Assembly: GCF_004116725.1 (NCBI RefSeq)
Contig: NZ_PDKG01000001.1
Span: 62,001-126,000 of the forward strand
Direction of reading: 5' to 3'
Length of the DNA stretch: 64,000 nucleotides
Source: Arcobacter sp. CECT 8986
GTDB lineage: Bacteria; Campylobacterota; Campylobacteria; Campylobacterales; Arcobacteraceae
Shown: positions 1-64,000 of the stretch, piece after piece
Layout: each line of letters begins with the position of its first letter
Numbering within the stretch: position 1 is the first letter of the stretch
Made by a program: the position numbers and the translations under genes
Notes under the pieces: generated by a model
Seen by the model: only the letters and a program-made list of their open reading frames with translations
The model's database searches: none
What the model was told of the DNA's origin: nothing

Positions 1-1559
1 TATCCACTTATAATAACTTCTTCTATGTGTGTTGATAGTTTTACATTATTTGATTCAAGTTTAGAACTTATAATCTTTAGAGTCTTTTTATATACATTTT
101 GTAAATGAAACTCTTTTTTATCTTTTTTACTATTTAAAAAGTCTCTAAAATCATCTATTGTTTGAGATAAATGATTTGCATTTGATAAAATAATCTCAAT
201 TGATTTATCTTGAGATTCATCAGTTAAAAGACCTAATTGTTTATTTAACTGCATTCCACTTGCACAAGTAGTTATGATAGATAAAGGTTGTCTCCATTGG
301 TGAGCTATATTTTCCATCATTTCACCCATTGCAACCATTTTTGATTGGTATGCTAGTAAAATATCTTTTTTCTTATTTTTTTCTACTTCTTTATATATTT
401 TTCTTCTATATTTTAAAAAGTACTTCTCTAAATATGTAGAAACATACAATGAAATAGCAAATAAAATAAAAGCAATCAACAAAGAAAAACTCAGCATCTT
501 ATAGATATATTTTCTATTTTTTTCATCTAATTCTTGCTTCTTTTCTTCAATCATATAATCAATTTTTTGATTATAAAAACCAGAAGCAATTGCTATATTC
601 CATTTATCAAAACCTTTTACAAAAGAGGTTTTACTTGCAGGAAGGTTAGTTTCTGGCATAACAGTAGATACATAACTTACAAAACCTTCACCTTTTTTTG
701 CAGTATTAATTATCTCTTTTGTAATATAAAAGCCATTTTCATCTTTTAAAGTTATTCTATTTTTACCTACATATTCATTTTTAAGATGAGATAGATAATT
801 TCCATCATAATCTATCATAAAAACAAATTTATTTACTCCATATCTTAAATTTTGAAGTCTTGATATAAGCTTTTTCTTCACACTTTTTTCATATTCAGAG
901 ATATATTCACCAGTTGCTATATAAATACCTAAAGGCTTTACTTCTTTAAAATATACAGTTTTTTTATAAAATTTATCATCATGTCTAAAAGGTATTTTCC
1001 AATTAAATTCAATATAACCTTCACTTTTTTCTTTTACTTCTCTAATAATTTCTCTTATAAAATAAAAACCTTTATTATCTTTTGCATTAATAAAGTTTTT
1101 ACCTTCAACACCTCTTTTAGGAGGATATAAAATAGCATTACCATCTAAATCATTTATAATAAAGTATCCTCTATTATTATTGAATTTTATTGTTCGTAAA
1201 GAGTCTTTTATAAGTTTTATTATCTCTTTTTTTGATTCACGCTTATAGTGTTCTTTATATATATTCATTGATATTCTATAAGCTTCATTTACTCTATCTT
1301 TAATATCTTTTTTAATAAATTCTTTTACTTTTTTATGTTCTTGGTCTAATTCATTATAAACTTTTAATACTTCACTTTTTACAAGTTGTTTTTGATTTAT
1401 GATATAGTTTTTCTTTAAGTTTTTACTCTCTTTTTTAAATTCATCAATATTTGAAAAAACTATAAAAGTAGTAAAAATAAGAGATATTATTATTGTAGCG
1501 ATGGGCATTACATATTTAATAATTTTTATTAACTTATTTTCTGTTGCTATTCTAGACAT
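1..1559 (-). CDS. Cache-domain sensor histidine kinase (C-terminus cut by window edge)
   Basis: This is the N-terminal part of a membrane sensor kinase; the ATPase domain lies beyond the window edge. The ATG at 1559 follows AGGA with five bases between. The protein opens with a transmembrane segment near residues 12-35, then a long extracytoplasmic region with two Cache-like repeats (GYFIIND and FVFMIDYDGNYLSHL are the cores), a second membrane segment, and a dimerisation domain with the phospho-acceptor His near residue 420 in the motif AHQWRQPLS. That H-box variant is common in Arcobacter-group kinases. The ligand cannot be read from the sequence; Cache domains usually bind small organic acids or amino acids. 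The cognate response regulator is not visible here. Confidence 0.9.
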   Translation of the reverse strand, partial: MSRIATENKLIKIIKYVMPIATIIISLIFTTFIVFSNIDEFKKESKNLKKNYIINQKQLVKSEVLKVYNELDQEHKKVKEFIKKDIKDRVNEAYRISMNIYKEHYKRESKKEIIKLIKDSLRTIKFNNNRGYFIINDLDGNAILYPPKRGVEGKNFINAKDNKGFYFIREIIREVKEKSEGYIEFNWKIPFRHDDKFYKKTVYFKEVKPLGIYIATGEYISEYEKSVKKKLISRLQNLRYGVNKFVFMIDYDGNYLSHLKNEYVGKNRITLKDENGFYITKEIINTAKKGEGFVSYVSTVMPETNLPASKTSFVKGFDKWNIAIASGFYNQKIDYMIEEKKQELDEKNRKYIYKMLSFSLLIAFILFAISLYVSTYLEKYFLKYRRKIYKEVEKNKKKDILLAYQSKMVAMGEMMENIAHQWRQPLSIITTCASGMQLNKQLGLLTDESQDKSIEIILSNANHLSQTIDDFRDFLNSKKDKKEFHLQNVYKKTLKIISSKLESNNVKLSTHIEEVIISG

Positions 1560-1683
1560 CAAAATCCTAATATACAAAATTGTGGATAATTATATTTTTA
1601 ATTTTTTAATATAAGATTAAAAATGACAGAAAAAAATAAGTTAGTTTATTTATTTTAGTTATTTTAAAATATTAAGTCAAACA

Positions 1684-2703
1684 TTAGCTATCTTTGTACT
1701 CTTTCCACTTAATATCAAAGCTAAGATGTTTAAAATCAAAAGCAATCTGTTTTACTTTTGAATCCTCTTTTGGAACATACCCTTCTAATATAAAACTATC
1801 ATCTTTTTTTGTTAAAAAAGTCTCTATTTGAAAAGCAATATCTCTAAAAAGTGTTACTTGAAACTGTTCTTTTACTAAAGATTTTAAATCAATTCCCACT
1901 TCTAAATAGATTTTTTCTTTATTTAAAAAATAGTTCTTTTTAAAACTCTCTTCAAATATCATTCTTCTAATATTTTGATAATCTGACAAAATCTCATCTT
2001 TATCAAAGATTTTATTATAGTAGTTATATTTTGCATTTTTAATAGAAAATAAAAACTGGTCTAACTCTTTTGGCAAATCTTCATTAAATAAAATATTTGA
2101 CCTAATCTTTTCACAAACTCCAAAATATCCCTTGTTTATTTGGTCTTGGAAATCTGTTTTAAAGTAGCTTGAGTAAAATTTAAACTCTACGTTTTCATTA
2201 TTTTGTACAAACTTTTTAATAAATTCATAACTTTCACAAAGTTTTGTTTCGTGAAGTATTGTCTCATCAATAAAAACTATCACTTCATACAAAATCTCTT
2301 TTGGTTCATGTGCTAAAAAATTTTCATTTTTTATTCTCACAAAAAAGTCATCTTTCATATCATGAACTAATGATTCATAAAAATGAATAGTTTTTTTAAC
2401 AAATTTATTTTTCTTGTCTCTTTGTCTTGCTATTGCTCTTACAATATGCTTTTGACTTTCAAGTCTTAAGATATTTATTTTAAAGTATTCAGCATCTATA
2501 AAATCATAGAAATAGATTGTTTTATTTCCATTTATTAAAGGTAAATACTCAAAAGGGAAATACTCAAAAATCAATGAGTATATTTTTAGTTTTTTATCAA
2601 AAACTTTTTTAAGTATTTTATTTATGATAAATTTAGTTATCAAGCTCCAAGAAGCTATGATAACTAGCAAGATTAGAAATATTGCACTAAAAATAAATCC
2701 CAT
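1684..2703 (-). CDS. Membrane-anchored protein of unknown function
   Basis: I do not recognise this 339-residue protein. It has one strongly hydrophobic N-terminal segment (about residues 4-27), which could be an anchor or uncleaved signal, followed by a soluble, lysine- and phenylalanine-rich region with no recognisable motif or Cys pattern. It lies 16 bases downstream of the aldo/keto reductase on the same strand, so the two are probably co-transcribed. An AAGG ribosome-binding-like stretch lies about ten bases ahead of the ATG. The length and absence of internal stops make it a real gene. Confidence 0.75.
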   Translation of the reverse strand: MGFIFSAIFLILLVIIASWSLITKFIINKILKKVFDKKLKIYSLIFEYFPFEYLPLINGNKTIYFYDFIDAEYFKINILRLESQKHIVRAIARQRDKKNKFVKKTIHFYESLVHDMKDDFFVRIKNENFLAHEPKEILYEVIVFIDETILHETKLCESYEFIKKFVQNNENVEFKFYSSYFKTDFQDQINKGYFGVCEKIRSNILFNEDLPKELDQFLFSIKNAKYNYYNKIFDKDEILSDYQNIRRMIFEESFKKNYFLNKEKIYLEVGIDLKSLVKEQFQVTLFRDIAFQIETFLTKKDDSFILEGYVPKEDSKVKQIAFDFKHLSFDIKWKEYKDS

Positions 2704-2719
2704 GTTTTATTTGACCTTA

Positions 2720-3739
2720 TTATCCCATTGGATATAAAATATCTTTTTGTATCTCTTCTATTTTACTAAATAATTCTTTAGATATTTCAAAATTTGATGC
2801 TTTTAAAGACTCATCTAGTTGTTCAAGCTTTCTTGCTCCAATAATTGTAGAAGCAACAAAATCAAAATGTTTAGAATATGCAACAGCTAAAGTCACAGGA
2901 GAAATCCCATACTCTTTTGCAAGTTGTACATATCTTTTTGTAGCTTCAACTGTTTTATCATTTACAAATCTTTGTGCTTGTGCTTGAACTCTTGGGTTTT
3001 GATGTTTTGCATATGCTGTAAATCTACATCCATCTGGATATAATCCACTATTGTATTTACCAGATAAAACTCCTCCACCAATAGGAGAATAAGGTAATAA
3101 AGAGATGTTTTCTCTTCTACATACATTTGCAAGTTCATCTAAAAATCTTGGGTTTAATAAAGAAAAATTGTTTTGTATTGATTGAAATCTTGTAAGATTT
3201 TTATGTTTTGATATTTCATTTGCTTTTGTTAATCCATAAGCACTATCATTTGATGTACCAACATATCTTACTTTTCCCTCTTTTACAAGTTCATCAAATG
3301 CTTTTAAACTCTCTTCAACAGGTACAACTGTATCTGGCCAATGCATTTGATAAAGGTCAACATAATCAGTATCTAATCTTTTTAAACTTCCTTCAATTGC
3401 TCTTTTTATATGAAAAGAATCAATTGCTGTTAGACCATGTCTTGTAGGTGGAACAAACCATCCAGAAGCTGCTCCTGCAACTTTTGTAGCTAAGATTATA
3501 GAATCCCTAGGTTTTGTTTTCAACCATTCCCCTACAATCTTCTCTGTTGTACCTTCATATGACGATTTAGGAGGTACTGGATAAATTTCTGCTGTATCAA
3601 AAAAGTTTATTCCATTTTCGTATGCTTTATCCAGTATTTGAAAAGCTTCTTCTTTTGTTGTAGTACTACCAAATGTCATAGTTCCTAAACAAATTGAGCT
3701 TACTCTTAATCCACTATTTCCAATATATCTAAAATTCAT
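2720..3739 (-). CDS. Aldo/keto reductase (Tas-like)
   Basis: NADPH-dependent oxidoreductase of the aldo/keto reductase superfamily. The catalytic tetrad is intact: Asp48 and Tyr53 in FFDTAEIYP, Lys86 in ILATKVAG and His133 in LYQMHWPD. The N-terminus (RYIGNSGLRVSSICLGTMTFG) and the C-terminal cofactor-binding region ending TIIGARKLEQLDESLKA are typical. The 339-residue length and the insertion after Tyr53 fit the Tas/YajO-like class rather than the shorter class. The substrate cannot be told from sequence. AAAGGA precedes the ATG by ten bases. Confidence 0.92.
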   Translation of the reverse strand: MNFRYIGNSGLRVSSICLGTMTFGSTTTKEEAFQILDKAYENGINFFDTAEIYPVPPKSSYEGTTEKIVGEWLKTKPRDSIILATKVAGAASGWFVPPTRHGLTAIDSFHIKRAIEGSLKRLDTDYVDLYQMHWPDTVVPVEESLKAFDELVKEGKVRYVGTSNDSAYGLTKANEISKHKNLTRFQSIQNNFSLLNPRFLDELANVCRRENISLLPYSPIGGGVLSGKYNSGLYPDGCRFTAYAKHQNPRVQAQAQRFVNDKTVEATKRYVQLAKEYGISPVTLAVAYSKHFDFVASTIIGARKLEQLDESLKASNFEISKELFSKIEEIQKDILYPMG

Positions 3740-3833
3740 AATATTTTTATCCTTTCATTTGGATTGATTAAGAGTATAACAAAAGGTTTCATAAAATAAT
3801 ATAAGAAATTACATCCAAACTCCTAAATTTAGA

Positions 3834-4805
3834 CTACTCCATAATACATATTTGTTTTTTTAGCATATGAATAATTGTTTTATAAGCCACTATTAAAACA
3901 ACTGCTGTCAAAACAAATATAAATAAATAAGAAAAGTATTGATAAATATCTTTTTTTGTAACTTCATACATCAAACTTGTTGCAAGTGTGATTGTCGCTA
4001 AAGGGAAAGTAAAAGCCCACCAAGATATAAAAAATTTAATTTTTACAAAGTTTTTATACATAAAAAAAAGTAAAAAAGTAAAAAACAATCCTAAATTAAA
4101 AAGAACTAATGAAAAAAAATCTATTTGCAATGTCATTTTAAAATAAGCAATTAACCCAACAGATGGAGGAGCAATCAAAATAAATAGTGTTGGCATAAAT
4201 TTAGGTGCAAATTGTGTATGAAAGATTGTTCGATTTAATATAATTGCAAGCATAATTATCCAGAAAAATATACCAATAGAAAAAAAGAACATCAAATACA
4301 TATTATCTAAATGAGTTGTTCCTACAACAGGAACTATCAAATTACCAACAATAGGAATAAACCATGCAGGATTTGAGTGTTGAATTTCTAAATTATTATT
4401 TATCCAAAACTTTAAAGTGTTGAAAGTAAAAAATATATGTAAAAACATCCCAATATAAAATAGAACATTAGAAACTGCAATTTCATTATGATAAAGTTGT
4501 GATACCAACAAAAAAGATATAGAAATTGCTGCAAAAAAGTTTATTCTTATGGGATGAGAAAACTCTTTTTTCACCTCTTCAAAATATAGTATTATTTTCA
4601 TAAAATATGAAATAATAATTGCAATAAATACAATAGTAGTAACTATTTTAAAAAATAGATAAAAATATGCATGAAAATAAAAAAGCTCACTTGCTTTTTC
4701 ATAAACAATTGTCAATCCAGAAAGTCCCATAACAATAGCAAACATCATTACAGGGAAAAAAGCCAACCTATTTGAAGGAATAGCTTTTATAGACTCAGTA
4801 CTCAT
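3834..4805 (-). CDS. TDT-family transporter (TehA/SLAC1-like)
   Basis: Integral membrane protein of 323 residues with about ten hydrophobic segments throughout. The opening SNRLAFFPVMMFAIVMGLSGL and the segment NPAWFIPIVGNLIVPVVG are typical of the tellurite-resistance/dicarboxylate transporter family, which includes TehA and the plant anion channel SLAC1. Family members move anions or C4-dicarboxylates across the inner membrane; the specific substrate is not evident. AAGGA lies six bases before the ATG. It is divergent from the small gene at 4863 with a 57-bp shared promoter region. Confidence 0.85.
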   Translation of the reverse strand: MSTESIKAIPSNRLAFFPVMMFAIVMGLSGLTIVYEKASELFYFHAYFYLFFKIVTTIVFIAIIISYFMKIILYFEEVKKEFSHPIRINFFAAISISFLLVSQLYHNEIAVSNVLFYIGMFLHIFFTFNTLKFWINNNLEIQHSNPAWFIPIVGNLIVPVVGTTHLDNMYLMFFFSIGIFFWIIMLAIILNRTIFHTQFAPKFMPTLFILIAPPSVGLIAYFKMTLQIDFFSLVLFNLGLFFTFLLFFMYKNFVKIKFFISWWAFTFPLATITLATSLMYEVTKKDIYQYFSYLFIFVLTAVVLIVAYKTIIHMLKKQICIME

Positions 4806-4862
4806 TGAAAATCCTTCTTAAGAGAAATTAATTTATAATTAGCAATCAAAGGAGTAATACAA

Positions 4863-5069
4863 ATGGCAAAAAAAAGAATAATTGACCTATCTAAACAAAA
4901 TTTTTCATATGAAGAAAAAAATCAAACAATAAAAATTTTAAATCTAAATCAACAATCTATGAATTTAGAAGTTTCTATTTTTGAAAAAAATGAATTTATC
5001 AAAAAAACAACTATTGCCTTTGCTCATATACCCAAAAAGCTAAAAGCAAAAATCAATCCTTTATGCTAA
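4863..5069 (+). CDS. Small hypothetical protein, 68 residues
   Basis: A short basic protein with no membrane segment and a single Cys at its end. I do not recognise a family. Support for it being real comes from a strong ribosome-binding site (AAAGGAG, eight bases before ATG), a TATAAT-like hexamer upstream in the divergent region, and a clean reading frame. The predicted protein is mostly beta-prone with a basic C-terminal stretch around IPKKLKAKINP. Confidence 0.65.
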   Translation: MAKKRIIDLSKQNFSYEEKNQTIKILNLNQQSMNLEVSIFEKNEFIKKTTIAFAHIPKKLKAKINPLC

Positions 5070-5218
5070 AAGAAATATAATTATAACTTATTAAAATTAA
5101 TTTTTCTTTTATATATTATAAGTAAAAGTTATATAAGTATATTTTATATATAAAATAGTGAGTGTAGATTTCATTTTAGTGTATTTAAAGACTATAGAAT
5201 AGGAGTTTATTAAATTTT

Positions 5219-6064
5219 TTATAATTTATTTTTTATTTCATCAAATATAAAAATAAACTCTTGATATGATACATTTTTATAATTTTTATTTATAATATTT
5301 ATATATCTTTTTATACAAAAGTACAAACTTACATATAATAAGTATTTTTTTAATTGTCTTAATTTTATATTATTTGAGTAAGAGTTTAAAAAACTATTTA
5401 TAAGTGCAAAATCAAACTTTTTATCATAAAAACACCAAGAGATAATAACAATAGACAAATCAATATTTTTATCACCAATACAACTATGTGCAAAATCAAA
5501 TACCCCATTTAATCTATCATTATAAAAACTTACATTATCAGGAAAGATATCAGCATGAATTAGAGTATTTTTCTCTAAAATCAAATCTTTTACTATTTCA
5601 TATCTTGATAAAAACTCTTTTTTTATATTTGTGTCATTTTTAAAATCAATTGAGTCTATTAACTCTTCTAAATTAAAATCTTTATTTATTTGTAAATTTG
5701 TATTTATTGAGTGTAAATTTCTCAAAAATATTCCAATTTGAGAAATATGCTCTTTTTTTATACTATTTATGTGAGTTGCATTTTTATAAGAAAATAGTAC
5801 AATGGGTTTAGAGTATCCAAGAAAAAAAGATAAAACTTTTGGTACATCTAAATTACTTATATGATTTAAAATATCTATCTCTTCTAATACTTCTTTCATA
5901 GAGCTATTTTCATAAAGTTTTAATATATATTTTTTACTGTTTTTATCTTTTAGTATGTATACAGTATCAGAAATTCCAGTTTTTGTAGAGTTTAAACAAA
6001 CAAACTCATAATCTTGAAAAAATGAGTTTATTTGTTCTAGAGTTAAATTTGTTTTTACACCCAT
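5219..6064 (-). CDS. APH/ThrB-type kinase in the cobalamin operon
   Basis: A kinase of the aminoglycoside-phosphotransferase/homoserine kinase type II fold. The catalytic loop HADIFPDN lies near residues 170-177 and the metal-binding motif GVFDFAHS near 188, matching the ThrB2 pattern; an N-terminal nucleotide-binding lobe with ILKLYE precedes them. It is the last gene of the cbiM-cbiK-cobI operon, starting directly after the cobI stop. The start is uncertain between TTG at 6070 and ATG at 6064, neither with a clear ribosome-binding site. Its place suggests phosphorylation of a cobamide side-chain precursor (threonine, serine or an amino alcohol) rather than homoserine, but that is inference. 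Confidence 0.8.
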   Translation of the reverse strand: MGVKTNLTLEQINSFFQDYEFVCLNSTKTGISDTVYILKDKNSKKYILKLYENSSMKEVLEEIDILNHISNLDVPKVLSFFLGYSKPIVLFSYKNATHINSIKKEHISQIGIFLRNLHSINTNLQINKDFNLEELIDSIDFKNDTNIKKEFLSRYEIVKDLILEKNTLIHADIFPDNVSFYNDRLNGVFDFAHSCIGDKNIDLSIVIISWCFYDKKFDFALINSFLNSYSNNIKLRQLKKYLLYVSLYFCIKRYINIINKNYKNVSYQEFIFIFDEIKNKL

Positions 6065-6070
6065 ATTCAA

Positions 6071-6733
6071 CTATATAAAATCAATAAATAAAGTCATATA
6101 TTTATCAACTTTATCTTTTTTATAATCAAGTATATTTTCACCTTTATAATTTAGGTTTTCAAAAGTAAAGAAACTACTATTTTTTTCTTTTATAAAAGTA
6201 GTATCCATACCTATTTTTGGTCGCATATAAACAGTTGTAAAAGGTACTTTTCTTTTATGTAATGGTCTAATAATAAAACTACTATCACCAACACATAAAG
6301 GCTTTTTAACCTTTGCAGAAGCATGAGAAAAAGAAGTAACTCCAGGAATCACTTCACAATCATCATAAATCACACTATTTTGCTCTTTTATAATATCTAG
6401 CAAATAATATACTGTACTATAAACTGCACTATCTCCTAAAGTTACAAAAGATAGTTTTTCATAAGTTTTAAAAGAGTCTAAAATAATATCAACTTGTCTT
6501 TGCCAATCACCTTTTTGAAATTTCATTGGTGTATACATTGGAATAATAGGCTTATCAAATCCAAATTCATCCATCAATTGTTTTACAATCTTATATGTCA
6601 TTGACCTTGCAAAACTATTATCAGCACTTTTTGTTGGTATACAAATAGCATCACTATCTTTTAATGCCTTTAATGCTTTTAAAGTGATTAGTTCATAATC
6701 CCCCGGCCCCAAAGATACCATATATAATTTCAT
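6071..6733 (-). CDS. cobI: Precorrin-2 C20-methyltransferase (CobI/CbiL)
   Basis: SAM-dependent tetrapyrrole methylase that methylates C20 of (cobalt-)precorrin-2 in corrin-ring synthesis. The family signature at the N-terminus is VSLGPGDYELITLKALKAL, followed by the threonine/serine-rich substrate region (CIPTKSADNSFA) typical of CobI/CbiL, the THLGD-like TLGDSAVYSTVYY, and EVIPGVTSFSHASAK. The length of 220 residues is normal. ATG at 6733 is preferred to TTG at 6736 because AGGA lies six bases upstream. It follows cbiK within the leftward operon. Confidence 0.93.
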   Translation of the reverse strand: MKLYMVSLGPGDYELITLKALKALKDSDAICIPTKSADNSFARSMTYKIVKQLMDEFGFDKPIIPMYTPMKFQKGDWQRQVDIILDSFKTYEKLSFVTLGDSAVYSTVYYLLDIIKEQNSVIYDDCEVIPGVTSFSHASAKVKKPLCVGDSSFIIRPLHKRKVPFTTVYMRPKIGMDTTFIKEKNSSFFTFENLNYKGENILDYKKDKVDKYMTLFIDFI

Positions 6734-6741
6734 CAATTTTC

Positions 6742-7584
6742 CTAATATGTCATAGTTTTATGACTAATTCCAAGCATTTTAAATGATTCTTTAATATTTT
6801 TAATTAAAATCTCTTGTGTTTTTGGTAATTCTAATAAATTGAAACTTTCACTTTGTGTTAAAGATTCAACAATTGAAGATTCAAACATATCTTCTAAATC
6901 CTCTTTTATTTCAAACATATCTTTTATATAGTGATTTCCACTTACAAGTAATAAAGGAATAACTTGAACTTTTTTAAAGCCTTTAGCTTTAATCTTTTGT
7001 TTCATTGCCTCATTTACTGCAAAATATGGGAAAGCACCTTCTAATGAACATGAAAAATTTCTTTCATCTAACATCTCTAAAAGAGAACTTGTATAATTAA
7101 TAGAATCAATTCCTACTGTATTTAACTTAGGAGTTCCATGAATTATATATAAATTTGCAGTATCTTCTTTAGATACTTGCTCATTTAACTCTTTTAGATA
7201 TGCTGTTGTATCTTTTGTTGTTGTCAAAATTGCATTTGTAATACCAATATTTGCCATTGAAAAATATTTGAATCCATCTACAATTTTCTTTAAAAACTCA
7301 TGTTCATCAGTTGGATAAATATTTACAGATACTACAACTACGTGCTTATATCCGTGCATATCTACATCAGCTAAAGTTTGTGGTAAGTTTTTATAAATCT
7401 CTTTTTTCTTTTTCTTTAAAAGTTTTATAACCATTCTAGAAGAAAAAGAGGTAAATACTTCACAATCTGGGTATTCTTCTTTTACTTTTGCTTCTAAATC
7501 AAGATATTTTTGTTGCTCAATTACAGAACCAAAACAAGCAAGAACAATTGCTCTTTTTCTATTATAATGTCTAAATCTTTTCAT
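6742..7584 (-). CDS. cbiK: Sirohydrochlorin cobaltochelatase CbiK
   Basis: Inserts Co2+ into sirohydrochlorin (early cobalt insertion, anaerobic B12 route). The N-terminus AIVLACFGS and the duplicated chelatase fold are seen. Likely metal ligands are His149 in IIHGTPKLNT, Glu182 in SLEGAFPYF and His218 in LLVSGNHYIKDMF, matching the His-Glu-His pattern of Salmonella CbiK. No signal peptide, so it is a cytoplasmic form. The start overlaps the cbiM stop by one base (TAATG), indicating translational coupling of cobalt uptake and insertion. Confidence 0.94.
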   Translation of the reverse strand: MKRFRHYNRKRAIVLACFGSVIEQQKYLDLEAKVKEEYPDCEVFTSFSSRMVIKLLKKKKKEIYKNLPQTLADVDMHGYKHVVVVSVNIYPTDEHEFLKKIVDGFKYFSMANIGITNAILTTTKDTTAYLKELNEQVSKEDTANLYIIHGTPKLNTVGIDSINYTSSLLEMLDERNFSCSLEGAFPYFAVNEAMKQKIKAKGFKKVQVIPLLLVSGNHYIKDMFEIKEDLEDMFESSIVESLTQSESFNLLELPKTQEILIKNIKESFKMLGISHKTMTY

Positions 7585-8264
7585 TATCTTCCAGTATTAT
7601 ATAATCTTGACTCAACATATGAGCTTGATTTTAAAGAGTTTAATGTTTTTGCACCTGCTAAAACAGCTAAATCAATTAATGGCTCTAAAATAATAACACT
7701 CATATAAGCAGCCCCAAAACTAAGTACAGAAGCTATATTTTCAACTGCAAAACCTTGACCATAAAATGCCCAAAATGCAACCCATGTAACAATTCCACCT
7801 TGATACATTGTAGATAATTTTAAAGCATCAATATATTTAATATCTTTATATGCAATATCTTTTGGAATAATTCTTGAAGCCACATAACTCATAGCAAATA
7901 AAGGCATAAGAATTGTTGTAACATTCATTCCATATTGAGGTAAATCAAATGGTGCGAAAAACAGACCTTGAATTAATAGCCCAAAAGCTAAACCTAAAGC
8001 AGCAGGAGCAATTCCAAAAATTAAAAATAGAGTTGAACCTAAAATCAAGTGAACTTCAGAAACTCCAATTGGATGATGAGGAAAAACTTGAAAAAATACA
8101 AATACTAACATCGTAGTAAATAGACTTTTTACTGCAAATGGTAAAATACCACTTTTTTTAATATTATCTAATGCAAACTTCGCTGCAAATCCAAATGAAA
8201 CTGCAGCAGTCCCATAACTTAATACAATTTTTGCACCTTGAACAATTCCTGGTTCTATATGCAT
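7584..8264 (-). CDS. cbiM: Cobalt transporter component CbiM
   Basis: Energy-coupling-factor type substrate-binding membrane protein for Co2+. The mature N-terminus Met-His-Ile is needed for metal binding in this family, so I take ATG at 8264 as the start; AAAGGA lies six bases upstream, whereas the TTG at 8270 would add two residues before the ligand His. There are about six membrane segments, with VHLILGSTLF and GIAPAALGLAFGLLIQGLFF as the family core. No CbiN, CbiQ or CbiO is visible nearby, so the partners are elsewhere or the protein works alone. Confidence 0.9.
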   Translation of the reverse strand: MHIEPGIVQGAKIVLSYGTAAVSFGFAAKFALDNIKKSGILPFAVKSLFTTMLVFVFFQVFPHHPIGVSEVHLILGSTLFLIFGIAPAALGLAFGLLIQGLFFAPFDLPQYGMNVTTILMPLFAMSYVASRIIPKDIAYKDIKYIDALKLSTMYQGGIVTWVAFWAFYGQGFAVENIASVLSFGAAYMSVIILEPLIDLAVLAGAKTLNSLKSSSYVESRLYNTGR

Positions 8265-8319
8265 TGTCAATCCTTTTTGATAAATTTAAATTTTTTAATT
8301 ATTTTTATTTTTAATTTAA

Positions 8320-8508
8320 TTAATATGATAATAAAAGTAAGATTTCTAAAGTTTTTGGAGGATCTAAAGAGCTTATTTTGTTTTCATAAGCTTTTTTGTG
8401 GTATAAATTATTATTAGTTTCTACATTACATAACTTTTTTATTGTCGAGTACATCGCAATTATTGACAATTTAAAGTACTGTTTTTTATACCCTCTAAGA
8501 TTTTTCAT
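8320..8508 (-). CDS. Possible small leaderless ORF upstream of cbiM
   Basis: A 62-residue reading frame fills most of the 282-bp divergent region between cbiM and cbiA. Its ATG at 8508 lies seven bases after a perfect TATAAT box on the same strand, so a transcript could begin at or next to the start codon with no leader. The protein is Lys-rich and ends TLEILLLLSY; I recognise no family. It may equally be a chance frame within a long 5' leader of cbiM. No ribosome-binding site is present. Confidence 0.35.
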   Translation of the reverse strand: MKNLRGYKKQYFKLSIIAMYSTIKKLCNVETNNNLYHKKAYENKISSLDPPKTLEILLLLSY

Positions 8509-8546
8509 AGTTAAATTATAGCTAAAAAAAATTATAAAGAGGTGAG

Positions 8547-9815
8547 ATGAACGCATTTATTGTATCTGCAATTGCATCCAATCAAGGTAAAACTGTTTTA
8601 ACAACTGCTCTACTGCACTATTTTAAAAAAAGTGTTAGACCTTTTAAAGCTGGACCTGATTATATTGACCCACAATTTCATAAAATCATTTGTAACACTG
8701 AATCTATAAATCTTGATACATTTATTATGAATAAAGAACAAGTAAAATGGATTTTTAATAATTATAGTGATAAACAAACTTCAATAGTTGAAGGGGTAAT
8801 GGGTTTTTATGATGGAATGGATAAAGGATGTTCAGCTTATGATATTGGGAAACTTTTAAAAATACCTACAATTTTACTACTTGATGCAAGTGGTTCTTAC
8901 ATTACAATTAGTGCTGTTTTAAAAGGTTTAAAAACTTATAAAAGTGATAATACAATAAAAGCAATTGTATTAAATAATGTTTCTTCAACAATGCACTTTG
9001 AACTAATAAAAAAACAAATTTTAAATGATTTTGATGATATAGAAGTTCTAGGTTGGATAAAAAAAGGTTTAGAAACATTAAGTAATACTCACTTAGGATT
9101 AGATTTAAAAAATGCACAAAAACAGACTTTAGAAAATATCTCAAATGAAGTCTTACAAAACATTGATATAGAAAAATTAAAAAATATAACTTCTTATAAT
9201 AAGGAAGAAAATAATAATTATCCATTTGATAAAATCACAAAAATAAATAAAAAAGCATCTATTGTTAAAGATGATAATTTTTCATTTTTGTACTATGATA
9301 ACTTAAAAGTTTTAGAAGAGTTATTTGAAGAAGTGGAAATTATTAACCCTATTAAAGATGAACAAATAAGTAAAAATTCTGATTTTGTATATATTTTAGG
9401 TGGTTATATAGAAACAGATAAAGCATATAAAAAAATAAAAAATTCGAATAAATTTAAAGAGTCTTTATTAGAACATGTTAAACAAAAAAGGTACGTTTAT
9501 GGTGAATGTGCTGGTTTACTATTTTTATCAAATAGTGTGGATGATAAAAAAATGATGGGTATTTTAAATGCAGATTTCACACTTACAAACAAAAGAGTTA
9601 GACTTGGATATTATTATTGTACCAATGGAATAAAAGGTCATGCTTTTCATTATACAAAACCACTTAATACAGAAAATGCAATTGACATTTTAAGTAAAAA
9701 AGAGAATTCAAAAGGAGAATTAGCAGCTTGGAAAAATGAGAATGTTTATGGGACATATTTACATACAATGTTTAGAAATAATTTAAAAATATTAAAGGAT
9801 TACTTTGGAATTTAA
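8547..9815 (+). CDS. cbiA: Cobyrinate a,c-diamide synthase (CbiA/CobB)
   Basis: ATP- and glutamine-dependent amidation of the a and c side chains of (cobalt) cobyrinate. The N-terminal P-loop/DTBS-like domain shows SNQGKTVLTTAL and FKAGPDYIDPQFH; EGVMGFYDGM is typical of the family. The C-terminal class-I glutamine amidotransferase domain carries the catalytic Cys in YGECAGLLFL. Length 422 is slightly short of the usual 450. AGAGGTGAG just before ATG is a strong ribosome-binding site. First gene of the rightward operon. Confidence 0.94.
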   Translation: MNAFIVSAIASNQGKTVLTTALLHYFKKSVRPFKAGPDYIDPQFHKIICNTESINLDTFIMNKEQVKWIFNNYSDKQTSIVEGVMGFYDGMDKGCSAYDIGKLLKIPTILLLDASGSYITISAVLKGLKTYKSDNTIKAIVLNNVSSTMHFELIKKQILNDFDDIEVLGWIKKGLETLSNTHLGLDLKNAQKQTLENISNEVLQNIDIEKLKNITSYNKEENNNYPFDKITKINKKASIVKDDNFSFLYYDNLKVLEELFEEVEIINPIKDEQISKNSDFVYILGGYIETDKAYKKIKNSNKFKESLLEHVKQKRYVYGECAGLLFLSNSVDDKKMMGILNADFTLTNKRVRLGYYYCTNGIKGHAFHYTKPLNTENAIDILSKKENSKGELAAWKNENVYGTYLHTMFRNNLKILKDYFGI

Positions 9816-10515
9816 AATAGAACAACCACCAATAAATATAGGCGCAGATATTTCAGTTCGTTCATTTGAGATGATAAATGAAGAGTTAAAAGAGTATGAG
9901 AAGATAAATGAATTTGATGAAGAACAAAAAGAGGTAATAAGTAGACTTATTCATACAACAACTTGTTTTGATGAAGTTTTAAATAATATTTACTTTTCAA
10001 AAGATGCAATCACAAAAGTTCAAAACCTTTTATTAAATAAAGCAAAAATCATAGTTGATGTAAATATGATTAAAGTTGGACTTAGTGATTTTTATTTAAA
10101 AAAATATGAAAATGAAGTTATTTGTTATATTAATGAGCCTTTTACTTATGAAATGGCAGAAAAAAACAAAACAACTAGAAGTTATGCAGCAGTAGTTGAA
10201 GCAATCAAAAGACATAAAGATGAGCCACTTGTGTTAGCTTGTGGAAATGCTCCAACTTTTATATATGCAGCAATAAATACTTTAATTGAACAAAAAGTTG
10301 ATTTAAATAATGTTGCTTTACTACTATTTCCAGTTGGATTTGTTAATGTAGTTGAGTCAAAAGCTTATGGAAGAAAGTTTTGTGATACATTTGATGTTGC
10401 AGGAATTATTATGGAAGGTAGATTTGGAAGCTCAACTATGACAGTTGCTACACTACATGCAATATATAAACTAATAAAAGATTATGACAAGGATGAAAAA
10501 TATAATGGAAAATAA
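9805..10515 (+). CDS. cbiC: Precorrin-8X methylmutase (CbiC/CobH)
   Basis: Moves the C11 methyl to C12 to form (cobalt-)hydrogenobyrinate. His50 in RLIHTTTCFD is the conserved catalytic histidine, and ACGNAPTFIYAAINTL and LFPVGFVNVVESK are family hallmarks. The start appears to be TTG at 9805, overlapping cbiA by 11 bases, with AAGGA five bases upstream; no suitable ATG exists before the conserved region. About 235 residues is longer than many CbiC proteins because of an N-terminal extension. Confidence 0.93.
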   Translation: MEFKIEQPPINIGADISVRSFEMINEELKEYEKINEFDEEQKEVISRLIHTTTCFDEVLNNIYFSKDAITKVQNLLLNKAKIIVDVNMIKVGLSDFYLKKYENEVICYINEPFTYEMAEKNKTTRSYAAVVEAIKRHKDEPLVLACGNAPTFIYAAINTLIEQKVDLNNVALLLFPVGFVNVVESKAYGRKFCDTFDVAGIIMEGRFGSSTMTVATLHAIYKLIKDYDKDEKYNGK

Positions 10516-10972
10516 GGATGGAAAGCTATATAACACTATGGGAAGTGTTGTAGCTGAAGGGTTTACTTGTAAACCAAAACATTTTGATGCAAATAAACCA
10601 ATAATGCACTTAAAAACACAACTTTTTGTATGTACTGATGAAAGATGTGGAAAAGCACACAAAGACAAAGATATTGCTGCAACTTTAAGAGAAGCAATAA
10701 AAGAAGTTAATCTATCTAAAGGTGAAGATAGAATTAAAGTAGTAAGAACAGGATGTTTTGGTGCATGTAGATTTAGAAGTGTTGCAAATATCTATGAAAA
10801 TACAAAAGTAAATGGAAACTCAGGAAATAATGGAGTTTGGCTTAAAAATGTGCATAGATATGATAAAGACAAATGGAAAAGATTGTTTATTGCATTAAAA
10901 GATAATGTAAGTATTGACTCTTTAGATGAGTTTGAACAAGTACCAATGAGTGACCCAAGTTTTTATAAATAA
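10505..10972 (+). CDS. Thioredoxin-like [2Fe-2S] ferredoxin in the cbi operon
   Basis: A small iron-sulfur protein with the thioredoxin-like ferredoxin pattern: FVCTDERCGKA followed about 40 residues later by TGCFGACRF, giving four candidate cluster ligands. It sits between cbiC and cbiD, overlapping cbiC, with ATG at 10505 chosen because AAGGA lies 11 bases upstream; earlier in-frame ATGs at 10484 and 10493 have none. Its stop overlaps the cbiD start (TAATG). The context implies redox service to corrin synthesis or cobalt handling. Bacillus-type cbi operons also contain a thioredoxin/ferredoxin-like member (CbiW), but equivalence is not shown. Confidence 0.85.
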   Translation: MENKDGKLYNTMGSVVAEGFTCKPKHFDANKPIMHLKTQLFVCTDERCGKAHKDKDIAATLREAIKEVNLSKGEDRIKVVRTGCFGACRFRSVANIYENTKVNGNSGNNGVWLKNVHRYDKDKWKRLFIALKDNVSIDSLDEFEQVPMSDPSFYK

Positions 10973-11994
10973 TGGAAAAAAAAGAGTTAAGAAAAGGCTA
11001 TACAACAGGTACACATACTGTTGCATCTTTTAGAAGTTGTTTAGATACGCTTTTAGTTACAAATGAAGCATCTATTACAAAAACAAATAAAATAGATAAT
11101 GATGACTTGGATGTTACAAAAGGTTGTGAGATAGTTGTAAGCTTAGACTTTTCAAGTAAAGATTTCTTGCTAAACCCTACTTTTCAAAAAGCACACTATT
11201 TTGAAAGTGGAACAAACAGTTTAGAAATATTTGCAGGTTTGGGAGTTGGAGTTGTAACTAAAAAAGGACTAAAAATCCAACCACCCTACCCAGCAATTAA
11301 TCCTGCACCATTAAATGCAATAAAAGAGTATTTTGAGATAAAGACAAAAGATATGAATAATTTGCATTTAAAATGTTGTGTAAGTGTTACAAATGGTCAA
11401 GAAATAGCAAAACAAACAGCAAATTCAAAAGTTGGTGTTTTAGAAGGTATTTCAATACTTGGAACAACAGGAATTGTAAAACCTGTATCTAGTTCTGCTT
11501 ATATTGATTCTGTAAAAATTGAAATAGAGTTTGCAATACAAAATGGATATAATCCAATCTATTTCACACTTGGAAATTCAGCATTTAAAGTAGCTTGCGA
11601 AAAATCAGATGAAGAAGGAATTGTTGAAATTGGAAACTTTGTCTATGATTCTATAAACTTAGCTACTAATTTAAAAGCTAAAGAGGTTATTTTCTTATGT
11701 GGTATTGGAAAAATGACAAAAGTTTATCAAGGATTTAAAAATACTCATAATAGATTTGGAGTAATTGATTTTACTCAACTTCAATTAGATATAAAAAACA
11801 ATTTAGATTATGAGGTTGATATAGAAACAACTCTTACTGTAAAAGGTATCTCTCAAGAGCTTGAAAAAGTTGGATTACTAGATGCTTTTTATGAGATGAT
11901 AACAAAAAGAGCAAATGAACAAATAAAAAAATGGTTTAAAGATTCAAATGTAAAAGCCATAATATTAGAGCAAAAAGAGGTTTTAGGATGGTAA
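10972..11994 (+). CDS. cbiD: Cobalt-precorrin-5B C1-methyltransferase CbiD
   Basis: SAM-dependent methylation at C1, specific to the anaerobic cobalamin route. The N-terminal family motif reads LRKGYTTGTHTVASF, where most CbiD proteins have Cys in place of the His after GYTTGT. Further landmarks are GVGVVTKKGL, ILGTTGIVKPVS and VIFLCGIGKMTKVYQG. Length 340 is normal. Translation is coupled to the ferredoxin gene by a TAATG overlap. An N-terminal insertion of about 35 residues (TNKIDNDDLDV region) is larger than usual. Confidence 0.93.
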   Translation: MEKKELRKGYTTGTHTVASFRSCLDTLLVTNEASITKTNKIDNDDLDVTKGCEIVVSLDFSSKDFLLNPTFQKAHYFESGTNSLEIFAGLGVGVVTKKGLKIQPPYPAINPAPLNAIKEYFEIKTKDMNNLHLKCCVSVTNGQEIAKQTANSKVGVLEGISILGTTGIVKPVSSSAYIDSVKIEIEFAIQNGYNPIYFTLGNSAFKVACEKSDEEGIVEIGNFVYDSINLATNLKAKEVIFLCGIGKMTKVYQGFKNTHNRFGVIDFTQLQLDIKNNLDYEVDIETTLTVKGISQELEKVGLLDAFYEMITKRANEQIKKWFKDSNVKAIILEQKEVLGW

Positions 11995-13160
11995 CAATAG
12001 CAGGAAATGGAATGGGAGATTATGATTTTTCAAATTTAAACTTTGATATTTCAAAATTTGACAAAATTATTTGTGACCCAAATTTCAAAGAAGAAGCAAA
12101 AAATATATTAAAATTAAAATATAAAGATGCAAAACAGTATTTATTAGATAATTATGACAAAGAAGAGATTTTATATGTAGTTACTGGTTCACCGCTGTTT
12201 TTTAGTGCAGGAACGATAATTGCTAAAAGTTTACCAACAAATAGCGTAAAACTGATAAATAATAGCTCTTCAAAAACATATCTTTTAGAGAAGTTATTTA
12301 TTAGTGAACTTGATGTAGATACTATCTCTTTACATGGAAGAGATAATTTTGATTTACAAAATTTTTTACAAAACAAATATACTTTTGTAGTTTGTGATAA
12401 AAATACAATTTCAAGACTGAAAATAGCACTTTCTTATTTTGAAGCTAATAGCATCAAAACTACTATTGGATATAAATTAGGATTTGAAGATGAAGAGATT
12501 AAAGAGATTGATTTAATTAATTTTGATGAAAATTCAATAGATTTAAATGCACCATTTGTACTTTTGATAAAAAAAGAGTTTGAACAAACAAATATAATCA
12601 GTGAAGATGTAGAGTTTGAAACTGAAAGAGGAATGATTACTAAAAAGTATAAAAGACAACTAACTTTACAAAATCTTGATTTAGAACCAAACCAATTATT
12701 GTGGGATATTGGTGCAGGAAGTGGAAGTTGTGCTATTGAAGCTTTTAAAAGATATAAAGTAAAAACTACACTATTTGAAAAGAATGAAACAAGAGTTGAG
12801 TTTATAAAACAAAACTTGAAAAATCACTATGTAGCAGAAACTAAACTTTTTATAGGTGAAGCACAAGAGTATTTTAATACTTTAGAAGAAGTACCTCAAA
12901 GAATATTTGTAGGTGGAGGTGGAGTTGAAGTTATAAAACAACTTCCAAAATTGTATGAAATACTAGATAATAAAGGAATAATGCTTATAAATGCAATTAC
13001 ATTAAAACACCTAAACCTAATGCTTACAGTATTAAATGAAGCAAAAATCGAGTATGAAATACACTCAATTTCACTTACGACATACAAGGGTAAACTAGAT
13101 TTAGTAGAGCCTGAGAGACAACTATTTCAAATAAAAATAAATAAAAATGAGGAAGAATAA
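11988..13160 (+). CDS. cbiET: Bifunctional cobalt-precorrin-7 methyltransferase/decarboxylase CbiET
   Basis: Fused CbiE (C5 methylation) and CbiT (C15 methylation with decarboxylation). Residues 1-195 form the tetrapyrrole methylase domain (IAGNGMGDYDF, VVTGSPLFFSAGTI). Residues about 205-390 form a class-I SAM methyltransferase with RGMITKKYKRQLTL, LLWDIGAGSGSCAIEAF and IFVGGGGVEV. The fusion corresponds to CobL of aerobic organisms. The start overlaps cbiD by seven bases; a GAGG sits seven bases before the ATG. Confidence 0.93.
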   Translation: MVTIAGNGMGDYDFSNLNFDISKFDKIICDPNFKEEAKNILKLKYKDAKQYLLDNYDKEEILYVVTGSPLFFSAGTIIAKSLPTNSVKLINNSSSKTYLLEKLFISELDVDTISLHGRDNFDLQNFLQNKYTFVVCDKNTISRLKIALSYFEANSIKTTIGYKLGFEDEEIKEIDLINFDENSIDLNAPFVLLIKKEFEQTNIISEDVEFETERGMITKKYKRQLTLQNLDLEPNQLLWDIGAGSGSCAIEAFKRYKVKTTLFEKNETRVEFIKQNLKNHYVAETKLFIGEAQEYFNTLEEVPQRIFVGGGGVEVIKQLPKLYEILDNKGIMLINAITLKHLNLMLTVLNEAKIEYEIHSISLTTYKGKLDLVEPERQLFQIKINKNEEE

Positions 13161-13161
13161 T

Positions 13162-13902
13162 ATGGTATATTTTATAGGTGCGGGTCCTGGCGACCCTGAT
13201 TTAGTAACTGTAAAAGCTCAAAAAATACTTCAAAAAGCTGATGCAGTTTTATATACTGGCTCACTAGTTCCAAAAGAAGTTCTTTCTTGGTGTAAAGAAG
13301 ATGCAATTATAAAAGACTCTCAAGGAATGAAATACCCAGAGATTTTCGCTTTTTTAAAAGAGTACAAAGACAAAATAGTAGCAAGAGTTCATACAGGTGA
13401 TCCATCTATTTACTCAACTATTGCAAAACAAATACAATTTTTACAAGAAAAAAGTATATCTTATGAAGTAATTCCAGGAATAACAGCAGCATTTGGAGCA
13501 GCAGCTAGCTTAGGAATTGAGTATACAATTCCAGGTGTTTCTCAAACTATGATTCTAACAAGAATTGAGGGTAAAACTCCAAACCCAGAAAAGTTAGAAA
13601 ATATTCTTGCTTGTAAAAACTCATCATTGGTATTTTATCTATCAATTTTACTTCTTAAAAAATTAAAGAAAAAAGCTCTTGAACTTGGATATTCACCAGA
13701 TACTCCATGTTGGGTAGTTGAAAAAGCTACATGGGAAGAAGAAGTTATTTATAAAGGAACTATTTCAAATATAGAAGAACAAGTTTCTCATATTAGAGGT
13801 GTTGCACTTATTTTATTAGGTGATTTTTTACATCAAGAAGAGACGCAAGAGTCACATTTATATGTAAAACCTCTACAAAAAGAGTTAAAGGTGAATAAAT
13901 GA
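13162..13902 (+). CDS. cbiF: Cobalt-precorrin-4 C11-methyltransferase CbiF
   Basis: Tetrapyrrole methylase acting at C11. The start at 13162 gives the expected MVYFIGAGPGDPDLVTVKAQK N-terminus and has GAGGAAG as ribosome-binding site; an upstream ATG at 13147 would add five residues inside cbiET. Other landmarks are ARVHTGDPSIYST (the GDPS motif), YEVIPGITAAFGAAASLGIEYTIP and WVVEKATWEEEVIYKGT. All are typical of CbiF/CobM. It overlaps cbiG by four bases (ATGA). Confidence 0.94.
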   Translation: MVYFIGAGPGDPDLVTVKAQKILQKADAVLYTGSLVPKEVLSWCKEDAIIKDSQGMKYPEIFAFLKEYKDKIVARVHTGDPSIYSTIAKQIQFLQEKSISYEVIPGITAAFGAAASLGIEYTIPGVSQTMILTRIEGKTPNPEKLENILACKNSSLVFYLSILLLKKLKKKALELGYSPDTPCWVVEKATWEEEVIYKGTISNIEEQVSHIRGVALILLGDFLHQEETQESHLYVKPLQKELKVNK

Positions 13903-14915
13903 GTAAATTAAATATAGCAGTTGTATCTATAAACCAACCAAGTTTAAATAGTGCTTGTAAGTTATTGACTTATTTAGATGATTTTAATGTAGATGTTTAT
14001 GGAAAAAAAGATTTAGAACATAATCTTGAAAATCTAATAACTTATGAAAAAATTGATACTGTTTTAAAAGATGGTTGGAAAAAGTATGATGCAATTATTT
14101 GTATTTTAGCTATGGGAATTGTTGTGAGAAAAATTGCCCCACTTTTAGAGAGTAAAGCAACAGACCCAGCAATTATAGTTATGAGTATGGATTTAAGTAA
14201 GATTATACCTCTTTTAAGTGGTCATATTGGTGGAGCAAATGAACTAAGTGATTTAATCTCTTCAAGAATTGAAGGATGTATAAACTTTGTATCTACTGCA
14301 ACTGACCAAACAAAAACATTTGCATTTGATATGTTTGCAAAGAAGAATAATCTTGAAATAGAAAACTTAAAATGCTTAGCAAAAATCTCTAATTCTTTAT
14401 TAAACAATAAAGAGGTTGAAGTAAAAACATATGAAAGTATTTTTGAAAAAATATCTCCTAAAAAGAATCTAAAATTAGTAACAGAACAAACAAGCGAGTT
14501 ATGTGTAAATATAACTCCATTTTCTGATGATAACTTAACTTTAAAACCAAAAGTATTTTTAGGAATTGGTTGTAATAGAGATACAAGTTTTGAAGATATA
14601 GAAAAAGCATTTTTTTGGTTTTTAGATAAATATAATCTAAAAAAAGAACAAATAGAAAATATAGCTTCATTTGAAGCAAAAGCTGATGAGAAAGGTCTTT
14701 TAGAGTTTGCTTCTAAATATAACTTTGATATCAAGTTTTATAAAGAAGATGAGATAAACTCACTTCAAGGAGAGTTTAGCCCTTCTCAAGCAACTAAGTT
14801 TTTTAATCTAAAAGGTGTTGCAGAACCATCTGCAATTTTATGTTCAAAATATAAAGAATTAATAATTAAAAAAGAAGTATTTGATAAAAAAATAACAATA
14901 GCGGGAGCAATATAA
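13899..14915 (+). CDS. cbiG: Cobalt-precorrin-5A hydrolase CbiG
   Basis: Opens the delta-lactone of cobalt-precorrin-5A with loss of acetaldehyde, the ring-contraction step of the anaerobic route. The N-terminal CbiG domain carries ILAMGIVVRKIAPLLESKATDPA and LLSGHIGGANELSDLIS; the C-terminal domain carries FLGIGCNRDTSFEDIEKAF and the ending AEPSAIL...KKITIAGAI. Length 338 is normal. AAGGTG five bases before the ATG serves initiation. Its presence with CbiD and CbiK confirms the oxygen-independent pathway. Confidence 0.94.
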   Translation: MSKLNIAVVSINQPSLNSACKLLTYLDDFNVDVYGKKDLEHNLENLITYEKIDTVLKDGWKKYDAIICILAMGIVVRKIAPLLESKATDPAIIVMSMDLSKIIPLLSGHIGGANELSDLISSRIEGCINFVSTATDQTKTFAFDMFAKKNNLEIENLKCLAKISNSLLNNKEVEVKTYESIFEKISPKKNLKLVTEQTSELCVNITPFSDDNLTLKPKVFLGIGCNRDTSFEDIEKAFFWFLDKYNLKKEQIENIASFEAKADEKGLLEFASKYNFDIKFYKEDEINSLQGEFSPSQATKFFNLKGVAEPSAILCSKYKELIIKKEVFDKKITIAGAI

Positions 14916-14916
14916 T

Positions 14917-15702
14917 ATGGCAAAGAGATTATTTATAGTAAGTTCAGGAGCTGGTGGAACTTCATATATTACACCAGAAGCAAAAAAAGCACTTGAAGAG
15001 TGTGAAGTAGTAGTTTCATATAGTAAATATGCAAGAGAATTAAAAGAGCTAATTGAAGGCAAAGAGTTATTTACATCTGGAATGACACATGAAATAGAAA
15101 GATGTAATCAAGCAATTGAGTATGCAAAACAAGGTAAAACTACTTGTATAGTATCAAATGGTGATGCAAATGTATATGGAATGGCGACACTTATAGTTGA
15201 AATTATGGATGAAAAAAATCTATGGGATGAGGTAGAGCTTATTTCTCTTCCTGGTGTTACTTCATTTTTAGCAGCAGCAAGTAAAGCTGGAGCTCCTGTA
15301 TCTCAAGATTTTTCTATTATTTCATTATCAGATAGATTAACAGATATAAACTTAATTGATAAAAGAGTTAAAGCAGCTCTTGATTGTGATTTTGTATTAG
15401 GAATTTACAATCCAAAATCTAAAAAGAGAATCAAACCTTACCAAAACTTTTTAAAAGCATTAGAAGATGGATATCAAAATAGAATTGCTATTATTGCTTC
15501 AAATGTAGGAAGAGTTGAAAAAGAACAAATCACAATAACAACAGCACAAGATTTAATAGACCAAGATATTGAACATCCAGCTGTTTCTATGTCTACATTA
15601 ATTATAATTTGTAATTCAAACTCAAAATTAACAAAAAATGGAAAAGTTTTAACACCAAGAGGATATTTAAATAAATATGAACTTGATGGTGAACTAAAAT
15701 AA
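14917..15702 (+). CDS. cbiH: Cobalt-precorrin-3B C17-methyltransferase CbiH
   Basis: Methylates C17 and promotes ring contraction. The first motif is SSGAGGTSYITPEAKKAL, where the usual GPG is GAG. NGDANVYGMATLIVEIM, ISLPGVTSFLAAASKAGAPVSQDFSIISLSD read in pieces, and GIYNPKSKKRI are characteristic of CbiH/CobJ. At 261 residues it lacks the C-terminal iron-sulfur domain seen in Bacillus CbiH60, which is interesting because a separate ferredoxin is encoded in the same operon. GGAG lies upstream of the ATG. Confidence 0.93.
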   Translation: MAKRLFIVSSGAGGTSYITPEAKKALEECEVVVSYSKYARELKELIEGKELFTSGMTHEIERCNQAIEYAKQGKTTCIVSNGDANVYGMATLIVEIMDEKNLWDEVELISLPGVTSFLAAASKAGAPVSQDFSIISLSDRLTDINLIDKRVKAALDCDFVLGIYNPKSKKRIKPYQNFLKALEDGYQNRIAIIASNVGRVEKEQITITTAQDLIDQDIEHPAVSMSTLIIICNSNSKLTKNGKVLTPRGYLNKYELDGELK

Positions 15703-15712
15703 AAGGCAATAG

Positions 15713-16459
15713 ATGCAAATAGCAATTTTATCGGATATCAAATCAAATGTTTATGCTCTACAAGAAGTTATAAAAGATATAAAAAGTAGAAATATAGAAG
15801 TTGTTTTAAATCTTGGAGATATGTTTTATGGACCAATTGAACCAAGAGCAACATATGAGCTAATAAGAGAAAACAAATTCATAAACATTTGTGGAGATAA
15901 AGATAGAGAAATATTAGAAGCAAGTCTTGCACAACTTGAAGAAAATCCAATGTTAAGATATGTTTATGAAGATTTGAAAGAAGATGTTTTATATTGGATT
16001 CAAGATTTACAATTTGAAAAAATTATTGGCGGTATTTATTATATGATACATGGAACATATTTTGATGATAGCCAATATTTATTAGAAGATATTTCAAATG
16101 ATAATATTGTACCAAGAAGTGATGAAGAGATAATAAGACTAACTGATGATATAAAAGCTACTTTTATTTTATGCGGGAACTCTCACATTCCTAAAGTACA
16201 TAAACTAAATAATGGACAAATTGCAATAAACCCTGGTTCAGTTGGATTACAAGCATTTAAAAGTGATAAACCTTCTAATCATATTGTACAAAACAACACT
16301 CCTGATGCTGCATATACTATATTAACTGTCGATGATAATCAATATAGTGTAGAACAAGTAAGAGTTAAATATGATTTTGAAAAAGCAGCTTTAAAAGCTT
16401 TAGAAAATAAAAAAGAAGATTGGGCTTATGCTTTACGAACTGGAAAAGTTTTAAACTAA
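15713..16459 (+). CDS. Calcineurin-like phosphoesterase with altered metal ligands
   Basis: Metallophosphoesterase of the YfcE/DUF2-like class ending the cbi operon, ten bases after cbiH. The fold landmarks are present: LSDIKSN, LNLGDMFYGP, NICGDKDREI, YMIHGTYFD, LCGNSHIPKVH and INPGSVGLQ. Several usual metal ligands are changed: His10 of the D-x-H motif is Lys10, the Asn of GN(H/K)D is Asp62, and the first His of GHTH is Asn156, while Asp8, Asp36, His113 and His158 remain. Its place suggests a nucleotide-loop phosphatase (alpha-ribazole phosphate) or a non-catalytic role; both are inference. Confidence 0.8.
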   Translation: MQIAILSDIKSNVYALQEVIKDIKSRNIEVVLNLGDMFYGPIEPRATYELIRENKFINICGDKDREILEASLAQLEENPMLRYVYEDLKEDVLYWIQDLQFEKIIGGIYYMIHGTYFDDSQYLLEDISNDNIVPRSDEEIIRLTDDIKATFILCGNSHIPKVHKLNNGQIAINPGSVGLQAFKSDKPSNHIVQNNTPDAAYTILTVDDNQYSVEQVRVKYDFEKAALKALENKKEDWAYALRTGKVLN

Positions 16460-16487
16460 AGATAAAAGAGTATTTTCTTTTATCTTT
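16458..16487. terminator. Bidirectional terminator between cbi operon and metal operon
   Basis: A 12-bp perfect inverted repeat (arms 16458-16469 and 16476-16487, six-base loop) with A-run on one side and T-run on the other lies between convergent genes ending at 16459 and 16486, so it can stop transcription from both sides. Confidence 0.75.
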
Positions 16488-17196
16488 ATATATGACAACT
16501 CAAAATTGACATCGTTGGGTCATATAAATATCTATATCCTCTATAAGCTACATAAATACCAAAAGCTATAACAACTAATGAAGCTATTTTTATCATCACA
16601 TTTCTAAGAGAAGTTTGTTTAAAAATAGAGATAAAAAAACCTAAAGAAAACATCGCAGGAAGTGTACTTAATCCAAACAGAAGCATAACAAAACCACCCC
16701 AAAGTGCACTACCTGTACTTGCAGCAGTTATTGCAAAAACATATACAAAACCACAAGGTAAAAGACCATTTAACATCCCTAAAAGATAAAAACTTGTCAA
16801 AGAGTTTGAGCTTATTAAAGATCTAAATGTTTTTTGATAAATTGGTGATTTTGATACTGAGTGTTCTAAATTTGTTAAGAATTTTATTTTACCACTTAAA
16901 GATAGTCCAACTAAAACCATAAGTGTTCCAGTAACTAAAAGTAAAATACCACTTGTAGTTTTATCAAAAGTAACAACACCACCTACATATCCAAAAATAA
17001 ACCCTAAGATTACATAAGTTGTAATTCTTCCAAAAGAGTATAAAACATGAGACAATGCTTGTAGCTGTTTACTCCATCCACTTTTTACTTTTGTACTTGA
17101 ATATGCTACAACAATTCCTCCACACATTCCAATGCAATGCCCAAAAGAGCCTAAAAAAGCTATTGTAATAATAGATACTATACTTACTGTTTCCAT
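16486..17196 (-). CDS. Sulfite exporter TauE/SafE-like (DsbD_2-type) membrane protein
   Basis: Six-helix membrane protein of the group often found beside copper or cytochrome-oxidase maturation genes. Two Cys-bearing helices mark it: GSFGHCIGMCGGIVVAYSS near the N-terminus and GLLPCGFVYVFAIT in the second half, a DsbD-like arrangement suited to thiol or metal transfer across the membrane. It is the last gene of a leftward operon and starts two bases after the NosL-like gene. The annotation as a sulfite exporter is nominal; copper or thiol handling fits the context better. Confidence 0.87.
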   Translation of the reverse strand: METVSIVSIITIAFLGSFGHCIGMCGGIVVAYSSTKVKSGWSKQLQALSHVLYSFGRITTYVILGFIFGYVGGVVTFDKTTSGILLLVTGTLMVLVGLSLSGKIKFLTNLEHSVSKSPIYQKTFRSLISSNSLTSFYLLGMLNGLLPCGFVYVFAITAASTGSALWGGFVMLLFGLSTLPAMFSLGFFISIFKQTSLRNVMIKIASLVVIAFGIYVAYRGYRYLYDPTMSILSCHI

Positions 17197-17197
17197 A

Positions 17198-17704
17198 CTA
17201 TTTATTACCTAAAAGTTTTTGTTTTACATATGGATTAGTTAGGTTTTCACCTCTAATCATATGTAATATCACTTGATTGAAATCTATAAATCCATCTTGT
17301 TTATTTTCATATGCACCAAAACCATAATGCATAGGAGTATTTGCAACTCTTGTATACCAAGCTTTTCTACCATCTATGTATTTTTTTGTATCTGTTGCAT
17401 ATACCCAAATAACAGCTTCATCTTTGAACTTTATGTGTTCATACCATTTTGACATACATCCCATATCATCAAAAAACCAAGTTCTTCCATCAGGTGCTAC
17501 AACTTGAACAGAATTAATTTTAGACTCTATTGTCATTCCACATTGACTATCTTGAAAATGGTGTAACTCTATATCAACTGGTTTTTTATCATAATTTCCA
17601 GTATGAATAACAACCATCTTTTTTTGCTCACTCATTGAGATAAATACTACAACTACAATTGCAATAATAATAAATATACTCAAAAGGGGTATTAATTTTT
17701 TCAT
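17198..17704 (-). CDS. NosL-like membrane-anchored protein
   Basis: A 168-residue protein with an N-terminal hydrophobic anchor (about residues 4-23) and a NosL-like domain facing the periplasm. The signature residues are Cys55-Gly-Met57 in SQCGMTIESK and the following TWFFDDMGCMSKWYEH with Cys83-Met84, which match the Cu(I)-binding pattern of the NosL family. NosL is a copper chaperone for nitrous-oxide reductase, but no nosZ is in view, so the client is unknown. Start overlaps the upstream gene by one base (TAATG). Confidence 0.8.
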   Translation of the reverse strand: MKKLIPLLSIFIIIAIVVVVFISMSEQKKMVVIHTGNYDKKPVDIELHHFQDSQCGMTIESKINSVQVVAPDGRTWFFDDMGCMSKWYEHIKFKDEAVIWVYATDTKKYIDGRKAWYTRVANTPMHYGFGAYENKQDGFIDFNQVILHMIRGENLTNPYVKQKLLGNK

Positions 17705-18669
17705 TATAAGAAAACTCCATTTTTTAAATAATATATAACTACATATAAACTACAAATTGATACAAAAATAGTATTAAATATTATTGAGTATTTATATGTA
17801 TAATCTAACTCTTTTTTTATAAGAGATTTTAGCACAAAGGAGCTTATTGCATAAAAAACCCCTAAGAAAAGACTCGTCCACAATATATAACCTATGTAAT
17901 AATACTCTTTTTGAAGCATACAAAAAGGGCATTTGTGTGTAGGCAATTGATAAATATATGTTCCAAAAAACTCTACAACACTTAAGTATGAAATATACAA
18001 AAATAGTATATTTACAATAAATGATAGAAAAGATTGTTTTGAAATATTTGCCATCAAAGTTAATAAATAAAATAGATAAAAAAGAATAATTAATTTATTA
18101 GTATCTAAACCAAAAGGTAAAGTACTACTTCCTTGTGCACCAAAAATAACTGTACAACATAGTACTAATTCATCTAAAGATATATTAGTAAAATATAATA
18201 TATCTAAAATATACTCTACTAAAGTTATAAAAAATATAAATATAAAAAAGTATAATTTTGTTTTTATATATGGATAATCTTTTTGTTTTAAATCTTCACT
18301 ATTTATTATTATCCAAATAGAGTTAAAAAAGACAATAAATATTTTAAGTGCTAAAAGCTTAATTCCATAATCATTTGCATTTATAACTCCAGCAGCACAC
18401 ATTGCTCCAGGAACTATATTTGATAAGTTATCAATAACATATGCAAAATAAGGAATTAAAGCTATTTTTACAACCAAAGTAAAAGAGATAATCAACATAA
18501 CTAAATATGATTTTTTCTCTAATTTATACTGTTTTGGTTTTGTAGAAGAAAAATCCCAATTTTTAATTATATCAATTGCAAAAAATAGTGCAAAAAACTC
18601 TAATAATATAATTATAGTTTCACTTGATAGATATATCAAAACTTCATTTGAAAGTAAAACTTCATTCAT
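17704..18669 (-). CDS. Polytopic membrane protein with CPFC motif, function unknown
   Basis: A 321-residue protein with about eight hydrophobic segments. I do not recognise a named family. Conspicuous cysteines are Cys91 in PGAMCAAGVINAND, Cys171-Cys172 in ELVLCCTVIFGAQG, and Cys247/Cys250 in PTHKCPFCMLQKEYY; the last is preceded by His246. These look like potential thiol-redox or soft-metal sites within or next to the membrane. It lies between an ABC ATPase and a NosL-like gene with one-base overlaps on both sides, so it is part of the same machine. Confidence 0.75.
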   Translation of the reverse strand: MNEVLLSNEVLIYLSSETIIILLEFFALFFAIDIIKNWDFSSTKPKQYKLEKKSYLVMLIISFTLVVKIALIPYFAYVIDNLSNIVPGAMCAAGVINANDYGIKLLALKIFIVFFNSIWIIINSEDLKQKDYPYIKTKLYFFIFIFFITLVEYILDILYFTNISLDELVLCCTVIFGAQGSSTLPFGLDTNKLIILFYLFYLLTLMANISKQSFLSFIVNILFLYISYLSVVEFFGTYIYQLPTHKCPFCMLQKEYYYIGYILWTSLFLGVFYAISSFVLKSLIKKELDYTYKYSIIFNTIFVSICSLYVVIYYLKNGVFL

Positions 18670-19337
18670 TACAGAATTTTTCCATTTTCCATATATATAG
18701 TTCTTGTTATTAAACTACTTTGTTCAAAAATATTATCATGAGTTGCTATAACCACTGTTTTTGATAACTTCTTAAATATTTGCAATGTTTTTAAAAACTT
18801 AAGGCTATTGTCTTTATCTAAGTTTGCAGTTGGTTCATCAAAAAGTAAAATATCTGCGTCACACACTAAGGCTCTTGCTATTGCAACTCTTTGTTTTTCA
18901 CCACCACTTAAATTTGATACTAATTCATCTTTTTTATGCTTTATATTAGCAATATCTAAAACATTTAAAACTTTTTCTTCTAACTGTTTTTTATTTAGAT
19001 TTTGAGGTATTAAAGGAACTATTATATTTTGATAAACATTCAAAGAACTAATCAAATTAAAATCTTGAAACACATAACCTATTTTTTTATTTCTAAAGTT
19101 AGAAGCATGTAAATCAGGCAACTTTGCGATATGCTCTTTATCAACTATAACATCACCACTTGTAGGCTTTTGTAAACTTGAGATTATAGATAGAAGTGTA
19201 GATTTTCCACTTCCACTTACACCTTTTAATAAAACTATCTCCTCTTTTTTAATTGAGAAGTTAATATTATTTAGAGCAATAAACTCATTTTTTTTATGTT
19301 GGTTATATATTTTATAAAGGTTTTTTATTTCTATCAT
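18669..19337 (-). CDS. ABC transporter ATP-binding protein (LolD/MacB type)
   Basis: Complete ABC ATPase of 222 residues: Walker A GVSGSGKSTLL, Q-loop in GYVFQDFNL, signature LSGGEKQRVAIARAL, Walker B ILLFDEPTANLD and H-loop VIATHDN. The short length and IALNNINFSIKK start fit the LolD/MacB/FtsE class that pairs with FtsX-type permeases, which work mechanically on the periplasmic side rather than as pores. The permease gene lies just upstream and overlaps by four bases. Confidence 0.93.
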   Translation of the reverse strand: MIEIKNLYKIYNQHKKNEFIALNNINFSIKKEEIVLLKGVSGSGKSTLLSIISSLQKPTSGDVIVDKEHIAKLPDLHASNFRNKKIGYVFQDFNLISSLNVYQNIIVPLIPQNLNKKQLEEKVLNVLDIANIKHKKDELVSNLSGGEKQRVAIARALVCDADILLFDEPTANLDKDNSLKFLKTLQIFKKLSKTVVIATHDNIFEQSSLITRTIYMENGKIL

Positions 19338-20512
19338 TTTATACTCTTTATTACATCAACAGTTGCTATTTTCCAAACAGGAACTAAAATTACACATAAA
19401 AATGGAACCACATAAAAAATAAATAGAGTTACAACAGAACCCAAAGATACATAAGGAGTCAATTCATATGCAATATCTAAGTTTGAATATCCTAAGAATA
19501 TATTTATTAAAAATGGTGCTTTTACTAAAAATACATAAATAAATGCAAGAATAATTCCAAAACTAAAAGAGAAAAAGGCAACTAAAAAGTTTTCTAATAC
19601 TTTTAGTTTCAAAATATCTTTTATACTCCATCCAACTGCTTTTAATATCGCTATTTCTTTTTTATCACTTGAATTTATCATGGAATATCTTTGGTAAAGT
19701 ATCAATAAAAAAGTAAGAATAACTACAATATACAAAATCAAAAACAACCCACCTTTATAATTAAATAGGTTTAAAAAGTGTGATTTCATATCATTTTTAG
19801 ATAAAACTCTTAAGTTATCATCTAATAAAATTAACTGCACTTTAATATTTTGTTTTTCTAACTCATTTGGCACATTTAAAGCAATATCTGTTGCTTTAAA
19901 TTCTCCAATACCCAAAATAATCTTTGCTAACTCTTTTGGCATAATTATCATATCATTTGATAAAAGAGAAGTTTTTGCATCTAAATTATCATAAATTTCT
20001 ACTTCTATTGATTCACCCAATGGTGTTGTAAAAAAATAGCTATTATCATATTTATATTTATCAAAAAGTTTTTTTACTCCATTTCCTATAATCATATACT
20101 CTTTTTGTAAAAACTTCTTCATATCAAGATTTTTGATTAAAACAGATAAATTTTTATTATTTTGTTCTTCAAAAAAATCAACACCAACAATAGTAAAACT
20201 CTGTTTTAAAGCTTTGAAATAGTATTTTCCATAAACTCTTGTTGTTACTTTATTTACTCCAAGAATAGATTCTATTTTATCTACTAAATCACTATTTATA
20301 TCTACAACTTGCCCTGCTTTCATTTTTTGAACTATAAAATCAGGTTGAGAATCAATAGAGTTTAAAATATCTTTTGAAATAGAATTAGAGATAAAATTTA
20401 CACTTGCAAGGATAAACACTAATATAGTTGAAATTATAAAAATTGAGATGTGTTTACTTTTATGTGTAAAAAGAAGTAAAAATAAAAAGTTATAAAAAGA
20501 TTTATTGAACAT
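19334..20512 (-). CDS. FtsX-type ABC transporter permease
   Basis: MacB/LolC-type permease of 392 residues: one N-terminal membrane helix (FIISTILVFILASVNFI), a large periplasmic domain of about 200 residues, then three helices including the FtsX core with KKEIAILKAVGWSIKDILKLK. I place the start at the ATG at 20512, which has AGGGA seven to eight bases upstream; the open frame continues upstream to 20611 but that part overlaps the preceding gene. It pairs with the ATPase downstream. Confidence 0.88.
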   Translation of the reverse strand: MFNKSFYNFLFLLLFTHKSKHISIFIISTILVFILASVNFISNSISKDILNSIDSQPDFIVQKMKAGQVVDINSDLVDKIESILGVNKVTTRVYGKYYFKALKQSFTIVGVDFFEEQNNKNLSVLIKNLDMKKFLQKEYMIIGNGVKKLFDKYKYDNSYFFTTPLGESIEVEIYDNLDAKTSLLSNDMIIMPKELAKIILGIGEFKATDIALNVPNELEKQNIKVQLILLDDNLRVLSKNDMKSHFLNLFNYKGGLFLILYIVVILTFLLILYQRYSMINSSDKKEIAILKAVGWSIKDILKLKVLENFLVAFFSFSFGIILAFIYVFLVKAPFLINIFLGYSNLDIAYELTPYVSLGSVVTLFIFYVVPFLCVILVPVWKIATVDVIKSIK

Positions 20513-20747
20513 ATATAAAATCCCTATGATTTGTATCTTTATTAAATAAATAAGCTCTATTTTGTATTTGAGTACTATCTTCTTGATAACTATTTGAAAA
20601 ATATATATCAAACTTGTTAGTCAATGCTGTTATGGCTTTTAGTTGATTTTGTTTTGATTGATTATCATAAGTATAAGAATAATAAAAAATAAAAGAAAAA
20701 CCTAAGAAAATTGTAAAAAATATCATCATAAAAACTTTATTAATCAT
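20502..20747 (-). CDS. Small membrane-anchored protein, first gene of the metal operon
   Basis: An 81-residue protein with an N-terminal hydrophobic helix (about residues 5-23) and a short polar tail, probably in the periplasm. No family is recognised. It overlaps the permease start by 11 bases and so is translationally coupled to it. It lies downstream of a regulated-looking promoter and an intrinsic-terminator-like hairpin, making it the first gene of a six-gene leftward operon. Confidence 0.65.
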   Translation of the reverse strand: MINKVFMMIFFTIFLGFSFIFYYSYTYDNQSKQNQLKAITALTNKFDIYFSNSYQEDSTQIQNRAYLFNKDTNHRDFIYVQ

Positions 20748-20772
20748 CTTGTTATCTTATTTAAAAATTAGT

Positions 20773-20802
20773 AAAAAAAAGCTTCACTTATAAAAGCGAA
20801 GC
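20773..20802 (-). terminator. Terminator-like hairpin in the leader of the metal operon
   Basis: Read leftward, a seven-base-pair stem (20796-20802 with 20781-20787, one G-U pair), eight-base loop and a run of eight T form a textbook intrinsic terminator. It lies after the candidate promoter at 20850-20881 and 26 bases before the first start codon at 20747, so it could act as an attenuator or end a short leader RNA. Confidence 0.55.
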
Positions 20803-20849
20803 CATCTTGATATATAAAAAATTAGTAGTGTTTGTTTATTCTTGTAATG

Positions 20850-20881
20850 ATTATACATCTGAAGTGTTAAGTAAGTGTTAA
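20850..20881 (-). promoter_or_regulatory. Tandem TTAACACT box with TATAAT -10 (metal operon promoter)
   Basis: Leftward, two identical octamers TTAACACT (20881-20874 and 20870-20863) are spaced by exactly 11 bp, then seven bases later comes a perfect TATAAT (20855-20850). Direct repeats at 11-bp spacing in place of a -35 box are typical of OmpR/PhoB-type activators. The same double octamer occurs ahead of exbB. An OmpR-type regulator gene lies about 3 kb away. Confidence 0.65.
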
Positions 20882-20951
20882 TTTTGTTTTTTAAACTTCT
20901 TTTTTTGTGAAATTATTATAATATAGGCAAAAATAATAACAAAGAGTAAAA

Positions 20952-21575
20952 ATGAGATTAATTATGTTTGATATGGATGGAACTTTAGTAAATAGTTCTT
21001 TTGCCATTACAAATACAATAAACTATGTAAGAGAAAATATTGGATTAAATAAATTAGAATCAAAATTTATACTAGAAAACCTTAATAACCCTACAATTAA
21101 TTCTGCTGAATTTTTTTATGGAACTCCTGATTTTACTGATGAACAAGTGGTATTATTTGAAGAGTATTATAATAAACACTGTATTAGCGACTTAGAGTTA
21201 TATGATGGAATCGAAAAACTAATTGATGATTTAAAAAGTGATTTTACACTTGCAGTTGCAACAAACTCAAACTCTACATATGCAAGAAAGATGCTAGAAC
21301 ATGTAGGAATTGCAAACTATTTTCCTACAATACTTGGATATGATAGTGTAATAAATCCAAAACCTCATCCTGAAATGGTTGAAAAAATTCTAAGTATGCA
21401 TAATGTACTAAATACCAATGCACAAATGATTGGTGACAGCCATAAAGATATACTTGCAGCTAAAAAAGCTGGTGTTGATTCTGTTTTAGTAAACTGGGGT
21501 TTTTCTGACCATAAAGAAGATGCAATTGAAACAATAGATGAATTAAGAGTAAAAATAACAGAAAAATTTAAATAA
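20952..21575 (+). CDS. HAD-superfamily phosphatase (phosphoglycolate phosphatase-like)
   Basis: Haloacid-dehalogenase hydrolase with all four motifs: FDMDGTLVNSS (nucleophile and acid/base Asp), AVATNSNST, Lys in NPKPHPEMV and IGDSHKDILAAKKAG. The helical cap between motifs I and II makes it a subfamily-I enzyme such as Gph or a beta-phosphoglucomutase-like phosphatase. The substrate is not evident. It is alone on its strand and its end overlaps the convergent tonB end by eight bases. AAAGAG lies seven bases before the ATG. Confidence 0.88.
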   Translation: MRLIMFDMDGTLVNSSFAITNTINYVRENIGLNKLESKFILENLNNPTINSAEFFYGTPDFTDEQVVLFEEYYNKHCISDLELYDGIEKLIDDLKSDFTLAVATNSNSTYARKMLEHVGIANYFPTILGYDSVINPKPHPEMVEKILSMHNVLNTNAQMIGDSHKDILAAKKAGVDSVLVNWGFSDHKEDAIETIDELRVKITEKFK

Positions 21576-22230
21576 GTCTATATGTTATTGGTATAGTAAT
21601 TACTAATGACTTTGGGACAGTAGGGAAATCTTTTGATGCATTTAAAATAGCATCAATTGTAGATTTTCTTAATAGTTTATGTCCTTTTAATACCTCAACA
21701 TCCTTAATACTTCCATTTTTTAATATTTTAAATCTTACTTTAACTTCACCTTGAATATTAAAGCTCTTTGCTCTTTTTGAATAGACTATATTTTTTTGAA
21801 TTAGTGTTCTTATTTTTCTTAGGTTTTTATTTATATATACTTTCTCTTGATTTATTTTTGGTTTTGATAGCTTTTGTTCTATTTTTTTATTTGTAGCTAT
21901 TTTCTTTACTTCTTCTTTTTGCTCTTTTTTTATTTGTTGTTTTTTTATACTCTGTTTTTTAACTACTGTTTTTTTGGGCTTTATAGTCTTTATAGTTTTA
22001 GTTTTTACTACTTTTCTTTCTTGAGTCTTTTTTACTATTTGCTTAGGCTTTTTAATATCTTTTTTTATACTTTTTTCTTCTACAATTGATACATAATTTA
22101 AAGATACTTTTTTTGTATTCTGTTTTTTATTTAAATCTATTTTTTTATTTGTATATGCATAATATAAACTTCCTATCACAAAAGCATATATTATTAGTGT
22201 TATAAAAAAAGAGTTAAGATATCTTTTCAT
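21568..22230 (-). CDS. tonB: TonB energy transducer
   Basis: TonB of 220 residues: N-terminal membrane anchor (FFITLIIYAFVIGSLYYAY), a long Lys-rich linker (about residues 30-135, with many KK, KPK and KQ repeats rather than the Pro-rich linker of enterobacteria), and the C-terminal TonB domain with GEVKVRFKILKNGSIKDVEV, TIDAILNASKDFP and the ending VTIPITYRLI. It couples the inner-membrane proton gradient to outer-membrane receptors. It overlaps exbD by four bases. Confidence 0.92.
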   Translation of the reverse strand: MKRYLNSFFITLIIYAFVIGSLYYAYTNKKIDLNKKQNTKKVSLNYVSIVEEKSIKKDIKKPKQIVKKTQERKVVKTKTIKTIKPKKTVVKKQSIKKQQIKKEQKEEVKKIATNKKIEQKLSKPKINQEKVYINKNLRKIRTLIQKNIVYSKRAKSFNIQGEVKVRFKILKNGSIKDVEVLKGHKLLRKSTIDAILNASKDFPTVPKSLVITIPITYRLI

Positions 22231-22604
22231 TTTTTTGTGATTATTGATATATTTTGTATATTGTTACTTTTTAATATATCTAAAACTTGAATAAATGAGT
22301 CAAACTTTGCATTCTTATCGCTTTTTATATTAATAGCTCTATTTTTATTAATAGTTAGAATAAAAGCTTCAATATCTTTTAGTGAACTTATTTTATTATC
22401 TAAATAGATAGTTCCATCACTTTTTATAGTAATTACACTACTTTTATTATCATTTATATTTGTAGAGTTTTTAGCATATGGTAAAGATATAGGAATTATT
22501 CCTTTTGATATAAAAGTTGAAGTCATCAACACAATAGCTAAAAGTACAAGTAATACATCAATAAAAGGAATTACATTAATAGAATCAAACTTCTTTAGTT
22601 TCAT
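22227..22604 (-). CDS. exbD: ExbD, TonB-complex proton channel subunit
   Basis: A 125-residue protein with the family start MKLKKFDSINVIPFIDVLLV in which Asp (PFIDVLLVLLAI) is the essential membrane carboxylate, followed by a short periplasmic domain. I place the start at ATG 22604, with GGAAAG six bases upstream; it then overlaps exbB by 20 bases. It lies between exbB and tonB in the standard order. Confidence 0.92.
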   Translation of the reverse strand: MKLKKFDSINVIPFIDVLLVLLAIVLMTSTFISKGIIPISLPYAKNSTNINDNKSSVITIKSDGTIYLDNKISSLKDIEAFILTINKNRAINIKSDKNAKFDSFIQVLDILKSNNIQNISIITKK

Positions 22605-23010
22605 ATTTGCTTTCCAGTACTTCTGCATATCTACTTAATATATTATAAAAAATCATTGAGATTATGGCAACAACCAATCCAATTGCTGTTGCTTTAAGTG
22701 CGAGGGCTAAAGATGCCATTATTTTAGTTGCTTGCATATCTACACTACTCATAGTCATAAAAGTAAGCATTATTGCAATAACAGTTCCAAGCAATCCAAT
22801 ATAAGGAGAATTTGAAGCTATTGTTCCTATTATAGTTAGATGTTTTGTAAGTGCTATATCTAAGGCTTTTTTATTTTTATAACTATTTACATCTATACTT
22901 TTATAAAATATAACTCTTTCTATAAAAAACCATACAGATAAAAAACTCATAAAAACTAATAAAACAACTACACCATAATCTACTAGATTTTTTAATAACT
23001 CTATACTCAT
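22585..23010 (-). CDS. exbB: ExbB, short Campylobacterota-type
   Basis: ExbB/MotA-TolQ family proton channel with three membrane helices. The conserved core is IASNSPYIGLLGTVIAIMLTF and ALALKATAIGLVVAIISMIFYN. At about 141 residues it is much shorter than the 230-244 residues of enterobacterial ExbB, lacking the long N-terminal part, as known for the Helicobacter type. The start is uncertain between ATG 23010 and TTG 23016. A candidate regulator box lies 43-61 bases upstream. Confidence 0.9.
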   Translation of the reverse strand: MSIELLKNLVDYGVVVLLVFMSFLSVWFFIERVIFYKSIDVNSYKNKKALDIALTKHLTIIGTIASNSPYIGLLGTVIAIMLTFMTMSSVDMQATKIMASLALALKATAIGLVVAIISMIFYNILSRYAEVLESKYETKEV

Positions 23011-23052
23011 TCTCAATCTTTATATTAAATTAATAATATTTTATTTTATGAG

Positions 23053-23071
23053 TGTTAAATTAGTGTTAATT
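23053..23071 (-). promoter_or_regulatory. Tandem TTAACACT box ahead of exbB
   Basis: Leftward, TTAACACT occurs twice (23071-23064 and 23060-23053) with 11-bp spacing, identical in sequence and period to the box at 20863-20881. The first copy overlaps the stop codon of the histidine kinase gene. A TATTAT hexamer lies 14 bases further on, giving TTAACA-N16-TATTAT. It implies that exbB-exbD-tonB can be switched separately from the upstream two-component genes. Confidence 0.6.
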
Positions 23072-23929
23072 AATAAGTTGTTTTTTTAGGTTTAACTCTA
23101 CTCTTGTAGCATCTTTTAAAGGAATAATATTAATAGCTATTTTATTTTTATCACAAAACTCTTTTACTATACTAAGTCCTAAACCAAAACCATTTTGTGA
23201 GCTATCTTCTTGAAAGAATCTATCAAATAGATAAAAAAGATGTTTTGTATCTATACTCTTTCCACTATTTTGGATATAAAGAATTGAACTATTTTCTATT
23301 CCTATGTTTATATATCCATTCTTTTTATTATATTTAATTGCATTTGACAATAAGTTATCAATAACCTTTGCAAAGCCATTTTTATCACTTTTTATAACTA
23401 TGTTTGTATTTAACTCTTTATTTATAGAGATATTTTGACTTTGTCTTATATCTTCTACTTTATCTAAGCTATTATCTACAATTTCATTTAAATGAAATGA
23501 ATCATTTTCTATATGGTCTATCTCTTTTTTTATACTATATTCCATATCTTCATATAATTTTAGTAAATCATCAGAAGCTTTTTTTATGCGCTCTAATCTT
23601 TTCAAAGCCTTTTCATCTGTAATTTTTCTTTGTAGCATTTGAGTGTTTAGCATAATTGTAGATACAGGAATATTTAACTCATGTATTGTCTCTTTTACTG
23701 TTTTACTTAAATTCTCATCACTTTTAAATAAAGGGTTTAAAATACTCTTACTTAAAATTAAAAATAAAAAAAGTGCAAATACAACTAAAGGCAAAATAAT
23801 AATAAGAAAGTTGTCTTTATTTAATCCAAAATAAGTTATTAATACATAATTTAAAAATAGTACAAGTATTGTAACAAATACAAAGATTATTGATAGAGAT
23901 ATTAAAAAATCTTTTACTTTAGAGTTCAA
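23066..23929 (-). CDS. Sensor histidine kinase
   Basis: A 287-residue kinase with two N-terminal membrane helices (about residues 8-33 and 41-60) and almost no periplasmic loop, so it may sense within the membrane or through a partner. The phospho-acceptor is His83 in ETIHELNIPVST. The ATPase domain shows the N-box VIDNLLSNAIKYNKK, a degenerate G1 (YIQNSGKSID) and G2 NGFGLGLSIVKEF. No HAMP domain. It overlaps the response regulator gene by 11 bases. Confidence 0.9.
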   Translation of the reverse strand: MNSKVKDFLISLSIIFVFVTILVLFLNYVLITYFGLNKDNFLIIILPLVVFALFLFLILSKSILNPLFKSDENLSKTVKETIHELNIPVSTIMLNTQMLQRKITDEKALKRLERIKKASDDLLKLYEDMEYSIKKEIDHIENDSFHLNEIVDNSLDKVEDIRQSQNISINKELNTNIVIKSDKNGFAKVIDNLLSNAIKYNKKNGYINIGIENSSILYIQNSGKSIDTKHLFYLFDRFFQEDSSQNGFGLGLSIVKEFCDKNKIAINIIPLKDATRVELNLKKQLIN

Positions 23930-24578
23930 GTTTATACCCTATTCCTTTTATATTTGTTATCTTATCTTTTCCTATTATCTTTTTTAGATTATTTATATAT
24001 ACTCTAATAGAACCTTCACTATACTCTTCACTTGTACTCCATAACTTAGAGATAATCATCTCTTTTGTTACAATTGAATCTTTATTTTCTAAAAATAGTT
24101 CTAATAAAAATGCAATCTTAATAGGAGTATTTAAATCAGTTCCATTTTTATAAACTCTTTTTGTAGAAGGATTAAACTTAATATCTTCAGATATACTAAT
24201 CTCTTCTAGTAACTTTCCACATCTTTTTAGAATAGATTTTATTCTTAAATTTAATTCATCTAAATCAACAGGCTTTTTTATATAATCATCACAACCACAA
24301 GAAAATCCATCTTCTAATGTTTGCTTATCTTTATATGATGTAAGATATATTGCTGGTGTTTCATCTCCACTTTGTCTTAATTGAGATAGTAGTTCTAATC
24401 CATTTATTTTAGGTACATTAATATCTAATAAATAAAGGTCATAATTATTTTCATAATTTAAATCTAAAGCCTTTTGACCATCTTGAGCAATATCTATAAA
24501 ATAACCCTCTTCTTCTAAAAAATCCTCTAATGTCTGAGCAAAAAGCTCATCATCTTCTAAAACTAAAATTCTATTCAT
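23919..24578 (-). CDS. OmpR-type response regulator
   Basis: A 219-residue regulator. The receiver domain has Asp9-Asp10, phospho-acceptor Asp52 in YLLDINVPKINGLELL, Thr80 and Lys102 in DDYIKKPVDLDEL. The C-terminal winged helix includes TKEMIISKLWSTSEEYSEGSIRVYINNLKK read in parts and ends NIKGIGYKLEL, typical of OmpR/PhoB DNA-binding domains that bind 11-bp-spaced direct repeats. It is upstream of the kinase and of exbB-exbD-tonB on the same strand and is the natural candidate to bind the TTAACACT boxes. Confidence 0.92.
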   Translation of the reverse strand: MNRILVLEDDELFAQTLEDFLEEEGYFIDIAQDGQKALDLNYENNYDLYLLDINVPKINGLELLSQLRQSGDETPAIYLTSYKDKQTLEDGFSCGCDDYIKKPVDLDELNLRIKSILKRCGKLLEEISISEDIKFNPSTKRVYKNGTDLNTPIKIAFLLELFLENKDSIVTKEMIISKLWSTSEEYSEGSIRVYINNLKKIIGKDKITNIKGIGYKLEL

Positions 24579-24684
24579 TGTTACTTTCTTTAAAAAAATA
24601 TTAATAATTTTATCAAAACAAGACTTATTTAATAAAATTTATTGTTATAATATATGGATAAACTACATTTTTTTAGGGATGGGC

Positions 24685-26451
24685 ATGATTAAAAACGTAG
24701 CTATTATTATACTTTTCTTATTTTTAGGATACTTTGTTGTTGCACAAGAAAATGTAAAAATTATTTTTTCTGGAATTGCAATATTTTTAATTGGTATGTA
24801 TTTTATGGAAAGTGGATTTAAACTATTTTCAGGTGGTGTTTTAGAAAAAATACTACAGAAATTCACAAGTAATTTATTTAAATCAATTACAACTGGTTTT
24901 TTTTCAACAACATTAGTACAAAGTTCATCTTTAATATCTGTTATTGTTATATCTTTTTTATCTGTTGAATTACTTACACTAACTCAAGGTATAGGAGTTA
25001 TTTTTGGTTCAAACATAGGAAGTACGACAACTGCTTGGATTGTTTCAAGCTTAGGATTAAAAATAAAAATATCTATGTATGCAATGCCAATGATTATATT
25101 TGGTGTTATTTTAAGATTTATGAAGAGCAATACTTATAAAGGTGTAGGAAACATCCTTTTAGGTTTAGGGTTTATATTTCTTGGTATTTCATATATGAAA
25201 GATGGTTTTGAGACACTAAAAGATTCCCTTGACTTAGCATCTTTTGCAATGGATGGATTTTTGGGTCTAATTGTATATATACTAATTGGTGCTGTTTCTA
25301 CTGTTATTATTCAATCAAGTGGTGCAACTATGGCTATTATCATCACTGCTTTAAGTTCAGGAAGCATAATCTACTTAAATGCTCTTGCTCTTACAATTGG
25401 AGCAAATGTTGGTACAACAGTTACTGCAATTATTGGTTCACTATCATCAAATGAAAATGGAAAAAGATTAGCTTTTGCTCACTTAGTTTTTAATGTTATT
25501 ACGGCATTAGTTGCTGTAATATTTCTTCACTATCTAAAAGATTTTGTTGATTTTCTCGCTCCTCATTTTGGTATAGATAATACAAATTATAGTATGAAAC
25601 TTGCACTATTTCATACTACATTTAATATCCTTGGAGTTATTCTTGTAGCTCCATTTATAAATGTTATTGTAAGTGTATCAGAAAAATTAATTAAGAAAAA
25701 AGTATCAAAATACTCAAAACCAAAATATCTATTACAATCAAATATAAATATTCCAGATGCTGCAATATTATCAATAAAAAAAGAGTGTATAAATCTATAT
25801 GAAAACTGCCAAAAAGCAATGCTTCATGCGATAAATCTTCATACATCAAACTTAAAAACAAAAGATGATTTAAAAGCTGAACTTTCAAAAGAGATTAAAA
25901 AAATAGATACTAATATTGATGAAATCTATCAAGATAATCTAAAAGCTTTATATAGTGAGATAATTAGATACTCATCTTTTGCACAAGAACATATGACAAG
26001 TCCTCAACTAAAAAGAGTTGGTGATTTTAAAAGATGTTCAAAACAAATAATTGAAGTATTAAAAGATATACGAGATATTCAAAGAAATGTAAATTTCTAT
26101 TTAAAAAGCAAAAATGAATACATCAAAAAAGAGTATAATATTTTAAGAGAAGAGTTAGCAACTATACTTATTGATATAAATTACTTAGATAATGATGAAC
26201 TATCAGAAGTGGAAAAACTAACTCAAATAGAGATGATAAAAGAGTTATTAAGTAAAAATGACCTTTCAAATAGTGAAAAAATTGATGTTTTAATTAGAGA
26301 AGATAAAATTAAAGCAACGATGGCAACATCACTTATAAATGATAGTGCTTCTGTATATACAATACAGAAAAATCTAGTAGAGATTGCAACTTTATTGTTT
26401 ATAAAAGATGAAGTAATTAAAGAGATAGGAGAACAAACAAATGCCTCTTAA
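24685..26451 (+). CDS. Na/Pi cotransporter family protein with PhoU-like tail
   Basis: Membrane transporter with two Na_Pi_cotrans repeats: TTLVQSSSLISVIVISFL near residue 75 and STVIIQSSGATMAIIITAL near 210, each with the QSS motif, plus GSNIGSTTTAWIVSS and GANVGTTVTAIIGS. The C-terminal 240 residues are helical and charged, resembling PhoU. It probably moves phosphate or another anion with sodium. The ATG at 24685 is preferred to that at 24679 because AGGGA lies five bases upstream. It overlaps the small gene downstream by 11 bases. Confidence 0.9.
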   Translation: MIKNVAIIILFLFLGYFVVAQENVKIIFSGIAIFLIGMYFMESGFKLFSGGVLEKILQKFTSNLFKSITTGFFSTTLVQSSSLISVIVISFLSVELLTLTQGIGVIFGSNIGSTTTAWIVSSLGLKIKISMYAMPMIIFGVILRFMKSNTYKGVGNILLGLGFIFLGISYMKDGFETLKDSLDLASFAMDGFLGLIVYILIGAVSTVIIQSSGATMAIIITALSSGSIIYLNALALTIGANVGTTVTAIIGSLSSNENGKRLAFAHLVFNVITALVAVIFLHYLKDFVDFLAPHFGIDNTNYSMKLALFHTTFNILGVILVAPFINVIVSVSEKLIKKKVSKYSKPKYLLQSNINIPDAAILSIKKECINLYENCQKAMLHAINLHTSNLKTKDDLKAELSKEIKKIDTNIDEIYQDNLKALYSEIIRYSSFAQEHMTSPQLKRVGDFKRCSKQIIEVLKDIRDIQRNVNFYLKSKNEYIKKEYNILREELATILIDINYLDNDELSEVEKLTQIEMIKELLSKNDLSNSEKIDVLIREDKIKATMATSLINDSASVYTIQKNLVEIATLLFIKDEVIKEIGEQTNAS

Positions 26452-26668
26452 AGAACTAATTTTAAAAGTAAAAAACTTCTTAAAAGATGAAGAAAACAAA
26501 GATATCAAAAAAACTAAAATAATTAAGATATTAGATGAACTAGTTGAAAAAAAACAAAAATTAAAAAGACATATTCAAGTTTGTGAAAATAAAAAGAAAA
26601 AAGAAGAGCTTCAAGAAAAACTTGAAGCTGTTAAGAAGCTAATAAAAAAGACAAAAAAACTTATTTAA
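26441..26668 (+). CDS. Small lysine-rich coiled-coil protein
   Basis: A 75-residue, strongly helical, Lys/Glu-rich protein with heptad-like spacing from about residue 25 to the end. No family is recognised. It has AGGAG nine bases before its ATG and overlaps the Na/Pi cotransporter gene by 11 bases, so it is translationally coupled and may bind the transporter's PhoU-like tail. Its end overlaps the convergent trmL gene by eight bases. Confidence 0.7.
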   Translation: MPLKELILKVKNFLKDEENKDIKKTKIIKILDELVEKKQKLKRHIQVCENKKKKEELQEKLEAVKKLIKKTKKLI

Positions 26669-26688
26669 AGTTTTTAAAGTTTTGTCTT
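26648..26688. terminator. Inverted repeat across convergent gene ends
   Basis: AAGACAAAA (26648-26656) and TTTTGTCTT (26680-26688) flank the overlapping 3' ends of the genes ending at 26668 and 26661. The nine-base-pair stem with A/T runs can end transcription both ways, although it lies within coding sequence. Confidence 0.5.
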
Positions 26689-27125
26689 ACTGCTTCGTAT
26701 GCTACAATAGATACAGAGTTTGCTAGATTTAAACTTCTTGCTTCATTTGTCATAGGAATTGTTATACATCCTTGCTCATTTTTTTCAAGTAAATCTTCTG
26801 GTAAACCAGCATCTTCTCTTCCAAAATAGAAGTAATCTCCCTCTTGGAATTCTTGTTCAAAATATACTTTATCAGTTTTTGTAGTTGCAAAAAAATGTCT
26901 ATTTGAAAAAGGATTTTTTTGCCAAAATTCTTCTAAATTTTCATATTCAAAAACTTCTAAATCATACCAATAATCAAGCCCTGCTCGTCTTACTTGTTTT
27001 TCTGTAATATCACCAAACCCATAAGGTTTAATCAAGTGTAACTTACAGTTCAAAGCAAAAGCAAGTCTACCAATAGTACCAACATTTCCTGGAATTCTTG
27101 GTTCATGTAAAACTATATTAAACAT
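26661..27125 (-). CDS. trmL: tRNA (cytidine(34)-2'-O)-methyltransferase TrmL
   Basis: SPOUT-class methyltransferase that modifies the wobble base of tRNA-Leu. MFNIVLHEPRIPGNVGTIGR at the start, YFGREDAGLPEDLLE in the middle and IPMTNEARSLNLANSVSIVAYEA at the end are the three SPOUT trefoil motifs. I place the start at ATG 27125, which gives the canonical N-terminus and 154 residues; the frame stays open further upstream into purU. It begins one base after the purU stop. Confidence 0.93.
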   Translation of the reverse strand: MFNIVLHEPRIPGNVGTIGRLAFALNCKLHLIKPYGFGDITEKQVRRAGLDYWYDLEVFEYENLEEFWQKNPFSNRHFFATTKTDKVYFEQEFQEGDYFYFGREDAGLPEDLLEKNEQGCITIPMTNEARSLNLANSVSIVAYEAVRQNFKNFK

Positions 27126-27126
27126 A

Positions 27127-27960
27127 TTATAAAACCACCGTTTTATTTTTGTGTACAAACACCTTATCATCAAGAAGTAATTGGAAAGCATTGTATAATA
27201 CAACTTTTTCTACATTTCTTCCGGCATTTCTCATTTGTTGCCAAGAATAAGTATGGTCAACTCTTACTACATCTTGAGCAATAATTGGCCCTTCATCTAA
27301 ATCATCAGTAACATAATGTGCAGTTGCACCAATAATCTTCACACCTCTTTCGTATGCTTGTTTATATGGATTTGCACCAATAAAAGCTGGTAAGAATGAG
27401 TGATGAATATTTAAAACTTTTTTAGGGAATGTTTTTACAAAATTTGGAGTTAAAATTCTCATATATTTTGCAAGAACAATAAGTTCAGGTTCGAACTCTT
27501 GAATCTTCTCTATTAGTTTTGCTTCATGTTCTTCTCTATTTAAACCCTCAGCACTAACACAATAAAAAGGTATTCCAAATTTTTCTACTAAATCTCCTAA
27601 ATGCTCATGATTAGCAATTACTGCTTTAATATTTGCATTTAAGTCTCCATCAAAATATCTAATAAGTAAATCACCTAAAACATGTGATTCTTTTGTAGCT
27701 AAAATAACTACATCTTTATTTTGTTTTTCATTTAATTTTATAGTAGAGTTTGCAGGTAAAACCTCTTGTAACTCTTTTAAAAGAATTGTTTTTTTTACAT
27801 CTCCTGTAATAACAGTTCTCATAAAAAATTTCTTAGTTTCTGGGTCAACGTATTCTGAGTTTTGTTCTATATTTAAGTGATTTGCGAAAAGAACTTTTGA
27901 GATATTGTAAACAAGTCCTTTATCATCTGTAGTATCTATTAAAAGTATGTACTCTTTCAT
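27127..27960 (-). CDS. purU: Formyltetrahydrofolate deformylase PurU
   Basis: Hydrolyses 10-formyl-THF to formate and THF. An N-terminal ACT domain (YILLIDTTDDKGLVYNIS) is followed by the formyl-transferase fold with ANHEHLGDLVEKFGIPFYCV, LAKYMRILTPNF, NIHHSFLPAFIGANPYKQAY and TAHYVTDDLDEGPIIAQD, which hold the Asn-His-Asp catalytic set. Length 277 is normal. The ATG at 27960 has AGGA five bases upstream; a second ATG directly before it is also possible. A 13-bp inverted repeat lies just upstream. Confidence 0.94.
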   Translation of the reverse strand: MKEYILLIDTTDDKGLVYNISKVLFANHLNIEQNSEYVDPETKKFFMRTVITGDVKKTILLKELQEVLPANSTIKLNEKQNKDVVILATKESHVLGDLLIRYFDGDLNANIKAVIANHEHLGDLVEKFGIPFYCVSAEGLNREEHEAKLIEKIQEFEPELIVLAKYMRILTPNFVKTFPKKVLNIHHSFLPAFIGANPYKQAYERGVKIIGATAHYVTDDLDEGPIIAQDVVRVDHTYSWQQMRNAGRNVEKVVLYNAFQLLLDDKVFVHKNKTVVL

Positions 27961-27970
27961 CATCGTCCTA

Positions 27971-28004
27971 GTATTATTCTCATTTTTTGTGATGAGAATA
28001 ATAC
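27971..28004. promoter_or_regulatory. 13-bp perfect inverted repeat upstream of purU
   Basis: GTATTATTCTCAT at 27971-27983 and its exact complement at 27992-28004 form a stem with an eight-base loop, seven bases before the purU ribosome-binding site. No T-run follows in the leftward direction, so it looks more like an operator or RNA leader structure than a terminator for the malic enzyme gene. Confidence 0.5.
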
Positions 28005-28032
28005 CATTTTCTTGATTAATAGATAATTGAAA

Positions 28033-29289
28033 TTATACCATTGTTGCTAATTTTTGTCTGTATGCTTCTAAATCGAATTCTTTTACTCTTGCAACACCTG
28101 TTTCAACTGCTGCATTTGCAACTGCTGATGATACTTCAACCATAAGTCTTTTATCAAAAGGAATTGGAATAATATACTCTCTTCCATAAGATAAATCACC
28201 AAATGATTCTTTTAATTCAGCAGTTAATGGCTGTTTAGCTAAATCTGCAATTGCTCTAGCTGCTGCCATTTTCATAGTCATATTAATTTTTCTAGTTTGT
28301 ACATCTAATGCACCTCTAAAAATAAATGGGAAACCAAGTACATTATTTACTTGATTAGGGAAGTCACTTCTTCCTGTTCCTACGATTGCTTTAGGTTTAA
28401 CTTCTCTTACATCTTCAGGGAAGATTTCAGGAGTTGGATTTGCTAATGCAAAAATAATAGGCTCTTCACTCATAAGTGCAATGTGCTCTTTAGTAAATGT
28501 ACCTGGTCTTGAAAGTCCAAGAACCATATCAGCATCAGTGAAAGCTTCTTCCATAGTTAAAGCTTCATCAATCATAAAATCTTTTTTATATTTATTTAAA
28601 TCAGTTCTACCTTTATGAATAACTCCTTTAGAATCACACATAATTAAGTTTTTAACCCCAAGTTCTTTATACATTGTAGAACAAGCAGTAGCAGATGCAC
28701 CAGCACCAACAACTACAACTTTCATATCTTCAATCTTTTTCCCCATCATTTCACTTGCATTTATAAGACCTGCACTAGTAATAATTGCAGTACCATGTTG
28801 GTCATCATGCATTACAGGAATGTTTAATTCCTCAATTAATCTTCTTTCAATCTCAAAACATTCTGGTGATTTAATATCCTCTAAATTAATTCCCCCAAAT
28901 GTTGGAGCGATTGCTTTAACAGCTTCACAAAATTTGTCAATATCTTTTGCATCAACTTCGATATCAAAAGAATCAACAGCTGCGAATTTTTTAAATAATA
29001 CAGCTTTACCTTCCATTACTGGTTTTGATGCTAATGCACCGATATCCCCTAGGCCTAATACAGCTGTACCATTTGAGATTACTGCTACAAGATTTCTTTT
29101 TGCAGTATATTCATATGCTAATTCAGGCTCTCTTTTTATCTCTTCACAAGGGTGCGCAACACCTGGTGAATAAGCCATTGATAAATCTCTTTGTGAATTT
29201 AATTCAGTAGTTGTTGCAATTGCAACTTTTCCTGGATTTGGACTTTTATGATATTCTAAAGCTTCTTCTTTAGTAACTTTAACGCTCAT
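28033..29289 (-). CDS. Malic enzyme (short, MaeB-type without PTA domain)
   Basis: Oxidative decarboxylation of malate to pyruvate. The N-terminal malic domain includes LSMAYSPGVAHPC and GLGDIGALASKPVMEGKAVLFKKFA (read in parts), GGINLEDIKSPECFEIE and VMHDDQHGTAI; the NAD(P) domain has VVVGAGASATACSTMY and FALANPTPEIFPEDV. At 418 residues it lacks the phosphotransacetylase-like C-terminal domain of long MaeB. I place the start at ATG 29289 (MSVKVTKEEALEYH). NAD or NADP preference cannot be judged. Confidence 0.93.
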   Translation of the reverse strand: MSVKVTKEEALEYHKSPNPGKVAIATTTELNSQRDLSMAYSPGVAHPCEEIKREPELAYEYTAKRNLVAVISNGTAVLGLGDIGALASKPVMEGKAVLFKKFAAVDSFDIEVDAKDIDKFCEAVKAIAPTFGGINLEDIKSPECFEIERRLIEELNIPVMHDDQHGTAIITSAGLINASEMMGKKIEDMKVVVVGAGASATACSTMYKELGVKNLIMCDSKGVIHKGRTDLNKYKKDFMIDEALTMEEAFTDADMVLGLSRPGTFTKEHIALMSEEPIIFALANPTPEIFPEDVREVKPKAIVGTGRSDFPNQVNNVLGFPFIFRGALDVQTRKINMTMKMAAARAIADLAKQPLTAELKESFGDLSYGREYIIPIPFDKRLMVEVSSAVANAAVETGVARVKEFDLEAYRQKLATMV

Positions 29290-29452
29290 CTCTCTAACCT
29301 TCCTCATTGATTTTGAAGCGCAATTGTAACAAAATGAAACTTAATTTTATAAAAATTTTATAAAATTTCTCTATTTTTTATGTACTTAAGTTTGTTTTTA
29401 ACTAATTTTTACATAACTTTGACATATTATTTACATTAATTATAAATATAAG

Positions 29453-30124
29453 TCAATCTTTTAATTCTATAAGTCCTGCAAATCTTCCAGTTTTGTTTGA
29501 TTTTCTATATGAGAAATAGTCATCTCCACTGCATTTAGTACAATAATCTGATATTTTTATATCATTTATACCTATGTCATTCAATTGTTTTTTATTTATA
29601 CCTTGTAAATCAATATTTCTATTATTTACAAACTGCTTTCCAAAAGAAGTCTCTACTATTGTTGCTAACTCTTGACTTACTTCATAGCAACACTTTTGAA
29701 TAGAAGGACCTAAAATAGCTTTGATATTTTTTGCTTCACAATTAAAATTTTCTATCATTTTTGTAGCAGTTTTTGAAGCAATATTTAAAAAAGTTGAGTT
29801 TCTTCCTGCATGAACAGCTGCTATAACTCCAACTTTTTCATCATATAATAATATAGGAATACAATCAGCAACCATCACCATCAAAGGCAAGCTTTTTTCA
29901 TTTGTTATCAAAGCATCGCAATCATCAATTAAAAAATCACTGCTTTTATCTACTACTTTTATAGTATCTTTGTGTACTTGATTCATATATCTTAGATTTT
30001 CAAAAGAAAAAGAGTATTTATCTTTTAAGTTTTCTCTATTACTTTTTACATTAGAGATTTCATCACCCACATGGAAAGCCAAATTTCCATCATTTTTATT
30101 AGTAAAAACTTTCAAGATTGCCAT
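29453..30124 (-). CDS. pgeF: Peptidoglycan editing factor PgeF (YfiH/laccase-domain)
   Basis: Member of the multi-copper polyphenol oxidoreductase-like YfiH family, shown in other bacteria to edit peptidoglycan precursors. The metal/catalytic residues are in RYMNQVHKDTI, LMVMVADCIPILLYD and IAAVHAGRNSTF, and GPSIQKCCYEVS is the family's second half motif. Length 223 is typical. AAAGG lies eight bases before the ATG. It is a single-gene unit, divergent from aroE. Confidence 0.9.
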   Translation of the reverse strand: MAILKVFTNKNDGNLAFHVGDEISNVKSNRENLKDKYSFSFENLRYMNQVHKDTIKVVDKSSDFLIDDCDALITNEKSLPLMVMVADCIPILLYDEKVGVIAAVHAGRNSTFLNIASKTATKMIENFNCEAKNIKAILGPSIQKCCYEVSQELATIVETSFGKQFVNNRNIDLQGINKKQLNDIGINDIKISDYCTKCSGDDYFSYRKSNKTGRFAGLIELKD

Positions 30125-30221
30125 AAAATAAGCCTTTAAAACTGATTTTTAAAAATAACTTCATTTATTTAATAATATATTATAATATTTTTGATAAAAT
30201 CACGTCCTCAAAAGGTGAATA

Positions 30222-31040
30222 ATGTCAGAAGATACTTTAAATAACACACAAGTTTTCGCGATTTTCGGAGATCCAGTAGAACACTCAAAATCGCCACAAA
30301 TGCACAATAGCGCATTTGAGTACTTAGATATAGATGCAGTATATAAAAAGCATCATTTAAAAGATGGTAAAAAATTAAAAGACGAATTTTTAAACAATTT
30401 ATATAATGGTGCAAATATTACAGTTCCTCATAAAGAGCAAGCTTTTAATCAAGCTGATGAAGTAGTAGGAATTGCAAATAAAATAAAAGCTGTAAATACA
30501 TATGTAAAAAAAGATGACAAAGTAGTAGCGTATAATACAGATGCACCAGGTTTTCTAAAAGCAATTGAAAGTTTTGGTGAAGTAAGAAAAGTACTTATTT
30601 TAGGTGCTGGAGGAACTTCAAAAGCTATCGCACTTGCACTTCAAGAAGAAGGTAAAGATGTAGTTGTAGTAAATAGAAGTGAATCAAAACTAGACTTTTT
30701 CAAAGAAAATAATATCAAATGCTACTCTTGGCAAGATTTTAGACTTGATTATTTTGACTTAGTTGTAAACTCAACAAGTGCAGGACTAAAAGATGATAAA
30801 TTACCTATGAATAAAAGTCAATTAGAAAATATATTTTTAAACTCAACATATGCATTTGACTGTATTTATGGTAAAGAAACACCATTTTTAGCCTTAGCAA
30901 AAAAAGAAGGACTAAAAGTAAAAGATGGAGAAGACATGCTTTTATATCAAGGTGTATTAGCATTCGAATACTTTACAAATAGAAAAATAGATTTAAAAAC
31001 TATCGAAATAATGAGAAAAGCGCTTAAAGAAGAAAACTAA
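30222..31040 (+). CDS. aroE: Shikimate dehydrogenase AroE
   Basis: NADP-dependent reduction of 3-dehydroshikimate in aromatic amino acid synthesis. The substrate domain has FGDPVEHSKSPQMHN, GANITVPHKEQAF (catalytic Lys), NTDAPGFLKAIE (Asp); the nucleotide domain has LILGAGGTSKAIALAL and VVNRSESK; MLLYQGVLAFEYFT ends the protein. AAAGGTG precedes the ATG. Two hairpins follow the gene. Confidence 0.95.
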   Translation: MSEDTLNNTQVFAIFGDPVEHSKSPQMHNSAFEYLDIDAVYKKHHLKDGKKLKDEFLNNLYNGANITVPHKEQAFNQADEVVGIANKIKAVNTYVKKDDKVVAYNTDAPGFLKAIESFGEVRKVLILGAGGTSKAIALALQEEGKDVVVVNRSESKLDFFKENNIKCYSWQDFRLDYFDLVVNSTSAGLKDDKLPMNKSQLENIFLNSTYAFDCIYGKETPFLALAKKEGLKVKDGEDMLLYQGVLAFEYFTNRKIDLKTIEIMRKALKEEN

Positions 31041-31051
31041 TTTTCTTCTTT
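31026..31051 (+). terminator. Hairpin at the aroE stop codon
   Basis: AAAGAAGAAAA (31026-31036) pairs with TTTTCTTCTTT (31041-31051) around a four-base loop, covering the aroE stop. Weak A-T stem; it may work with the second hairpin downstream. Confidence 0.45.
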
Positions 31052-31079
31052 GCTAATTTATAGATACACAATACATAGA

Positions 31080-31108
31080 AAATAGTATCTTGATAACACT
31101 ATTTTTTT
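31080..31108 (+). terminator. Intrinsic terminator downstream of aroE
   Basis: AAATAGT (31080-31086) and ACTATTT (31098-31104) form a stem with an 11-base loop and are followed by further T residues to 31108, a typical rightward intrinsic terminator. Confidence 0.55.
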
Positions 31109-31244
31109 ATAGCTTGAATTTAATATTACCACTTCTAAATTTTTTAAACTTAAAATTTCAGTTCCTTTTGTTAAGCAGCTTACAGAAGACGCATAAAGTA
31201 ATTTTATTTCAAAAGTAAGAGATTGTGGAATGTTTGATTAAAAT

Positions 31245-31949
31245 TTATAACCAATCACCGTCGGTTTTCTTAACACGAAATGTTTTAGCAAAATCCATAA
31301 TTATTTCATTATTTGTTAATTGTAACCATTTATTAAAGCTTTTTATCAATAAACTTATAATGCCTGCATATTTATCTAAATATTTTTCTTCTAATTTATA
31401 GTAATTAGTTAGATTTTCAACATTCCCAGAGTAAAAATCACCCAGATTAGCAACCTGCCCTTGTGTGTCATCTATTTTTTTCATTAATAAATATCTTTTA
31501 TCAAAATTATTGTCTTCTGTAATTTTAGAACTATGTACAACATAAAAGCCAGTATTCTTTTCATCAAGTTTAACTAGTATATGAGAAAAATAATTTGTTC
31601 TAACTTTGTCATATTCTGAAAACCATTCATATATATCAATTAATGAATTTAAAATTTCACGGTTATAATATGGAGAACTCATAGCTCGATTTACAAAAGT
31701 ATAAAAATTTTTTTCATGTTCATGTAAACTTTTTAAAATAGCAAAACCAAGAATCTTTTTATCTTTTAAAATATCTGTTATTGCTAATTTGTCTAAATTA
31801 ATAAATGTGGTTGTGTTGTCAAAAAAATTATCATTTTCAAGTTTATTAATAAAGCGAACAAAATGAGATATTAGCATTAACAACTCTTGATCTATTTCTT
31901 TTTTTAGAAAGTCTAGGATTTTATCTGTTAAAATCCCTTTAGATTGCAT
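31245..31949 (-). pseudogene. Hypothetical protein gene, 5' end probably frameshifted in a poly-A tract
   Basis: The open frame from ATG 31949 encodes 234 residues of an unrecognised soluble protein with no clear motif. That ATG has no ribosome-binding site. The same frame stays open upstream (reading RLSNQIKKSIIE just before the Met) but without a start codon. An ATG at 31996 with an excellent AGAGGA seven bases ahead reads into an A7 run (31985-31991) and then stops in a different frame; one extra A would join it to the long frame to give about 250 residues. So this is either a slipped (phase-variable or broken) gene or a gene starting at 31949. Confidence 0.55.
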
Positions 31950-32088
31950 TTCAATAATAGATTTTTTAATTTGATTTGATAGTCTTTTTTTAACATCAAG
32001 AGATCCTCTTGTTAAAAAAGTTCACGAAAGTTATTTTGCTTTCAAAAAAATGCATGATGATTAGCAAAATAAAAGTGAAGAAGTTGTT

Positions 32089-32104
32089 ATGACAAAGCTG
32101 TCAT
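32089..32104. promoter_or_regulatory. Palindrome immediately before the TRAP gene
   Basis: ATGACA-AAGC-TGTCAT is a perfect six-base inverted repeat ending two bases before the ATG at 32106. It occupies the ribosome-binding position, where no purine-rich site is visible, so it may be an operator or the scar of a rearrangement. Confidence 0.35.
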
Positions 32105-32105
32105 C

Positions 32106-33491
32106 ATGAGAAGTTTATCAATAATATCAAATAGACTAGATGCGTCAGTAGAACGCATCGGTCAAATAAGCTCATGGCTTATTTTTTTCCTAGTTATATT
32201 AGTTGCTGGTGATGTCTTATTTAGATATTTTTTCCATGTAAGTTCAATAGCAGCAGCTGGATTAGTATTTGGGGTGATTGGAGTAGATATGAATCTATTC
32301 AACTTACTACCTGCAAGAATATATGGTGTACTTACAAACTATACACTATTAGCAGTTCCTTTGTTTGTTTTTATGGGGATTTTATTAGAGAAATCAAAAC
32401 TTGCAGAGAAAATGTTAGATGTCTTAGGACTATTATCTGGTAAAAAACCAGGAGGAATGGCAATAGCTATTATTGTAGTTGGTATTTTAATGGGTGCTTC
32501 AACAGGAATTGTTGGTGCAACAGTAGTAACACTTACAATGATATCTCTACCAACATTGATGAAAAGAAATTATAGTCATAGTGTTTCATGTGGTACTATT
32601 TGTGCCTCAGGTACATTAGGACAAATTTTACCTCCAAGTTTAGTTTTGATTTTGTTAGCTGATATTAGTGGTGAAGCAATTGGACCTCTTTTTGCAGCTG
32701 CACTAATGCCAGGGTTACTTTTAGCAGGTTGTTATATAATATATATTATCCTACTAAGCAAATTTGCTCCTCATCATGTACCTCCAATAGATGAAGAAGA
32801 GAGAACACAATATTCAAAAAAAGATTTATGGATAGAGTTTTTTAAATCTGTTGCGCCTCCATTTATACTTATTTTTGCTGTTCTTGGTTCAATTATTGGT
32901 GGTTTAGCAGCTCCAACTGAGGCTGCTTCAATGGGTGCAATTGGTGCATTGATAATTGTTTTTTTAAGCAAAAGATTAACACTAGATATATTAAAAGAGA
33001 CTCTTTACGAAACTATGAAAGTTACAGGGATGATTATGTTCGTTCTTCTTGCTTCTCAAGTTTTTGGATTGAGTTTTAGGGGATTAGATGGTGATTATTT
33101 AGTTGAAGACCTTTTTGCTGCAATTCCTGGTGGAATGTGGGGTTCTATTTTATTTATGATGTTAGTTCTATTTGTTTTAGGATTTTTCCTAGAATGGATT
33201 GAGATTTCATATATTGTTTTACCTTTAGTTTTACCAATTTTCCATGCACTGGATATTAATATGATTTGGTTAGGAATATTAGTGGCTTTAAATTTACAGT
33301 CATCATTTTTAACCCCTCCTTTTGGATGGTCACTCTTCTTCTTGAAAGGTGTTGCACCAAAAGAGATAAAAACAACAGATATTTATAAGGGAGTACTACC
33401 TTTTATTATTATTCAAGTTTCAGTAATTGGATTAGTAATGATATTCCCTCAAATAGCCCTTTGGCTACCAAAAGCAATAGGATGGATGTAA
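32106..33491 (+). CDS. TRAP transporter: DctQ N-terminus fused to DctM permease (deletion chimera)
   Basis: Residues 1-49 look like the start of a TRAP small subunit DctQ (NRLDASVERIGQISSWL, then DVLFRYFFHVSSIA), while residues from about 50 (AAGLVFGVIGVD) to 461 are a TRAP large subunit DctM lacking its own first helix (NYTLLAVPLFVFMGILLEKS, GASTGIVGATVVTL, PPSLVLILLADISG, PTEAASMGAIGA, LTPPFGWSLFFLKG). True QM fusions keep all four DctQ helices; here three are missing. The junction lies at a GCAGCAGCT stretch (32250-32258), suggesting a deletion through short repeats. No DctP receptor gene is nearby. It may be non-functional. Confidence 0.82.
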   Translation: MRSLSIISNRLDASVERIGQISSWLIFFLVILVAGDVLFRYFFHVSSIAAAGLVFGVIGVDMNLFNLLPARIYGVLTNYTLLAVPLFVFMGILLEKSKLAEKMLDVLGLLSGKKPGGMAIAIIVVGILMGASTGIVGATVVTLTMISLPTLMKRNYSHSVSCGTICASGTLGQILPPSLVLILLADISGEAIGPLFAAALMPGLLLAGCYIIYIILLSKFAPHHVPPIDEEERTQYSKKDLWIEFFKSVAPPFILIFAVLGSIIGGLAAPTEAASMGAIGALIIVFLSKRLTLDILKETLYETMKVTGMIMFVLLASQVFGLSFRGLDGDYLVEDLFAAIPGGMWGSILFMMLVLFVLGFFLEWIEISYIVLPLVLPIFHALDINMIWLGILVALNLQSSFLTPPFGWSLFFLKGVAPKEIKTTDIYKGVLPFIIIQVSVIGLVMIFPQIALWLPKAIGWM

Positions 33492-33492
33492 T

Positions 33493-35088
33493 ATGTTTGA
33501 TTTACCTTTGACTCAAAAATCAAAAAATGCGATGGTTGTATCTCCACATCATACAGCTTCTGATGCAGGATTAGAGATACTTAAAAAAGGAGGAAATGCA
33601 ATTGAAGCTACAATTGCAGTTGCCTCATCTTTAGCAATACACTACCCTCATATGACAGGAATTGGTGGTGATGCTTTTTGGCTAATATATGACCCAAAAG
33701 ATGGTGTAAGTTTCATTGAAGCCTCTGGTTATTCAGGTTTTGATGTAAATATGGATTTATATAAAGGTTTAGAAACTATTCCTTTTAGAGGAAAACTTGC
33801 AGCAAATAGTGTTGCAGGTGCTGTTTCTTCATGGGATTTAGCTTATAAAAAAAGTAAAGAATCTTGGCAAGGAGAACTAGACACTTCTACTCTTGTACAA
33901 GAAGCTGTAAATTCAGCACAAGAAGGAATTATTGTAACTCAATCTTTACACGATACATTAAAAGAGAAAAAAGATGAGTTAATAAAAGATTCTAATTTTG
34001 CAAAAATCTATTATCCAAATAATGAAGTACCTAAAGTTGGTGAACTATTAATTCAAGAAAAACTTGGAAAAACTATCAAAACTTTGGGAGAAAAAGGTTT
34101 TGATGATTTTTATAGAGGAAGCATAGCTAAAGATATTGCAAATGACTTTAAATTAAAAGAGGGTTTAATAACTTCTAATGATTTAGAACAACATACAGCT
34201 AAATGGCAAGAGCCTTTACAAGTAAAAACAAGTAATGCAAAGATATTTAATGCCTCTGCTCCAACACAAGGAGTTGCTTCACTTATGATTGTTGGGTTAT
34301 TTGATAGATGGGTAAAAAAACTACCTAAAAAAGACTCTTCAAATCATATACATCTTCTTGTAGAAGCTACAAAAATTGCTTTTAAACATAGAGATAAGAT
34401 GAGTACAGCAGCAACTTCAGAAGAGTTACAAGCATGGCTAGAGCCAGAGTATTTAGATAAATTAAGTGAAGAAATAGATTTACAAAAAGCTGCACCTTGG
34501 GGTGAAAATGCAGCACCAGGAGATACAACTTGGTTTGGAGCAATAGATAGTGAAGGAAGAGTTGTAAGTGCTATTCAAAGTATTTACCATGAATTTGGAA
34601 GTGGTTTAACTCTTCCTAATACAGGTATTGTTTGGCAAAATAGAGGTTGCAGCTTCGCACTTGATTCAACACATATTCAAGCATTGAAGCCTCACAAAAA
34701 GCCTTTTCATACATTAAATCCTGCAATTGCACTATTTGATGATGGAAGAGTTATGGCTTATGGGACAATGGGTGGAGATGGTCAGCCTCAAACACAAGCT
34801 GCTGTATTTAGTAGATACGCATATTATGAAGAAGATTTGCAAACTTGCATAAATAATCCAAGATGGTTATTAGGTAGAACATGGGGTAACTCTTCTCAAA
34901 GTTTAAAACTAGAATCAAGATTTGACGATGAAATCATTGAAGACTTAAAACAAAAAGGTCATGATGTTGAGATTTTAGGAGAACTAGATTCTGCTGTTGG
35001 ACATGCAGGAGCTTTAGTTAGATATCCATCAAAAGATATAATAGGAGCATTTGATCCTAGAAGTGATGGAAAAGCTTCAAACTTTTAA
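33493..35088 (+). CDS. ggt: Gamma-glutamyltransferase, no signal peptide
   Basis: Ntn-hydrolase that cleaves gamma-glutamyl bonds. Self-processing would occur before Thr345 in PGDTTWFGAID, splitting the 531 residues into large and small subunits. Other landmarks are GGNAIEATIAVASSLAI, YPHMTGIGGDAFWL, LTLPNTGIVWQNRG and MAYGTMGGDGQPQTQA. There is no N-terminal signal, unlike periplasmic GGT of Helicobacter or E. coli, so it resembles the cytosolic YwrD-like group. It starts two bases after the TRAP gene and precedes a TauE/SafE gene, suggesting uptake and breakdown of a gamma-glutamyl or sulfur compound. Confidence 0.9.
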   Translation: MFDLPLTQKSKNAMVVSPHHTASDAGLEILKKGGNAIEATIAVASSLAIHYPHMTGIGGDAFWLIYDPKDGVSFIEASGYSGFDVNMDLYKGLETIPFRGKLAANSVAGAVSSWDLAYKKSKESWQGELDTSTLVQEAVNSAQEGIIVTQSLHDTLKEKKDELIKDSNFAKIYYPNNEVPKVGELLIQEKLGKTIKTLGEKGFDDFYRGSIAKDIANDFKLKEGLITSNDLEQHTAKWQEPLQVKTSNAKIFNASAPTQGVASLMIVGLFDRWVKKLPKKDSSNHIHLLVEATKIAFKHRDKMSTAATSEELQAWLEPEYLDKLSEEIDLQKAAPWGENAAPGDTTWFGAIDSEGRVVSAIQSIYHEFGSGLTLPNTGIVWQNRGCSFALDSTHIQALKPHKKPFHTLNPAIALFDDGRVMAYGTMGGDGQPQTQAAVFSRYAYYEEDLQTCINNPRWLLGRTWGNSSQSLKLESRFDDEIIEDLKQKGHDVEILGELDSAVGHAGALVRYPSKDIIGAFDPRSDGKASNF

Positions 35089-35106
35089 AATAAGGGAATT
35101 TTTTAT

Positions 35107-35913
35107 ATGAATGAATTATTAATTTTAATACCAATACTTTTAGGTAGTGGTATTATTGCTGGTTTATTAGCTGGACTTCTTGGTGTAGGAGGAGGAATAG
35201 TTATTGTTCCTATGCTATATCATATTTTTATGTATATGCATATTGATATCTCTATTGCTATGCCTTTAGCAATTGGAACATCTCTTTCTACTATTGTAGT
35301 AACTTCAATAATTTCAGCAAAATCTCACCATAAAAAAGGTGGAATAGATTGGGAACTATCTAAAAGATGGATTCCATTTGTAATATTTGGTGTTATACTA
35401 GGAACAGTTTCATCAAAATTTATTGATGGTTCAAACTTGAAATTTATGTTTGGTATTTTACTTTTATTAGTTTCTGTAAATATGATAATTAGTAGCTTTA
35501 GAACATTAGTAATTGCAAATGAACTTCCAGGTAAATTTGGACAATCAATTTTTGCTACTTTATTAGGTGGTTTTGCTTCTATGTTAGGAATTGGAGGAGG
35601 AACACTTATGGTTCCTTTATTAACTTTATTTTCATTTCCAATTCATAAAGCTGTAAGTACAGCTTCAATTTTTGGACTGATTATTAGTGTTCCTGCAACT
35701 ATTAGTTATATTATAATTGGTTGGAATGTAGAGAACTTACCTGTTGCATCTACTGGTTATGTTAACTGGATTGCTTTTATCATTTTAGTTCCTATGACTA
35801 TGTTCTTTGCTCCATATGGAGTAAAATTAGCTTATAAACTAAATGTAAAACAATTGAAAACTGCATTTGCTGTATTCTTAGCTTGTGTGGGATTAAAAAT
35901 GGTATTGGTTTAA
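35107..35913 (+). CDS. TauE/SafE sulfite/organosulfur anion exporter family protein
   Basis: A 268-residue membrane protein with eight helices in two TauE repeats: GLLAGLLGVGGGIVIVPMLY near the N-terminus and GGFASMLGIGGGTLMVPLLTL in the second half are the duplicated glycine-rich motifs. The family exports sulfite, sulfoacetate or related anions. It is the third gene of the TRAP-GGT operon, 18 bases after ggt, and its 3' end forms one arm of a terminator hairpin. Confidence 0.88.
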   Translation: MNELLILIPILLGSGIIAGLLAGLLGVGGGIVIVPMLYHIFMYMHIDISIAMPLAIGTSLSTIVVTSIISAKSHHKKGGIDWELSKRWIPFVIFGVILGTVSSKFIDGSNLKFMFGILLLLVSVNMIISSFRTLVIANELPGKFGQSIFATLLGGFASMLGIGGGTLMVPLLTLFSFPIHKAVSTASIFGLIISVPATISYIIIGWNVENLPVASTGYVNWIAFIILVPMTMFFAPYGVKLAYKLNVKQLKTAFAVFLACVGLKMVLV

Positions 35914-35926
35914 AACCAATACCATT
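35898..35926 (-). terminator. Terminator hairpin between tauE and the peptidyl-prolyl isomerase gene
   Basis: AATGGTATTGGTTT and its complement form a near-perfect palindrome across the tauE stop codon. In the leftward direction the stem is followed by TTT, so it probably ends the convergent isomerase transcript and may also serve the other strand. Confidence 0.65.
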
Positions 35927-35937
35927 AGAAGATTATA

Positions 35938-36837
35938 TTATTTATTTACTATTTTTATAGTTGCTTTTTCTTTTAACTCTTTGATTTTACTCATTGCCCA
36001 AGATTTTACACTTTTTTGAATATACTCATTTTTAAGTTTTGTTTTTACACCTTCAAATGTACTTTTATATTCTGGAATATCATTTAACACATAAAATATC
36101 TCATATCCAAAATCTGTTTTGACAGGTGTTGTAGAAAAATAACCTCTTTTTTTGTCTTTTAAAATAGGTTTTAATGTACTATTTAACACAGAAATTGGCA
36201 TCTTACCTAAGTATCCATGATTATCTTTTGTCGGAGCTAAAGAGTGTTTTTTTGCTTGAATAGAGAACTCTTGCAATTTATCTTTTGATTCTTGTATATT
36301 TTTAATAATTTGATTTGCTAAACTCTTTTTTTCAACAACAATACTTAATAACTCTATTTGAGCTGGAGTATCATATTTGAATTTATTACTATAATAGTAT
36401 TGTTTTAACTCTTTGTCACTTGGTTTCATATTTTCAGCTTTTTTATCCAATAAAAAATCAAATGCAAACAGTCCTTTTTTACTCTCTAACTGCTCTTTTG
36501 TGTAACCTTTGATTGTTTTTTCTTTTACTATATCTGCTAAACTTGATTTATCACTATTTTTCTTCTTATCTGCACCAGAACTTAATATATGAGTTAATAC
36601 TTTTTTATACTTTTCATCATTTACAACATCAGTTGATAAAGCATAATCACTTGCTAATTTTTTCTCAACTAATTTATTTATAATACTCTGTTGTATCTTT
36701 TTATCTAATGTCTTAAAGTTTTTTGGTGCTACTTCAGTTGTTATATTTTCACCATTTACAATAGCTAATACATCACTTGCATAAGTTGACGAGATAAGTG
36801 CTGATGCCATAACCATACTACTAATAATCTTTTTCAC
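35938..36837 (-). CDS. Periplasmic peptidyl-prolyl isomerase (SurA/PEB4-like)
   Basis: A 299-residue exported chaperone. A signal peptide (KKIISSMVMASALISSTYA) is followed by a SurA-like N-terminal helical region (LAIVNGENITTE) and a parvulin domain from about residue 150 (QIELLSIVVEKKS, then HGYLGKMPISVLNSTLKP and GYFSTTPVKTDFGYEIFYVLND). It resembles PEB4/CBF2 of Campylobacter and Helicobacter, which assists outer-membrane protein folding. The active-site pattern GY(L/F)G..P and FG(Y/W)..F is kept. Confidence 0.87.
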   Translation of the reverse strand: MKKIISSMVMASALISSTYASDVLAIVNGENITTEVAPKNFKTLDKKIQQSIINKLVEKKLASDYALSTDVVNDEKYKKVLTHILSSGADKKKNSDKSSLADIVKEKTIKGYTKEQLESKKGLFAFDFLLDKKAENMKPSDKELKQYYYSNKFKYDTPAQIELLSIVVEKKSLANQIIKNIQESKDKLQEFSIQAKKHSLAPTKDNHGYLGKMPISVLNSTLKPILKDKKRGYFSTTPVKTDFGYEIFYVLNDIPEYKSTFEGVKTKLKNEYIQKSVKSWAMSKIKELKEKATIKIVNK

Positions 36838-36898
36838 TCTACATCCTTTAAAAATATTTATATATATAAACTTCTTATTTACATATAAAAATATTTAA

Positions 36899-36924
36899 AT
36901 AGAAGGAAGTTACCCTCCTTCTAT
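36899..36924 (-). terminator. Terminator after the hao operon
   Basis: ATAGAAGGA (36899-36907) and TCCTTCTAT (36916-36924) form a nine-base-pair stem with an eight-base loop 15 bases after the haoA stop in the leftward direction. The following T-run is interrupted, so strength is uncertain. Confidence 0.55.
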
Positions 36925-36938
36925 CAAATCAAATCCGA

Positions 36939-38288
36939 TTAATCTTCGATTTTACCTGATTTAATTCTTTTTTCATAAACTGATTTAAGTTCTCTAATAT
37001 CTTGTTGAACTTCAAATACACCATGCCAGTGAGCATAATCAGGAGCACCCATTAATGCACCTTGTCTCATTCTTCTACCTTCATGATGCCATAAATGATA
37101 CCAGATTTTAAATGCTTTATCAGACCATTTGTCTTTATGCATTAAACCTTTTTTAGTTAATTCATCTATCATTTTTTTAGCATCTGTTGCATATGTATTA
37201 TATAATTTTACATGTTTATCTGCCATTGTAAAGAAGTTTTTAGTATGTGTTTTTGTGTGACAAGATGCACATACTTGTTCCATTTCACTTCTTGCTGCTT
37301 TACTACCTTTTGGATGTCCAGCTAAAGGATTACCTTTAGTTATTTTTCCATTCTCATAATCAGTCACAGCTGTTTCATAACCACCTTCTCTTGTTTTAGA
37401 AATAGGTGCCCAAATATTCCATTTCAATCTTTTACTTACATTGTGAGTTGTTTTTAAATCACCAATACCACTCATATGACAAGTAGCACAAGTTGGTGCT
37501 CTATAATCACCTGGTTCCCATGCATCTGGAGCAGAATCATATTTCCATTTACTACCTTCTGCATTAAAGATATGTCCATGCATTGAATTATTATAGATTT
37601 CAATATCTGGATGATCAGGTCCTAAGTGACATGATGCGCATGCTGCAGGTTTTCTTGCTTCTTCAATAGAAAATTTATGTCCAGAGTGACATGATTTACA
37701 ATTACCTACTCCACCATCAGGATAAACATTTCCAATACCATAATTTGGCCAAGTCTCAGCAGTTGGTCTTTTATCTTTGTCTAATTTAATAATAGACCCA
37801 TGACATTGCATACATCCAGTTGCTTCAGGTGAATGTTTGAAATCTTTATGATCTCTACCCTCAAAATGTTGCATTAATGATTGCATACCTTTTTTGGCTT
37901 TTACTTGAATTGCTGCTCTTGCATGACCACTTTGATGAAACTCTTTTACTTCATTTGGGTGACATCTTTCACATGTTTTTGGACTAACTAATGCAGATAC
38001 AAATATCTCTGTACCTTTTATACCTTTACAGTTTTGTGCTGCCATTGGATTGTCTTTTTTAACACTGTGACAGTCAATACAACTTACTCCAACATGTCCA
38101 TGTCTACTCTCTTTCCAATCATTTACATGACCAGGAGTCATTTTAGCATGACATTCAACACAACTTTTTCCTGCTTCAGTAAGACCACGATTAACTTTTA
38201 AAGTTTTAACATTTGTAACATCTCCTACATTTGCTGCAAATGCTGTAAGTCCTAATGCAAGAAATATAAATAATATTCTTTTCAACAT
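36939..38288 (-). CDS. haoA: Octaheme hydroxylamine oxidoreductase-like cytochrome c (epsilon-HAO)
   Basis: Exported multiheme cytochrome with eight CxxCH sites: CVECH, CIDCH, CERCH, CMQCH, CKSCH, CASCH, CATCH and CASCH. The spacing and the C-terminal region KIWYHLWHHEGRRMRQGALMGAP with DYAHWHG match the HAO family. A signal peptide (KRILFIFLALGLTAFAAN) follows the ATG at 38288, which has AGGA seven bases upstream; an ATG 24 bases earlier is less likely. In Campylobacterota such proteins are proposed to reduce nitrite, with hydroxylamine as an intermediate, in place of NrfA. It is paired with the tetraheme quinol-oxidising partner upstream. Confidence 0.88.
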   Translation of the reverse strand: MLKRILFIFLALGLTAFAANVGDVTNVKTLKVNRGLTEAGKSCVECHAKMTPGHVNDWKESRHGHVGVSCIDCHSVKKDNPMAAQNCKGIKGTEIFVSALVSPKTCERCHPNEVKEFHQSGHARAAIQVKAKKGMQSLMQHFEGRDHKDFKHSPEATGCMQCHGSIIKLDKDKRPTAETWPNYGIGNVYPDGGVGNCKSCHSGHKFSIEEARKPAACASCHLGPDHPDIEIYNNSMHGHIFNAEGSKWKYDSAPDAWEPGDYRAPTCATCHMSGIGDLKTTHNVSKRLKWNIWAPISKTREGGYETAVTDYENGKITKGNPLAGHPKGSKAARSEMEQVCASCHTKTHTKNFFTMADKHVKLYNTYATDAKKMIDELTKKGLMHKDKWSDKAFKIWYHLWHHEGRRMRQGALMGAPDYAHWHGVFEVQQDIRELKSVYEKRIKSGKIED

Positions 38289-38314
38289 TTTACTTCCTTT
38301 TTTGTGTATCAAAT

Positions 38315-38860
38315 TTATTTTTTAATATAGTCACCTAAAATATGATGACCAACATTCTTATGACATTCAACGCATTTTTTGTCTGTTCGTTTCTCAAAAT
38401 ACTCTTTGTGTGCTACAAAGGCTTTTGTATTGCTTGTTGTTGCATTTTCTAAGTTTGTATGACAACTCATACAACCTGTATCAAAAACAAAACGTTTTGC
38501 ATGTTTTCTCTTCTCTTCCCAATCAATAGACTTAGGATCTCCAAAGTTTTGTACTTTAAAGTCATGTAAGCCTGTTCTTGCTTTCTCAAAAAGATAATTA
38601 GCAAGTGAATCGTGAGGTAAGTGACAATCAACACATTTTGCTTGAACTCCATTTGCATTTTTTCCACCATGAGCATCAAGATAGTACGAATCAGCCATAG
38701 GCTGCATTGTATGACACACTGTACAAAATTTGTCGTCTGAAGTTTTGTGTACCCCAACTGCTACACCAAAGGAGAAAAGTAGACCTATAATACCACCTAA
38801 GACAAATATTCCTATAATGAACCATATAGATTTAGCTTTTTTTTCCGTATTACGGGACAT
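38315..38860 (-). CDS. haoC: NapC/NirT/NrfH-family tetraheme cytochrome c (HaoC)
   Basis: Membrane-anchored electron donor of 181 residues. One N-terminal helix (IWFIIGIFVLGGIIGLLFSFG) is followed by four heme sites: CTVCH (followed by MQP, the Met-ligand region typical of NrfH/NapC), CVDCH, CMSCH and CVECH. It would take electrons from menaquinol and pass them to the octaheme partner 26 bases downstream. AGGAG six bases before the ATG is a strong ribosome-binding site. Confidence 0.9.
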   Translation of the reverse strand: MSRNTEKKAKSIWFIIGIFVLGGIIGLLFSFGVAVGVHKTSDDKFCTVCHTMQPMADSYYLDAHGGKNANGVQAKCVDCHLPHDSLANYLFEKARTGLHDFKVQNFGDPKSIDWEEKRKHAKRFVFDTGCMSCHTNLENATTSNTKAFVAHKEYFEKRTDKKCVECHKNVGHHILGDYIKK

Positions 38861-38880
38861 AAAAACTCCTATTATTATAA

Positions 38881-38896
38881 CTTCGATTAATCAAAG
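38881..38896. promoter_or_regulatory. Near-palindrome 21 bases upstream of haoC
   Basis: CTTCGATTAATCAAAG is a 16-bp dyad with one mismatched pair, placed just before the haoC ribosome-binding site. The core GATTAATC is perfectly symmetrical. It could be a regulator site or leader hairpin. Confidence 0.35.
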
Positions 38897-39262
38897 TAAA
38901 AAGATGATATAAAATCATCAAACTTAAAATTCATTCATCAAATGAACAAATTTTGTTAACATCTTCCTTATTTATTCCTATATATACCAACTAAAAAACA
39001 TCTCCTCCTTCTAATAAGTATGCTTATATAAAAATTTAATATTTAAATATTAAATTTTATTTAGCTTCCTTCTAAAATGTGTTACTAAATCTCTAGAAAT
39101 CAAACTTGAGATATTAAATAGATTATCTAAAATTAGATAACTCTATTTTTAAGTAATACATATTCTACATATAAATAGTAATTTTGTTTAAATTAGTTAC
39201 TAATTTAAAAAATTAATATTATATAAAGATTACTATTTTAGCTAAAAGAGTAAATAAAAAAA

Positions 39263-39276
39263 TTGACCAAAGTCAA
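39263..39276. promoter_or_regulatory. FNR/CRP-family-like palindrome TTGAC-N4-GTCAA
   Basis: The 14-bp perfect dyad differs from the FNR consensus TTGAT-N4-ATCAA by one symmetrical base. CRP/FNR-type regulators (such as NssR or the Arcobacter FNR-like proteins) commonly control nitrogen respiration. It lies about 400 bp from haoC and about 110 bp past the thiI stop. Confidence 0.4.
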
Positions 39277-39348
39277 AAAATGATAGTTTTATTGAAAAAA
39301 AATAAATAAATTTTTGTAGATTAAATTTTAAGTTTTATATAAGAAATT

Positions 39349-39377
39349 GAAAAAAGAAGGTATTTATGCCCTCTTTT
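39349..39377 (-). terminator. Possible thiI terminator
   Basis: Leftward, AAAGAGG pairs with CCTTCTTT (one G-U pair) around an eight- to ten-base loop, followed by T residues, just after the thiI stop at 39383. Confidence 0.4.
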
Positions 39378-39382
39378 AAAGA

Positions 39383-40858
39383 TTATTTTTCTTTTGGTCT
39401 ATATACTTTTACATTTGTATAATTTTCATTATCTCTTAAGTGTTGTCCATGAAGTTGACTTAATACACCTTTTTCACAATATAAAAGATACTCTTTTTCC
39501 ATTGGTAGTTTTTTGAACTCTTTTTTTAGATTATAAAAAGGTATTTTTAATACTTCTACTCCAGGAATTTCCAAGCAACCTTGTCCTTGTCTAATATCAA
39601 TAATTGTATAGTCTTTACCTTCAATATCATTAACAACTTCTAATTGCCCTATTTCTTCATTGATATTATCAATCATCTTATCAACATAAGTCTCTTTTGC
39701 ATTTTCAACTGCTTTATCTAATACAGAATAATCAAACTTCTTAGCTTCTTGTTCCATCTTATCAAAAGAACCGTGTGTTACTGGGTTTTTTGATATTACA
39801 CCACAGTATTCAGGCATAGTTTCTGCAAATCTTCTAGTACCAATATTTTCTGCAATATCAATAATTTCAGGTTTATTCATAGTACAAAGAGGTCTTAATA
39901 CTAATTTTTTTGTAACTTGGTCAATTAGTGCAAGATTTCTTAATGTTTGACTTGAAACTTGAGCAATACTTTCACCTGTCATAATTGCATCTATTTTCAT
40001 ATTATCTGCTATTTTACTTGCTGCCATAAACATAAGTCTTTTTAAAGTAACACCCATATAAGACTCATTTGTTGATCTAAAAATTTCAGTTACTACATCT
40101 TCAAATGGAACAGAGATAAAAGAGACTCTATGAGAAGAACCAAACTTATTCCATAAATAATAAGCTACTTGTTTTACTCCTATTTCGTGTGCTACTCCAC
40201 CAAGATTAAAGAAAATAAAATGAGTTTTAACTCCTCTTTTCATAGTAAGATAACTAGCAACCGTAGAGTCAAATCCACCAGACATTAAAGATAAAATACT
40301 ACCTTGTGTACCTATTGGAAATCCACCTAAACCTTTATGTCTAAAAGTAATAATATTTAACTGTTTTTCTATTAACTCTAATTTGATAGTTACTTCAGCA
40401 TCTTTTAATTTTACACCTTTAGTATCATTATTAGCAAGCATATATCCACCAACAGTTTGCTCGATATTTGTTGATTTAAATTCATGAGTTCCAGATCTTT
40501 TTGCTCTTACTACAAAAGTTTTACCTTCTATTTCTTTTCCCATAAATTCATTTACTTTTACTTTTATCTCATCTAAAGTTGCAACATTATCTATTTGAAT
40601 AGCTTCTAATACTAATTCAACTCCAGGAGTTTGTATAAGTCTTTGTCTAACAGCATCTACTACTTCTATTGCACATACAACTTCAACTTTATCAAAAAAC
40701 TTTTTTATTGTAATATCATCTGAGATTTTGTCCATCAAGCTTTTGATATTGTTATATATTTGATTTATCATTTGTCTTTTTGCTTTTGTCCCTTTTATCA
40801 TAACTTCAGGGAAAAACTTAACGATAAATTTTTGTGTTTTTAACTGCGTTTTGTCCAT
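39383..40858 (-). CDS. thiI: tRNA 4-thiouridine synthase ThiI with rhodanese domain
   Basis: Sulfur transfer to U8 of tRNA, and to ThiS in thiamine synthesis in some species. The order is ferredoxin-like and THUMP domains (about residues 1-170), the PP-loop ATPase with ILSLMSGGFDSTVASYL, the conserved MPEYCGVISKNP with its Cys, and a C-terminal rhodanese-like domain with active Cys in EYLLYCEKGVLSQLHG. At 491 residues it is the full-length enteric form. Divergent from the UPF0323 gene. Confidence 0.93.
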   Translation of the reverse strand: MDKTQLKTQKFIVKFFPEVMIKGTKAKRQMINQIYNNIKSLMDKISDDITIKKFFDKVEVVCAIEVVDAVRQRLIQTPGVELVLEAIQIDNVATLDEIKVKVNEFMGKEIEGKTFVVRAKRSGTHEFKSTNIEQTVGGYMLANNDTKGVKLKDAEVTIKLELIEKQLNIITFRHKGLGGFPIGTQGSILSLMSGGFDSTVASYLTMKRGVKTHFIFFNLGGVAHEIGVKQVAYYLWNKFGSSHRVSFISVPFEDVVTEIFRSTNESYMGVTLKRLMFMAASKIADNMKIDAIMTGESIAQVSSQTLRNLALIDQVTKKLVLRPLCTMNKPEIIDIAENIGTRRFAETMPEYCGVISKNPVTHGSFDKMEQEAKKFDYSVLDKAVENAKETYVDKMIDNINEEIGQLEVVNDIEGKDYTIIDIRQGQGCLEIPGVEVLKIPFYNLKKEFKKLPMEKEYLLYCEKGVLSQLHGQHLRDNENYTNVKVYRPKEK

Positions 40859-40998
40859 AAATTGAAAACCTTATTTATTTTATACGCGCAATTATAACAT
40901 AACTGTTTTAAGGTTAAATATTTAATCAAAAAAATAGTAAGTATTTAGTATTATACATCACTTTTAAAACTAATGAAAAATATTAAAGGATTTTTAAT

Positions 40999-41625
40999 TT
41001 GAAGAAAAGAAATCATATAAAAAAAATATCAGATTATGCAATCGTTGGTGGACTTGGAGCACTTTTAGTTACAGGTTTAGTTGGTTGTCAAGATAGAAAT
41101 AATAACCAACAAGGAGAAGATTCAGCTTTTACAAATGCTTCTCAAAAACAAAATGCTTTTGTTGTTATAGAAGAATTACCAAATAAAAGTGGATATAAAA
41201 TTGTAGATGAATTCCCAGCAAATAAAACTACAATTGTACTTAGAAAACCTGATGGAAGTGAAAGAATCCTAACACAAGAAGAGATTGATAAACTTGTAAA
41301 AGAAGAAGCTGCAAAAATTGATGCAGGTACTTCACCTCTTACAAATCCAGAAATGTCAAATGGTTCAATGGGTCTTGGAGGAGTATTATTATCTTCAATT
41401 GCAGGAGCGATGATTGGTTCATGGATAGGAAATAAACTATTTAACAATCAAAACTACCAAAATCAAAGAAGAACACAATACAAATCACCACAAACATATA
41501 CAAGATCACAGGATTCATTTAAAAAAAGTGCTAGTTCTGCAAATAGAACAAGCTCAACTAAAAAAAGTGGATTTTTTGGAAGCAAGTCTTCATCATCGAC
41601 TTCTAGAAGTTTTTTTGGTGGATGA
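40999..41625 (+). CDS. UPF0323 family lipoprotein
   Basis: A 208-residue lipoprotein conserved in Campylobacterota (Helicobacter HP0232-like from memory). The lipobox LVGC places the lipidated Cys at residue 30. The start is TTG at 40999 with AAAGGA nine bases upstream. Landmarks are [34 protein letters not shown], a glycine-rich hydrophobic segment [22 protein letters not shown] and a Ser/Lys-rich tail ending SRSFFGG. Function is unknown. It is followed after three bases by a glutathionylspermidine-synthase-like gene. Confidence 0.88.
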
Positions 41626-41628
41626 TAA

Positions 41629-42807
41629 ATGAACTTAAGAAAATTAGAACCTCTAACAAATGAATATTTAGAATCAATTGGTTTTGTTTGGCATACAGAT
41701 GAAGACAAAACTTCATATGTTTCTAATGAAGTAGTAGAAATATCAGAAGATGAAGCAAATGCTTATTACGAAGCTGCAAATGAACTTTATGATATGTTTT
41801 GTGAAGCTGGTGAATATGTAATAGAAAATAATCTATTTCATGAATTAAATATTCCTTTTAATTTAGTTGATGTTATTAAACAATCTTGGGAAGATGATGT
41901 TCATTGGCACATATATTCAAGATTTGATTTAGCTGGTGGAATTGATGGTAAACCTATTAAATTAATAGAGTTTAATGCAGATACTCCAACTTCTTTGTTT
42001 GAAACAGCTATTATTCAATGGGCTTTATTAAAAGCGAATAACTTAGATGAAGCAAGTCAATTCAATAATTTATATGAAGCTTTAAAAGATAACTTCAAAA
42101 GAATCATTACTCTTGATAGTGATGTTGAAAAATTTGAAGAGTACTATAAAGACCTTGGTTGGAAAATACTTTTCTCTTCTATTAGTGGCTCTAGTGAAGA
42201 TGAGAATACAACTAAACTTTTACAACATATTGCAACTGAAGCTGGATTTAATACTGATTTTGAGTACATTGACAAAGTTGAATTTAGTGATGATGGTATA
42301 TTTGCTAAAGATAAAAGTTTTGAATTTTGGTTCAAACTTATTCCTTGGGAAGATATAGCTATTAATGAGAGTGAACTTGCACTACTTTTAACAGAAATGA
42401 TAGAGAATAAAAAAGCGATTATTTTTAATCCTGCTTATACATTGATGTTCCAATCAAAAGGATTTATGAAAATTCTTTGGGATTTATACCCTGAACATCC
42501 ACTATTATTAGAGACATCTTTTGAGCCTTTAGAAGGTAAAAAACAAGTGGAAAAAAGATGTTTTGGTAGAGAAGGTGCAAATACAAAAATTATAAATGCT
42601 GATGGTTCTATTGATGTTCAAACTGATGGTGAATATGAAGGTCATAAAGCAATTTATCAAGAGTATGTAGAGTTTCCAAAAGATGAACAAGGAAACTATT
42701 ATCAAGCGGGTGTATTTTACGCATATGAAGCTTGTGCCTTAGGATTTAGAAAAGGTGAAAAAATATTAAATAATATGTCAAAATTTGTAGGACATATAAT
42801 AAAATAA
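41629..42807 (+). CDS. Glutathionylspermidine synthase-like ATP-grasp protein
   Basis: A 392-residue member of the GSP_synth/YgiC-YjfC family (circularly arranged ATP-grasp). Landmarks are HWHIYSRFDLAG near residue 95, LIEFNADTPTSLFETAIIQW, IPWEDIAINES, IFNPAYTLMFQSKGFMKILWDLYPEHPLLL in parts, and KRCFGREGAN. The family makes an amide bond between a peptide carboxylate and an amine, though the real substrates of the YgiC group are unknown. It is coupled to the UPF0323 lipoprotein gene. Confidence 0.87.
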   Translation: MNLRKLEPLTNEYLESIGFVWHTDEDKTSYVSNEVVEISEDEANAYYEAANELYDMFCEAGEYVIENNLFHELNIPFNLVDVIKQSWEDDVHWHIYSRFDLAGGIDGKPIKLIEFNADTPTSLFETAIIQWALLKANNLDEASQFNNLYEALKDNFKRIITLDSDVEKFEEYYKDLGWKILFSSISGSSEDENTTKLLQHIATEAGFNTDFEYIDKVEFSDDGIFAKDKSFEFWFKLIPWEDIAINESELALLLTEMIENKKAIIFNPAYTLMFQSKGFMKILWDLYPEHPLLLETSFEPLEGKKQVEKRCFGREGANTKIINADGSIDVQTDGEYEGHKAIYQEYVEFPKDEQGNYYQAGVFYAYEACALGFRKGEKILNNMSKFVGHIIK

Positions 42808-42832
42808 GTTAAAGAGTTAACTCTTTAACTTA
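42805..42832. terminator. Bidirectional terminator, 28-bp perfect palindrome
   Basis: A fully symmetrical sequence (arms around central TTAA) lies between the convergent genes ending at 42807 and 42817 and spans the stop codon of each side. It can form an 11- to 12-bp stem in either transcript. Confidence 0.7.
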
Positions 42833-43299
42833 CTATCTTCGTTTTCAATATGCTCTAATAACTTCTTAAAACTCTCTTCTATTAATTTAAAATTTTTAAT
42901 AGATAAAACAGGTGTATGACTTAATCTATCTTTTGGTTTAAATCTTCTTCTTGTTGAATCTCTAATATCTATAATATCTCCAATAAGAACTATATCAAAA
43001 GCCCCAGCTTTTCCAATAAAGCCAATATTTAAAGGAATATAATACTCTTGCTCCTCTTTTATCTCATAAAAAATAGCTTCATTTCTAAGCATAACAAACT
43101 CTAAAGAAGCATCAATAGTGCAACCAATAGAGTTATGTTTATTAAAGATTATCTTTTTTATATTTTCTATATTTATAATAGAGTTTTTTAATCTTTTTCT
43201 TACTCTATTATGCATAAATTTCCATAAAAATGAGTCAATTTGTTTTGAACCATCTAAATGAAATAGAGGTTTATCATCTGCGTAGTATATATTATTCAA
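42817..43299 (-). CDS. Hypothetical protein next to lpxK
   Basis: A 160-residue soluble protein with a mixed alpha/beta look and no motif I recognise. A segment around residues 88-115 (YYIPLNIGFIGKAGAFDIVLIGDIIDIRD) is hydrophobic and beta-like. The start is TTG at 43299 with AAAGG nine bases upstream, five bases past the lpxK stop, so it is co-transcribed with lpxK and the aminotransferase gene. Confidence 0.7.
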   Translation of the reverse strand: MNNIYYADDKPLFHLDGSKQIDSFLWKFMHNRVRKRLKNSIINIENIKKIIFNKHNSIGCTIDASLEFVMLRNEAIFYEIKEEQEYYIPLNIGFIGKAGAFDIVLIGDIIDIRDSTRRRFKPKDRLSHTPVLSIKNFKLIEESFKKLLEHIENEDSKLKS

Positions 43300-43304
43300 A
43301 ACTC

Positions 43305-44258
43305 TTAACCTTTAAAGCTTTTAATATAATCATCAAGTGGTTTAAAATCAACTTTTTCATTATCAATTTGAAGTTCTAAATCCATTAAATATATATTTTC
43401 TAAATTAAACTGTTTTAATTTTACATAATCTTTTTGTGTAGTAATAATTGCATAATCAACATAATCTTTTTTAATTTTATCAATATCTTCTTTTGTAAAA
43501 GTATGATGGTCTTCAAAAGCTTTCATCTCTACATTTTTAGGAAGATAATCCAATAATCTTTTTGGCTTTGAAATTGCTGTCAATAATAATAATTTATGAG
43601 GTAAAACATTTACTCTTTTTTCGTTTAAACTATATGAAACAAATCTTTTAAAACCTTTTCCCTCTTGAAGTTGTATTTGTGCAAAAGAATAGAACATTTT
43701 AGGCTCTCTATATCCACCACTTGGTAGACAAAAGATATTTGTTGGCTCATCTTTTGGTCTAATCAAAATATCAAATTTATTGATATTATATTTAGAAAAG
43801 CCATCATCTAAAAATACTATTTTACAACCTAACTCTTCGGCTTTTTTTATTGCTTCTACTCTATTCTCACTAACAATAATAGTTGCATTTGGAAGAGATT
43901 TTGCTAAAAGCATAGCTTCATCACCACTAGTTTTAATATCTTCTAAAATTTTACCACTTTTAGAAATAATATATAAACCTTTTGATTGTCTTCCATATCC
44001 TCTTAATACAACACAAACATTTTCATATTTTTTTGCTAAAGCAATTGTCAAAGGAGTTTTACCACTTCCACCAACAATTAGATTTCCTATACTAATTACA
44101 GGAATATTAAAACTAATAGGTCGTGAAAATCCTCTTTTTAAAAGAATAACTATTAAATATATAAGAGTAAAAGGTAAAAGAAAAAATGATAATATTTTTT
44201 GGAAAGTATTTGGATAGAAGAGATAATCTTCTACCCATAAGAAAAATTTTTGTCTCAA
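43305..44258 (-). CDS. lpxK: Tetraacyldisaccharide 4'-kinase LpxK
   Basis: Phosphorylates the 4' position of the lipid A disaccharide at the inner membrane. An N-terminal membrane helix (ILSFFLLPFTLIYLIVILL) precedes the P-loop GNLIVGGSGKTPLTIAL; KSGDEAMLLAKSL-like SGDEAMLLAKSLPNA, FLDDGFSKYNI and FEDHHTFTKEDI are family motifs. The TTG at 44258 gives the expected N-terminus; a TTG at 44285 would add nine residues inside the upstream gene. Length about 317. Confidence 0.92.
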   Translation of the reverse strand: MRQKFFLWVEDYLFYPNTFQKILSFFLLPFTLIYLIVILLKRGFSRPISFNIPVISIGNLIVGGSGKTPLTIALAKKYENVCVVLRGYGRQSKGLYIISKSGKILEDIKTSGDEAMLLAKSLPNATIIVSENRVEAIKKAEELGCKIVFLDDGFSKYNINKFDILIRPKDEPTNIFCLPSGGYREPKMFYSFAQIQLQEGKGFKRFVSYSLNEKRVNVLPHKLLLLTAISKPKRLLDYLPKNVEMKAFEDHHTFTKEDIDKIKKDYVDYAIITTQKDYVKLKQFNLENIYLMDLELQIDNEKVDFKPLDDYIKSFKG

Positions 44259-44259
44259 T

Positions 44260-45402
44260 CTATATCCACTCAGAAGCAATCTCAATTATATTATCACAAA
44301 TATAATTTACATCATCATCTGTTAATGCTGGATACATAGGTATCGATAAAATTTGTTGATAAGAAGTTAAAGCTGCCGGAAATTCAGTAATTTTAATTGA
44401 ATATTTATTTTTATAATAACTCAATAAATGTAATGGAATATAGTGTAATCCTGTCGAAATTCCTCTTTCTTTTAATGCTCTAGCAAATGCATCTCTATTT
44501 CTAGAAATTTTGATTATGAAGTGGTTAAATACATGTTCATCTTTTGCTTTTGGCACTGCAACATGTTTTACACCTGATAATCTTTCTGTATATATTTTTG
44601 CTATTTCTCTTCTTCTTTTAATAAATTTATTTGTTTTTTGAAGTTGCGCTAAAGAGAATGCTGCATCTAATTCACTCATATCATATTTATGTCCAATATC
44701 AACAACATCATAAATATAATCTAAGTTTCCAAAATCATCATATGTAGTTGTAATTGCATGAGTTCTAAGTAATCTAGCTCTGTTTGCAATCTCTTCATTA
44801 TTTGTAACAATAAGTCCTGATCTACTTAATGCATGTTTACCATTTGATGGGTTTGTTGAGAAAATAGTCATATCTGCTCTTAAACTACCAACAGTTTCAT
44901 CTTTATATGTAACTCCAAGTGCAGCAGTTGCATCTTCAATTAAAATAATTTTATATTTTTCACAAATATCATATAATCTATCTAAATCAGGTGTTTGACC
45001 TGCAATAAATGAGATAATAGCACCTCTTAATTTTTTAGATTTATTCTCTTCAAGTGCTTTTTCAAATTTATTTAAATCAATATTCATATCTTCAGTATTA
45101 ATATCAATAAAAATAGGCTCTGCATCAAAATGTCTTACTACTTCTGGAATATTAACAAAAGAGTTAACTGACATTAAAATTTTGTCACCTCTTTTTAATT
45201 TAATAGAACTAAGTGCTAAGTGTATTGCAGAAGTAGAATTACAAGTTGCAATTGCATGCTTTGCCCCTACAAATTTTGCCATATTTTCTTCAAGCTCTAA
45301 TACTTTAAAGCCCTCTTTTTTTGAATTTGATTCTAATACTGATTTGATTTGTTTTAACTCTTCTTCATTAACTGAAGAGCTATAAAATGAGATTTCTTTC
45401 AT
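44260..45402 (-). CDS. DegT/DnrJ/EryC1/StrS-family PLP aminotransferase
   Basis: Sugar-nucleotide aminotransferase family protein of 380 residues. CNSTSAIHLALSSIK binds the cofactor phosphate, LIEDATAALGVTYKD carries the Asp that holds the pyridine nitrogen, and Lys in NPSNGKHALSRSG is the Schiff-base lysine. DELDAAF-type substrate motifs (MSELDAAFSLAQL) are kept. It is likely used in surface polysaccharide or glycan synthesis, in keeping with lpxK downstream; the exact sugar is unknown. GGAG lies seven bases before the ATG. Confidence 0.9.
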   Translation of the reverse strand: MKEISFYSSSVNEEELKQIKSVLESNSKKEGFKVLELEENMAKFVGAKHAIATCNSTSAIHLALSSIKLKRGDKILMSVNSFVNIPEVVRHFDAEPIFIDINTEDMNIDLNKFEKALEENKSKKLRGAIISFIAGQTPDLDRLYDICEKYKIILIEDATAALGVTYKDETVGSLRADMTIFSTNPSNGKHALSRSGLIVTNNEEIANRARLLRTHAITTTYDDFGNLDYIYDVVDIGHKYDMSELDAAFSLAQLQKTNKFIKRRREIAKIYTERLSGVKHVAVPKAKDEHVFNHFIIKISRNRDAFARALKERGISTGLHYIPLHLLSYYKNKYSIKITEFPAALTSYQQILSIPMYPALTDDDVNYICDNIIEIASEWI

Positions 45403-45405
45403 ATA

Positions 45406-46167
45406 TTAACTCCATTGTATTTTTGCTATTACAGGTAACTTACCTTTAAATTCATTAGCTTTTATTTTATAATTCAACATATCAATTAACTTCTCTTCAC
45501 ATCCTAAACTTAATAGTTCTTCTTTTGTTTTTCTTTCATCAACCATTAATTTTAGTACATCATCCATTTGTTTATAAGTGTATCCAAGTTCATCTTCGTC
45601 AGTTTGACCTTCCCATAAATCTGCACTTGGTTTTTTTGTTAAAATTTCATCAATTACACCTAAATATTGACCAAATGCATACTCATCACTTTTATACATT
45701 TGTCCAATAGGATTAATTGCACATGCGATATCACCAAAAATTGTTCCATATCCTAATAAAAGTTCACTTTTATTTGATGTTCCAACTACAATTGATGAAT
45801 CTCTTGAAGAGATATCATATAAAACTGACATTCTAACTCTTGCTGAATAGTTACCAATTCTTAATTTATCATCATTCATATTATCAATATATGCGTTAAT
45901 CATAGGAGAAATATCTACTACTTCATAAGATATATCAAATTTTTCACATAATTTCTTTGCATCATCAACACTGCTTTTGCTTGAAAATTGAGAAGGCATA
46001 AGCACACAACTCATATCATTTCCAAAAGCTTGTTTACAAAGGATTGCAACAATTGCTGAATCCAACCCACCCGATAGACCTACAGTTACTCTTTTTAAAC
46101 CAGTCTTTTCAACTTCATCTCTTAAAAACTTTAATAATTGTTGTTCTATATCGTTCCAGTTAATCAA
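45406..46167 (-). CDS. nadE: NH3-dependent NAD+ synthetase NadE
   Basis: Adenylates and amidates nicotinate adenine dinucleotide. The PP-loop is GLSGGLDSAIVAILC; GTSNKSELLLGYGTIFGD and PIGQMYKSDEYAF and KKPSADLWEGQTDEDELG are the family motifs. No glutaminase domain is present, so it uses ammonia. The start is TTG at 46167 with AAAGGA six bases upstream. Length 253 is normal. Confidence 0.94.
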   Translation of the reverse strand: MINWNDIEQQLLKFLRDEVEKTGLKRVTVGLSGGLDSAIVAILCKQAFGNDMSCVLMPSQFSSKSSVDDAKKLCEKFDISYEVVDISPMINAYIDNMNDDKLRIGNYSARVRMSVLYDISSRDSSIVVGTSNKSELLLGYGTIFGDIACAINPIGQMYKSDEYAFGQYLGVIDEILTKKPSADLWEGQTDEDELGYTYKQMDDVLKLMVDERKTKEELLSLGCEEKLIDMLNYKIKANEFKGKLPVIAKIQWS

Positions 46168-46185
46168 TTTTTATCCTTTGATAAA

Positions 46186-46404
46186 TTATATCTTATCTTT
46201 TTTTGTTTTTTCATAAAGCTTGTCTAAATAATCTAAACTAGTTTTAGAAATATTACTTTTTTTAACCTCTAAATCAGATTTTATAGACTCAAGCTCATCA
46301 ACTTCGAAATATTGTAAAAAGTTAGGGTTTATATCAATACTATCCTCTTCATTTACAACTATTAATCTCTTTATCTCTTCTATTAATTGTTCTTTTTCTT
46401 CCAT
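46186..46404 (-). CDS. Small acidic hypothetical protein
   Basis: A 72-residue, charged, predicted helical protein with no motif I recognise. Its start overlaps the stop of the BFD-like ferredoxin gene by one base (TAATG), so both are translated together. It ends 19 bases before nadE. Confidence 0.65.
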   Translation of the reverse strand: MEEKEQLIEEIKRLIVVNEEDSIDINPNFLQYFEVDELESIKSDLEVKKSNISKTSLDYLDKLYEKTKKDKI

Positions 46405-46631
46405 TATCTTTTCAATTTATCCAATATTTGAGTTAAATATAACTGCATTTTTTCTTCTCCTATATCACAACTAGAATCTTTACAACATTTACAAGCTGTA
46501 CCTGCATCTGTTATTTTTGCTAAATCTTCTAGTGTTGTAGCACCTCTTTGTTCTATGGCATAAACTATCTCACCTAAAGTAACTTTATGACAATTACATA
46601 CTTCATAAGAGTGAGTAAAGCTTTTTGACAT
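46404..46631 (-). CDS. BFD-like [2Fe-2S] ferredoxin
   Basis: A 75-residue protein of the bacterioferritin-associated ferredoxin/NirB-central type: Cys-x-Cys in YEVCNCHKVTLGEI and Cys-x-x-Cys in ACKCCKDSSC give the four cluster ligands. The GATTLEDLAKITDAGTAC segment is the typical helix-turn-helix between them. ATG at 46631 is preferred to that at 46637 because AAGGAG lies six bases upstream. Its electron partner is not identified. Confidence 0.83.
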   Translation of the reverse strand: MSKSFTHSYEVCNCHKVTLGEIVYAIEQRGATTLEDLAKITDAGTACKCCKDSSCDIGEEKMQLYLTQILDKLKR

Positions 46632-46643
46632 ACTCATCTCCTT

Positions 46644-47399
46644 TTATATTCCTCTAGATTTTTTCACTTGCTCATATGCTTGATTTATCTCTTGAAGTTT
46701 TTTAGTAGCTTCATCTATAATATTTTGACTTGCACCTTGTCCTGCAATAATATCAGGGTGATGTCTTTTTACTAAGCTTCTATATTTTTTCTTTAATGTA
46801 GCATCATCATCATTTTGTGAAGCACCTAAAACTTCATATGCTTTATCTAAAGATAGAGATTCACTCTCTTTTTGTTGTTTATAAAACATCTCAAAAGCAC
46901 TTACTAATTTTTCAAAATCTACTCTTTTGATTTTTAGTGCATTTGATATATCTTCAGTTATCATTAATTCAGTATTAGAAAAATCTCCATCAATAAATGC
47001 AAGATTTAATAAATACTCCATAATTTTAACTCTTTTTTCATAATTATTACTAGTTAAATTGTATAAATTTTTACAAACTTCAATAGTATTATCAAAACTA
47101 GATTTTTCTTTATTATATATCTCTTTTAGCTTTTCTTTAATCTCTTCTTCATTTTGAAAATGTCTTGAAATATCACCTAAAGTATGTTTTATTAATTGTG
47201 CTTCAAGTTCACTTACTTGACCATCTGCTTTAGCTACTTTAGCCATTAGTGCAACTAATAGTCCAGCTTCATGCTGCATCAAGTCACCATCAAACTTCTC
47301 TTTCATTTTTAGATTAATATTTGCAAATTTTTCTGTCTTGTAGTTTTTAGATATTAAAAATAGAATAAAGCCTACAATAAGTAGAAATAAAAACTTCAT
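46644..47399 (-). CDS. DjlA-like membrane co-chaperone (TerB and J domains)
   Basis: A 251-residue protein with an N-terminal membrane helix (KFLFLLIVGFILFLIS), a TerB-like helical domain (LLVALMAKVAKADGQVSELEAQ and FIDGDFSNTEL), and a C-terminal J domain with the HPD motif in LVKRHHPDIIAGQG. This order matches DjlA, a membrane-bound partner of DnaK. ATG 47399 is preferred to TTG 47405, with AAGGA ten bases upstream. Divergent from tatB. Confidence 0.87.
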   Translation of the reverse strand: MKFLFLLIVGFILFLISKNYKTEKFANINLKMKEKFDGDLMQHEAGLLVALMAKVAKADGQVSELEAQLIKHTLGDISRHFQNEEEIKEKLKEIYNKEKSSFDNTIEVCKNLYNLTSNNYEKRVKIMEYLLNLAFIDGDFSNTELMITEDISNALKIKRVDFEKLVSAFEMFYKQQKESESLSLDKAYEVLGASQNDDDATLKKKYRSLVKRHHPDIIAGQGASQNIIDEATKKLQEINQAYEQVKKSRGI

Positions 47400-47497
47400 T
47401 AGCAATTTCCTTTAAATAAAATTATTTCTTAATAGAAAGATTTTATCAAAAATTAGGTAAAATCTTTTCTTTTAAGATAAATATTTGGAGAATTTAT

Positions 47498-47953
47498 ATG
47501 TTTGGAATGGGCTTTTTTGAAATATTGCTTGTTGCAGTAATCGCTATTATTGCACTAGGACCTGAAAAACTACCAAAAGCTATGGTTGAAGTAGCTAAAT
47601 TTATGAAAAAATTCAAATCTGGTTTGGATGATGCAAAATCAACAATCGATAATGAATTAAATATATCTGAGATGAGAGAAGAAGCAAATAAGTTTAAAGC
47701 TCAAATTGAAGATGCTAAGTCATCTGTAAATAGTAATATGAATTTAGGACTTAATGATATTATGAATGATGACAATGATGATTCTAAAAATGAAGATAAT
47801 AAAAAAGTATCTTTCAAAAAAGAAAAATCAAAAAAGAAAAAGAAAAAAGTTGAGCAAGAAGAGTCAAAAGAAGAAATAAAAGAAGAGAAAACTGATGCTG
47901 CTGATAAATTTAAAGTAAATTTTGATGAAGCAGATAAAAAGGAAGATAATTAA
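47498..47953 (+). CDS. tatB: Sec-independent translocase TatB
   Basis: Single-helix Tat component: MFGMGFFEILLVAVIAIIALGPEKLP contains the Glu of the FxE motif and the GPEKLP hinge, followed by an amphipathic helix (VAKFMKKFKSGLDD) and a charged Lys/Glu-rich tail. The 151 residues are longer than TatA. GGAG lies seven bases before the ATG, and the stop overlaps tatC by one base. Confidence 0.92.
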   Translation: MFGMGFFEILLVAVIAIIALGPEKLPKAMVEVAKFMKKFKSGLDDAKSTIDNELNISEMREEANKFKAQIEDAKSSVNSNMNLGLNDIMNDDNDDSKNEDNKKVSFKKEKSKKKKKKVEQEESKEEIKEEKTDAADKFKVNFDEADKKEDN

Positions 47954-48738
47954 TGCTAGATGATTTAAAACCTCATATTGCTGATTTAAGAAAAAGACTA
48001 ATAAACTCAGTACTTGCTTTGATTGTTGGTTTTTTTGTATGTTTTTTCTTTTATGAACCAATTTTAGAATGGATGATGGTTCCAGTTGAAGCTGTATTAC
48101 CTCCAAATTCTCAAATGGTAGCAGTTGAAGTTCAAGAGACTTTCTTTACTGCACTTAAAGTTGCATTTTTCTCTGGATTTATTTTGGTATTGCCTATTAT
48201 ATTTTGGCAAATATGGCTATTTTTAGCTCCAGGGTTATATGACCATGAAAAAAAATTAGTTTTTCCATTTGTATTTTTTGGAACTTTAATGTTTTTAATT
48301 GGTGGAGCATTTGCTTATTATGTTGTAATTCCTTATGGTTTCGAATTTTTAATCAATTTTGGTTCTGCTGTTGTAACAGTTTTACCAAGTATTGGTAAAT
48401 ACGTTGGATTCTTTACAAAACTACTATTTGGTTTTGGAATTGCATTTGAATTACCTGTAATTACATTTTTCTTAGCAAAAATTGGTCTTGTTACAGATAA
48501 GATGTTGAAAGATTATTTTAAATATGCAGTTGTAATTATATTTATTGTTGCTTCACTTTTAACTCCTCCTGATGTATTAACTCAGTTTTTAATGGCAGGA
48601 CCACTAATCTTACTTTATATTGTTTCAATATATATTGCAAAAGTATTTAATCCTGAAACAGATTTAGATGAAGATGAAGAAGACGAAGACGACGAAGAAG
48701 ATGATGATGAAGAAGACGAGGAAAATGAAAAGAGATAA
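47953..48738 (+). CDS. tatC: Tat translocase core subunit TatC
   Basis: Six-helix receptor for twin-arginine substrates. N-terminal HIADLRKRLINSVLAL, VQETFFTALKVAFFSGFILVLP and FGFGIAFELPVITFFLAKIGLV are core motifs, with the key Glu residues kept. The last 22 residues are almost only Asp and Glu, encoded by a GAA/GAC/GAT-rich run (48667-48732) that also carries the ribosome-binding site and start codon of queA. The acidic tail is unusual in extent. Confidence 0.93.
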   Translation: MLDDLKPHIADLRKRLINSVLALIVGFFVCFFFYEPILEWMMVPVEAVLPPNSQMVAVEVQETFFTALKVAFFSGFILVLPIIFWQIWLFLAPGLYDHEKKLVFPFVFFGTLMFLIGGAFAYYVVIPYGFEFLINFGSAVVTVLPSIGKYVGFFTKLLFGFGIAFELPVITFFLAKIGLVTDKMLKDYFKYAVVIIFIVASLLTPPDVLTQFLMAGPLILLYIVSIYIAKVFNPETDLDEDEEDEDDEEDDDEEDEENEKR

Positions 48739-49759
48739 ACTAGACCCATTAAAAACTTCAAGCTATGATTATAGCCTACCAAAAGAACTTATAGCTACTC
48801 AACCAGTAAGTCCAGCCGATAGTGCTAGACTTCTGGTTTATGATAGAAAAAATGACAAAATATCACATACTACTTTTAAAAATCTACTTGATTTTGTTCC
48901 TGAAGATGTTTCTATTTTTTTAAATGATACTAAAGTTATAAAAGCAAGAATCTTTGGAACTAAACAATCTGGGGGAAAAGTAGAACTACTTATGAATAAA
49001 CCTCTTTTTATGAATAGATTTTTAGTAATGATTAGAGGAAAAGTAAAAATTGGTACAATTTTAAATTTTGAAGAAAATTTAAGTGCTGAAGTATTAGAAC
49101 TAAATGAAGATGGAACAAGAGTTGTAAAATTTTTTGAAAATGATAAAGAGTTAGAATTTTTAGAATTAGTTGAAATTCTAAATAAGATAGGACATCTTCC
49201 TTTACCTCCTTATATGAATAGAGAAGATAAAGAAGAGGATAACAAAAACTATCAAACACTATTTGCAAAAAACTATGGAGCAGTAGCTGCACCAACAGCT
49301 TCTTTACACTTTACTGAAGAACTTTTAAAAAAATTAGAAGATAAATTTAGTATTGAATACCTAACTTTACATGTAGGTGCAGGAACTTTCAAACCTGTTG
49401 ATGTAGAAGATATTTTAAATCATCCTATGCATAGTGAATATTTTGAGATATCAGCAAAAGCAAAAAAAGAGCTTGATAATGCAAAAAAAGTTTTAGCAGT
49501 AGGAACAACAGTTACAAGAACAGTTGAGTACTATGCAAGAACAAATAAAATACAAGGAGAGTGTGATTTATTTTTAAATCCATCAAATACTCCTATAAAA
49601 GTTGATCATTTGTTAACTAATTTTCATTTACCAAAATCAACTTTAATTATGCTAATTTCCTCATTTGTAGGATTAGAAAAAACTTTAGAAATATATGAAG
49701 AAGCTATAAAAGAGAAATATAGATTTTACTCATATGGTGATGGAATGCTAATAATTTAA
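48725..49759 (+). CDS. queA: S-adenosylmethionine:tRNA ribosyltransferase-isomerase QueA
   Basis: Builds epoxyqueuosine on tRNA. The N-terminus YDYSLPKELIATQPVSPAD with SARLLVYDR, FLNDTKVIKARIFG, GHLPLPPYMNRED and AAPTASLHFTEELL, LHVGAGTFKPV and TNFHLPKSTLIMLISSF are diagnostic. I place the start at ATG 48725, with GAGG four bases upstream, giving 344 residues and a 14-base overlap with tatC; the frame stays open upstream through the acidic-tail repeat. Confidence 0.93.
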   Translation: MKRDKLDPLKTSSYDYSLPKELIATQPVSPADSARLLVYDRKNDKISHTTFKNLLDFVPEDVSIFLNDTKVIKARIFGTKQSGGKVELLMNKPLFMNRFLVMIRGKVKIGTILNFEENLSAEVLELNEDGTRVVKFFENDKELEFLELVEILNKIGHLPLPPYMNREDKEEDNKNYQTLFAKNYGAVAAPTASLHFTEELLKKLEDKFSIEYLTLHVGAGTFKPVDVEDILNHPMHSEYFEISAKAKKELDNAKKVLAVGTTVTRTVEYYARTNKIQGECDLFLNPSNTPIKVDHLLTNFHLPKSTLIMLISSFVGLEKTLEIYEEAIKEKYRFYSYGDGMLII

Positions 49760-49770
49760 GGACGAACTAT

Positions 49771-50514
49771 ATGCCAACATACGTACTATTTGACACAGAA
49801 ACAACAGGAAATCAAGAAGAAGATAAGATTATTCAATTTGGAGCTATGATAGTTGAACAAAGTGGAAAACTAACTTGTTATGATGAGTTATGTTATAGCC
49901 AAGAACCAATAAAAATTGAAGCAATGGAAGTTCACAATATAACTCCTGATATGATTGAGGGTAAACCTTTAGCTACAAAAACAGAGTTTTATAAAAAACT
50001 TATTGAATTAAATAATGAAGAGAACTATTTAATTGCACATAATATAAATTTTGACTTGGGAATGATTCAAAAAGAAGGGTTTGAAAATAAGTATCAGTTA
50101 ATTGATACACTAAGATGTGCAAAACATCTTTTCCCTCAAATGCCTTATCATAGATTACAATATTTGAGATATGCATTAGAATTATACAAAGTTGAAAAAC
50201 AAGAAGCCGAAAAAAATGATATTATTATTAAAGCACATGATGCTATTGGTGATGTTTTAGTAATGAAACTATTTTTATCAAAATTAGTTAAAGAGTGTAG
50301 GAAGCAATATCCAGATTATAATCCGATGGAAAAACTTGCAGAACTTACAAAAACACCTGTATTTATCAATACTTTTAAATTTGGTAAATATAAAGGAAAA
50401 GAAGTTATTGAAGTTGCAAAAGAGGATTCTGGCTATTTAAATTGGATGCGTTCAAATCTTGATTTGGATGAAGATTTAAAATATACTTTAGATAAAGTAC
50501 TAACTTCTTTATAA
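49771..50514 (+). CDS. ExoX-like 3'-5' exonuclease (DnaQ fold)
   Basis: DEDDh exonuclease: Asp8 and Glu10 in LFDTETTGNQ, Asp in HNINFDLGMI, and His/Asp in KAHDAIGDVLVMKLF. A C-terminal segment with FKFGKYKGKEVIEVAKEDSGYLNWM matches the extension of exodeoxyribonuclease X. It likely acts in DNA repair or degradation of single-stranded ends. It lies 11 bases downstream of queA. Confidence 0.88.
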   Translation: MPTYVLFDTETTGNQEEDKIIQFGAMIVEQSGKLTCYDELCYSQEPIKIEAMEVHNITPDMIEGKPLATKTEFYKKLIELNNEENYLIAHNINFDLGMIQKEGFENKYQLIDTLRCAKHLFPQMPYHRLQYLRYALELYKVEKQEAEKNDIIIKAHDAIGDVLVMKLFLSKLVKECRKQYPDYNPMEKLAELTKTPVFINTFKFGKYKGKEVIEVAKEDSGYLNWMRSNLDLDEDLKYTLDKVLTSL

Positions 50515-50528
50515 AAACTCTCTTCAAT

Positions 50529-50559
50529 AGATAACAAAATTAACCTTTTTGTTATCTTT
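50529..50559 (+). terminator. Intrinsic terminator after the tat-queA-exonuclease operon
   Basis: AGATAACAAAA (50529-50539) pairs perfectly with TTTTGTTATCT (50547-50557), seven-base loop, followed by TT. Confidence 0.7.
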
Positions 50560-50644
50560 ACTAAAAGTATCCCATTAATTTCATATAAGTTTCATTTACT
50601 TTTTTTTATAATGGTAAATTCAAAAAAAGACACAAGGGTAGATT

Positions 50645-51979
50645 TTGAATCATTTTTCAAGAATAGGTTTTATTTTAGCAGCTGCTGGTTCAGCTGTTGG
50701 TTTAGGTAATATTTGGAAGTTTCCATATATTACAGGAGAATATGGTGGGGGAGCTTTTGTTTTAGTATATCTTTTAGCTATTGTTTTTATTGGGTTATCT
50801 GTATTTTTAGCAGAAGCAGTAATAGGACAAAATGCACAAGCAGATATAGCTACGGCATTTATTAAAACTTCAAAGTCTAAAAATAAAAACTGGAAGTTCT
50901 CTGGTTTTATGATTATTGCTGGTTTAATTATTCTTTCTTTTTACTCAGTTGTATTAGGATGGATTTTAAACTATATTATCACATCATTTGGTGATTTACC
51001 AACAACTACTGAAGCAGCTGGACAAGCATTTGGTGATTTAATATCTAAAAATATTGCAGGACAAATAGTATTCCATACAGTTATTGCTGGAACTGTTATT
51101 TTTATTGTATTAAAAGGTATTAAAGATGGTATTGAGAAAATAAATCTTATATTAATGCCATTATTAGGTCTAATTTTAATAGGTCTTTTAATCTATGCAT
51201 TAACTTTAGATAGTTTTTCAGATGCTCTTAAATATATGTTCACACCTGATTTTAGTAAAATAAATGGAGATGCATTACTTGCAGCATTAGGACAAGCATT
51301 CTTTACTCTATCTTTAGGAGTTGGTACGATATTAACATACTCTGCTTCACTTCCTAAAAAAGTAAACTTTGTTAAATCTTCAGTAATGGTTGCAATTGTT
51401 GATACAGCAATTGCTATTATTGCAGGGTTAATTATCTTCTCATTTTTATTTGAAGCAGGAGCAAAAAGTACTGGTGGACCAGGACTTGTGTTTATCTCTT
51501 TACCTGTAATTTTTTCTGGTTGGGGAGTTTTAGGTCATATTATCTCTGTTGCATTCTTTATCGCACTTGTATTTGCAGGTATCACGTCAGCAGTTTCTAT
51601 GATTGAACCATCACTTAAATTCTTTACAGATAGATTTAGTATGTCAAGAGCAAAAGCAACTGTAATTTGTGGAGCTTTCTTCTATGTATTTGGTATTATT
51701 GCTTTACTATCTATGACAGGAGAGTTTAAACCAGTATTAAGTGCTTTTGGTAAAAATGCGTTCGATTGGATGGATTTTATTACTTCATCTATCATGATGC
51801 CTTTAGCAGCAATTGTAACTTGTGTATTCTTAGGTTATTTTGTTGATAAAGAGTTATTAAGAAGAATTTTTACAGCACATGTATCAGAAACAGTATTTAA
51901 TATCTGGTACAACCTAATCAAATTCTTAGTTCCTATTGCTATTATTATTCTATTTTTAAATAAATTAGGAATTATCTAA
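50645..51979 (+). CDS. Sodium:neurotransmitter symporter (SLC6/NSS) family transporter
   Basis: Twelve-helix sodium symporter of 444 residues. RIGFILAAAGSAVGLGNIWKFPYITGEYGGGAF is the signature sodium/substrate-binding first helix (quoted in part here as AAAGSAVGLGNIWKFPY). Bacterial relatives (LeuT, TnaT, MhsT) carry amino acids. The start is TTG at 50645 with AAGGGT seven bases upstream. Single-gene unit with its own terminators. Confidence 0.92.
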   Translation: MNHFSRIGFILAAAGSAVGLGNIWKFPYITGEYGGGAFVLVYLLAIVFIGLSVFLAEAVIGQNAQADIATAFIKTSKSKNKNWKFSGFMIIAGLIILSFYSVVLGWILNYIITSFGDLPTTTEAAGQAFGDLISKNIAGQIVFHTVIAGTVIFIVLKGIKDGIEKINLILMPLLGLILIGLLIYALTLDSFSDALKYMFTPDFSKINGDALLAALGQAFFTLSLGVGTILTYSASLPKKVNFVKSSVMVAIVDTAIAIIAGLIIFSFLFEAGAKSTGGPGLVFISLPVIFSGWGVLGHIISVAFFIALVFAGITSAVSMIEPSLKFFTDRFSMSRAKATVICGAFFYVFGIIALLSMTGEFKPVLSAFGKNAFDWMDFITSSIMMPLAAIVTCVFLGYFVDKELLRRIFTAHVSETVFNIWYNLIKFLVPIAIIILFLNKLGII

Positions 51980-51980
51980 A

Positions 51981-52007
51981 TTATAAAGGCTTTTTATGCC
52001 TTTATAA
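51981..52007. terminator. Bidirectional terminator
   Basis: TTATAAAGGC (51981-51990) pairs with GCCTTTATAA (51998-52007) around a seven-base T-rich loop between convergent genes ending at 51979 and 52002. Confidence 0.7.
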
Positions 52008-53240
52008 ATATGCATAAACAAAAAACAAAAAAATCAAAACATTTAATACTATAAAAAATATCTTTTTATATATAGCTAATAAAGATACAACAGAATAAAA
52101 AATCACAAAAGATAGACTTACATTCACATCATAACTACTTATCTTAAAACTAAGTAAGTTAAGTAAATACTCATCAAAAATTCCACCATATCCAACAATA
52201 TGTAAAAACATCATCACAGGATAAAATATAGTAAAAAGTAAAGTAATTATAAATGATAAAAGTTGTGCATATGAAGTAATAGAAAAGAAATAATGCACAA
52301 AAGGATTCATTGCCATAAATATCCAAATATTAAAGAATATAAGTATAAATAGTTTTGATTTATGTTGAAAATAGAACAAAAATAAATATACATAAAAAAC
52401 ACCAATAATAGAAAACCATAAAGATAAAGAAAATATATATTTAGGATAAAAAGCAACAATCAAAGATAGTGTAAAAGCTAGAGTATTAAAAGATAAAATC
52501 TTTATATTATTTCTTAGAAAAAAAACTCCTAAAATAAACATAATAAATGCTCTTAAAAAAGATGGTACAAAATCAATAATTATTAGATATCCAAGTAAAA
52601 ATAAAGAACATAATATAAGCAAATCAAACTTTATATTACGATAATTAAAAATTGCACTATGCAATGGTTTGTAGAACAAAAATAGTAAGTTATAAATAAA
52701 AAAACAAAACAATCCAAGGTGAAAACCAGATATAGCAATAAGATGTGAAATTCCAAGCTTAGAGAAATATTCTCTTAGTTTCATAGATGTAGGTATAGCT
52801 AAAAATATAGCTTGAAAAAACTCATTTATAGTATCATCTTTATGTTGATTTACTATATTTGAAGATAATAAAGCTTTAATTGAGTTTTGCTTTTCAATCT
52901 TTTCTATAAAAAGAGCTTTTGCAAAAAATCCTTTTAAATAATCATAAAAATTTATATATTTACTTATAAAAAGAACTTCTAAAAGATCATTCTTTTTAAA
53001 ATCTTTTGTAGTTTTTGAATAAAAAGTAAAATCACTATTTTTTAACTTTAAGATTTTATAATTATTTTTTTCATATATATTTACTACTTCTACTTGTGTA
53101 GTAAAAACTTCATCAACTAATATATTTTTATAGTTTATGTACTCTTTCATTACATTAAAACAAAAAATAGTAATTAGTATGACTGATAGTATGAGAAATT
53201 CTTTGGAATTTTTTAGAAGGTTATTACTCTCTATATTCAT
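52002..53240 (-). CDS. comEC: ComEC/Rec2-family DNA uptake channel, short form
   Basis: A 412-residue membrane protein with the competence core KLGISHLIAISGFHLGLF and DFVPSFLRAFIMFILG. There are about nine helices and a small N-terminal soluble (OB-like) part around residues 45-100. It lacks the C-terminal metallo-beta-lactamase-like domain of long ComEC proteins, as is common in Campylobacterota. It would import single-stranded DNA across the inner membrane. Confidence 0.87.
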   Translation of the reverse strand: MNIESNNLLKNSKEFLILSVILITIFCFNVMKEYINYKNILVDEVFTTQVEVVNIYEKNNYKILKLKNSDFTFYSKTTKDFKKNDLLEVLFISKYINFYDYLKGFFAKALFIEKIEKQNSIKALLSSNIVNQHKDDTINEFFQAIFLAIPTSMKLREYFSKLGISHLIAISGFHLGLFCFFIYNLLFLFYKPLHSAIFNYRNIKFDLLILCSLFLLGYLIIIDFVPSFLRAFIMFILGVFFLRNNIKILSFNTLAFTLSLIVAFYPKYIFSLSLWFSIIGVFYVYLFLFYFQHKSKLFILIFFNIWIFMAMNPFVHYFFSITSYAQLLSFIITLLFTIFYPVMMFLHIVGYGGIFDEYLLNLLSFKISSYDVNVSLSFVIFYSVVSLLAIYKKIFFIVLNVLIFLFFVYAYL

Positions 53241-53284
53241 AAGAAGAGTATAACAGTAAAGTGTTTAAAAAATAATTTTAAAAA

Positions 53285-54706
53285 TTATCTATATCTTATA
53301 TGATTTTTACCATTTCTTTTAACTTCATATAAATATGAATCTGCTTTATGTAAAATCTTATCAATATTATTAGTATCTTTATTATCACTGATACCAAAAC
53401 TAGCGGTGAAATTAAAAAATCTATCTTTATCTAATATGATTTTTGTTTGTTCAGTCTCTTTTCTAATAGCTTCTACTTTTTTAATAACTTCATCTGTTGA
53501 AATATCACTAAAAGCTATAACAAACTCTTCTCCCCCTATTCTTGCACATAAATCATTATGAGAGATATGTTTTTCTAGTATAGAAGCAAATTTTTTAAGA
53601 ACAATATCACCAATATCATGTGTATATTTGTCATTTATTTGTTTAAAGTTATCCACATCAATCATAACAATATGAACTAAATCTCTTCTAAAAATTGTAT
53701 CTTTTAACAGTTTTTGAACTTTTATAAAAAAGCTTCTTCTATTGTCTATTTTTGTCAAGAAATCTTTATAAGCTAGTTCATGTAACTCTTTGTTTGATTG
53801 TTTTAACTCTTTTGTTCTTCTTTGAACATCTCTTTCTAATTTTTCAGTATAGTTTTTAGTAATAATTTGATATCTATATGATAAGTAAAATATTATTGCA
53901 AGTACTATTGCAATAATTATATTAAATATAAATGTTGTCTCTTTACCTTGAACAATATAATCTCTATAATTAGATACTTTTAATGTAGTGATATATTTAT
54001 CTTCTTCATCTCTTAGTTCTAAATAATTTTCAATAAAACTATTATCTTCTAAAGTTTTATATTTTACTTTCATATTATTTAGTTTTATTACTCCATCAGG
54101 AGAGTCAATCTCTTTGTTTACTAAATTTATAAATTGAAAGCTTGTATTAGTATATGAACTAATAGTGTTATTTAAAAGTTTTGCTGCATATAAATATCCA
54201 ACTTTTTTACCAGTATGGTCTGTTTTTAAAACAGAAGATTTTACAACATAATATATTTTTTTATCTAAAGCAATAATAGAATTTGCTTCGTCTTTATTTA
54301 AAAATAGTTTTTCAGTCTTATGAAAAAGTGTTTTTAGAGTGTCACTTTCTACACAGTCACAAAGTTTAATAACATTGTCAGTATTAGTATAAATTAGGAA
54401 CTCCATTGACAATATTTTTAATTGTTCTGCGCCATTTCTAAAGTTTCTATTTTTAAAGTTTGGCTCTTTACCTTGTAAGAAGTCGTATGCATCATCCCAT
54501 TTACTGTAAGTTTGAATAGTTGAGTTTAAAAATTGAGATTGAAGGCTTATATTTTTTACTAAATTTTTAACATCTTTTTTATTATGTACTGTTTCAATAG
54601 ACATATAATTATCTACCAAATACTTATGGCTAAATATATAAATAACATATAATAAAATAAAAAAAACACTTAAAAAAATAAGTTTAAGTTTTGCTCTTTT
54701 AAACAT
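53285..54706 (-). CDS. CHASE4-GGDEF diguanylate cyclase
   Basis: Membrane sensor that makes cyclic di-GMP. An N-terminal helix precedes a periplasmic CHASE4-like domain (residues about 38-250, with TIQTYSKWDDAYDFLQG), a second helix near 260-280, a short coiled coil (TEKLERDVQRRTKELKQSN) and a GGDEF domain with DFLTKIDNRRSFF, MIDVDNFKQINDKYTHDIGD and active-site RIGGEEFVIAF. No EAL domain. The RxxD-type inhibitory site is not obvious. Confidence 0.92.
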   Translation of the reverse strand: MFKRAKLKLIFLSVFFILLYVIYIFSHKYLVDNYMSIETVHNKKDVKNLVKNISLQSQFLNSTIQTYSKWDDAYDFLQGKEPNFKNRNFRNGAEQLKILSMEFLIYTNTDNVIKLCDCVESDTLKTLFHKTEKLFLNKDEANSIIALDKKIYYVVKSSVLKTDHTGKKVGYLYAAKLLNNTISSYTNTSFQFINLVNKEIDSPDGVIKLNNMKVKYKTLEDNSFIENYLELRDEEDKYITTLKVSNYRDYIVQGKETTFIFNIIIAIVLAIIFYLSYRYQIITKNYTEKLERDVQRRTKELKQSNKELHELAYKDFLTKIDNRRSFFIKVQKLLKDTIFRRDLVHIVMIDVDNFKQINDKYTHDIGDIVLKKFASILEKHISHNDLCARIGGEEFVIAFSDISTDEVIKKVEAIRKETEQTKIILDKDRFFNFTASFGISDNKDTNNIDKILHKADSYLYEVKRNGKNHIRYR

Positions 54707-54780
54707 TTATAGGCCTTAAAATAGAGAACAGTATTGTATTATAATTTATTTAAAGAAATATTAAAACAAAATAGTAATAA

Positions 54781-54812
54781 AAAAAGAGAAAAAAATAATT
54801 AATTCTCTTTTT
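54781..54812 (-). terminator. Terminator at the end of the ovoA operon
   Basis: AAAAAGAGAA (54781-54790) and TTCTCTTTTT (54803-54812) form a ten-base-pair stem that overlaps the ovoA stop, with T-rich sequence following in the leftward direction. Confidence 0.55.
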
Positions 54813-56895
54813 TCTTCCAAATACTCATTTGTGAAACTGTATGTTGAAATTTTCTTGATGTCTCTTTTATTACAAATAGAACATCAATTAAATCAACTAA
54901 TTCAAATCTATCTTCTAAATTATCTTTTAGTGTTTGTATAGTTTTCACCTCTTTATTCTCTTTATAATATCCACCTAACCAGTTACTTTTTGGTGTATAT
55001 TCTTCAAGCCATGTATAAGGAGATAGTATTACAAATAAACCATTATTATTGACTCTATTAGGAATATCATCTAAGAATTTTTGTGGATAATATAATCTAT
55101 CAATTAAATTTGAACAAAAAATCAAATCATAACCATTATATAGGCTTTTTAGATTACAAGCATCACCTTGCATAAACTCTACTTTTTCTTTAGTATCTTC
55201 AAGTCCCAAATCATCTAATGACACTTTTTTATCGTCAAATATTTCACCTTCAACTCTAACTTTATAAGTTAAGTTATCATATTTTTTTAGTTTTACACCC
55301 ACATTTATAAAGTTTGCACTAAAATCAATTCCTAACACTTTATCAAAAGTTTTTGCCAGTTCAAAAGTACTTCTACCAACAGAACATCCTAAATCCAATG
55401 CGCTATTTGTATTAATATCTTTTAAATATGGTTTTAATAATTCAACAGATTTTTTAGGGAAGTTTTCTACATTAAAGAACTCTTCTCCATAGTGAAACTC
55501 ACAATATTGTGAAATTAGTTCATCTGTTTCATATACATTATCATTTAATTTTGTTCTATATTCATTATCTGATTTTACATATCTAAAACCTGCATGTTGA
55601 AAGAAATGTTTTCTAAATGCATATCTTGCACTTTTTAAAGTCTCATTTCCTAAAGAGATAAAAGAACCGCCTTTCATTAAAGCATGTCTATCATCAAAAG
55701 TTGGAGTAGTAAAATCATCATATGCATTATGTGTTTTAAAATCATCAAAAGGATAAATAGGAGTAATACTCCATTGCCAAACATTTCCTTTTACATCATA
55801 AAAATCGCCAAATTTATATGTATCAACAGGTGTTTGATTAAAATATTTGAAACCTATATTTGCATCTGTATTTTCTGCATCTACATAATCATAAAGTCTA
55901 TAATATTCATCTTCTGTTGGAAGTCTTACTTCATAACCTAATTTTTCACTTTTATATTTACAAAAAGCCTCTGCTTCATAAACATTTATATCAACTGGAT
56001 AATTTAAAGGTAAAGGAACGATATTATTAATCTGTCTTAAATAATACTCATCATCTTTTTTTATCCAAAATGTCGGCATTTTTGCTTGTGTAAAATCAAG
56101 CCATTTCAATCCATCTTTTGAAAAATATTTTAGTTTTGAATATCCTTTATCTTTCACAAACTCTAAAAATTCTCCATTTGATACAAGATATTTGCTGGCT
56201 TTAAAATCTTTGATAGTAGCTTTATGATAAGAAAATTCGTTATCCCAACCATAAAAAATAGGATTTTCTCTATCTTTTTGAAGTATAACTTCTCCACCTT
56301 TTACATCAACTAATTCATTTTGTGGATACTGTTTACTATATTTAGTACAGTAAGAAAATGGTTCTTCTTCTATAAAATGAGAAATATTCAATTCTCTTAA
56401 AAGTACAGAAGATGTTTCAATATGAATATTTTCATGTTCAATTCCCATCAATATAACCCACATAGGACTATCCCAATTTATCGGCAGTGTAAACTCTAGA
56501 TTATCAATAATATCTAAGACAACCTCTTTTACCTCATCTCTATATTTTTTTACCTCATCAAACTCTGGCCACGAATAATTACTACTATTTAAATCATCCC
56601 AGCTCATCTCATCAACACCAATTGCAAAAACTGATTCAAGATTTTCATTTACTCTTTTTGAAAGTAATTTACTAACCATTAGTTTATTTACAAAAAAAGT
56701 AGCAGTATGCCCATAATAAAATATCAAAGGATGTCTTAGTCTATTTGGTTGTTTGTATATTGATTTTTTATCTTTTAGTAAATCAAATAGTTTTTCATCT
56801 AATTCATAAGTTTGAAGAAAATACTTTTTTATCTCTTCTCTTTTTTCTTCAATAGTTCCTTCTTGTAAATTTATGGTATCTGCTCTAAAATTCAT
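54799..56895 (-). CDS. ovoA: OvoA: 5-histidylcysteine sulfoxide synthase with methyltransferase domain
   Basis: Ovothiol biosynthesis enzyme of 698 residues. The N-terminal DinB-like region carries the iron ligands His63 (YYGHTATFF), His154 and His158 (GIEHENIHIE). The central formylglycine-generating-enzyme-type domain includes PVDINVYEAEAFCKYKS, VRLPTEDEYYRL, DVKGNVWQWSITP and HAGFRYV. The C-terminal methyltransferase domain starts near residue 475 with LDLGCSVGRSTFEL and carries the N-pi methylation activity of ovothiol A synthesis. It is last in a four-gene operon. A PLP-type sulfoxide lyase (OvoB) is not seen here. Confidence 0.92.
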   Translation of the reverse strand: MNFRADTINLQEGTIEEKREEIKKYFLQTYELDEKLFDLLKDKKSIYKQPNRLRHPLIFYYGHTATFFVNKLMVSKLLSKRVNENLESVFAIGVDEMSWDDLNSSNYSWPEFDEVKKYRDEVKEVVLDIIDNLEFTLPINWDSPMWVILMGIEHENIHIETSSVLLRELNISHFIEEEPFSYCTKYSKQYPQNELVDVKGGEVILQKDRENPIFYGWDNEFSYHKATIKDFKASKYLVSNGEFLEFVKDKGYSKLKYFSKDGLKWLDFTQAKMPTFWIKKDDEYYLRQINNIVPLPLNYPVDINVYEAEAFCKYKSEKLGYEVRLPTEDEYYRLYDYVDAENTDANIGFKYFNQTPVDTYKFGDFYDVKGNVWQWSITPIYPFDDFKTHNAYDDFTTPTFDDRHALMKGGSFISLGNETLKSARYAFRKHFFQHAGFRYVKSDNEYRTKLNDNVYETDELISQYCEFHYGEEFFNVENFPKKSVELLKPYLKDINTNSALDLGCSVGRSTFELAKTFDKVLGIDFSANFINVGVKLKKYDNLTYKVRVEGEIFDDKKVSLDDLGLEDTKEKVEFMQGDACNLKSLYNGYDLIFCSNLIDRLYYPQKFLDDIPNRVNNNGLFVILSPYTWLEEYTPKSNWLGGYYKENKEVKTIQTLKDNLEDRFELVDLIDVLFVIKETSRKFQHTVSQMSIWKKKEN

Positions 56896-56905
56896 AGTAT
56901 CCCTT

Positions 56906-59107
56906 TTATTTTATAGTTTCTAAAAATTCAATTTTATATTTATCTGAAAACATTTTGTATAGATTTATTATCTGTTTATGTTCATTTTCATCCATAGAAC
57001 TCCAATGATTTTCTAATTTATTTATATCATCATCTACATTTTTATTAGATAAGATTTTTGAAATAATATTTTCAATTAATAACATTCCCAATCTTTTTAT
57101 AGATGATGTCTCTTTAAGTATCTTAATTCCTATGTTTGTCATATCTTCAACTTCTATAAGCTTTTTTTGGTCTAAATCTTGCTTTGTTAATATATTTAGT
57201 GCTTGATTATGTAAAACAACAGGCATTTCATCTCTATCTCCAACAGAAGATTTTAAACTTATACCAATTGAGCCTAATTTTATTGATTTATCTATTATCT
57301 CACTATTTTTAACTTCACTTAATTGATACATCAATCTATATGCAATTGACATATTTACAAATGTAGCTCCATATTCAAATGCTCCTAAAGTTGGAATTGA
57401 TAAACATTTTTTATAATTTAATATGGCAAGTTTAAAATCCTCTTCCCACTCTGCATAATTTGCTTTTATATTATAATAATGCCACAACCATAAAGGTTCA
57501 TTATCTTCATTGTGTAAAAACAGCAACTCTTTTAGTTTAGAAATAGACTCTAAGCCCTCTTCTTTTTTATTTATATCTCTTTGGCTTACTATAATCCATG
57601 CTTTTCTTTGAAAATATCTAACTTGAGAATCTGTTGGCTTTTTATTTGTACTTAATTCAATAGAACTAGGTAAACTCTCATATGCTTTATCAAACTGCCC
57701 CATTCTTTCATATAATGAACATAAATTAACTGCATATTTATTTGGGTTTATTTCATATAAATAATTTACTATTAGTAAAGCTTGATTAAAATGTCCATTT
57801 CTTTCAAATAAGAAAATAAGCTTATTTAAAGCATCTATTGACAATTTTCTATAAATAGAGTTATTTGTCATATCAAAATCATCAATATTAGAAGAATCAA
57901 ACATCAAACTTGCAATATCAAACCAATATAAATCTATTAGTTCATAGTGCTGTTTTTCATATACTGTATCAATAAACTTTTCTAAGATAATTAAATATCT
58001 TTTTTCATCTAAAACAACATCTTTTACATAATAAAAAAGAATCAATAAAGATATTGGATTGTTAAAGTTTTTTACGCAAGTTTCTATATGATTTCGTAGA
58101 TGGTAAGACAATCTTTTTTGTTCATCTTCTAAGCTTTGTACTTTTACATTAGAAGTAAGATAAATTTGTAAAGACTTCTCTTGTTTTAAAAAGCAAAAAT
58201 CATCAAAACTTCTATTTATAAAGTTTTGAAATCCTGAAATTAACTGTGTATTATTAGCTTTTGTATCTTCTAAAAAGTTTCTTCCACAATACTCAAATAG
58301 CTCTAAAGATATAAATCTATTTTTATCCTCTTTTATTATTAAAGAAGAGCTAAGTTGCAATAGTTTAAATAGTTTTTGCTCTTTACTTGATAAAAGCACA
58401 TCTACACTATCATCTTCAAAAAAGTTTTTCTCTTTTTGAATATAGATATTTAAACACTCTAATTTTTTTAATCTTTTTTCAACAGTTTTTACTTGGTCAT
58501 TTCTTACATAAAAATTTACACTTATAAATCTTTTTAATATAGCTTTTATAACTATTTTCCAAAACCAATGTTCACTTGTAAGCAAATCAACATTATAAAT
58601 ATTTACTTTTGTTTTTTTATCTAGTGAACCTAACATTAAAGATAATCTTTTTAATCTTCTTGTATCTTTATTAAACCAAGATAGTAAAAACTCCTTAAAT
58701 TGAGAGCTTTCCCCATCTAAGATTGAAGGCATCATTACTAAACCTATAAAAAATAAAGCTACAAAAAAGAGTGAAACAGTATCGTTTAAACTCCATGAAA
58801 AAGGCATTTCAAAAAGAATCTTTTTTGAAATATCTTCATATATTGAAGCTGAAATTATTGCAAACATAATTACAAGTACAGAAATCAAGGAGAATATAAA
58901 AGAAGATATCTTTTTACTTATATTATAAAAAGAAGCTGAGTTTTTACAAACTTTAGAAAGATTTGCTTCAAAACTATCTATCGTATCTGCATTTATATAT
59001 GTGATATTTAAACAATTTTGCTCTTTTGAAACTATATCATCTACTTTTGTTTTTCTTGAAGTATTATTTAATGAAGATGTAATAATAGTACAATTACTTT
59101 TGTTCAT
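56906..59107 (-). CDS. Large membrane/TPR-like protein in the ovoA operon, function unknown
   Basis: A 733-residue protein with a short cytoplasmic N-terminus that resembles a nucleotide or signalling domain remnant, two closely spaced membrane helices (about residues 68-90 and 109-127), and a long helical C-terminal region with TPR-like pairs (NGHFNQALLIVNYLYEINP, LYERMGQFDKAYESL, EEDFKLAILNYKKCLSIP). I do not recognise the family. ATG at 59107 is preferred to GTG at 59113 since AGAGGG lies five bases upstream; it overlaps the gamma-glutamylcyclotransferase-like gene and precedes ovoA by ten bases. Confidence 0.75.
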   Translation of the reverse strand: MNKSNCTIITSSLNNTSRKTKVDDIVSKEQNCLNITYINADTIDSFEANLSKVCKNSASFYNISKKISSFIFSLISVLVIMFAIISASIYEDISKKILFEMPFSWSLNDTVSLFFVALFFIGLVMMPSILDGESSQFKEFLLSWFNKDTRRLKRLSLMLGSLDKKTKVNIYNVDLLTSEHWFWKIVIKAILKRFISVNFYVRNDQVKTVEKRLKKLECLNIYIQKEKNFFEDDSVDVLLSSKEQKLFKLLQLSSSLIIKEDKNRFISLELFEYCGRNFLEDTKANNTQLISGFQNFINRSFDDFCFLKQEKSLQIYLTSNVKVQSLEDEQKRLSYHLRNHIETCVKNFNNPISLLILFYYVKDVVLDEKRYLIILEKFIDTVYEKQHYELIDLYWFDIASLMFDSSNIDDFDMTNNSIYRKLSIDALNKLIFLFERNGHFNQALLIVNYLYEINPNKYAVNLCSLYERMGQFDKAYESLPSSIELSTNKKPTDSQVRYFQRKAWIIVSQRDINKKEEGLESISKLKELLFLHNEDNEPLWLWHYYNIKANYAEWEEDFKLAILNYKKCLSIPTLGAFEYGATFVNMSIAYRLMYQLSEVKNSEIIDKSIKLGSIGISLKSSVGDRDEMPVVLHNQALNILTKQDLDQKKLIEVEDMTNIGIKILKETSSIKRLGMLLIENIISKILSNKNVDDDINKLENHWSSMDENEHKQIINLYKMFSDKYKIEFLETIK

Positions 59108-59666
59108 TAACACCCTCTTTTGCTAATTTATTTTGAATTGGGTCTGAGAATTTATATATTCCTTCTTTTAACTCAAAAGGAAAATCACTTAGGGTTTGTT
59201 GTTTATACTCTTTTACAAACTCTTCATCATAGTTTTCAAATGAATTAGTCAAAATATCAATATACTTAGAAGCAATAACACAATTTTCATCGCCCTTTTT
59301 TGCTATTTTTTCTTCATTTGTAGTCATAAAAGTAATTATATCTTCGTCAAGATTCACATTGGTTACATCTTCTTTATTTATAACTATATTTGAGTAGTTT
59401 TTTTCTCTTAGTTTTAATAACTCCAATTCTTCTTTAGTTATTTTTATAACTACTCCATTTGCATAAGAGTTTTCATCTTTTTGCAAGTTTAAAAATACAG
59501 TGCTTACCTCTTTTTTATCATCAAAATCAACTGTTTCAATTGCATTCCAAACTTTTTTTAAACCTTTAATTTTTACAGGTATTAAATCTTTGTATGAAAT
59601 CTCTCTTTTAAATGACTTTTGTGCACTATTTAAATTAATCAATGAGCCATATCCAAATAAATACAT
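59094..59666 (-). CDS. Gamma-glutamylcyclotransferase-like protein
   Basis: A 190-residue protein with the GGCT-fold substrate loop YGSL (residues 6-9) at the N-terminus, then a beta-rich core with VFLNLQKDENSYANGVVIKI and LELLKLREKNYS, in which the Glu of REKNY is placed like the catalytic Glu of the family. Members release 5-oxoproline from gamma-glutamyl compounds. Its stop region overlaps the next gene and its start abuts the RraA-like gene. The link to ovothiol suggests thiol or gamma-glutamyl turnover, which is inference. Confidence 0.8.
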   Translation of the reverse strand: MYLFGYGSLINLNSAQKSFKREISYKDLIPVKIKGLKKVWNAIETVDFDDKKEVSTVFLNLQKDENSYANGVVIKITKEELELLKLREKNYSNIVINKEDVTNVNLDEDIITFMTTNEEKIAKKGDENCVIASKYIDILTNSFENYDEEFVKEYKQQTLSDFPFELKEGIYKFSDPIQNKLAKEGVNEQK

Positions 59667-60145
59667 TATGCTAACTTCTCCTTTGTTACTACTATTCCAT
59701 CATTATCTATATAAATATAATCACCATTATTTATAGTAACATTATCAATTTGTAATTCACACCCTATTTGTCCATCTTTTTCATCATGATATTTTCTTGG
59801 ACATGTTCCTTTTGCATAAATAGCAATATCAAACTCTTTTAAGTTTTTTGTATCTCTTACATATCCATTAATTACAATTCCATTGTATTTATTATCATAT
59901 GCAAATTTTGTAAGTTTATCCCCTACAACTGCATAATATTCCATTTGAACATCTACAACTACAACTTTGCCTTCACCATTTACATCTCTTAATAATTTTA
60001 TTAAATCTTTATTGTGTTTATCTAACTTTACAGTTATTATCTCACCTTCGCATTTTTTTAAACCACCATATGATTTAAAATCTGCTCCTAAAACATTTAC
60101 CTTATCAAAATGATTGTCACAAATATCAGCTGTAAAAAAGTTCAT
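59666..60145 (-). CDS. RraA-family protein
   Basis: A 159-residue member of the RraA/HMG-CHA aldolase family. TADICDNHFDKV at the start, GKVVVVDVQMEYYAVVGDKLTKFA and YNGIVINGYVRDTKNLKEFDIAIYAKG with the Arg-Asp pair are the family features. E. coli RraA inhibits RNase E, while relatives are pyruvate aldolases; a GxxD-type metal site allows either. It is first in the ovoA operon. The start is ATG 60145 with AGGAGA upstream. Confidence 0.85.
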   Translation of the reverse strand: MNFFTADICDNHFDKVNVLGADFKSYGGLKKCEGEIITVKLDKHNKDLIKLLRDVNGEGKVVVVDVQMEYYAVVGDKLTKFAYDNKYNGIVINGYVRDTKNLKEFDIAIYAKGTCPRKYHDEKDGQIGCELQIDNVTINNGDYIYIDNDGIVVTKEKLA

Positions 60146-60267
60146 ATTATTCTCCTTTTAAAATATCAAACTAATTAATTATATTTTACTTATCTTAAAT
60201 TTAACCAAAATTAGATACTATTTTTACCTATCAATAATTACACACAAAACAAAAAATAGGTATATAT
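60146..60267. promoter_or_regulatory. Divergent promoter region between ovo and glutamate mutase operons
   Basis: 122 bp of A+T-rich DNA serve both operons. Ribosome-binding sites lie at each end (AGGAG leftward, TAGGT rightward). I see no clear operator palindrome and no conserved cobalamin-riboswitch core. Confidence 0.5.
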
Positions 60268-60675
60268 ATGAAAGTAGTAACAGGAGTAGTAGGTAATGAT
60301 ATACACGTTGTTGCAAATCGACTAATCGAAATATCGTTACAAGCAAGAGGGTTTGAAGTATTTAATTTGGGAGTTAATACTTACTTAGAAGAGTTTATAG
60401 ACGCAGTTATAGAAACAAATGCCGATATATTATTAATATCATCATTAAACGGTGAAGCAGAAGGCTGGTGTAGAGAGCTAAATATCTTAAAGTCTAAATA
60501 CAAATCTTTAAAAGATGTTGTTTTTATGTTAGGTGGAAACCTAGCAGTGGGAGAAGCAAAGACTGAAGATATCGTTCCAAAGTTTAAAAACTATGGATTT
60601 GATTTAGTTTTTCATCAGGTGGATTTAAATACAGGTTTAGATGAATTAGAAAAATATGTTAAGGCAAAAAAATGA
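60268..60675 (+). CDS. glmS: Glutamate mutase S subunit (B12-binding)
   Basis: The small, cobalamin-binding subunit of methylaspartate (glutamate) mutase, which with the E subunit interconverts glutamate and 3-methylaspartate. The base-off/His-on site is Asp11-x-His13-x-x-Ala16 (GNDIHVVANRL); the usual final Gly of DxHxxG is Ala. LISSLNGEAEGWCREL and FMLGGNLAVGEAKTEDI are the other two cobalamin contacts. The 135-residue length is typical. Overlaps the next gene by four bases. Confidence 0.92.
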   Translation: MKVVTGVVGNDIHVVANRLIEISLQARGFEVFNLGVNTYLEEFIDAVIETNADILLISSLNGEAEGWCRELNILKSKYKSLKDVVFMLGGNLAVGEAKTEDIVPKFKNYGFDLVFHQVDLNTGLDELEKYVKAKK

Positions 60676-62036
60676 GTTTACTGCAAGAAGAGAGAGAAAT
60701 AATTGTCCAAAATGAGTATGCAGATAATTTTGATTTTTCAGAAATAGAAGAGTTTGTAAAAAACGCAAGCAAAAATCTTTTTATCTCACACAATTTTAAA
60801 AATAGCGATAAAATGCTTGTTCAACCAAGAGGTGGTTTTCCTACGTATCAAAAGCAATTTGCATTAAATGAATTTTTTGTAAAAGCAAATGTTGATGTTT
60901 TACCTTTGACTATTGATTCAAATACAAGACTTAATGACTATGCAATGTCTAAAAAAATGTTGAGATTAAGTGAAGAAAATGAAGTAGATATGTTAAATGG
61001 TTATCCACTTGTAAATCATGGATATAGAACAACAAGAAAGATGATTACACACTTTGATAAACCAGTTAGTTTAAGACATGGAACACCAGATGCAAGACTT
61101 TTAGTTGAAACAGCTATTGCTTCAGGTATTTTTGAAATTGAAGGTGGACCAATAACTTATCTTCTACCATATTCAAAAAACTTTCCAATTGACAAAGCAT
61201 TTTTATACTGGAAATATGTAGAAAGAGTTTGTGCAAAATACTCTACTTTAAATGAACCAATAAATAGAGAATCTTTTGGACCACTAACAGCAACACTTGT
61301 TCCACCTTGTATTACTATTGTGATTCAGTTACTTGAGATGCTTCTTTCTTTAGAAGAAGGAGTTAAGTCATTTTCAGTATCTTTTTCACAAAGTGGTTCA
61401 GTAAATCAAGATATAGTAACAAGTGCTGTATTAAAAAAACTTGCTAAATATTATGCAAAACAAATAGATTGTGAAGATGCAAATATTCATCTTGTTTATC
61501 ATCAATGGATGGGAGCATTTCCTTCAAACAAAGACTATTCAGAATCTTTAATAAACACAGCAACAGTAATTGCAAGTTTAGTTGGTGCTGATAAAATCAT
61601 CACAAAAACAAGAGATGAAGCCTTTGGAATTCCTACAAAAGAAGCAAATGCGAAAACAGTAGCAAATACACAATATACACTAAGAATATTAAATGGCTTA
61701 CCAAATATTGTTGATGAGAAAGAAGAAGAGATTCTGACAAAAGAAGTAAAAAGTATAATGGAAGCTGTTTTCAATGATAGTGCAGATACATTATGGAGAA
61801 AAGTATTTAATAGTGTAAAAAATGGAATTATTGATGTTCCTTTCTCTCCTCATATTATTAATAATAATGAAGTAGTAACAGTAAGAGATAAAAACAAAAA
61901 TATAAGAATTATAAAAAGAGGAAATCTTCCAATTAGTGATGAGTGTTTTGAGTATGAAAAAGCACAATGCGATTTAAATAAAGATGCAACATCAATAGTA
62001 AATGATATTATACATGATATAGGAATAATGCAATGA
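60672..62036 (+). CDS. glmE: Glutamate mutase E subunit (catalytic TIM barrel)
   Basis: Substrate-binding subunit of the adenosylcobalamin-dependent mutase. LVQPRGGFPTYQKQFAL, the arginine clamp region VSLRHGTPDARLLVE, FEIEGGPITYLLPYSKN and SVSFSQSGSVNQDI match the MutE/GlmE family. Length 454 is slightly shorter than the clostridial 483. A YHQWMGAFPSNKDYS segment and TKTRDEAFGIPTKEANA further support it. It needs GlmS, and the L protein downstream for reactivation. Confidence 0.93.
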   Translation: MSLLQEEREIIVQNEYADNFDFSEIEEFVKNASKNLFISHNFKNSDKMLVQPRGGFPTYQKQFALNEFFVKANVDVLPLTIDSNTRLNDYAMSKKMLRLSEENEVDMLNGYPLVNHGYRTTRKMITHFDKPVSLRHGTPDARLLVETAIASGIFEIEGGPITYLLPYSKNFPIDKAFLYWKYVERVCAKYSTLNEPINRESFGPLTATLVPPCITIVIQLLEMLLSLEEGVKSFSVSFSQSGSVNQDIVTSAVLKKLAKYYAKQIDCEDANIHLVYHQWMGAFPSNKDYSESLINTATVIASLVGADKIITKTRDEAFGIPTKEANAKTVANTQYTLRILNGLPNIVDEKEEEILTKEVKSIMEAVFNDSADTLWRKVFNSVKNGIIDVPFSPHIINNNEVVTVRDKNKNIRIIKRGNLPISDECFEYEKAQCDLNKDATSIVNDIIHDIGIMQ

Positions 62037-63214
62037 AAAATAGACTATTAATCGATATTGGAAGTACATATTTTAAAGTAAGTGATGCTGAAAATATACA
62101 GCAACACTTTAGAGATTTTAATAAAGATATTTATGATGATTTAAAGTATAAATGTAGTGATATTTTAGAAAAATACAATAAAGATGATGTATATATTTGT
62201 TCATCAGCAAATGGAGGATTGAGCACTTTAATTATAGGAATTACAAACTCTTTTTCTCTAAAATATGCTACAAATATTGCATTTAATTCAGGTATTAATA
62301 TTATTGATACAATTTTATATCAAGATATTGAAAATACAACTGTTCCTAGTGATTTAATTGATGTTGTTATAATAACAGGTGCAATTGATAGTGTAAGCGA
62401 TATATTTGATGAAAAACTATTTAATTACTTAAATGAGTTAAACTACTCAAATATTGTTTATGTAGGAAATAAAAATGATAGTAAATATCTAAGTGAGAAT
62501 ATAGAAAACTTAGTAATTTTACCAAATATTATAAACAACAAACTACAAGTAAATGAGCTGCAATTAAAAGAGTATTTAACAAACCTTTATCAAGCAGATA
62601 TTATGGGTAAAGAAGATATTAAAAATCTATATGCAATTACTGATAATCAAATCTACTCTACTCCATACATAGTAAATAAAACATTGCCTTTAATAAATAC
62701 AATGTTTAAAGTTGCTGACCCGTTTATCTTAGTTGATATTGGTGGAGCTACGACAGATATTCATTATAGTACTACACTGATAAATGACAATATGGTTAAA
62801 GATAGTGAATATGATAGATTGGTATTCAAAAAACTTGGTGTATTTAAATCAAAAGAGTCTTTAATATTTGCAGCAAAAAACAATGAATTTGTTTATGAGT
62901 TATTATCTTTTTTAAATGTAACAGAACATATATTTGAAGAGCAAAGTGATAAAGCTTTAAAAACTTTAATGCAACTAGCAATATTTTTAGTTTTATATAA
63001 AGTATCAAAAGCACACCCTTTATATATAAATCTTAAATTAGATTTATTAAAATCTGTTGTATTAACAGGTGGAATAACAAAAGTTCTAAAACAAGAAGAA
63101 GTTGAAAGTATTATTGGATTTTTCTATAAAAAGATTTTAAGCAGTAGCGTAAAACCAAATATCATATTAGATAGTAATTATGAGATTTGGACTTTAGGTA
63201 TAACACAAAAATAA
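62033..63214 (+). CDS. glmL: Glutamate mutase reactivase GlmL (MutL)
   Basis: ASKHA-type ATPase thought to reactivate the mutase by exchanging inactive cobalamin. Phosphate motifs are LLIDIGSTYFKVSDA at the start and FILVDIGGATTDIHYS near residue 240, with the adenosine motif VVLTGGITKVL near residue 343. Length 393 is a little shorter than the 450-460 residues of clostridial MutL. It overlaps glmE by four bases and is followed nine bases later by an AMP-ligase gene. Confidence 0.9.
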   Translation: MKNRLLIDIGSTYFKVSDAENIQQHFRDFNKDIYDDLKYKCSDILEKYNKDDVYICSSANGGLSTLIIGITNSFSLKYATNIAFNSGINIIDTILYQDIENTTVPSDLIDVVIITGAIDSVSDIFDEKLFNYLNELNYSNIVYVGNKNDSKYLSENIENLVILPNIINNKLQVNELQLKEYLTNLYQADIMGKEDIKNLYAITDNQIYSTPYIVNKTLPLINTMFKVADPFILVDIGGATTDIHYSTTLINDNMVKDSEYDRLVFKKLGVFKSKESLIFAAKNNEFVYELLSFLNVTEHIFEEQSDKALKTLMQLAIFLVLYKVSKAHPLYINLKLDLLKSVVLTGGITKVLKQEEVESIIGFFYKKILSSSVKPNIILDSNYEIWTLGITQK

Positions 63215-63223
63215 GGAGCTAAA

Positions 63224-64000
63224 ATGTCGATAAATTGTATAAGAACACTATTAGAAGATGCTAATGTATCTCACAATAATAAAGTTGCTTTAATTCATGA
63301 TGATTCACAAATTACATATGGTGAACTATTTACAAAAGTAAATCAAGTAGCATTTTATTTAAAAGAGTTAGACCTTCCAAAAGGTAGTAGAATTGGGATT
63401 TACTCGAATAAATCAATTGACCAAGTTATTGCTATTTTAGCTATTTTATCAACTGATTATATTTTAGTTCCACTAACAAGAATGCTTCAACCAGAACAAG
63501 TAAAATATATTATTGATGATTGTGATATAAAGTGTATCATCACAGACAAAGTTAAAATAGAAAAAATCGAAGAGATAGATTTTACTGGACAAATAATTTC
63601 ATATGAAAGAACAGCTGATGATTTAGCTTCATTTGAAGAGATTTATAAATATTATAACAAACCTTACAATTATGATGTAAATGGACATGATAATGCTGTA
63701 ATTACATACTCTTTTGGACTAACTGGAAAACCAAAAGGAATAGTAATCTCTCATAGAAATTTAATAGATTCTGCAAGAGTTGTATCTAAATATCTAAAAT
63801 TAGAAGAAGATGATATTATCTCTGGATTACTTATATTCAATCTTGATTATGGATTAAATCAAATCTTTTGTAGTCTATACAAAAGAGCAACATTAGCTCT
63901 TCATAGATTTATACTACCAAATGAGTTTTTCAATCATATTATAAAAGATAAAGTTACAGTACTTCCACTTATGCCTATTCATCTAACTTTGATGTTTGAT
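63224..64000 (+). CDS. AMP-dependent acyl/amino-acid ligase (N-terminal part, cut by window edge)
   Basis: The first 259 residues of an adenylate-forming enzyme: ITYGELFTKVNQVAFYL is motif A1-like, IGIYSNKSIDQVIAILAIL follows, and AVITYSFGLTGKPKGIVISH is the P-loop (A3), where the usual SG(S/T)TG is FGLTG. ATG at 63224 follows AAGGAGCTAAA and lies nine bases after glmL, so it belongs to the glutamate mutase operon. It may activate 3-methylaspartate or a derived beta-amino acid, as VinN does in vicenistatin synthesis; a carrier protein would be expected further right. Confidence 0.88.
   Translation, partial: MSINCIRTLLEDANVSHNNKVALIHDDSQITYGELFTKVNQVAFYLKELDLPKGSRIGIYSNKSIDQVIAILAILSTDYILVPLTRMLQPEQVKYIIDDCDIKCIITDKVKIEKIEEIDFTGQIISYERTADDLASFEEIYKYYNKPYNYDVNGHDNAVITYSFGLTGKPKGIVISHRNLIDSARVVSKYLKLEEDDIISGLLIFNLDYGLNQIFCSLYKRATLALHRFILPNEFFNHIIKDKVTVLPLMPIHLTLMFD

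Follow-up and report, generated by a model that had tools for sequence, protein, structure and literature searches.

The window, by which we mean the whole stretch of 64,000 nucleotides analysed here, carries on its minus strand an OmpR-type two-component system, the genes exbB, exbD and tonB, and an operon encoding an ABC system together with NosL-like and SafE-like proteins:

23919..24578, minus strand: OmpR/PhoB-type response regulator, the candidate box-binding protein (PF00072 receiver and PF00486 trans_reg_C winged-helix domains, above cut-offs)
23066..23929, minus strand: histidine kinase with two membrane helices and a loop of about 10 residues
22585..23010, minus strand: exbB (PF01618)
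22227..22628, minus strand: exbD (PF02472)
21568..22230, minus strand: tonB (PF03544)
20502..20747, minus strand: first open reading frame of the operon, 81 residues, membrane-anchored, no Pfam family
19334..20512, minus strand: FtsX-type ABC permease (PF02687)
18669..19337, minus strand: ABC ATPase (PF00005)
17704..18669, minus strand: membrane protein of 321 residues, no family
17198..17704, minus strand: NosL-like lipoprotein, a weak label from profile comparison only
16486..17196, minus strand: SafE-like DsbD_2 membrane protein (PF13386)

The NosL-like protein gives no Pfam match to PF05573, and three of five orthologs score 13.4-15.0 bits, below the cut-off of 24; the label was given because comparison with the NosL proteins of the regulon described below produced an hhalign E value of 1.5e-4. 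Ahead of both this operon and exbB, the octamer TTAACACT is repeated after three bases, followed by a -10 element:

20863..20881, minus strand: box 1, TTAACACT-TAC-TTAACACT, core TTAACA-N5-TTAACA, conserved in relatives
20850..20855, minus strand: -10 element TATAAT, 7 bases after the octamer pair of box 1 and 9 nt after the second TTAACA
23051..23069, minus strand: box 2, TTAACACT-AAT-TTAACACT, overlapping the kinase stop codon
23038..23043, minus strand: -10-like TAAAAT, 9 nt after the second TTAACA of box 2

An earlier sequence-only reading of this DNA had described the double octamers at both promoters, in the same orientation and beside an OmpR-type regulator with its kinase, and its observations are borne out: box 1 lies where it was placed, the perfect TATAAT stands seven bases from the boxes (20855-20850), and box 2 exists, two bases away from the 23053-23071 given for it. 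A whole-genome scan of the 2,648,654-base Malaciobacter genome recovered the exact TTAACACT-N3-TTAACACT pair above chance and only at these two sites, 2.2 kb apart, the next best sites carrying two mismatches, and the box is present at the orthologous promoters of relatives that keep the genes. The conserved core is not the proposed TTAACACT pair but TTAACA-N5-TTAACA, followed by exactly 9 bases and a -10 hexamer, at both window promoters and at the orthologous promoters of relatives, where the 9-nt spacing is identical. Because the single octamer occurs in the window at chance level (6 found, 5.9 expected), the 17-bp element was searched in its place.

Class-II PhoB/OmpR activators bind 11-bp direct repeats that overlap the -35 position. 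The boxes here likewise repeat with an 11-bp period. The 9-base gap to the -10 element puts the second repeat at the -35 position here as well, in agreement with the suggestion that these are OmpR/PhoB-type sites; they differ from known sites of this class in the new TTAACA core and the fixed 9-nt distance to the -10 element. Across the Arcobacteraceae the arrangement forms a rigid composite of 32 bases, TTAACA-N5-TTAACA-N9-TA(N3)T, whose exact matches number 185 over 104 genomes, the reversed control giving 8 (totals summed by hand from listings); 78 of the 104 have at least one exact site. When up to one mismatch is allowed, most of the six genomes of the genus share several composite sites at the same genes, and those in the own genome include the promoters of a NosL protein and of an OprC-like receptor.

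What follows the box was analysed from 150 listed sites of the 185, all in genomes up to G084; 132 unique sites were scanned, and 120 of these have an open reading frame within 330 bases. Copper or TonB genes come first at 102 of the 120 sites, distributed over TonB-dependent receptors (37), PCuAC (16), NosL-type proteins (16), ExbB (13), SafE-type proteins (7), a NosL-like lipoprotein (6), the ABC operon (5), TonB (1) and the regulator (1); the 18 first genes that do not fit include 5 secG. Clusters were named from Pfam matches of representatives, which confirmed the PCuAC, SCO1 and NosL identities, and by eye, not member by member. Among the boxed receptors, 18 of 37 carry the C-x3-M motif of OprC (GACPNRMD-type or GGCGGRMD). 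The receptor of the own genome (L128:2624-4597) has OprC as its best structure match (PDB 6fok, E 2.2e-31), and its GACPNRMD and DHPM align with the C-x3-M and H-x-M ligand motifs in 6fok; as its score against TIGR01778 (196.7 bits) lies below the cut-off of 472.45, we call it OprC-like. OprC is described as an importer of ionic copper with a CxxxM-HxM copper site (PMC8610252), and CrtA, another copper TonB receptor, is described as serving respiratory oxidases (PMC12914433). The receptor found here shares the CxxxM-HxM site of OprC/NosA (GACPNRMD, DHPM) and differs in falling below the TIGR01778 cut-off and in its putative control by the box and a two-component system. The gene set behind the boxes points to a copper-acquisition regulon that would extend over the family. 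The sequence-only reading of the boxes is therefore partly supported: the boxes do tie TonB-driven uptake to the metal-handling operon, and the proposed regulon, taken to be local, spans the genome and the family, with copper as its likely theme.

We infer from several features that the adjoining OmpR-type regulator binds the boxes. At E <= 1e-68, 86 of the 104 Arcobacteraceae genomes have a close ortholog. Among the 150 listed sites (185 in total), 126 lie in regulator-positive genomes; 35 of these 126, from 26 of 55 genomes, are no more than 20 kb away from the regulator gene, where random placement predicts 1.9, with the proviso that a P value for this clustering overstates it because the genomes are related. 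In G056, a composite site stands 59 nt before the regulator gene itself, and the C-terminal recognition segment of the regulator is conserved in the five orthologs read in frame. Another OmpR-type regulator of the own genome might bind the box, the neighbour being incidental, since 13 matches at E <= 1e-30 make a different family member a possible binder and boxes also occur in some genomes without an ortholog at the threshold used (G049, G078, G100 and others); the clustering at the neighbour, the site before its own gene and the conserved recognition segment argue against this, and we regard it as unlikely. Some of the box-bearing, ortholog-negative genomes belong to genera where the ortholog scores just above the threshold. 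Comparison of box presence with regulator presence across genomes was dropped as a test of the link, since the correlation is not clean, and clustering was used instead. As for the kinase, its loop contains no metal ligand conserved in 11 orthologs, and the protein has no metal-binding domain.

A leader of some 100 bases separates box 1 from the operon, with these predicted features:

20773..20843, minus strand: predicted leader or small RNA of about 71 nt, start placed about 7 nt after the -10 element, fold z -3.5
20806..20828, minus strand: 23-nt segment CTACTAATTTTTTATATATCAAG, perfect antisense to the 5' untranslated region of ccoN in the own genome (G000:C4:258945-258967)
20773..20803, minus strand: intrinsic terminator, 10-pair stem and T run (1 found, mean of shuffles 0.0; z -6.2)

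A terminated leader RNA antisense to ccoN, predicted to be made by the first promoter ahead of the operon, did not figure in the sequence-only reading. The first 35 bases of the leader are predicted to be unpaired, and the terminator sits 26 nt before the first operon ORF. Judged from its DNA, the RNA has a promoter of its own (the boxed -10 element) and a terminator, as a trans-acting small RNA would. Transcription of the RNA could also be independent of the box, driven from a TTGTTA-16-TATAAT match located upstream of that box.

In other genera, the leader forms a hairpin whose stem sequence is wholly different in each genus, followed by a terminator. The unpaired loop UCCUCCUACUACU is nearly invariant and complementary to a ribosome site, and the loop UCCUCCUACUA lies opposite the ribosome site TAGTAGGAGG of ccoN; the window's own RNA has no UCCUCC loop. 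As a MAFFT alignment of 16 RNAs aligned the loop and not the unlike stems, a covariance model (R1) was built from 8 of the 16. It found the leader RNA in further genera, and among 30 fetched loci 26 were judged good by eye, three were chance matches (L296-L298) and one was unclear (L286); a search of the own genome with R1 did not detect the window RNA. Use of R1 as a test of presence or absence was abandoned, since it missed six g2 loci whose RNA was revealed by a pattern search. In g2 the promoter of the RNA has only degenerate boxes, at the same spacing. A search of the window region against Rfam gave 5 matches up to E 5, all below the gathering scores and none over the leader; six related RNA loci gave no match at E <= 0.1, and riboswitch-like receptor leaders gave no useful match.

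The leader nearly always precedes a nosL-like or safE gene, which, with the terminator 26 nt before the first ORF, would suit a cis element only, one that attenuates transcription of the NosL-like/ABC/SafE operon and leaves ccoN unaffected. In g3, however, no gene accompanies the RNA on its strand within 330 bases, and in G070 it is followed by a 61-residue ORF that is neither nosL nor safE, both of which argue for an RNA that acts by itself. The pairing segment moreover ends ahead of the terminator stem, so that no antiterminator is visible, and an attenuator would leave the antisense match to ccoN and its co-variation unexplained. We consider a purely cis-acting leader rather improbable and favour an RNA that acts as a separate molecule.

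The predicted target was assigned as ccoN by TIGR00780, above the cut-off, and encodes the copper-containing subunit of the cbb3 oxidase, the chief respiratory oxidase to use copper; ccoN was found in 99 of the 104 genomes. In the own genome, the 23-mer has no third place besides the RNA and ccoN with up to 3 mismatches, and the ungapped pairing score is 50 for ccoN, the highest among 163 other gene starts being 26. The antisense stretch measures 15 to 21 bases in the other five Malaciobacter species, and none of 200 shuffles reached the observed score in any of the six species. In other genera, the match shortens to 8 to 12 bases and shuffle support is uneven, from 0/200 to 51/200, being weak in G064 (51 of 200), G038 (20), G037 (16), G063 (12) and G060 (11); all shuffles were made with a custom dinucleotide procedure with a mononucleotide fallback. 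The window RNA pairs beside, not over, GGAGG and reaches UAGUAG. This 23-nt pairing presupposes that the ccoN mRNA does not start inside TATATAAAAAAT; a conserved extended -10 sequence lies about 60 bases before the ccoN start, which would place the paired segment inside the mRNA.

A search of the family for the complement of the loop ahead of a start codon, TAGTAGGAGG-N2-10-ATG, gave matches in 67 of 104 genomes, the ccoN start being the sole match in the own genome, and TAGTAGGAGGAGATTGATG occurs at one gene in 54 of 104 (counted by hand from listings), at positions that are ccoN starts. Any anti-SD loop would find a complement in a strong ribosome site, which makes TAGTAGGAGG by itself weak evidence for pairing. 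Complementarity to the ribosome sites of metal-enzyme mRNAs is conserved for ccoN. As a general second target, nosZ was rejected, since most nosZ starts have AAGGAG without the GTA extension; the exceptions are one TAGTAGGAGG-nosZ match (G030) and GTAGGAGG in G017 and G033.

Two other readings of the match were weighed against this evidence. One would confine the boxes to a local regulon of the TonB and ABC systems and take the ccoN match as a by-product of A+T-rich sequence; with only two exact octamer pairs in the genome this has some appeal, but throughout the family boxes stand at copper genes distant from the regulator, and the best non-self pairing stretch in the 64 kb scores 33.5 (3552 windows) against 50 for ccoN, which makes such an account most improbable. 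The other would turn the pairing around, the ccoN mRNA serving as a sponge that removes the leader RNA and lets oxidase demand control the RNA's other targets. Complementarity is symmetrical, and g2 does have other TAGTAGGAGG mRNAs, such as that of a SoxA/TsdA-type cytochrome; against this, apart from the RNA itself the 23-mer matches only ccoN in the own genome, and we hold a sponge to be very unlikely.

On comparison of sequences, the RNA and this predicted target co-vary between genera. The ccoN leaders differ between genera, and the RNAs of g1 (Malaciobacter) give 43.8 on their own ccoN against at most 23.9 on those of the other five genera. For the g17 RNA the score is 28.5 with the ccoN of g17 (ATTAGGAGG, loop CUCCUAAU) and no higher than 19.0 with those of other genera, and the g3 RNAs likewise do best on their own ccoN, with 22.3 against at most 20.8. 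The ccoN sites of g2, g10 and g19 are nearly alike, so there is no discrimination between these genera. At ccoN, TTTAGGAGG or TTTGTAGGAGG replaces TTAGTAGGAGG in many genomes where no RNA was detected; as some genomes with this pattern do carry the RNA, the ccoN-site variant set against RNA presence is not a clean test.

Given the boxes and their geometry, the gene sets, the clustering at the regulator, the terminator, and the complementarity with its co-variation, all of which are present in the sequences, we consider it likely that the boxes are sites of the adjoining regulator serving both copper acquisition and a leader RNA that represses ccoN, with read-through into the operon. Copper shortage, the presumed signal, would activate the adjoining two-component system, and the regulator would bind the boxes and switch on OprC-like TonB receptors, ExbBD-TonB, PCuAC, NosL and the NosL-like/ABC/SafE operon. 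The promoter of this last operon would first make the short, terminated RNA, which would base-pair with the 5' untranslated region and ribosome site of ccoN and lower translation, a repression that would be expected where a ribosome site is covered by pairing. Scarce copper would thereby not be spent on new oxidase, and part of the transcription would read through the terminator into the operon. On balance, and with somewhat less assurance, we favour the fuller proposal of an Arcobacteraceae copper-sparing small RNA that lies in the leader of a copper-chaperone operon, is switched on by a copper-starvation two-component system and shuts off cbb3 translation, its target contact having co-evolved between genera from the anti-SD loop of a hairpin to a linear antisense segment of 23 nt in Malaciobacter.

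The closest parallel is RyhB of E. coli, a short RNA made under iron starvation through Fur derepression that pairs with the ribosome sites of mRNAs for metal-using enzymes. The proposed RNA resembles RyhB-type RNAs in that a metal-starvation regulator would drive a short RNA onto the ribosome sites of metal-enzyme mRNAs; it differs in the metal (copper, not iron), in its putative OmpR-type activation in place of Fur derepression, and in being leader-encoded, of unrelated sequence and without an Rfam match. Metal regulators that control a metal-sparing RNA are known for iron, and we know of none for copper; bacterial copper saving, unlike iron saving through RyhB, is largely uncharted. The proposal brings together, in marine bacteria that can be cultured, a regulator, a DNA element of 17 bases, a set of genes and an RNA that has a single clear target, which makes every step directly testable; if true, the scheme would also assign a physiological function to a two-component system that most of the family possesses.

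Two described systems show partial likeness. Helicobacter CrdRS is likewise a Campylobacterota OmpR-type system tied to copper, which induces a copper-resistance gene, whereas here acquisition genes are concerned (PMC9449129). The CruR/bp2923 uORF also links post-transcriptional control to copper acquisition and a TonB receptor, acting in cis through a copper-sensing upstream peptide and Rho termination, whereas the RNA described here is non-coding and predicted to act in trans; according to the same 2022 paper, small RNAs that exert post-transcriptional control had still to be characterised in the case of copper (PMC9426467). The portions seen of the open-access literature on copper regulation, small RNAs, cbb3/NosL and Arcobacter describe no such RNA or regulon. 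In a study of intergenic regions in Arcobacter sp. L (PMC6429828), several of the regions analysed were left unnamed, and the leader RNA may be among them.

At the five loci listed below, the composite box (core TTAACA-N5-TTAACA) ahead of a TonB receptor gene is separated from that gene by a conserved, structured leader that carries AAAGTTTGGCGAC or a close form of it.

Structured leaders among the fetched loci (L numbers)
L214, L217, L232 (from 1688), L265 and L267: structured leader ahead of a boxed TonB receptor

An Rfam search of these receptor leaders returned nothing at gathering scores; the element is possibly a riboswitch or an attenuator. At five loci of genus g8 (L213, L216, L218, L223 and L225) the box is followed by no gene, and the stretches downstream resemble one another, most of them containing TCCC.TACCTAAAATAAATAAAGCA. 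These boxes are possibly promoters of another box-driven RNA. The protein encoded after a box at L194:374-1714 has weak similarity to cytochrome bd subunit I and a cytochrome c end, and is a candidate copper-free oxidase.

Two further observations concern genus g2. Upstream of nosZ (L332, L333), whose ribosome site is GTAGGAGG, lies a box in inverted reading, TGTTAA-N5-TGTTAA, so placed that nosZ may be a further copper-enzyme gene under the OmpR/PhoB-type regulator, in this case repressed by it. In addition, a 332-aa SoxA/TsdA-type cytochrome c is preceded by the ribosome site TAGTAGGAGG in 10 g2 genomes (L301 and nine more), and its mRNA is a possible second target of the small RNA. Within the leader of ccoN, the proposed main target of this RNA, AAGTGAC-N6-GTGACTT is conserved in most genera (L379 and other ccoN leaders) and would represent a hairpin or a protein site.

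Around the regulator cluster, genome G003 (L091) lacks exbB, exbD and tonB: the stretch flanked by the HAD and kinase genes instead holds two genes resembling chemoreceptors, together with a short ORF. In the window, a second promoter-like match, TTGTTA-16-TATAAT (20915-20942, minus strand), lies upstream of box 1 and could drive the leader RNA without the box.

Follow-up and report, generated by a model that had tools for sequence, protein, structure and literature searches.

A glutamate mutase operon with a VinN-like adenylating enzyme in Arcobacter: a candidate 3-methylaspartate module shared with marine Gammaproteobacteria

Near the right-hand end of the window (the whole 64,000-nucleotide stretch of Arcobacter sp. 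CECT 8986 DNA that was analysed), three genes of glutamate mutase type are followed by a gene for an AMP-ligase (Table 1). The glmS and glmE genes overlap by 4 bases (60672-60675), as do glmE and glmL (62033-62036), and a gap of 9 bases (63215-63223) separates glmL from the ligase gene. This is the layout reported in the first-pass annotation, and the operon is real, although the three mutase genes, there called fused, are actually separate. The attribution of the DNA to a Campylobacterota-type genome was also correct, since among named relatives the closest ligase, at 91%, is that of Arcobacter sp. CECT 8985. The window holds the first 259 residues of the ligase; its 3' part was read from the genome past the window edge, giving a full length of 524 residues (genome C1:125224-126798). 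A chance arrangement is excluded because the four genes keep this order in dozens of genomes, across several families and also in another phylum. The downstream neighbours yidD, yidC, jag, trmE and a cytochrome c553 gene were considered as members and rejected as lineage-specific.

Table 1. Genes at the mutase locus, with positions in the window.
Feature	Position	Strand	Length and remarks	Profile match
RraA-type gene	59666..60145	(-)	159 aa; orientation divergent from operon	PF03737, 119 bits; NF006875, 141 bits
glmS-type, B12-binding glutamate mutase subunit	60268..60675	(+)	135 aa	NF002612, 163 bits, above cut-off
glmE-type, catalytic glutamate mutase subunit	60672..62036	(+)	454 aa	PF06368, 392 bits
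GlmL/MutL-type ASKHA protein	62033..63214	(+)	393 aa; divergent, short	PF13941, 100 bits, E 1.8e-28
AMP-ligase / adenylation-type enzyme	63224..64000 in window, to ~64798 window-equivalent	(+)		PF00501, 219 bits

The S and E proteins have the sequence features of coenzyme B12-dependent glutamate mutase (EC 5.4.99.1), the activity that we predict for them. GlmS could be aligned with its C. cochlearium counterpart (1be1, E 2e-22); its motif is DxHxxA, not DxHxxG, with D11 and the axial H13 kept and the final Gly replaced by Ala. GlmE aligned to 6h9e/1cb7 (E 3e-80) with its active-site residues kept, and by this alignment R53, R86, R135, E157, Y163, Y167, K312 and E316 fall at substrate-binding positions, a role that we take to be filled in C. 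cochlearium GlmE by Arg66, Arg100, Arg149, Glu171, Tyr177, Tyr181, Lys326 and Glu330. The substrate and active-site residues were invariant across 17 diverse orthologues. The third protein scored 81 bits against the NCBIfam GlmL model, far under the cut-off of 475; its nucleotide motifs (D8..K15, D235-IGGATTD-242 and T345-GGI) are invariant, and it is presumed to be the mutase reactivase.

The fourth gene encodes an adenylating enzyme with a putative 3-methylaspartate-type pocket and no obvious acceptor. Its best NCBIfam match, TIGR03098, reached 437.6 bits, under the cut-off of 592.35, which places it outside that family. TIGR03098 is nonetheless the closest ligase family (35% identity) and consists of exosortase A-associated acyl-CoA ligases found with the PLP decarboxylase TIGR03099 and an ACP in exopolysaccharide clusters. 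The loop M-[HY]-GLTEAFRSTY is common to both, whereas the pockets (DASTATMRS in TIGR03098, DYNPTSMRS here) and the partners differ, and no exosortase context was seen. We compared the pocket with that of VinN, the known 3-methylaspartate ligase, taking the contact residues from a review and using VinN orthologues for the alignment. Through a shortened loop and a gap-free alignment, VinN D230, F231 (bulky), S299 and R331 correspond to D208, Y209, S280 and R312, and the pocket agrees with VinN at nearly every position; VinN K330 is F311 here. The pocket residues D208, Y209, N212, T278, S280, M304, R312 and S313 are invariant in 119 orthologues. Overall identity to VinN orthologues is about 22%, and the ligase did not qualify as an orthologue of VinN. 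As judged from these residues, the pocket appears to be 3-methylaspartate-like and not of the fatty- or aromatic-acid type, and the proposal of 3-methylaspartate as the probable substrate holds up. In the fold comparison, the AF2 model (pLDDT 83.5) matched VinN with 3-methylaspartate (3wv5) at Z 44.0, a score that other ANL enzymes equalled, and VIA-align ranked VinN fifth, level with many ANL enzymes, so that the fold alone is uninformative about the substrate. The ATP loop and the position of the catalytic lysine are atypical for what we regard as a putative 3-methylaspartate binder: Ser of the A3 loop is Phe in 118 of the 119 orthologues, and the canonical A10 Lys (K510) is present in 62/118 and absent in 56/118, some Lys lying within three residues of that position in 117/118. 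The core of the P-loop, G-x-[ST]-G-x-P-[KR]-G, is largely conserved, and the ribose, hinge and A8 residues E309, D403, R418 and K424 are invariant.

The operon had been thought unusual for a Campylobacterota-type genome. It is carried by 61 of the 299 sampled genomes of the order (about 20%) and also occurs in marine Gammaproteobacteria, with ligase identities of 70-75%. Across the 299 genomes, the ligase accompanies glmE in 61/61, plus one extra (p 2e-63), and an RraA-type gene is found with glmE in 59/61 (Fisher p 7e-54); the three genes follow one common phyletic pattern even where they are unlinked. The RraA-type gene is a member of the module by co-inheritance. At least one locus scored early on as lacking RraA reflected an ORF-calling artefact, and RraA does adjoin the cassette at that locus (L148). 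In a sample of 146 genomes from one gammaproteobacterial order, a second RraA (69-99% identity, others at most 40%) and an AspC/TyrB-type transaminase (75-100%, others at most 57%) each occur in exactly the four carriers and adjoin the cassette. No further consistent partner was found at the unlinked RraA loci examined. The S, E, L and ligase genes together with the RraA-type gene, and sometimes the transaminase, are a fixed travelling unit in two mostly marine bacterial groups. Both the RraA and the transaminase partners lay outside the view of the first-pass annotation.

The pair R97-D98 is invariant in 83 sequences of the RraA-type protein, and we take this Arg-Asp pair to be active-site residues, as in HMG/CHA aldolases of the RraA family. 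The protein shares with these enzymes both the pair and the class II pyruvate aldolase/oxaloacetate decarboxylase fold, and constitutes a distinct subgroup linked to this type of operon, its activity being putative. RraA-fold aldolases decarboxylate oxaloacetate (PMC5065237).

The first-pass annotation had read the mutase and adenylating enzyme as a possible actinomycete-type biosynthetic cluster for a methylaspartate-derived metabolite. In the vicenistatin cassette of actinomycetes (VinH/VinI mutase, VinN ligase, VinL ACP and VinO decarboxylase), S and E genes likewise stand beside an adenylation enzyme, whose key pocket residues are nearly identical to those described above. However, the present operon lacks an ACP, a VinO-type decarboxylase and a PKS; it includes a GlmL, and the partners of the module are instead RraA and the transaminase. 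None of these cluster genes, nor an NRPS, was found beside the operon, including the DNA past 64000. In the whole genome, the only carrier protein found was the fatty-acid AcpP beside fabG/fabF, and the VinO-family search returned only lysA and speA. We therefore rejected the carrier-protein route, as this genome has no second ACP or dedicated decarboxylase. What stands of the earlier reading is the VinN-like pocket and the correct statement that ammonia-lyase and mesaconase are not beside the mutase in the neighbourhoods examined; the actinomycete-type cluster and its restriction to an exceptional genome do not stand. The module looks like an undescribed metabolic module and not an antibiotic cluster. 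A literature search returned no paper describing it; the four papers that mention both glutamate mutase and Campylobacter carry neither term in title or abstract, and none combined glutamate mutase with Arcobacter.

We tentatively favour, as plausible if short of probable, a mobile and conserved module dedicated to 3-methylaspartate, in which the reactions, the direction of flow and the product are all predicted. The S and E proteins would form an AdoCbl-dependent mutase converting L-glutamate to (2S,3S)-3-methylaspartate, and L would keep it active. A transaminase, supplied by the dedicated AspC/TyrB-type copy in many Gammaproteobacteria and presumably by a housekeeping enzyme in Campylobacterota, would remove the amino group to yield 3-methyloxaloacetate, which the RraA-type protein may decarboxylate to 2-oxobutyrate, thereby pulling the unfavourable mutase equilibrium. 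The ligase would bind 3-methylaspartate in its VinN-like pocket, either as an activating enzyme for a side product or as a substrate-binding protein that controls or partners the mutase. In its favour are the common phyletic pattern of glmE, ligase and RraA, the RraA and transaminase copies confined to the four gammaproteobacterial carriers, the kept substrate residues of the mutase, the invariant VinN-like pocket, the decarboxylation of oxaloacetate by RraA-fold aldolases and the lack in this genome of any carrier protein or decarboxylase with which a VinN-type route could work. Against it, the invariant VinN-type pocket is left unexplained by a route to 2-oxobutyrate, the gamma-type transaminase was sought in Campylobacterota and not found, some functions of RraA proteins are non-catalytic, and for them 3-methyloxaloacetate is a putative substrate. 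Its more specific form, a horizontally spread five- or six-gene pathway from glutamate to 2-oxobutyrate in which a relative of adenylating enzymes was repurposed as a 3-methylaspartate-binding mutase partner, seems to us rather unlikely. We know of no genes assigned to the glutamate to 2-oxobutyrate route, although it has long been listed, and this gene set supplies candidate enzymes for it. The module points to a common, apparently undescribed use of glutamate mutase other than in fermentation, in antibiotics and in acetate assimilation by haloarchaea.

The ligase allows two other readings. It may activate 3-methylaspartate as VinN does, adenylating the 4-carboxylate (beta-amino acid mode) and passing it to CoA, AcpP or an amine to give a 3-methylaspartyl metabolite; RraA and the transaminase would then only feed glutamate (aspartate + 2-oxoglutarate giving glutamate, with oxaloacetate removed) or clear overflow. 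The near-identical pocket code in the same loop register and the invariant E309, D403, R418 and K424 are consistent with this, as are the members of TIGR03098 that adjoin an ACP, with an annotated PLP decarboxylase in one of two cases, on plasmids. The altered A3 loop and the unfixed A10 lysine, the latter tempered by the nearby Lys, speak against it. So does the gene content: the operon offers no additional ACP and no enzyme for decarboxylation, condensation or release, and the genome has neither a second ACP nor a VinO-type decarboxylase. We hold it to be a possibility of some weight, though doubtful. Alternatively, the ligase could have lost catalysis and, by binding the substrate, act as a regulator of the mutase and reactivase or as a partner in their assembly, which is compatible with our preferred account of the other genes. 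An invariant pocket beside a relaxed P-loop and an unfixed A10 lysine, the position of the gene directly behind that of the reactivase and the missing acceptor partner would fit such a role. However, the P-loop core and the key A5, A7 and A8 residues are mostly kept, and the argument from the missing lysine is weakened by the nearby Lys in almost all orthologues; we consider this reading unlikely.

Two further explanations concern the purpose of the pathway. Glutamate-derived 2-oxobutyrate as a precursor of isoleucine is the textbook idea of 'isoleucine biosynthesis III', and a transaminase and an oxaloacetate-decarboxylase-like protein beside glutamate mutase are the gene set required for the module to replace threonine dehydratase. 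The test gave this no support: this genome and nearly all carriers have an IlvA that scores above cut-off (TIGR01127), and IlvA (TIGR01124) was present in 14/14 gammaproteobacterial carriers searched, which makes the replacement improbable. As threonine dehydratase occurs in nearly all carriers tested, an extra source of 2-oxobutyrate is not obviously needed, and this also weighs against our preferred pathway. Finally, the mutase might have a classical role, in glutamate fermentation of the clostridial kind or in the methylaspartate cycle of haloarchaea, if ammonia-lyase and the other enzymes are encoded elsewhere in the genome. The operon encodes the same three-protein mutase as the clostridial system, with GlmL included and the active-site residues kept, but differs from it in its S-E-L gene order. 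Its GlmE shares 34-38% identity with GlmE proteins of the fermentation type, encoded on plasmids, and less, 26-31%, with those of the actinomycete type. We nevertheless regard this classical use as very improbable, since ammonia-lyase, mesaconase and citramalate lyase are absent from the neighbourhoods examined and the partners that co-vary with the mutase are the ligase and RraA.

Together with a divergent RraA-type gene, the glutamate mutase and AMP-ligase genes of Arcobacter sp. CECT 8986 constitute a widespread conserved module of known enzyme families in a combination for which a literature search found no published description. The gene coordinates confirm the four-gene arrangement of the first-pass annotation, with 4-base overlaps between neighbours among the mutase genes and a 9-base gap ahead of the ligase gene. 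As the window is G000:C1:62001-126000 of a 2.65-Mb source genome in 36 contigs, the end of the ligase gene could be read beyond it.

Genes of the module in the window
Gene	Position	Strand	Remark
RraA-type gene	59666-60145		divergent from cassette
glmS	60268-60675	+	
glmE	60672-62036	+	
GlmL-like gene	62033-63214	+	
AMP-ligase gene	from 63224, past window end	+	524 aa; remainder read from genome

A cytochrome c553-like gene, an opposite-strand GGDEF protein, an NlpC/P60 protein and an AcrB-type pump lie 3' of the ligase gene. The downstream DNA contains no ACP, PKS or NRPS, which were among the partners named for the region right of 64000, and no ammonia-lyase or mesaconase, whose presence directly downstream was to count against the earlier reading. 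Elsewhere in the window (54799-56895, minus strand), an OvoA-like protein with DinB, FGE-sulfatase and methyltransferase domains is a candidate ovothiol synthase.

The S and E genes are likely to encode a functional glutamate mutase, because in alignments to the Clostridium cochlearium structures GlmE retains all the known substrate and cofactor contact residues, with no variation across 17 diverse orthologues, and GlmS keeps the Asp and His of its DxHxxG motif, the Gly being replaced by Ala. GlmS scores above its NCBIfam cut-off, GlmE reaches 392 bits in Pfam and 376 bits in TIGR01503 (cut-off 390), and the GlmL-like protein is divergent and short. When plasmid-borne homologues were compared, GlmE was nearer to the fermentation type (34-38% identity) than to Streptomyces enzymes (26-31%). 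On Streptomyces plasmids (L077, L078 and L211), mutase S/E genes adjoin aspartate kinase, aspartate-semialdehyde dehydrogenase and oxygenase genes, another uncharacterised use of methylaspartate mutase; on a Methylobacter plasmid (L076:6895-11254), a glmE-like 'hypothetical protein' and a B12-binding protein adjoin an asparagine synthetase A-like gene.

By family, the ligase comes closest to the exosortase A-associated ligase TIGR03098, at 438 bits, a score under its cut-off. VinN orthologues served as a positive control: they are adenylation enzymes from two Streptomyces PKS clusters that have a mutase of this kind, and one of them scores 642 bits to 3wvn. At the positions reported for VinN as contacts of 3-methylaspartate or residues of its pocket (D230, F231, S299, K330 and R331; PMC11253843), the ligase has D208, Y209, S280, F311 and R312, and it shares the Pro, Thr and Met of the VinN type, whereas exosortase ligases have only Asp, Met and Arg-Ser in common with it. 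The pocket match is far better than the whole-protein match, which amounts to just 22.5% identity with the VinN orthologues. None of D208, Y209, N212, T278, S280, M304, R312 and S313 varies among 119 orthologues, which come from two phyla and a Rhodothermales MAG; the substrate suggested earlier, 3-methylaspartate, was thus probably right. An AF2 model (pLDDT 83.5) superposes on VinN carrying 3-methylaspartate at Z 44.0 (rmsd 2.3 A over 377 residues), but the scores of other ANL enzymes are just as high.

Within the Campylobacterota order of the source, 61 of the 299 genomes, from 24 of 81 genera, carry GlmE. Ligase orthologues have at least 58% identity, with a wide gap separating them from unrelated ligases near 30%, and were found in every one of the 61 and in one further genome. 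The S-E-L-ligase order is retained across differing genomic contexts, and where cassettes are fragmented or divided between contigs (as in G011, G163 and G117), their two ends are both retained. A scan of named genomes revealed the identical order at 63 of the 64 loci for which sufficient sequence was available, and ligase orthologues of 70-75% identity in Colwellia, Thalassotalea, Neptuniibacter, Granulosicoccaceae, Haliea, Vibrio hannami, the marine gammaproteobacterium HTCC2143 and one Rhodothermales MAG. Because many Campylobacterota copies are only 59-67% identical to the window ligase, these sequence identities suggest horizontal transfer. In a genome of the same genus without glmE (G132), RraA and glmS (97%) are retained and followed by a 67-aa in-frame chimera (L205:6273-6476) of the glmE start and the ligase end, a clean natural deletion in which E, L and ligase were lost together. 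Two genomes carry extra ORFs inside the cassette (L071:8331-9410; L160, 545 aa, between L and ligase), apparently with no loss of flanking cassette genes.

The RraA-type gene is also divergent from the cassette in most Campylobacterota carriers and at 55 of the 64 scanned loci. Among the 299 genomes, 59 have both RraA and glmE, 2 glmE only and 5 RraA only (p 7e-54), including carriers with the two far apart or on separate contigs. An AspC/TyrB-type transaminase flanks RraA at 21 loci, all outside Arcobacter-type loci. The cleanest test of partner association is the gammaproteobacterial order of Neptuniibacter, in which 4 of 146 genomes have a ligase orthologue: exactly these four have a second RraA of the cassette type (69-99% identity; every other RraA at most 40%) and the transaminase (75-100%; all others at most 57%), both adjoining the cassette.

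These partners would allow a route in which the mutase, a transaminase and an oxaloacetate-decarboxylase-type protein convert glutamate to 3-methylaspartate, 3-methyloxaloacetate and 2-oxobutyrate, possibly for isoleucine sparing or propionyl supply. RraA-fold enzymes decarboxylate oxaloacetate via pyruvate enolate (PMC5065237). As the gamma-type cassette transaminase was not found in Campylobacterota, transamination there, if it exists, would be left to a housekeeping enzyme. A role as threonine dehydratase replacement, which would be the simplest purpose, was rejected, IlvA being present in carriers of both groups. A second RraA paralogue of the source genome (L209, G000:C2:231691-232170; 52%) adjoins a pyruvate carboxylase-type biotin carboxylase and carbonic anhydrase, a neighbourhood that fits oxaloacetate chemistry for RraA-type proteins.

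The route to 2-oxobutyrate has no role for the ligase, which may make a 3-methylaspartyl product or may instead serve the mutase by sensing or holding 3-methylaspartate. Its ATP loop is Y-S-F-G-x-[ST]-G rather than the usual Y-T-S-G-[ST]-T-G, and the A10 position is lysine in 62 of 118 orthologues, with a nearby alternative lysine in all but one. Setting the invariant VinN-like pocket against this atypical loop and A10 position, we consider binding of the predicted substrate well supported and adenylation a possibility. The vicenistatin pathway uses VinN to load the ACP VinL, and VinO for decarboxylation (PMC11284099). A single PP-binding protein is encoded in the source genome, where fabG- and fabF-like genes flank it, and a TIGR03099 search of this genome found a lysA-type and a speA-type gene but no others; the vicenistatin logic therefore has no ACP or decarboxylase partner here. 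An actinomycete-type biosynthetic cluster, as first proposed, is accordingly the wrong kind of system, there being no ACP, PKS or NRPS downstream either.

TIGR03098 ligases on Aureimonas and Sinorhizobium plasmids adjoin an ACP in polysaccharide clusters (L074:9871-14792; L075:9926-13056), in Aureimonas also with a PLP decarboxylase, a set that resembles the VinN/VinO/VinL-type trio. The macrolactam decarboxylase (L212:12192-13448) scores 266 bits to TIGR03099, and these polysaccharide clusters may serve to load an amino acid and decarboxylate it, to be used in glycan decoration.
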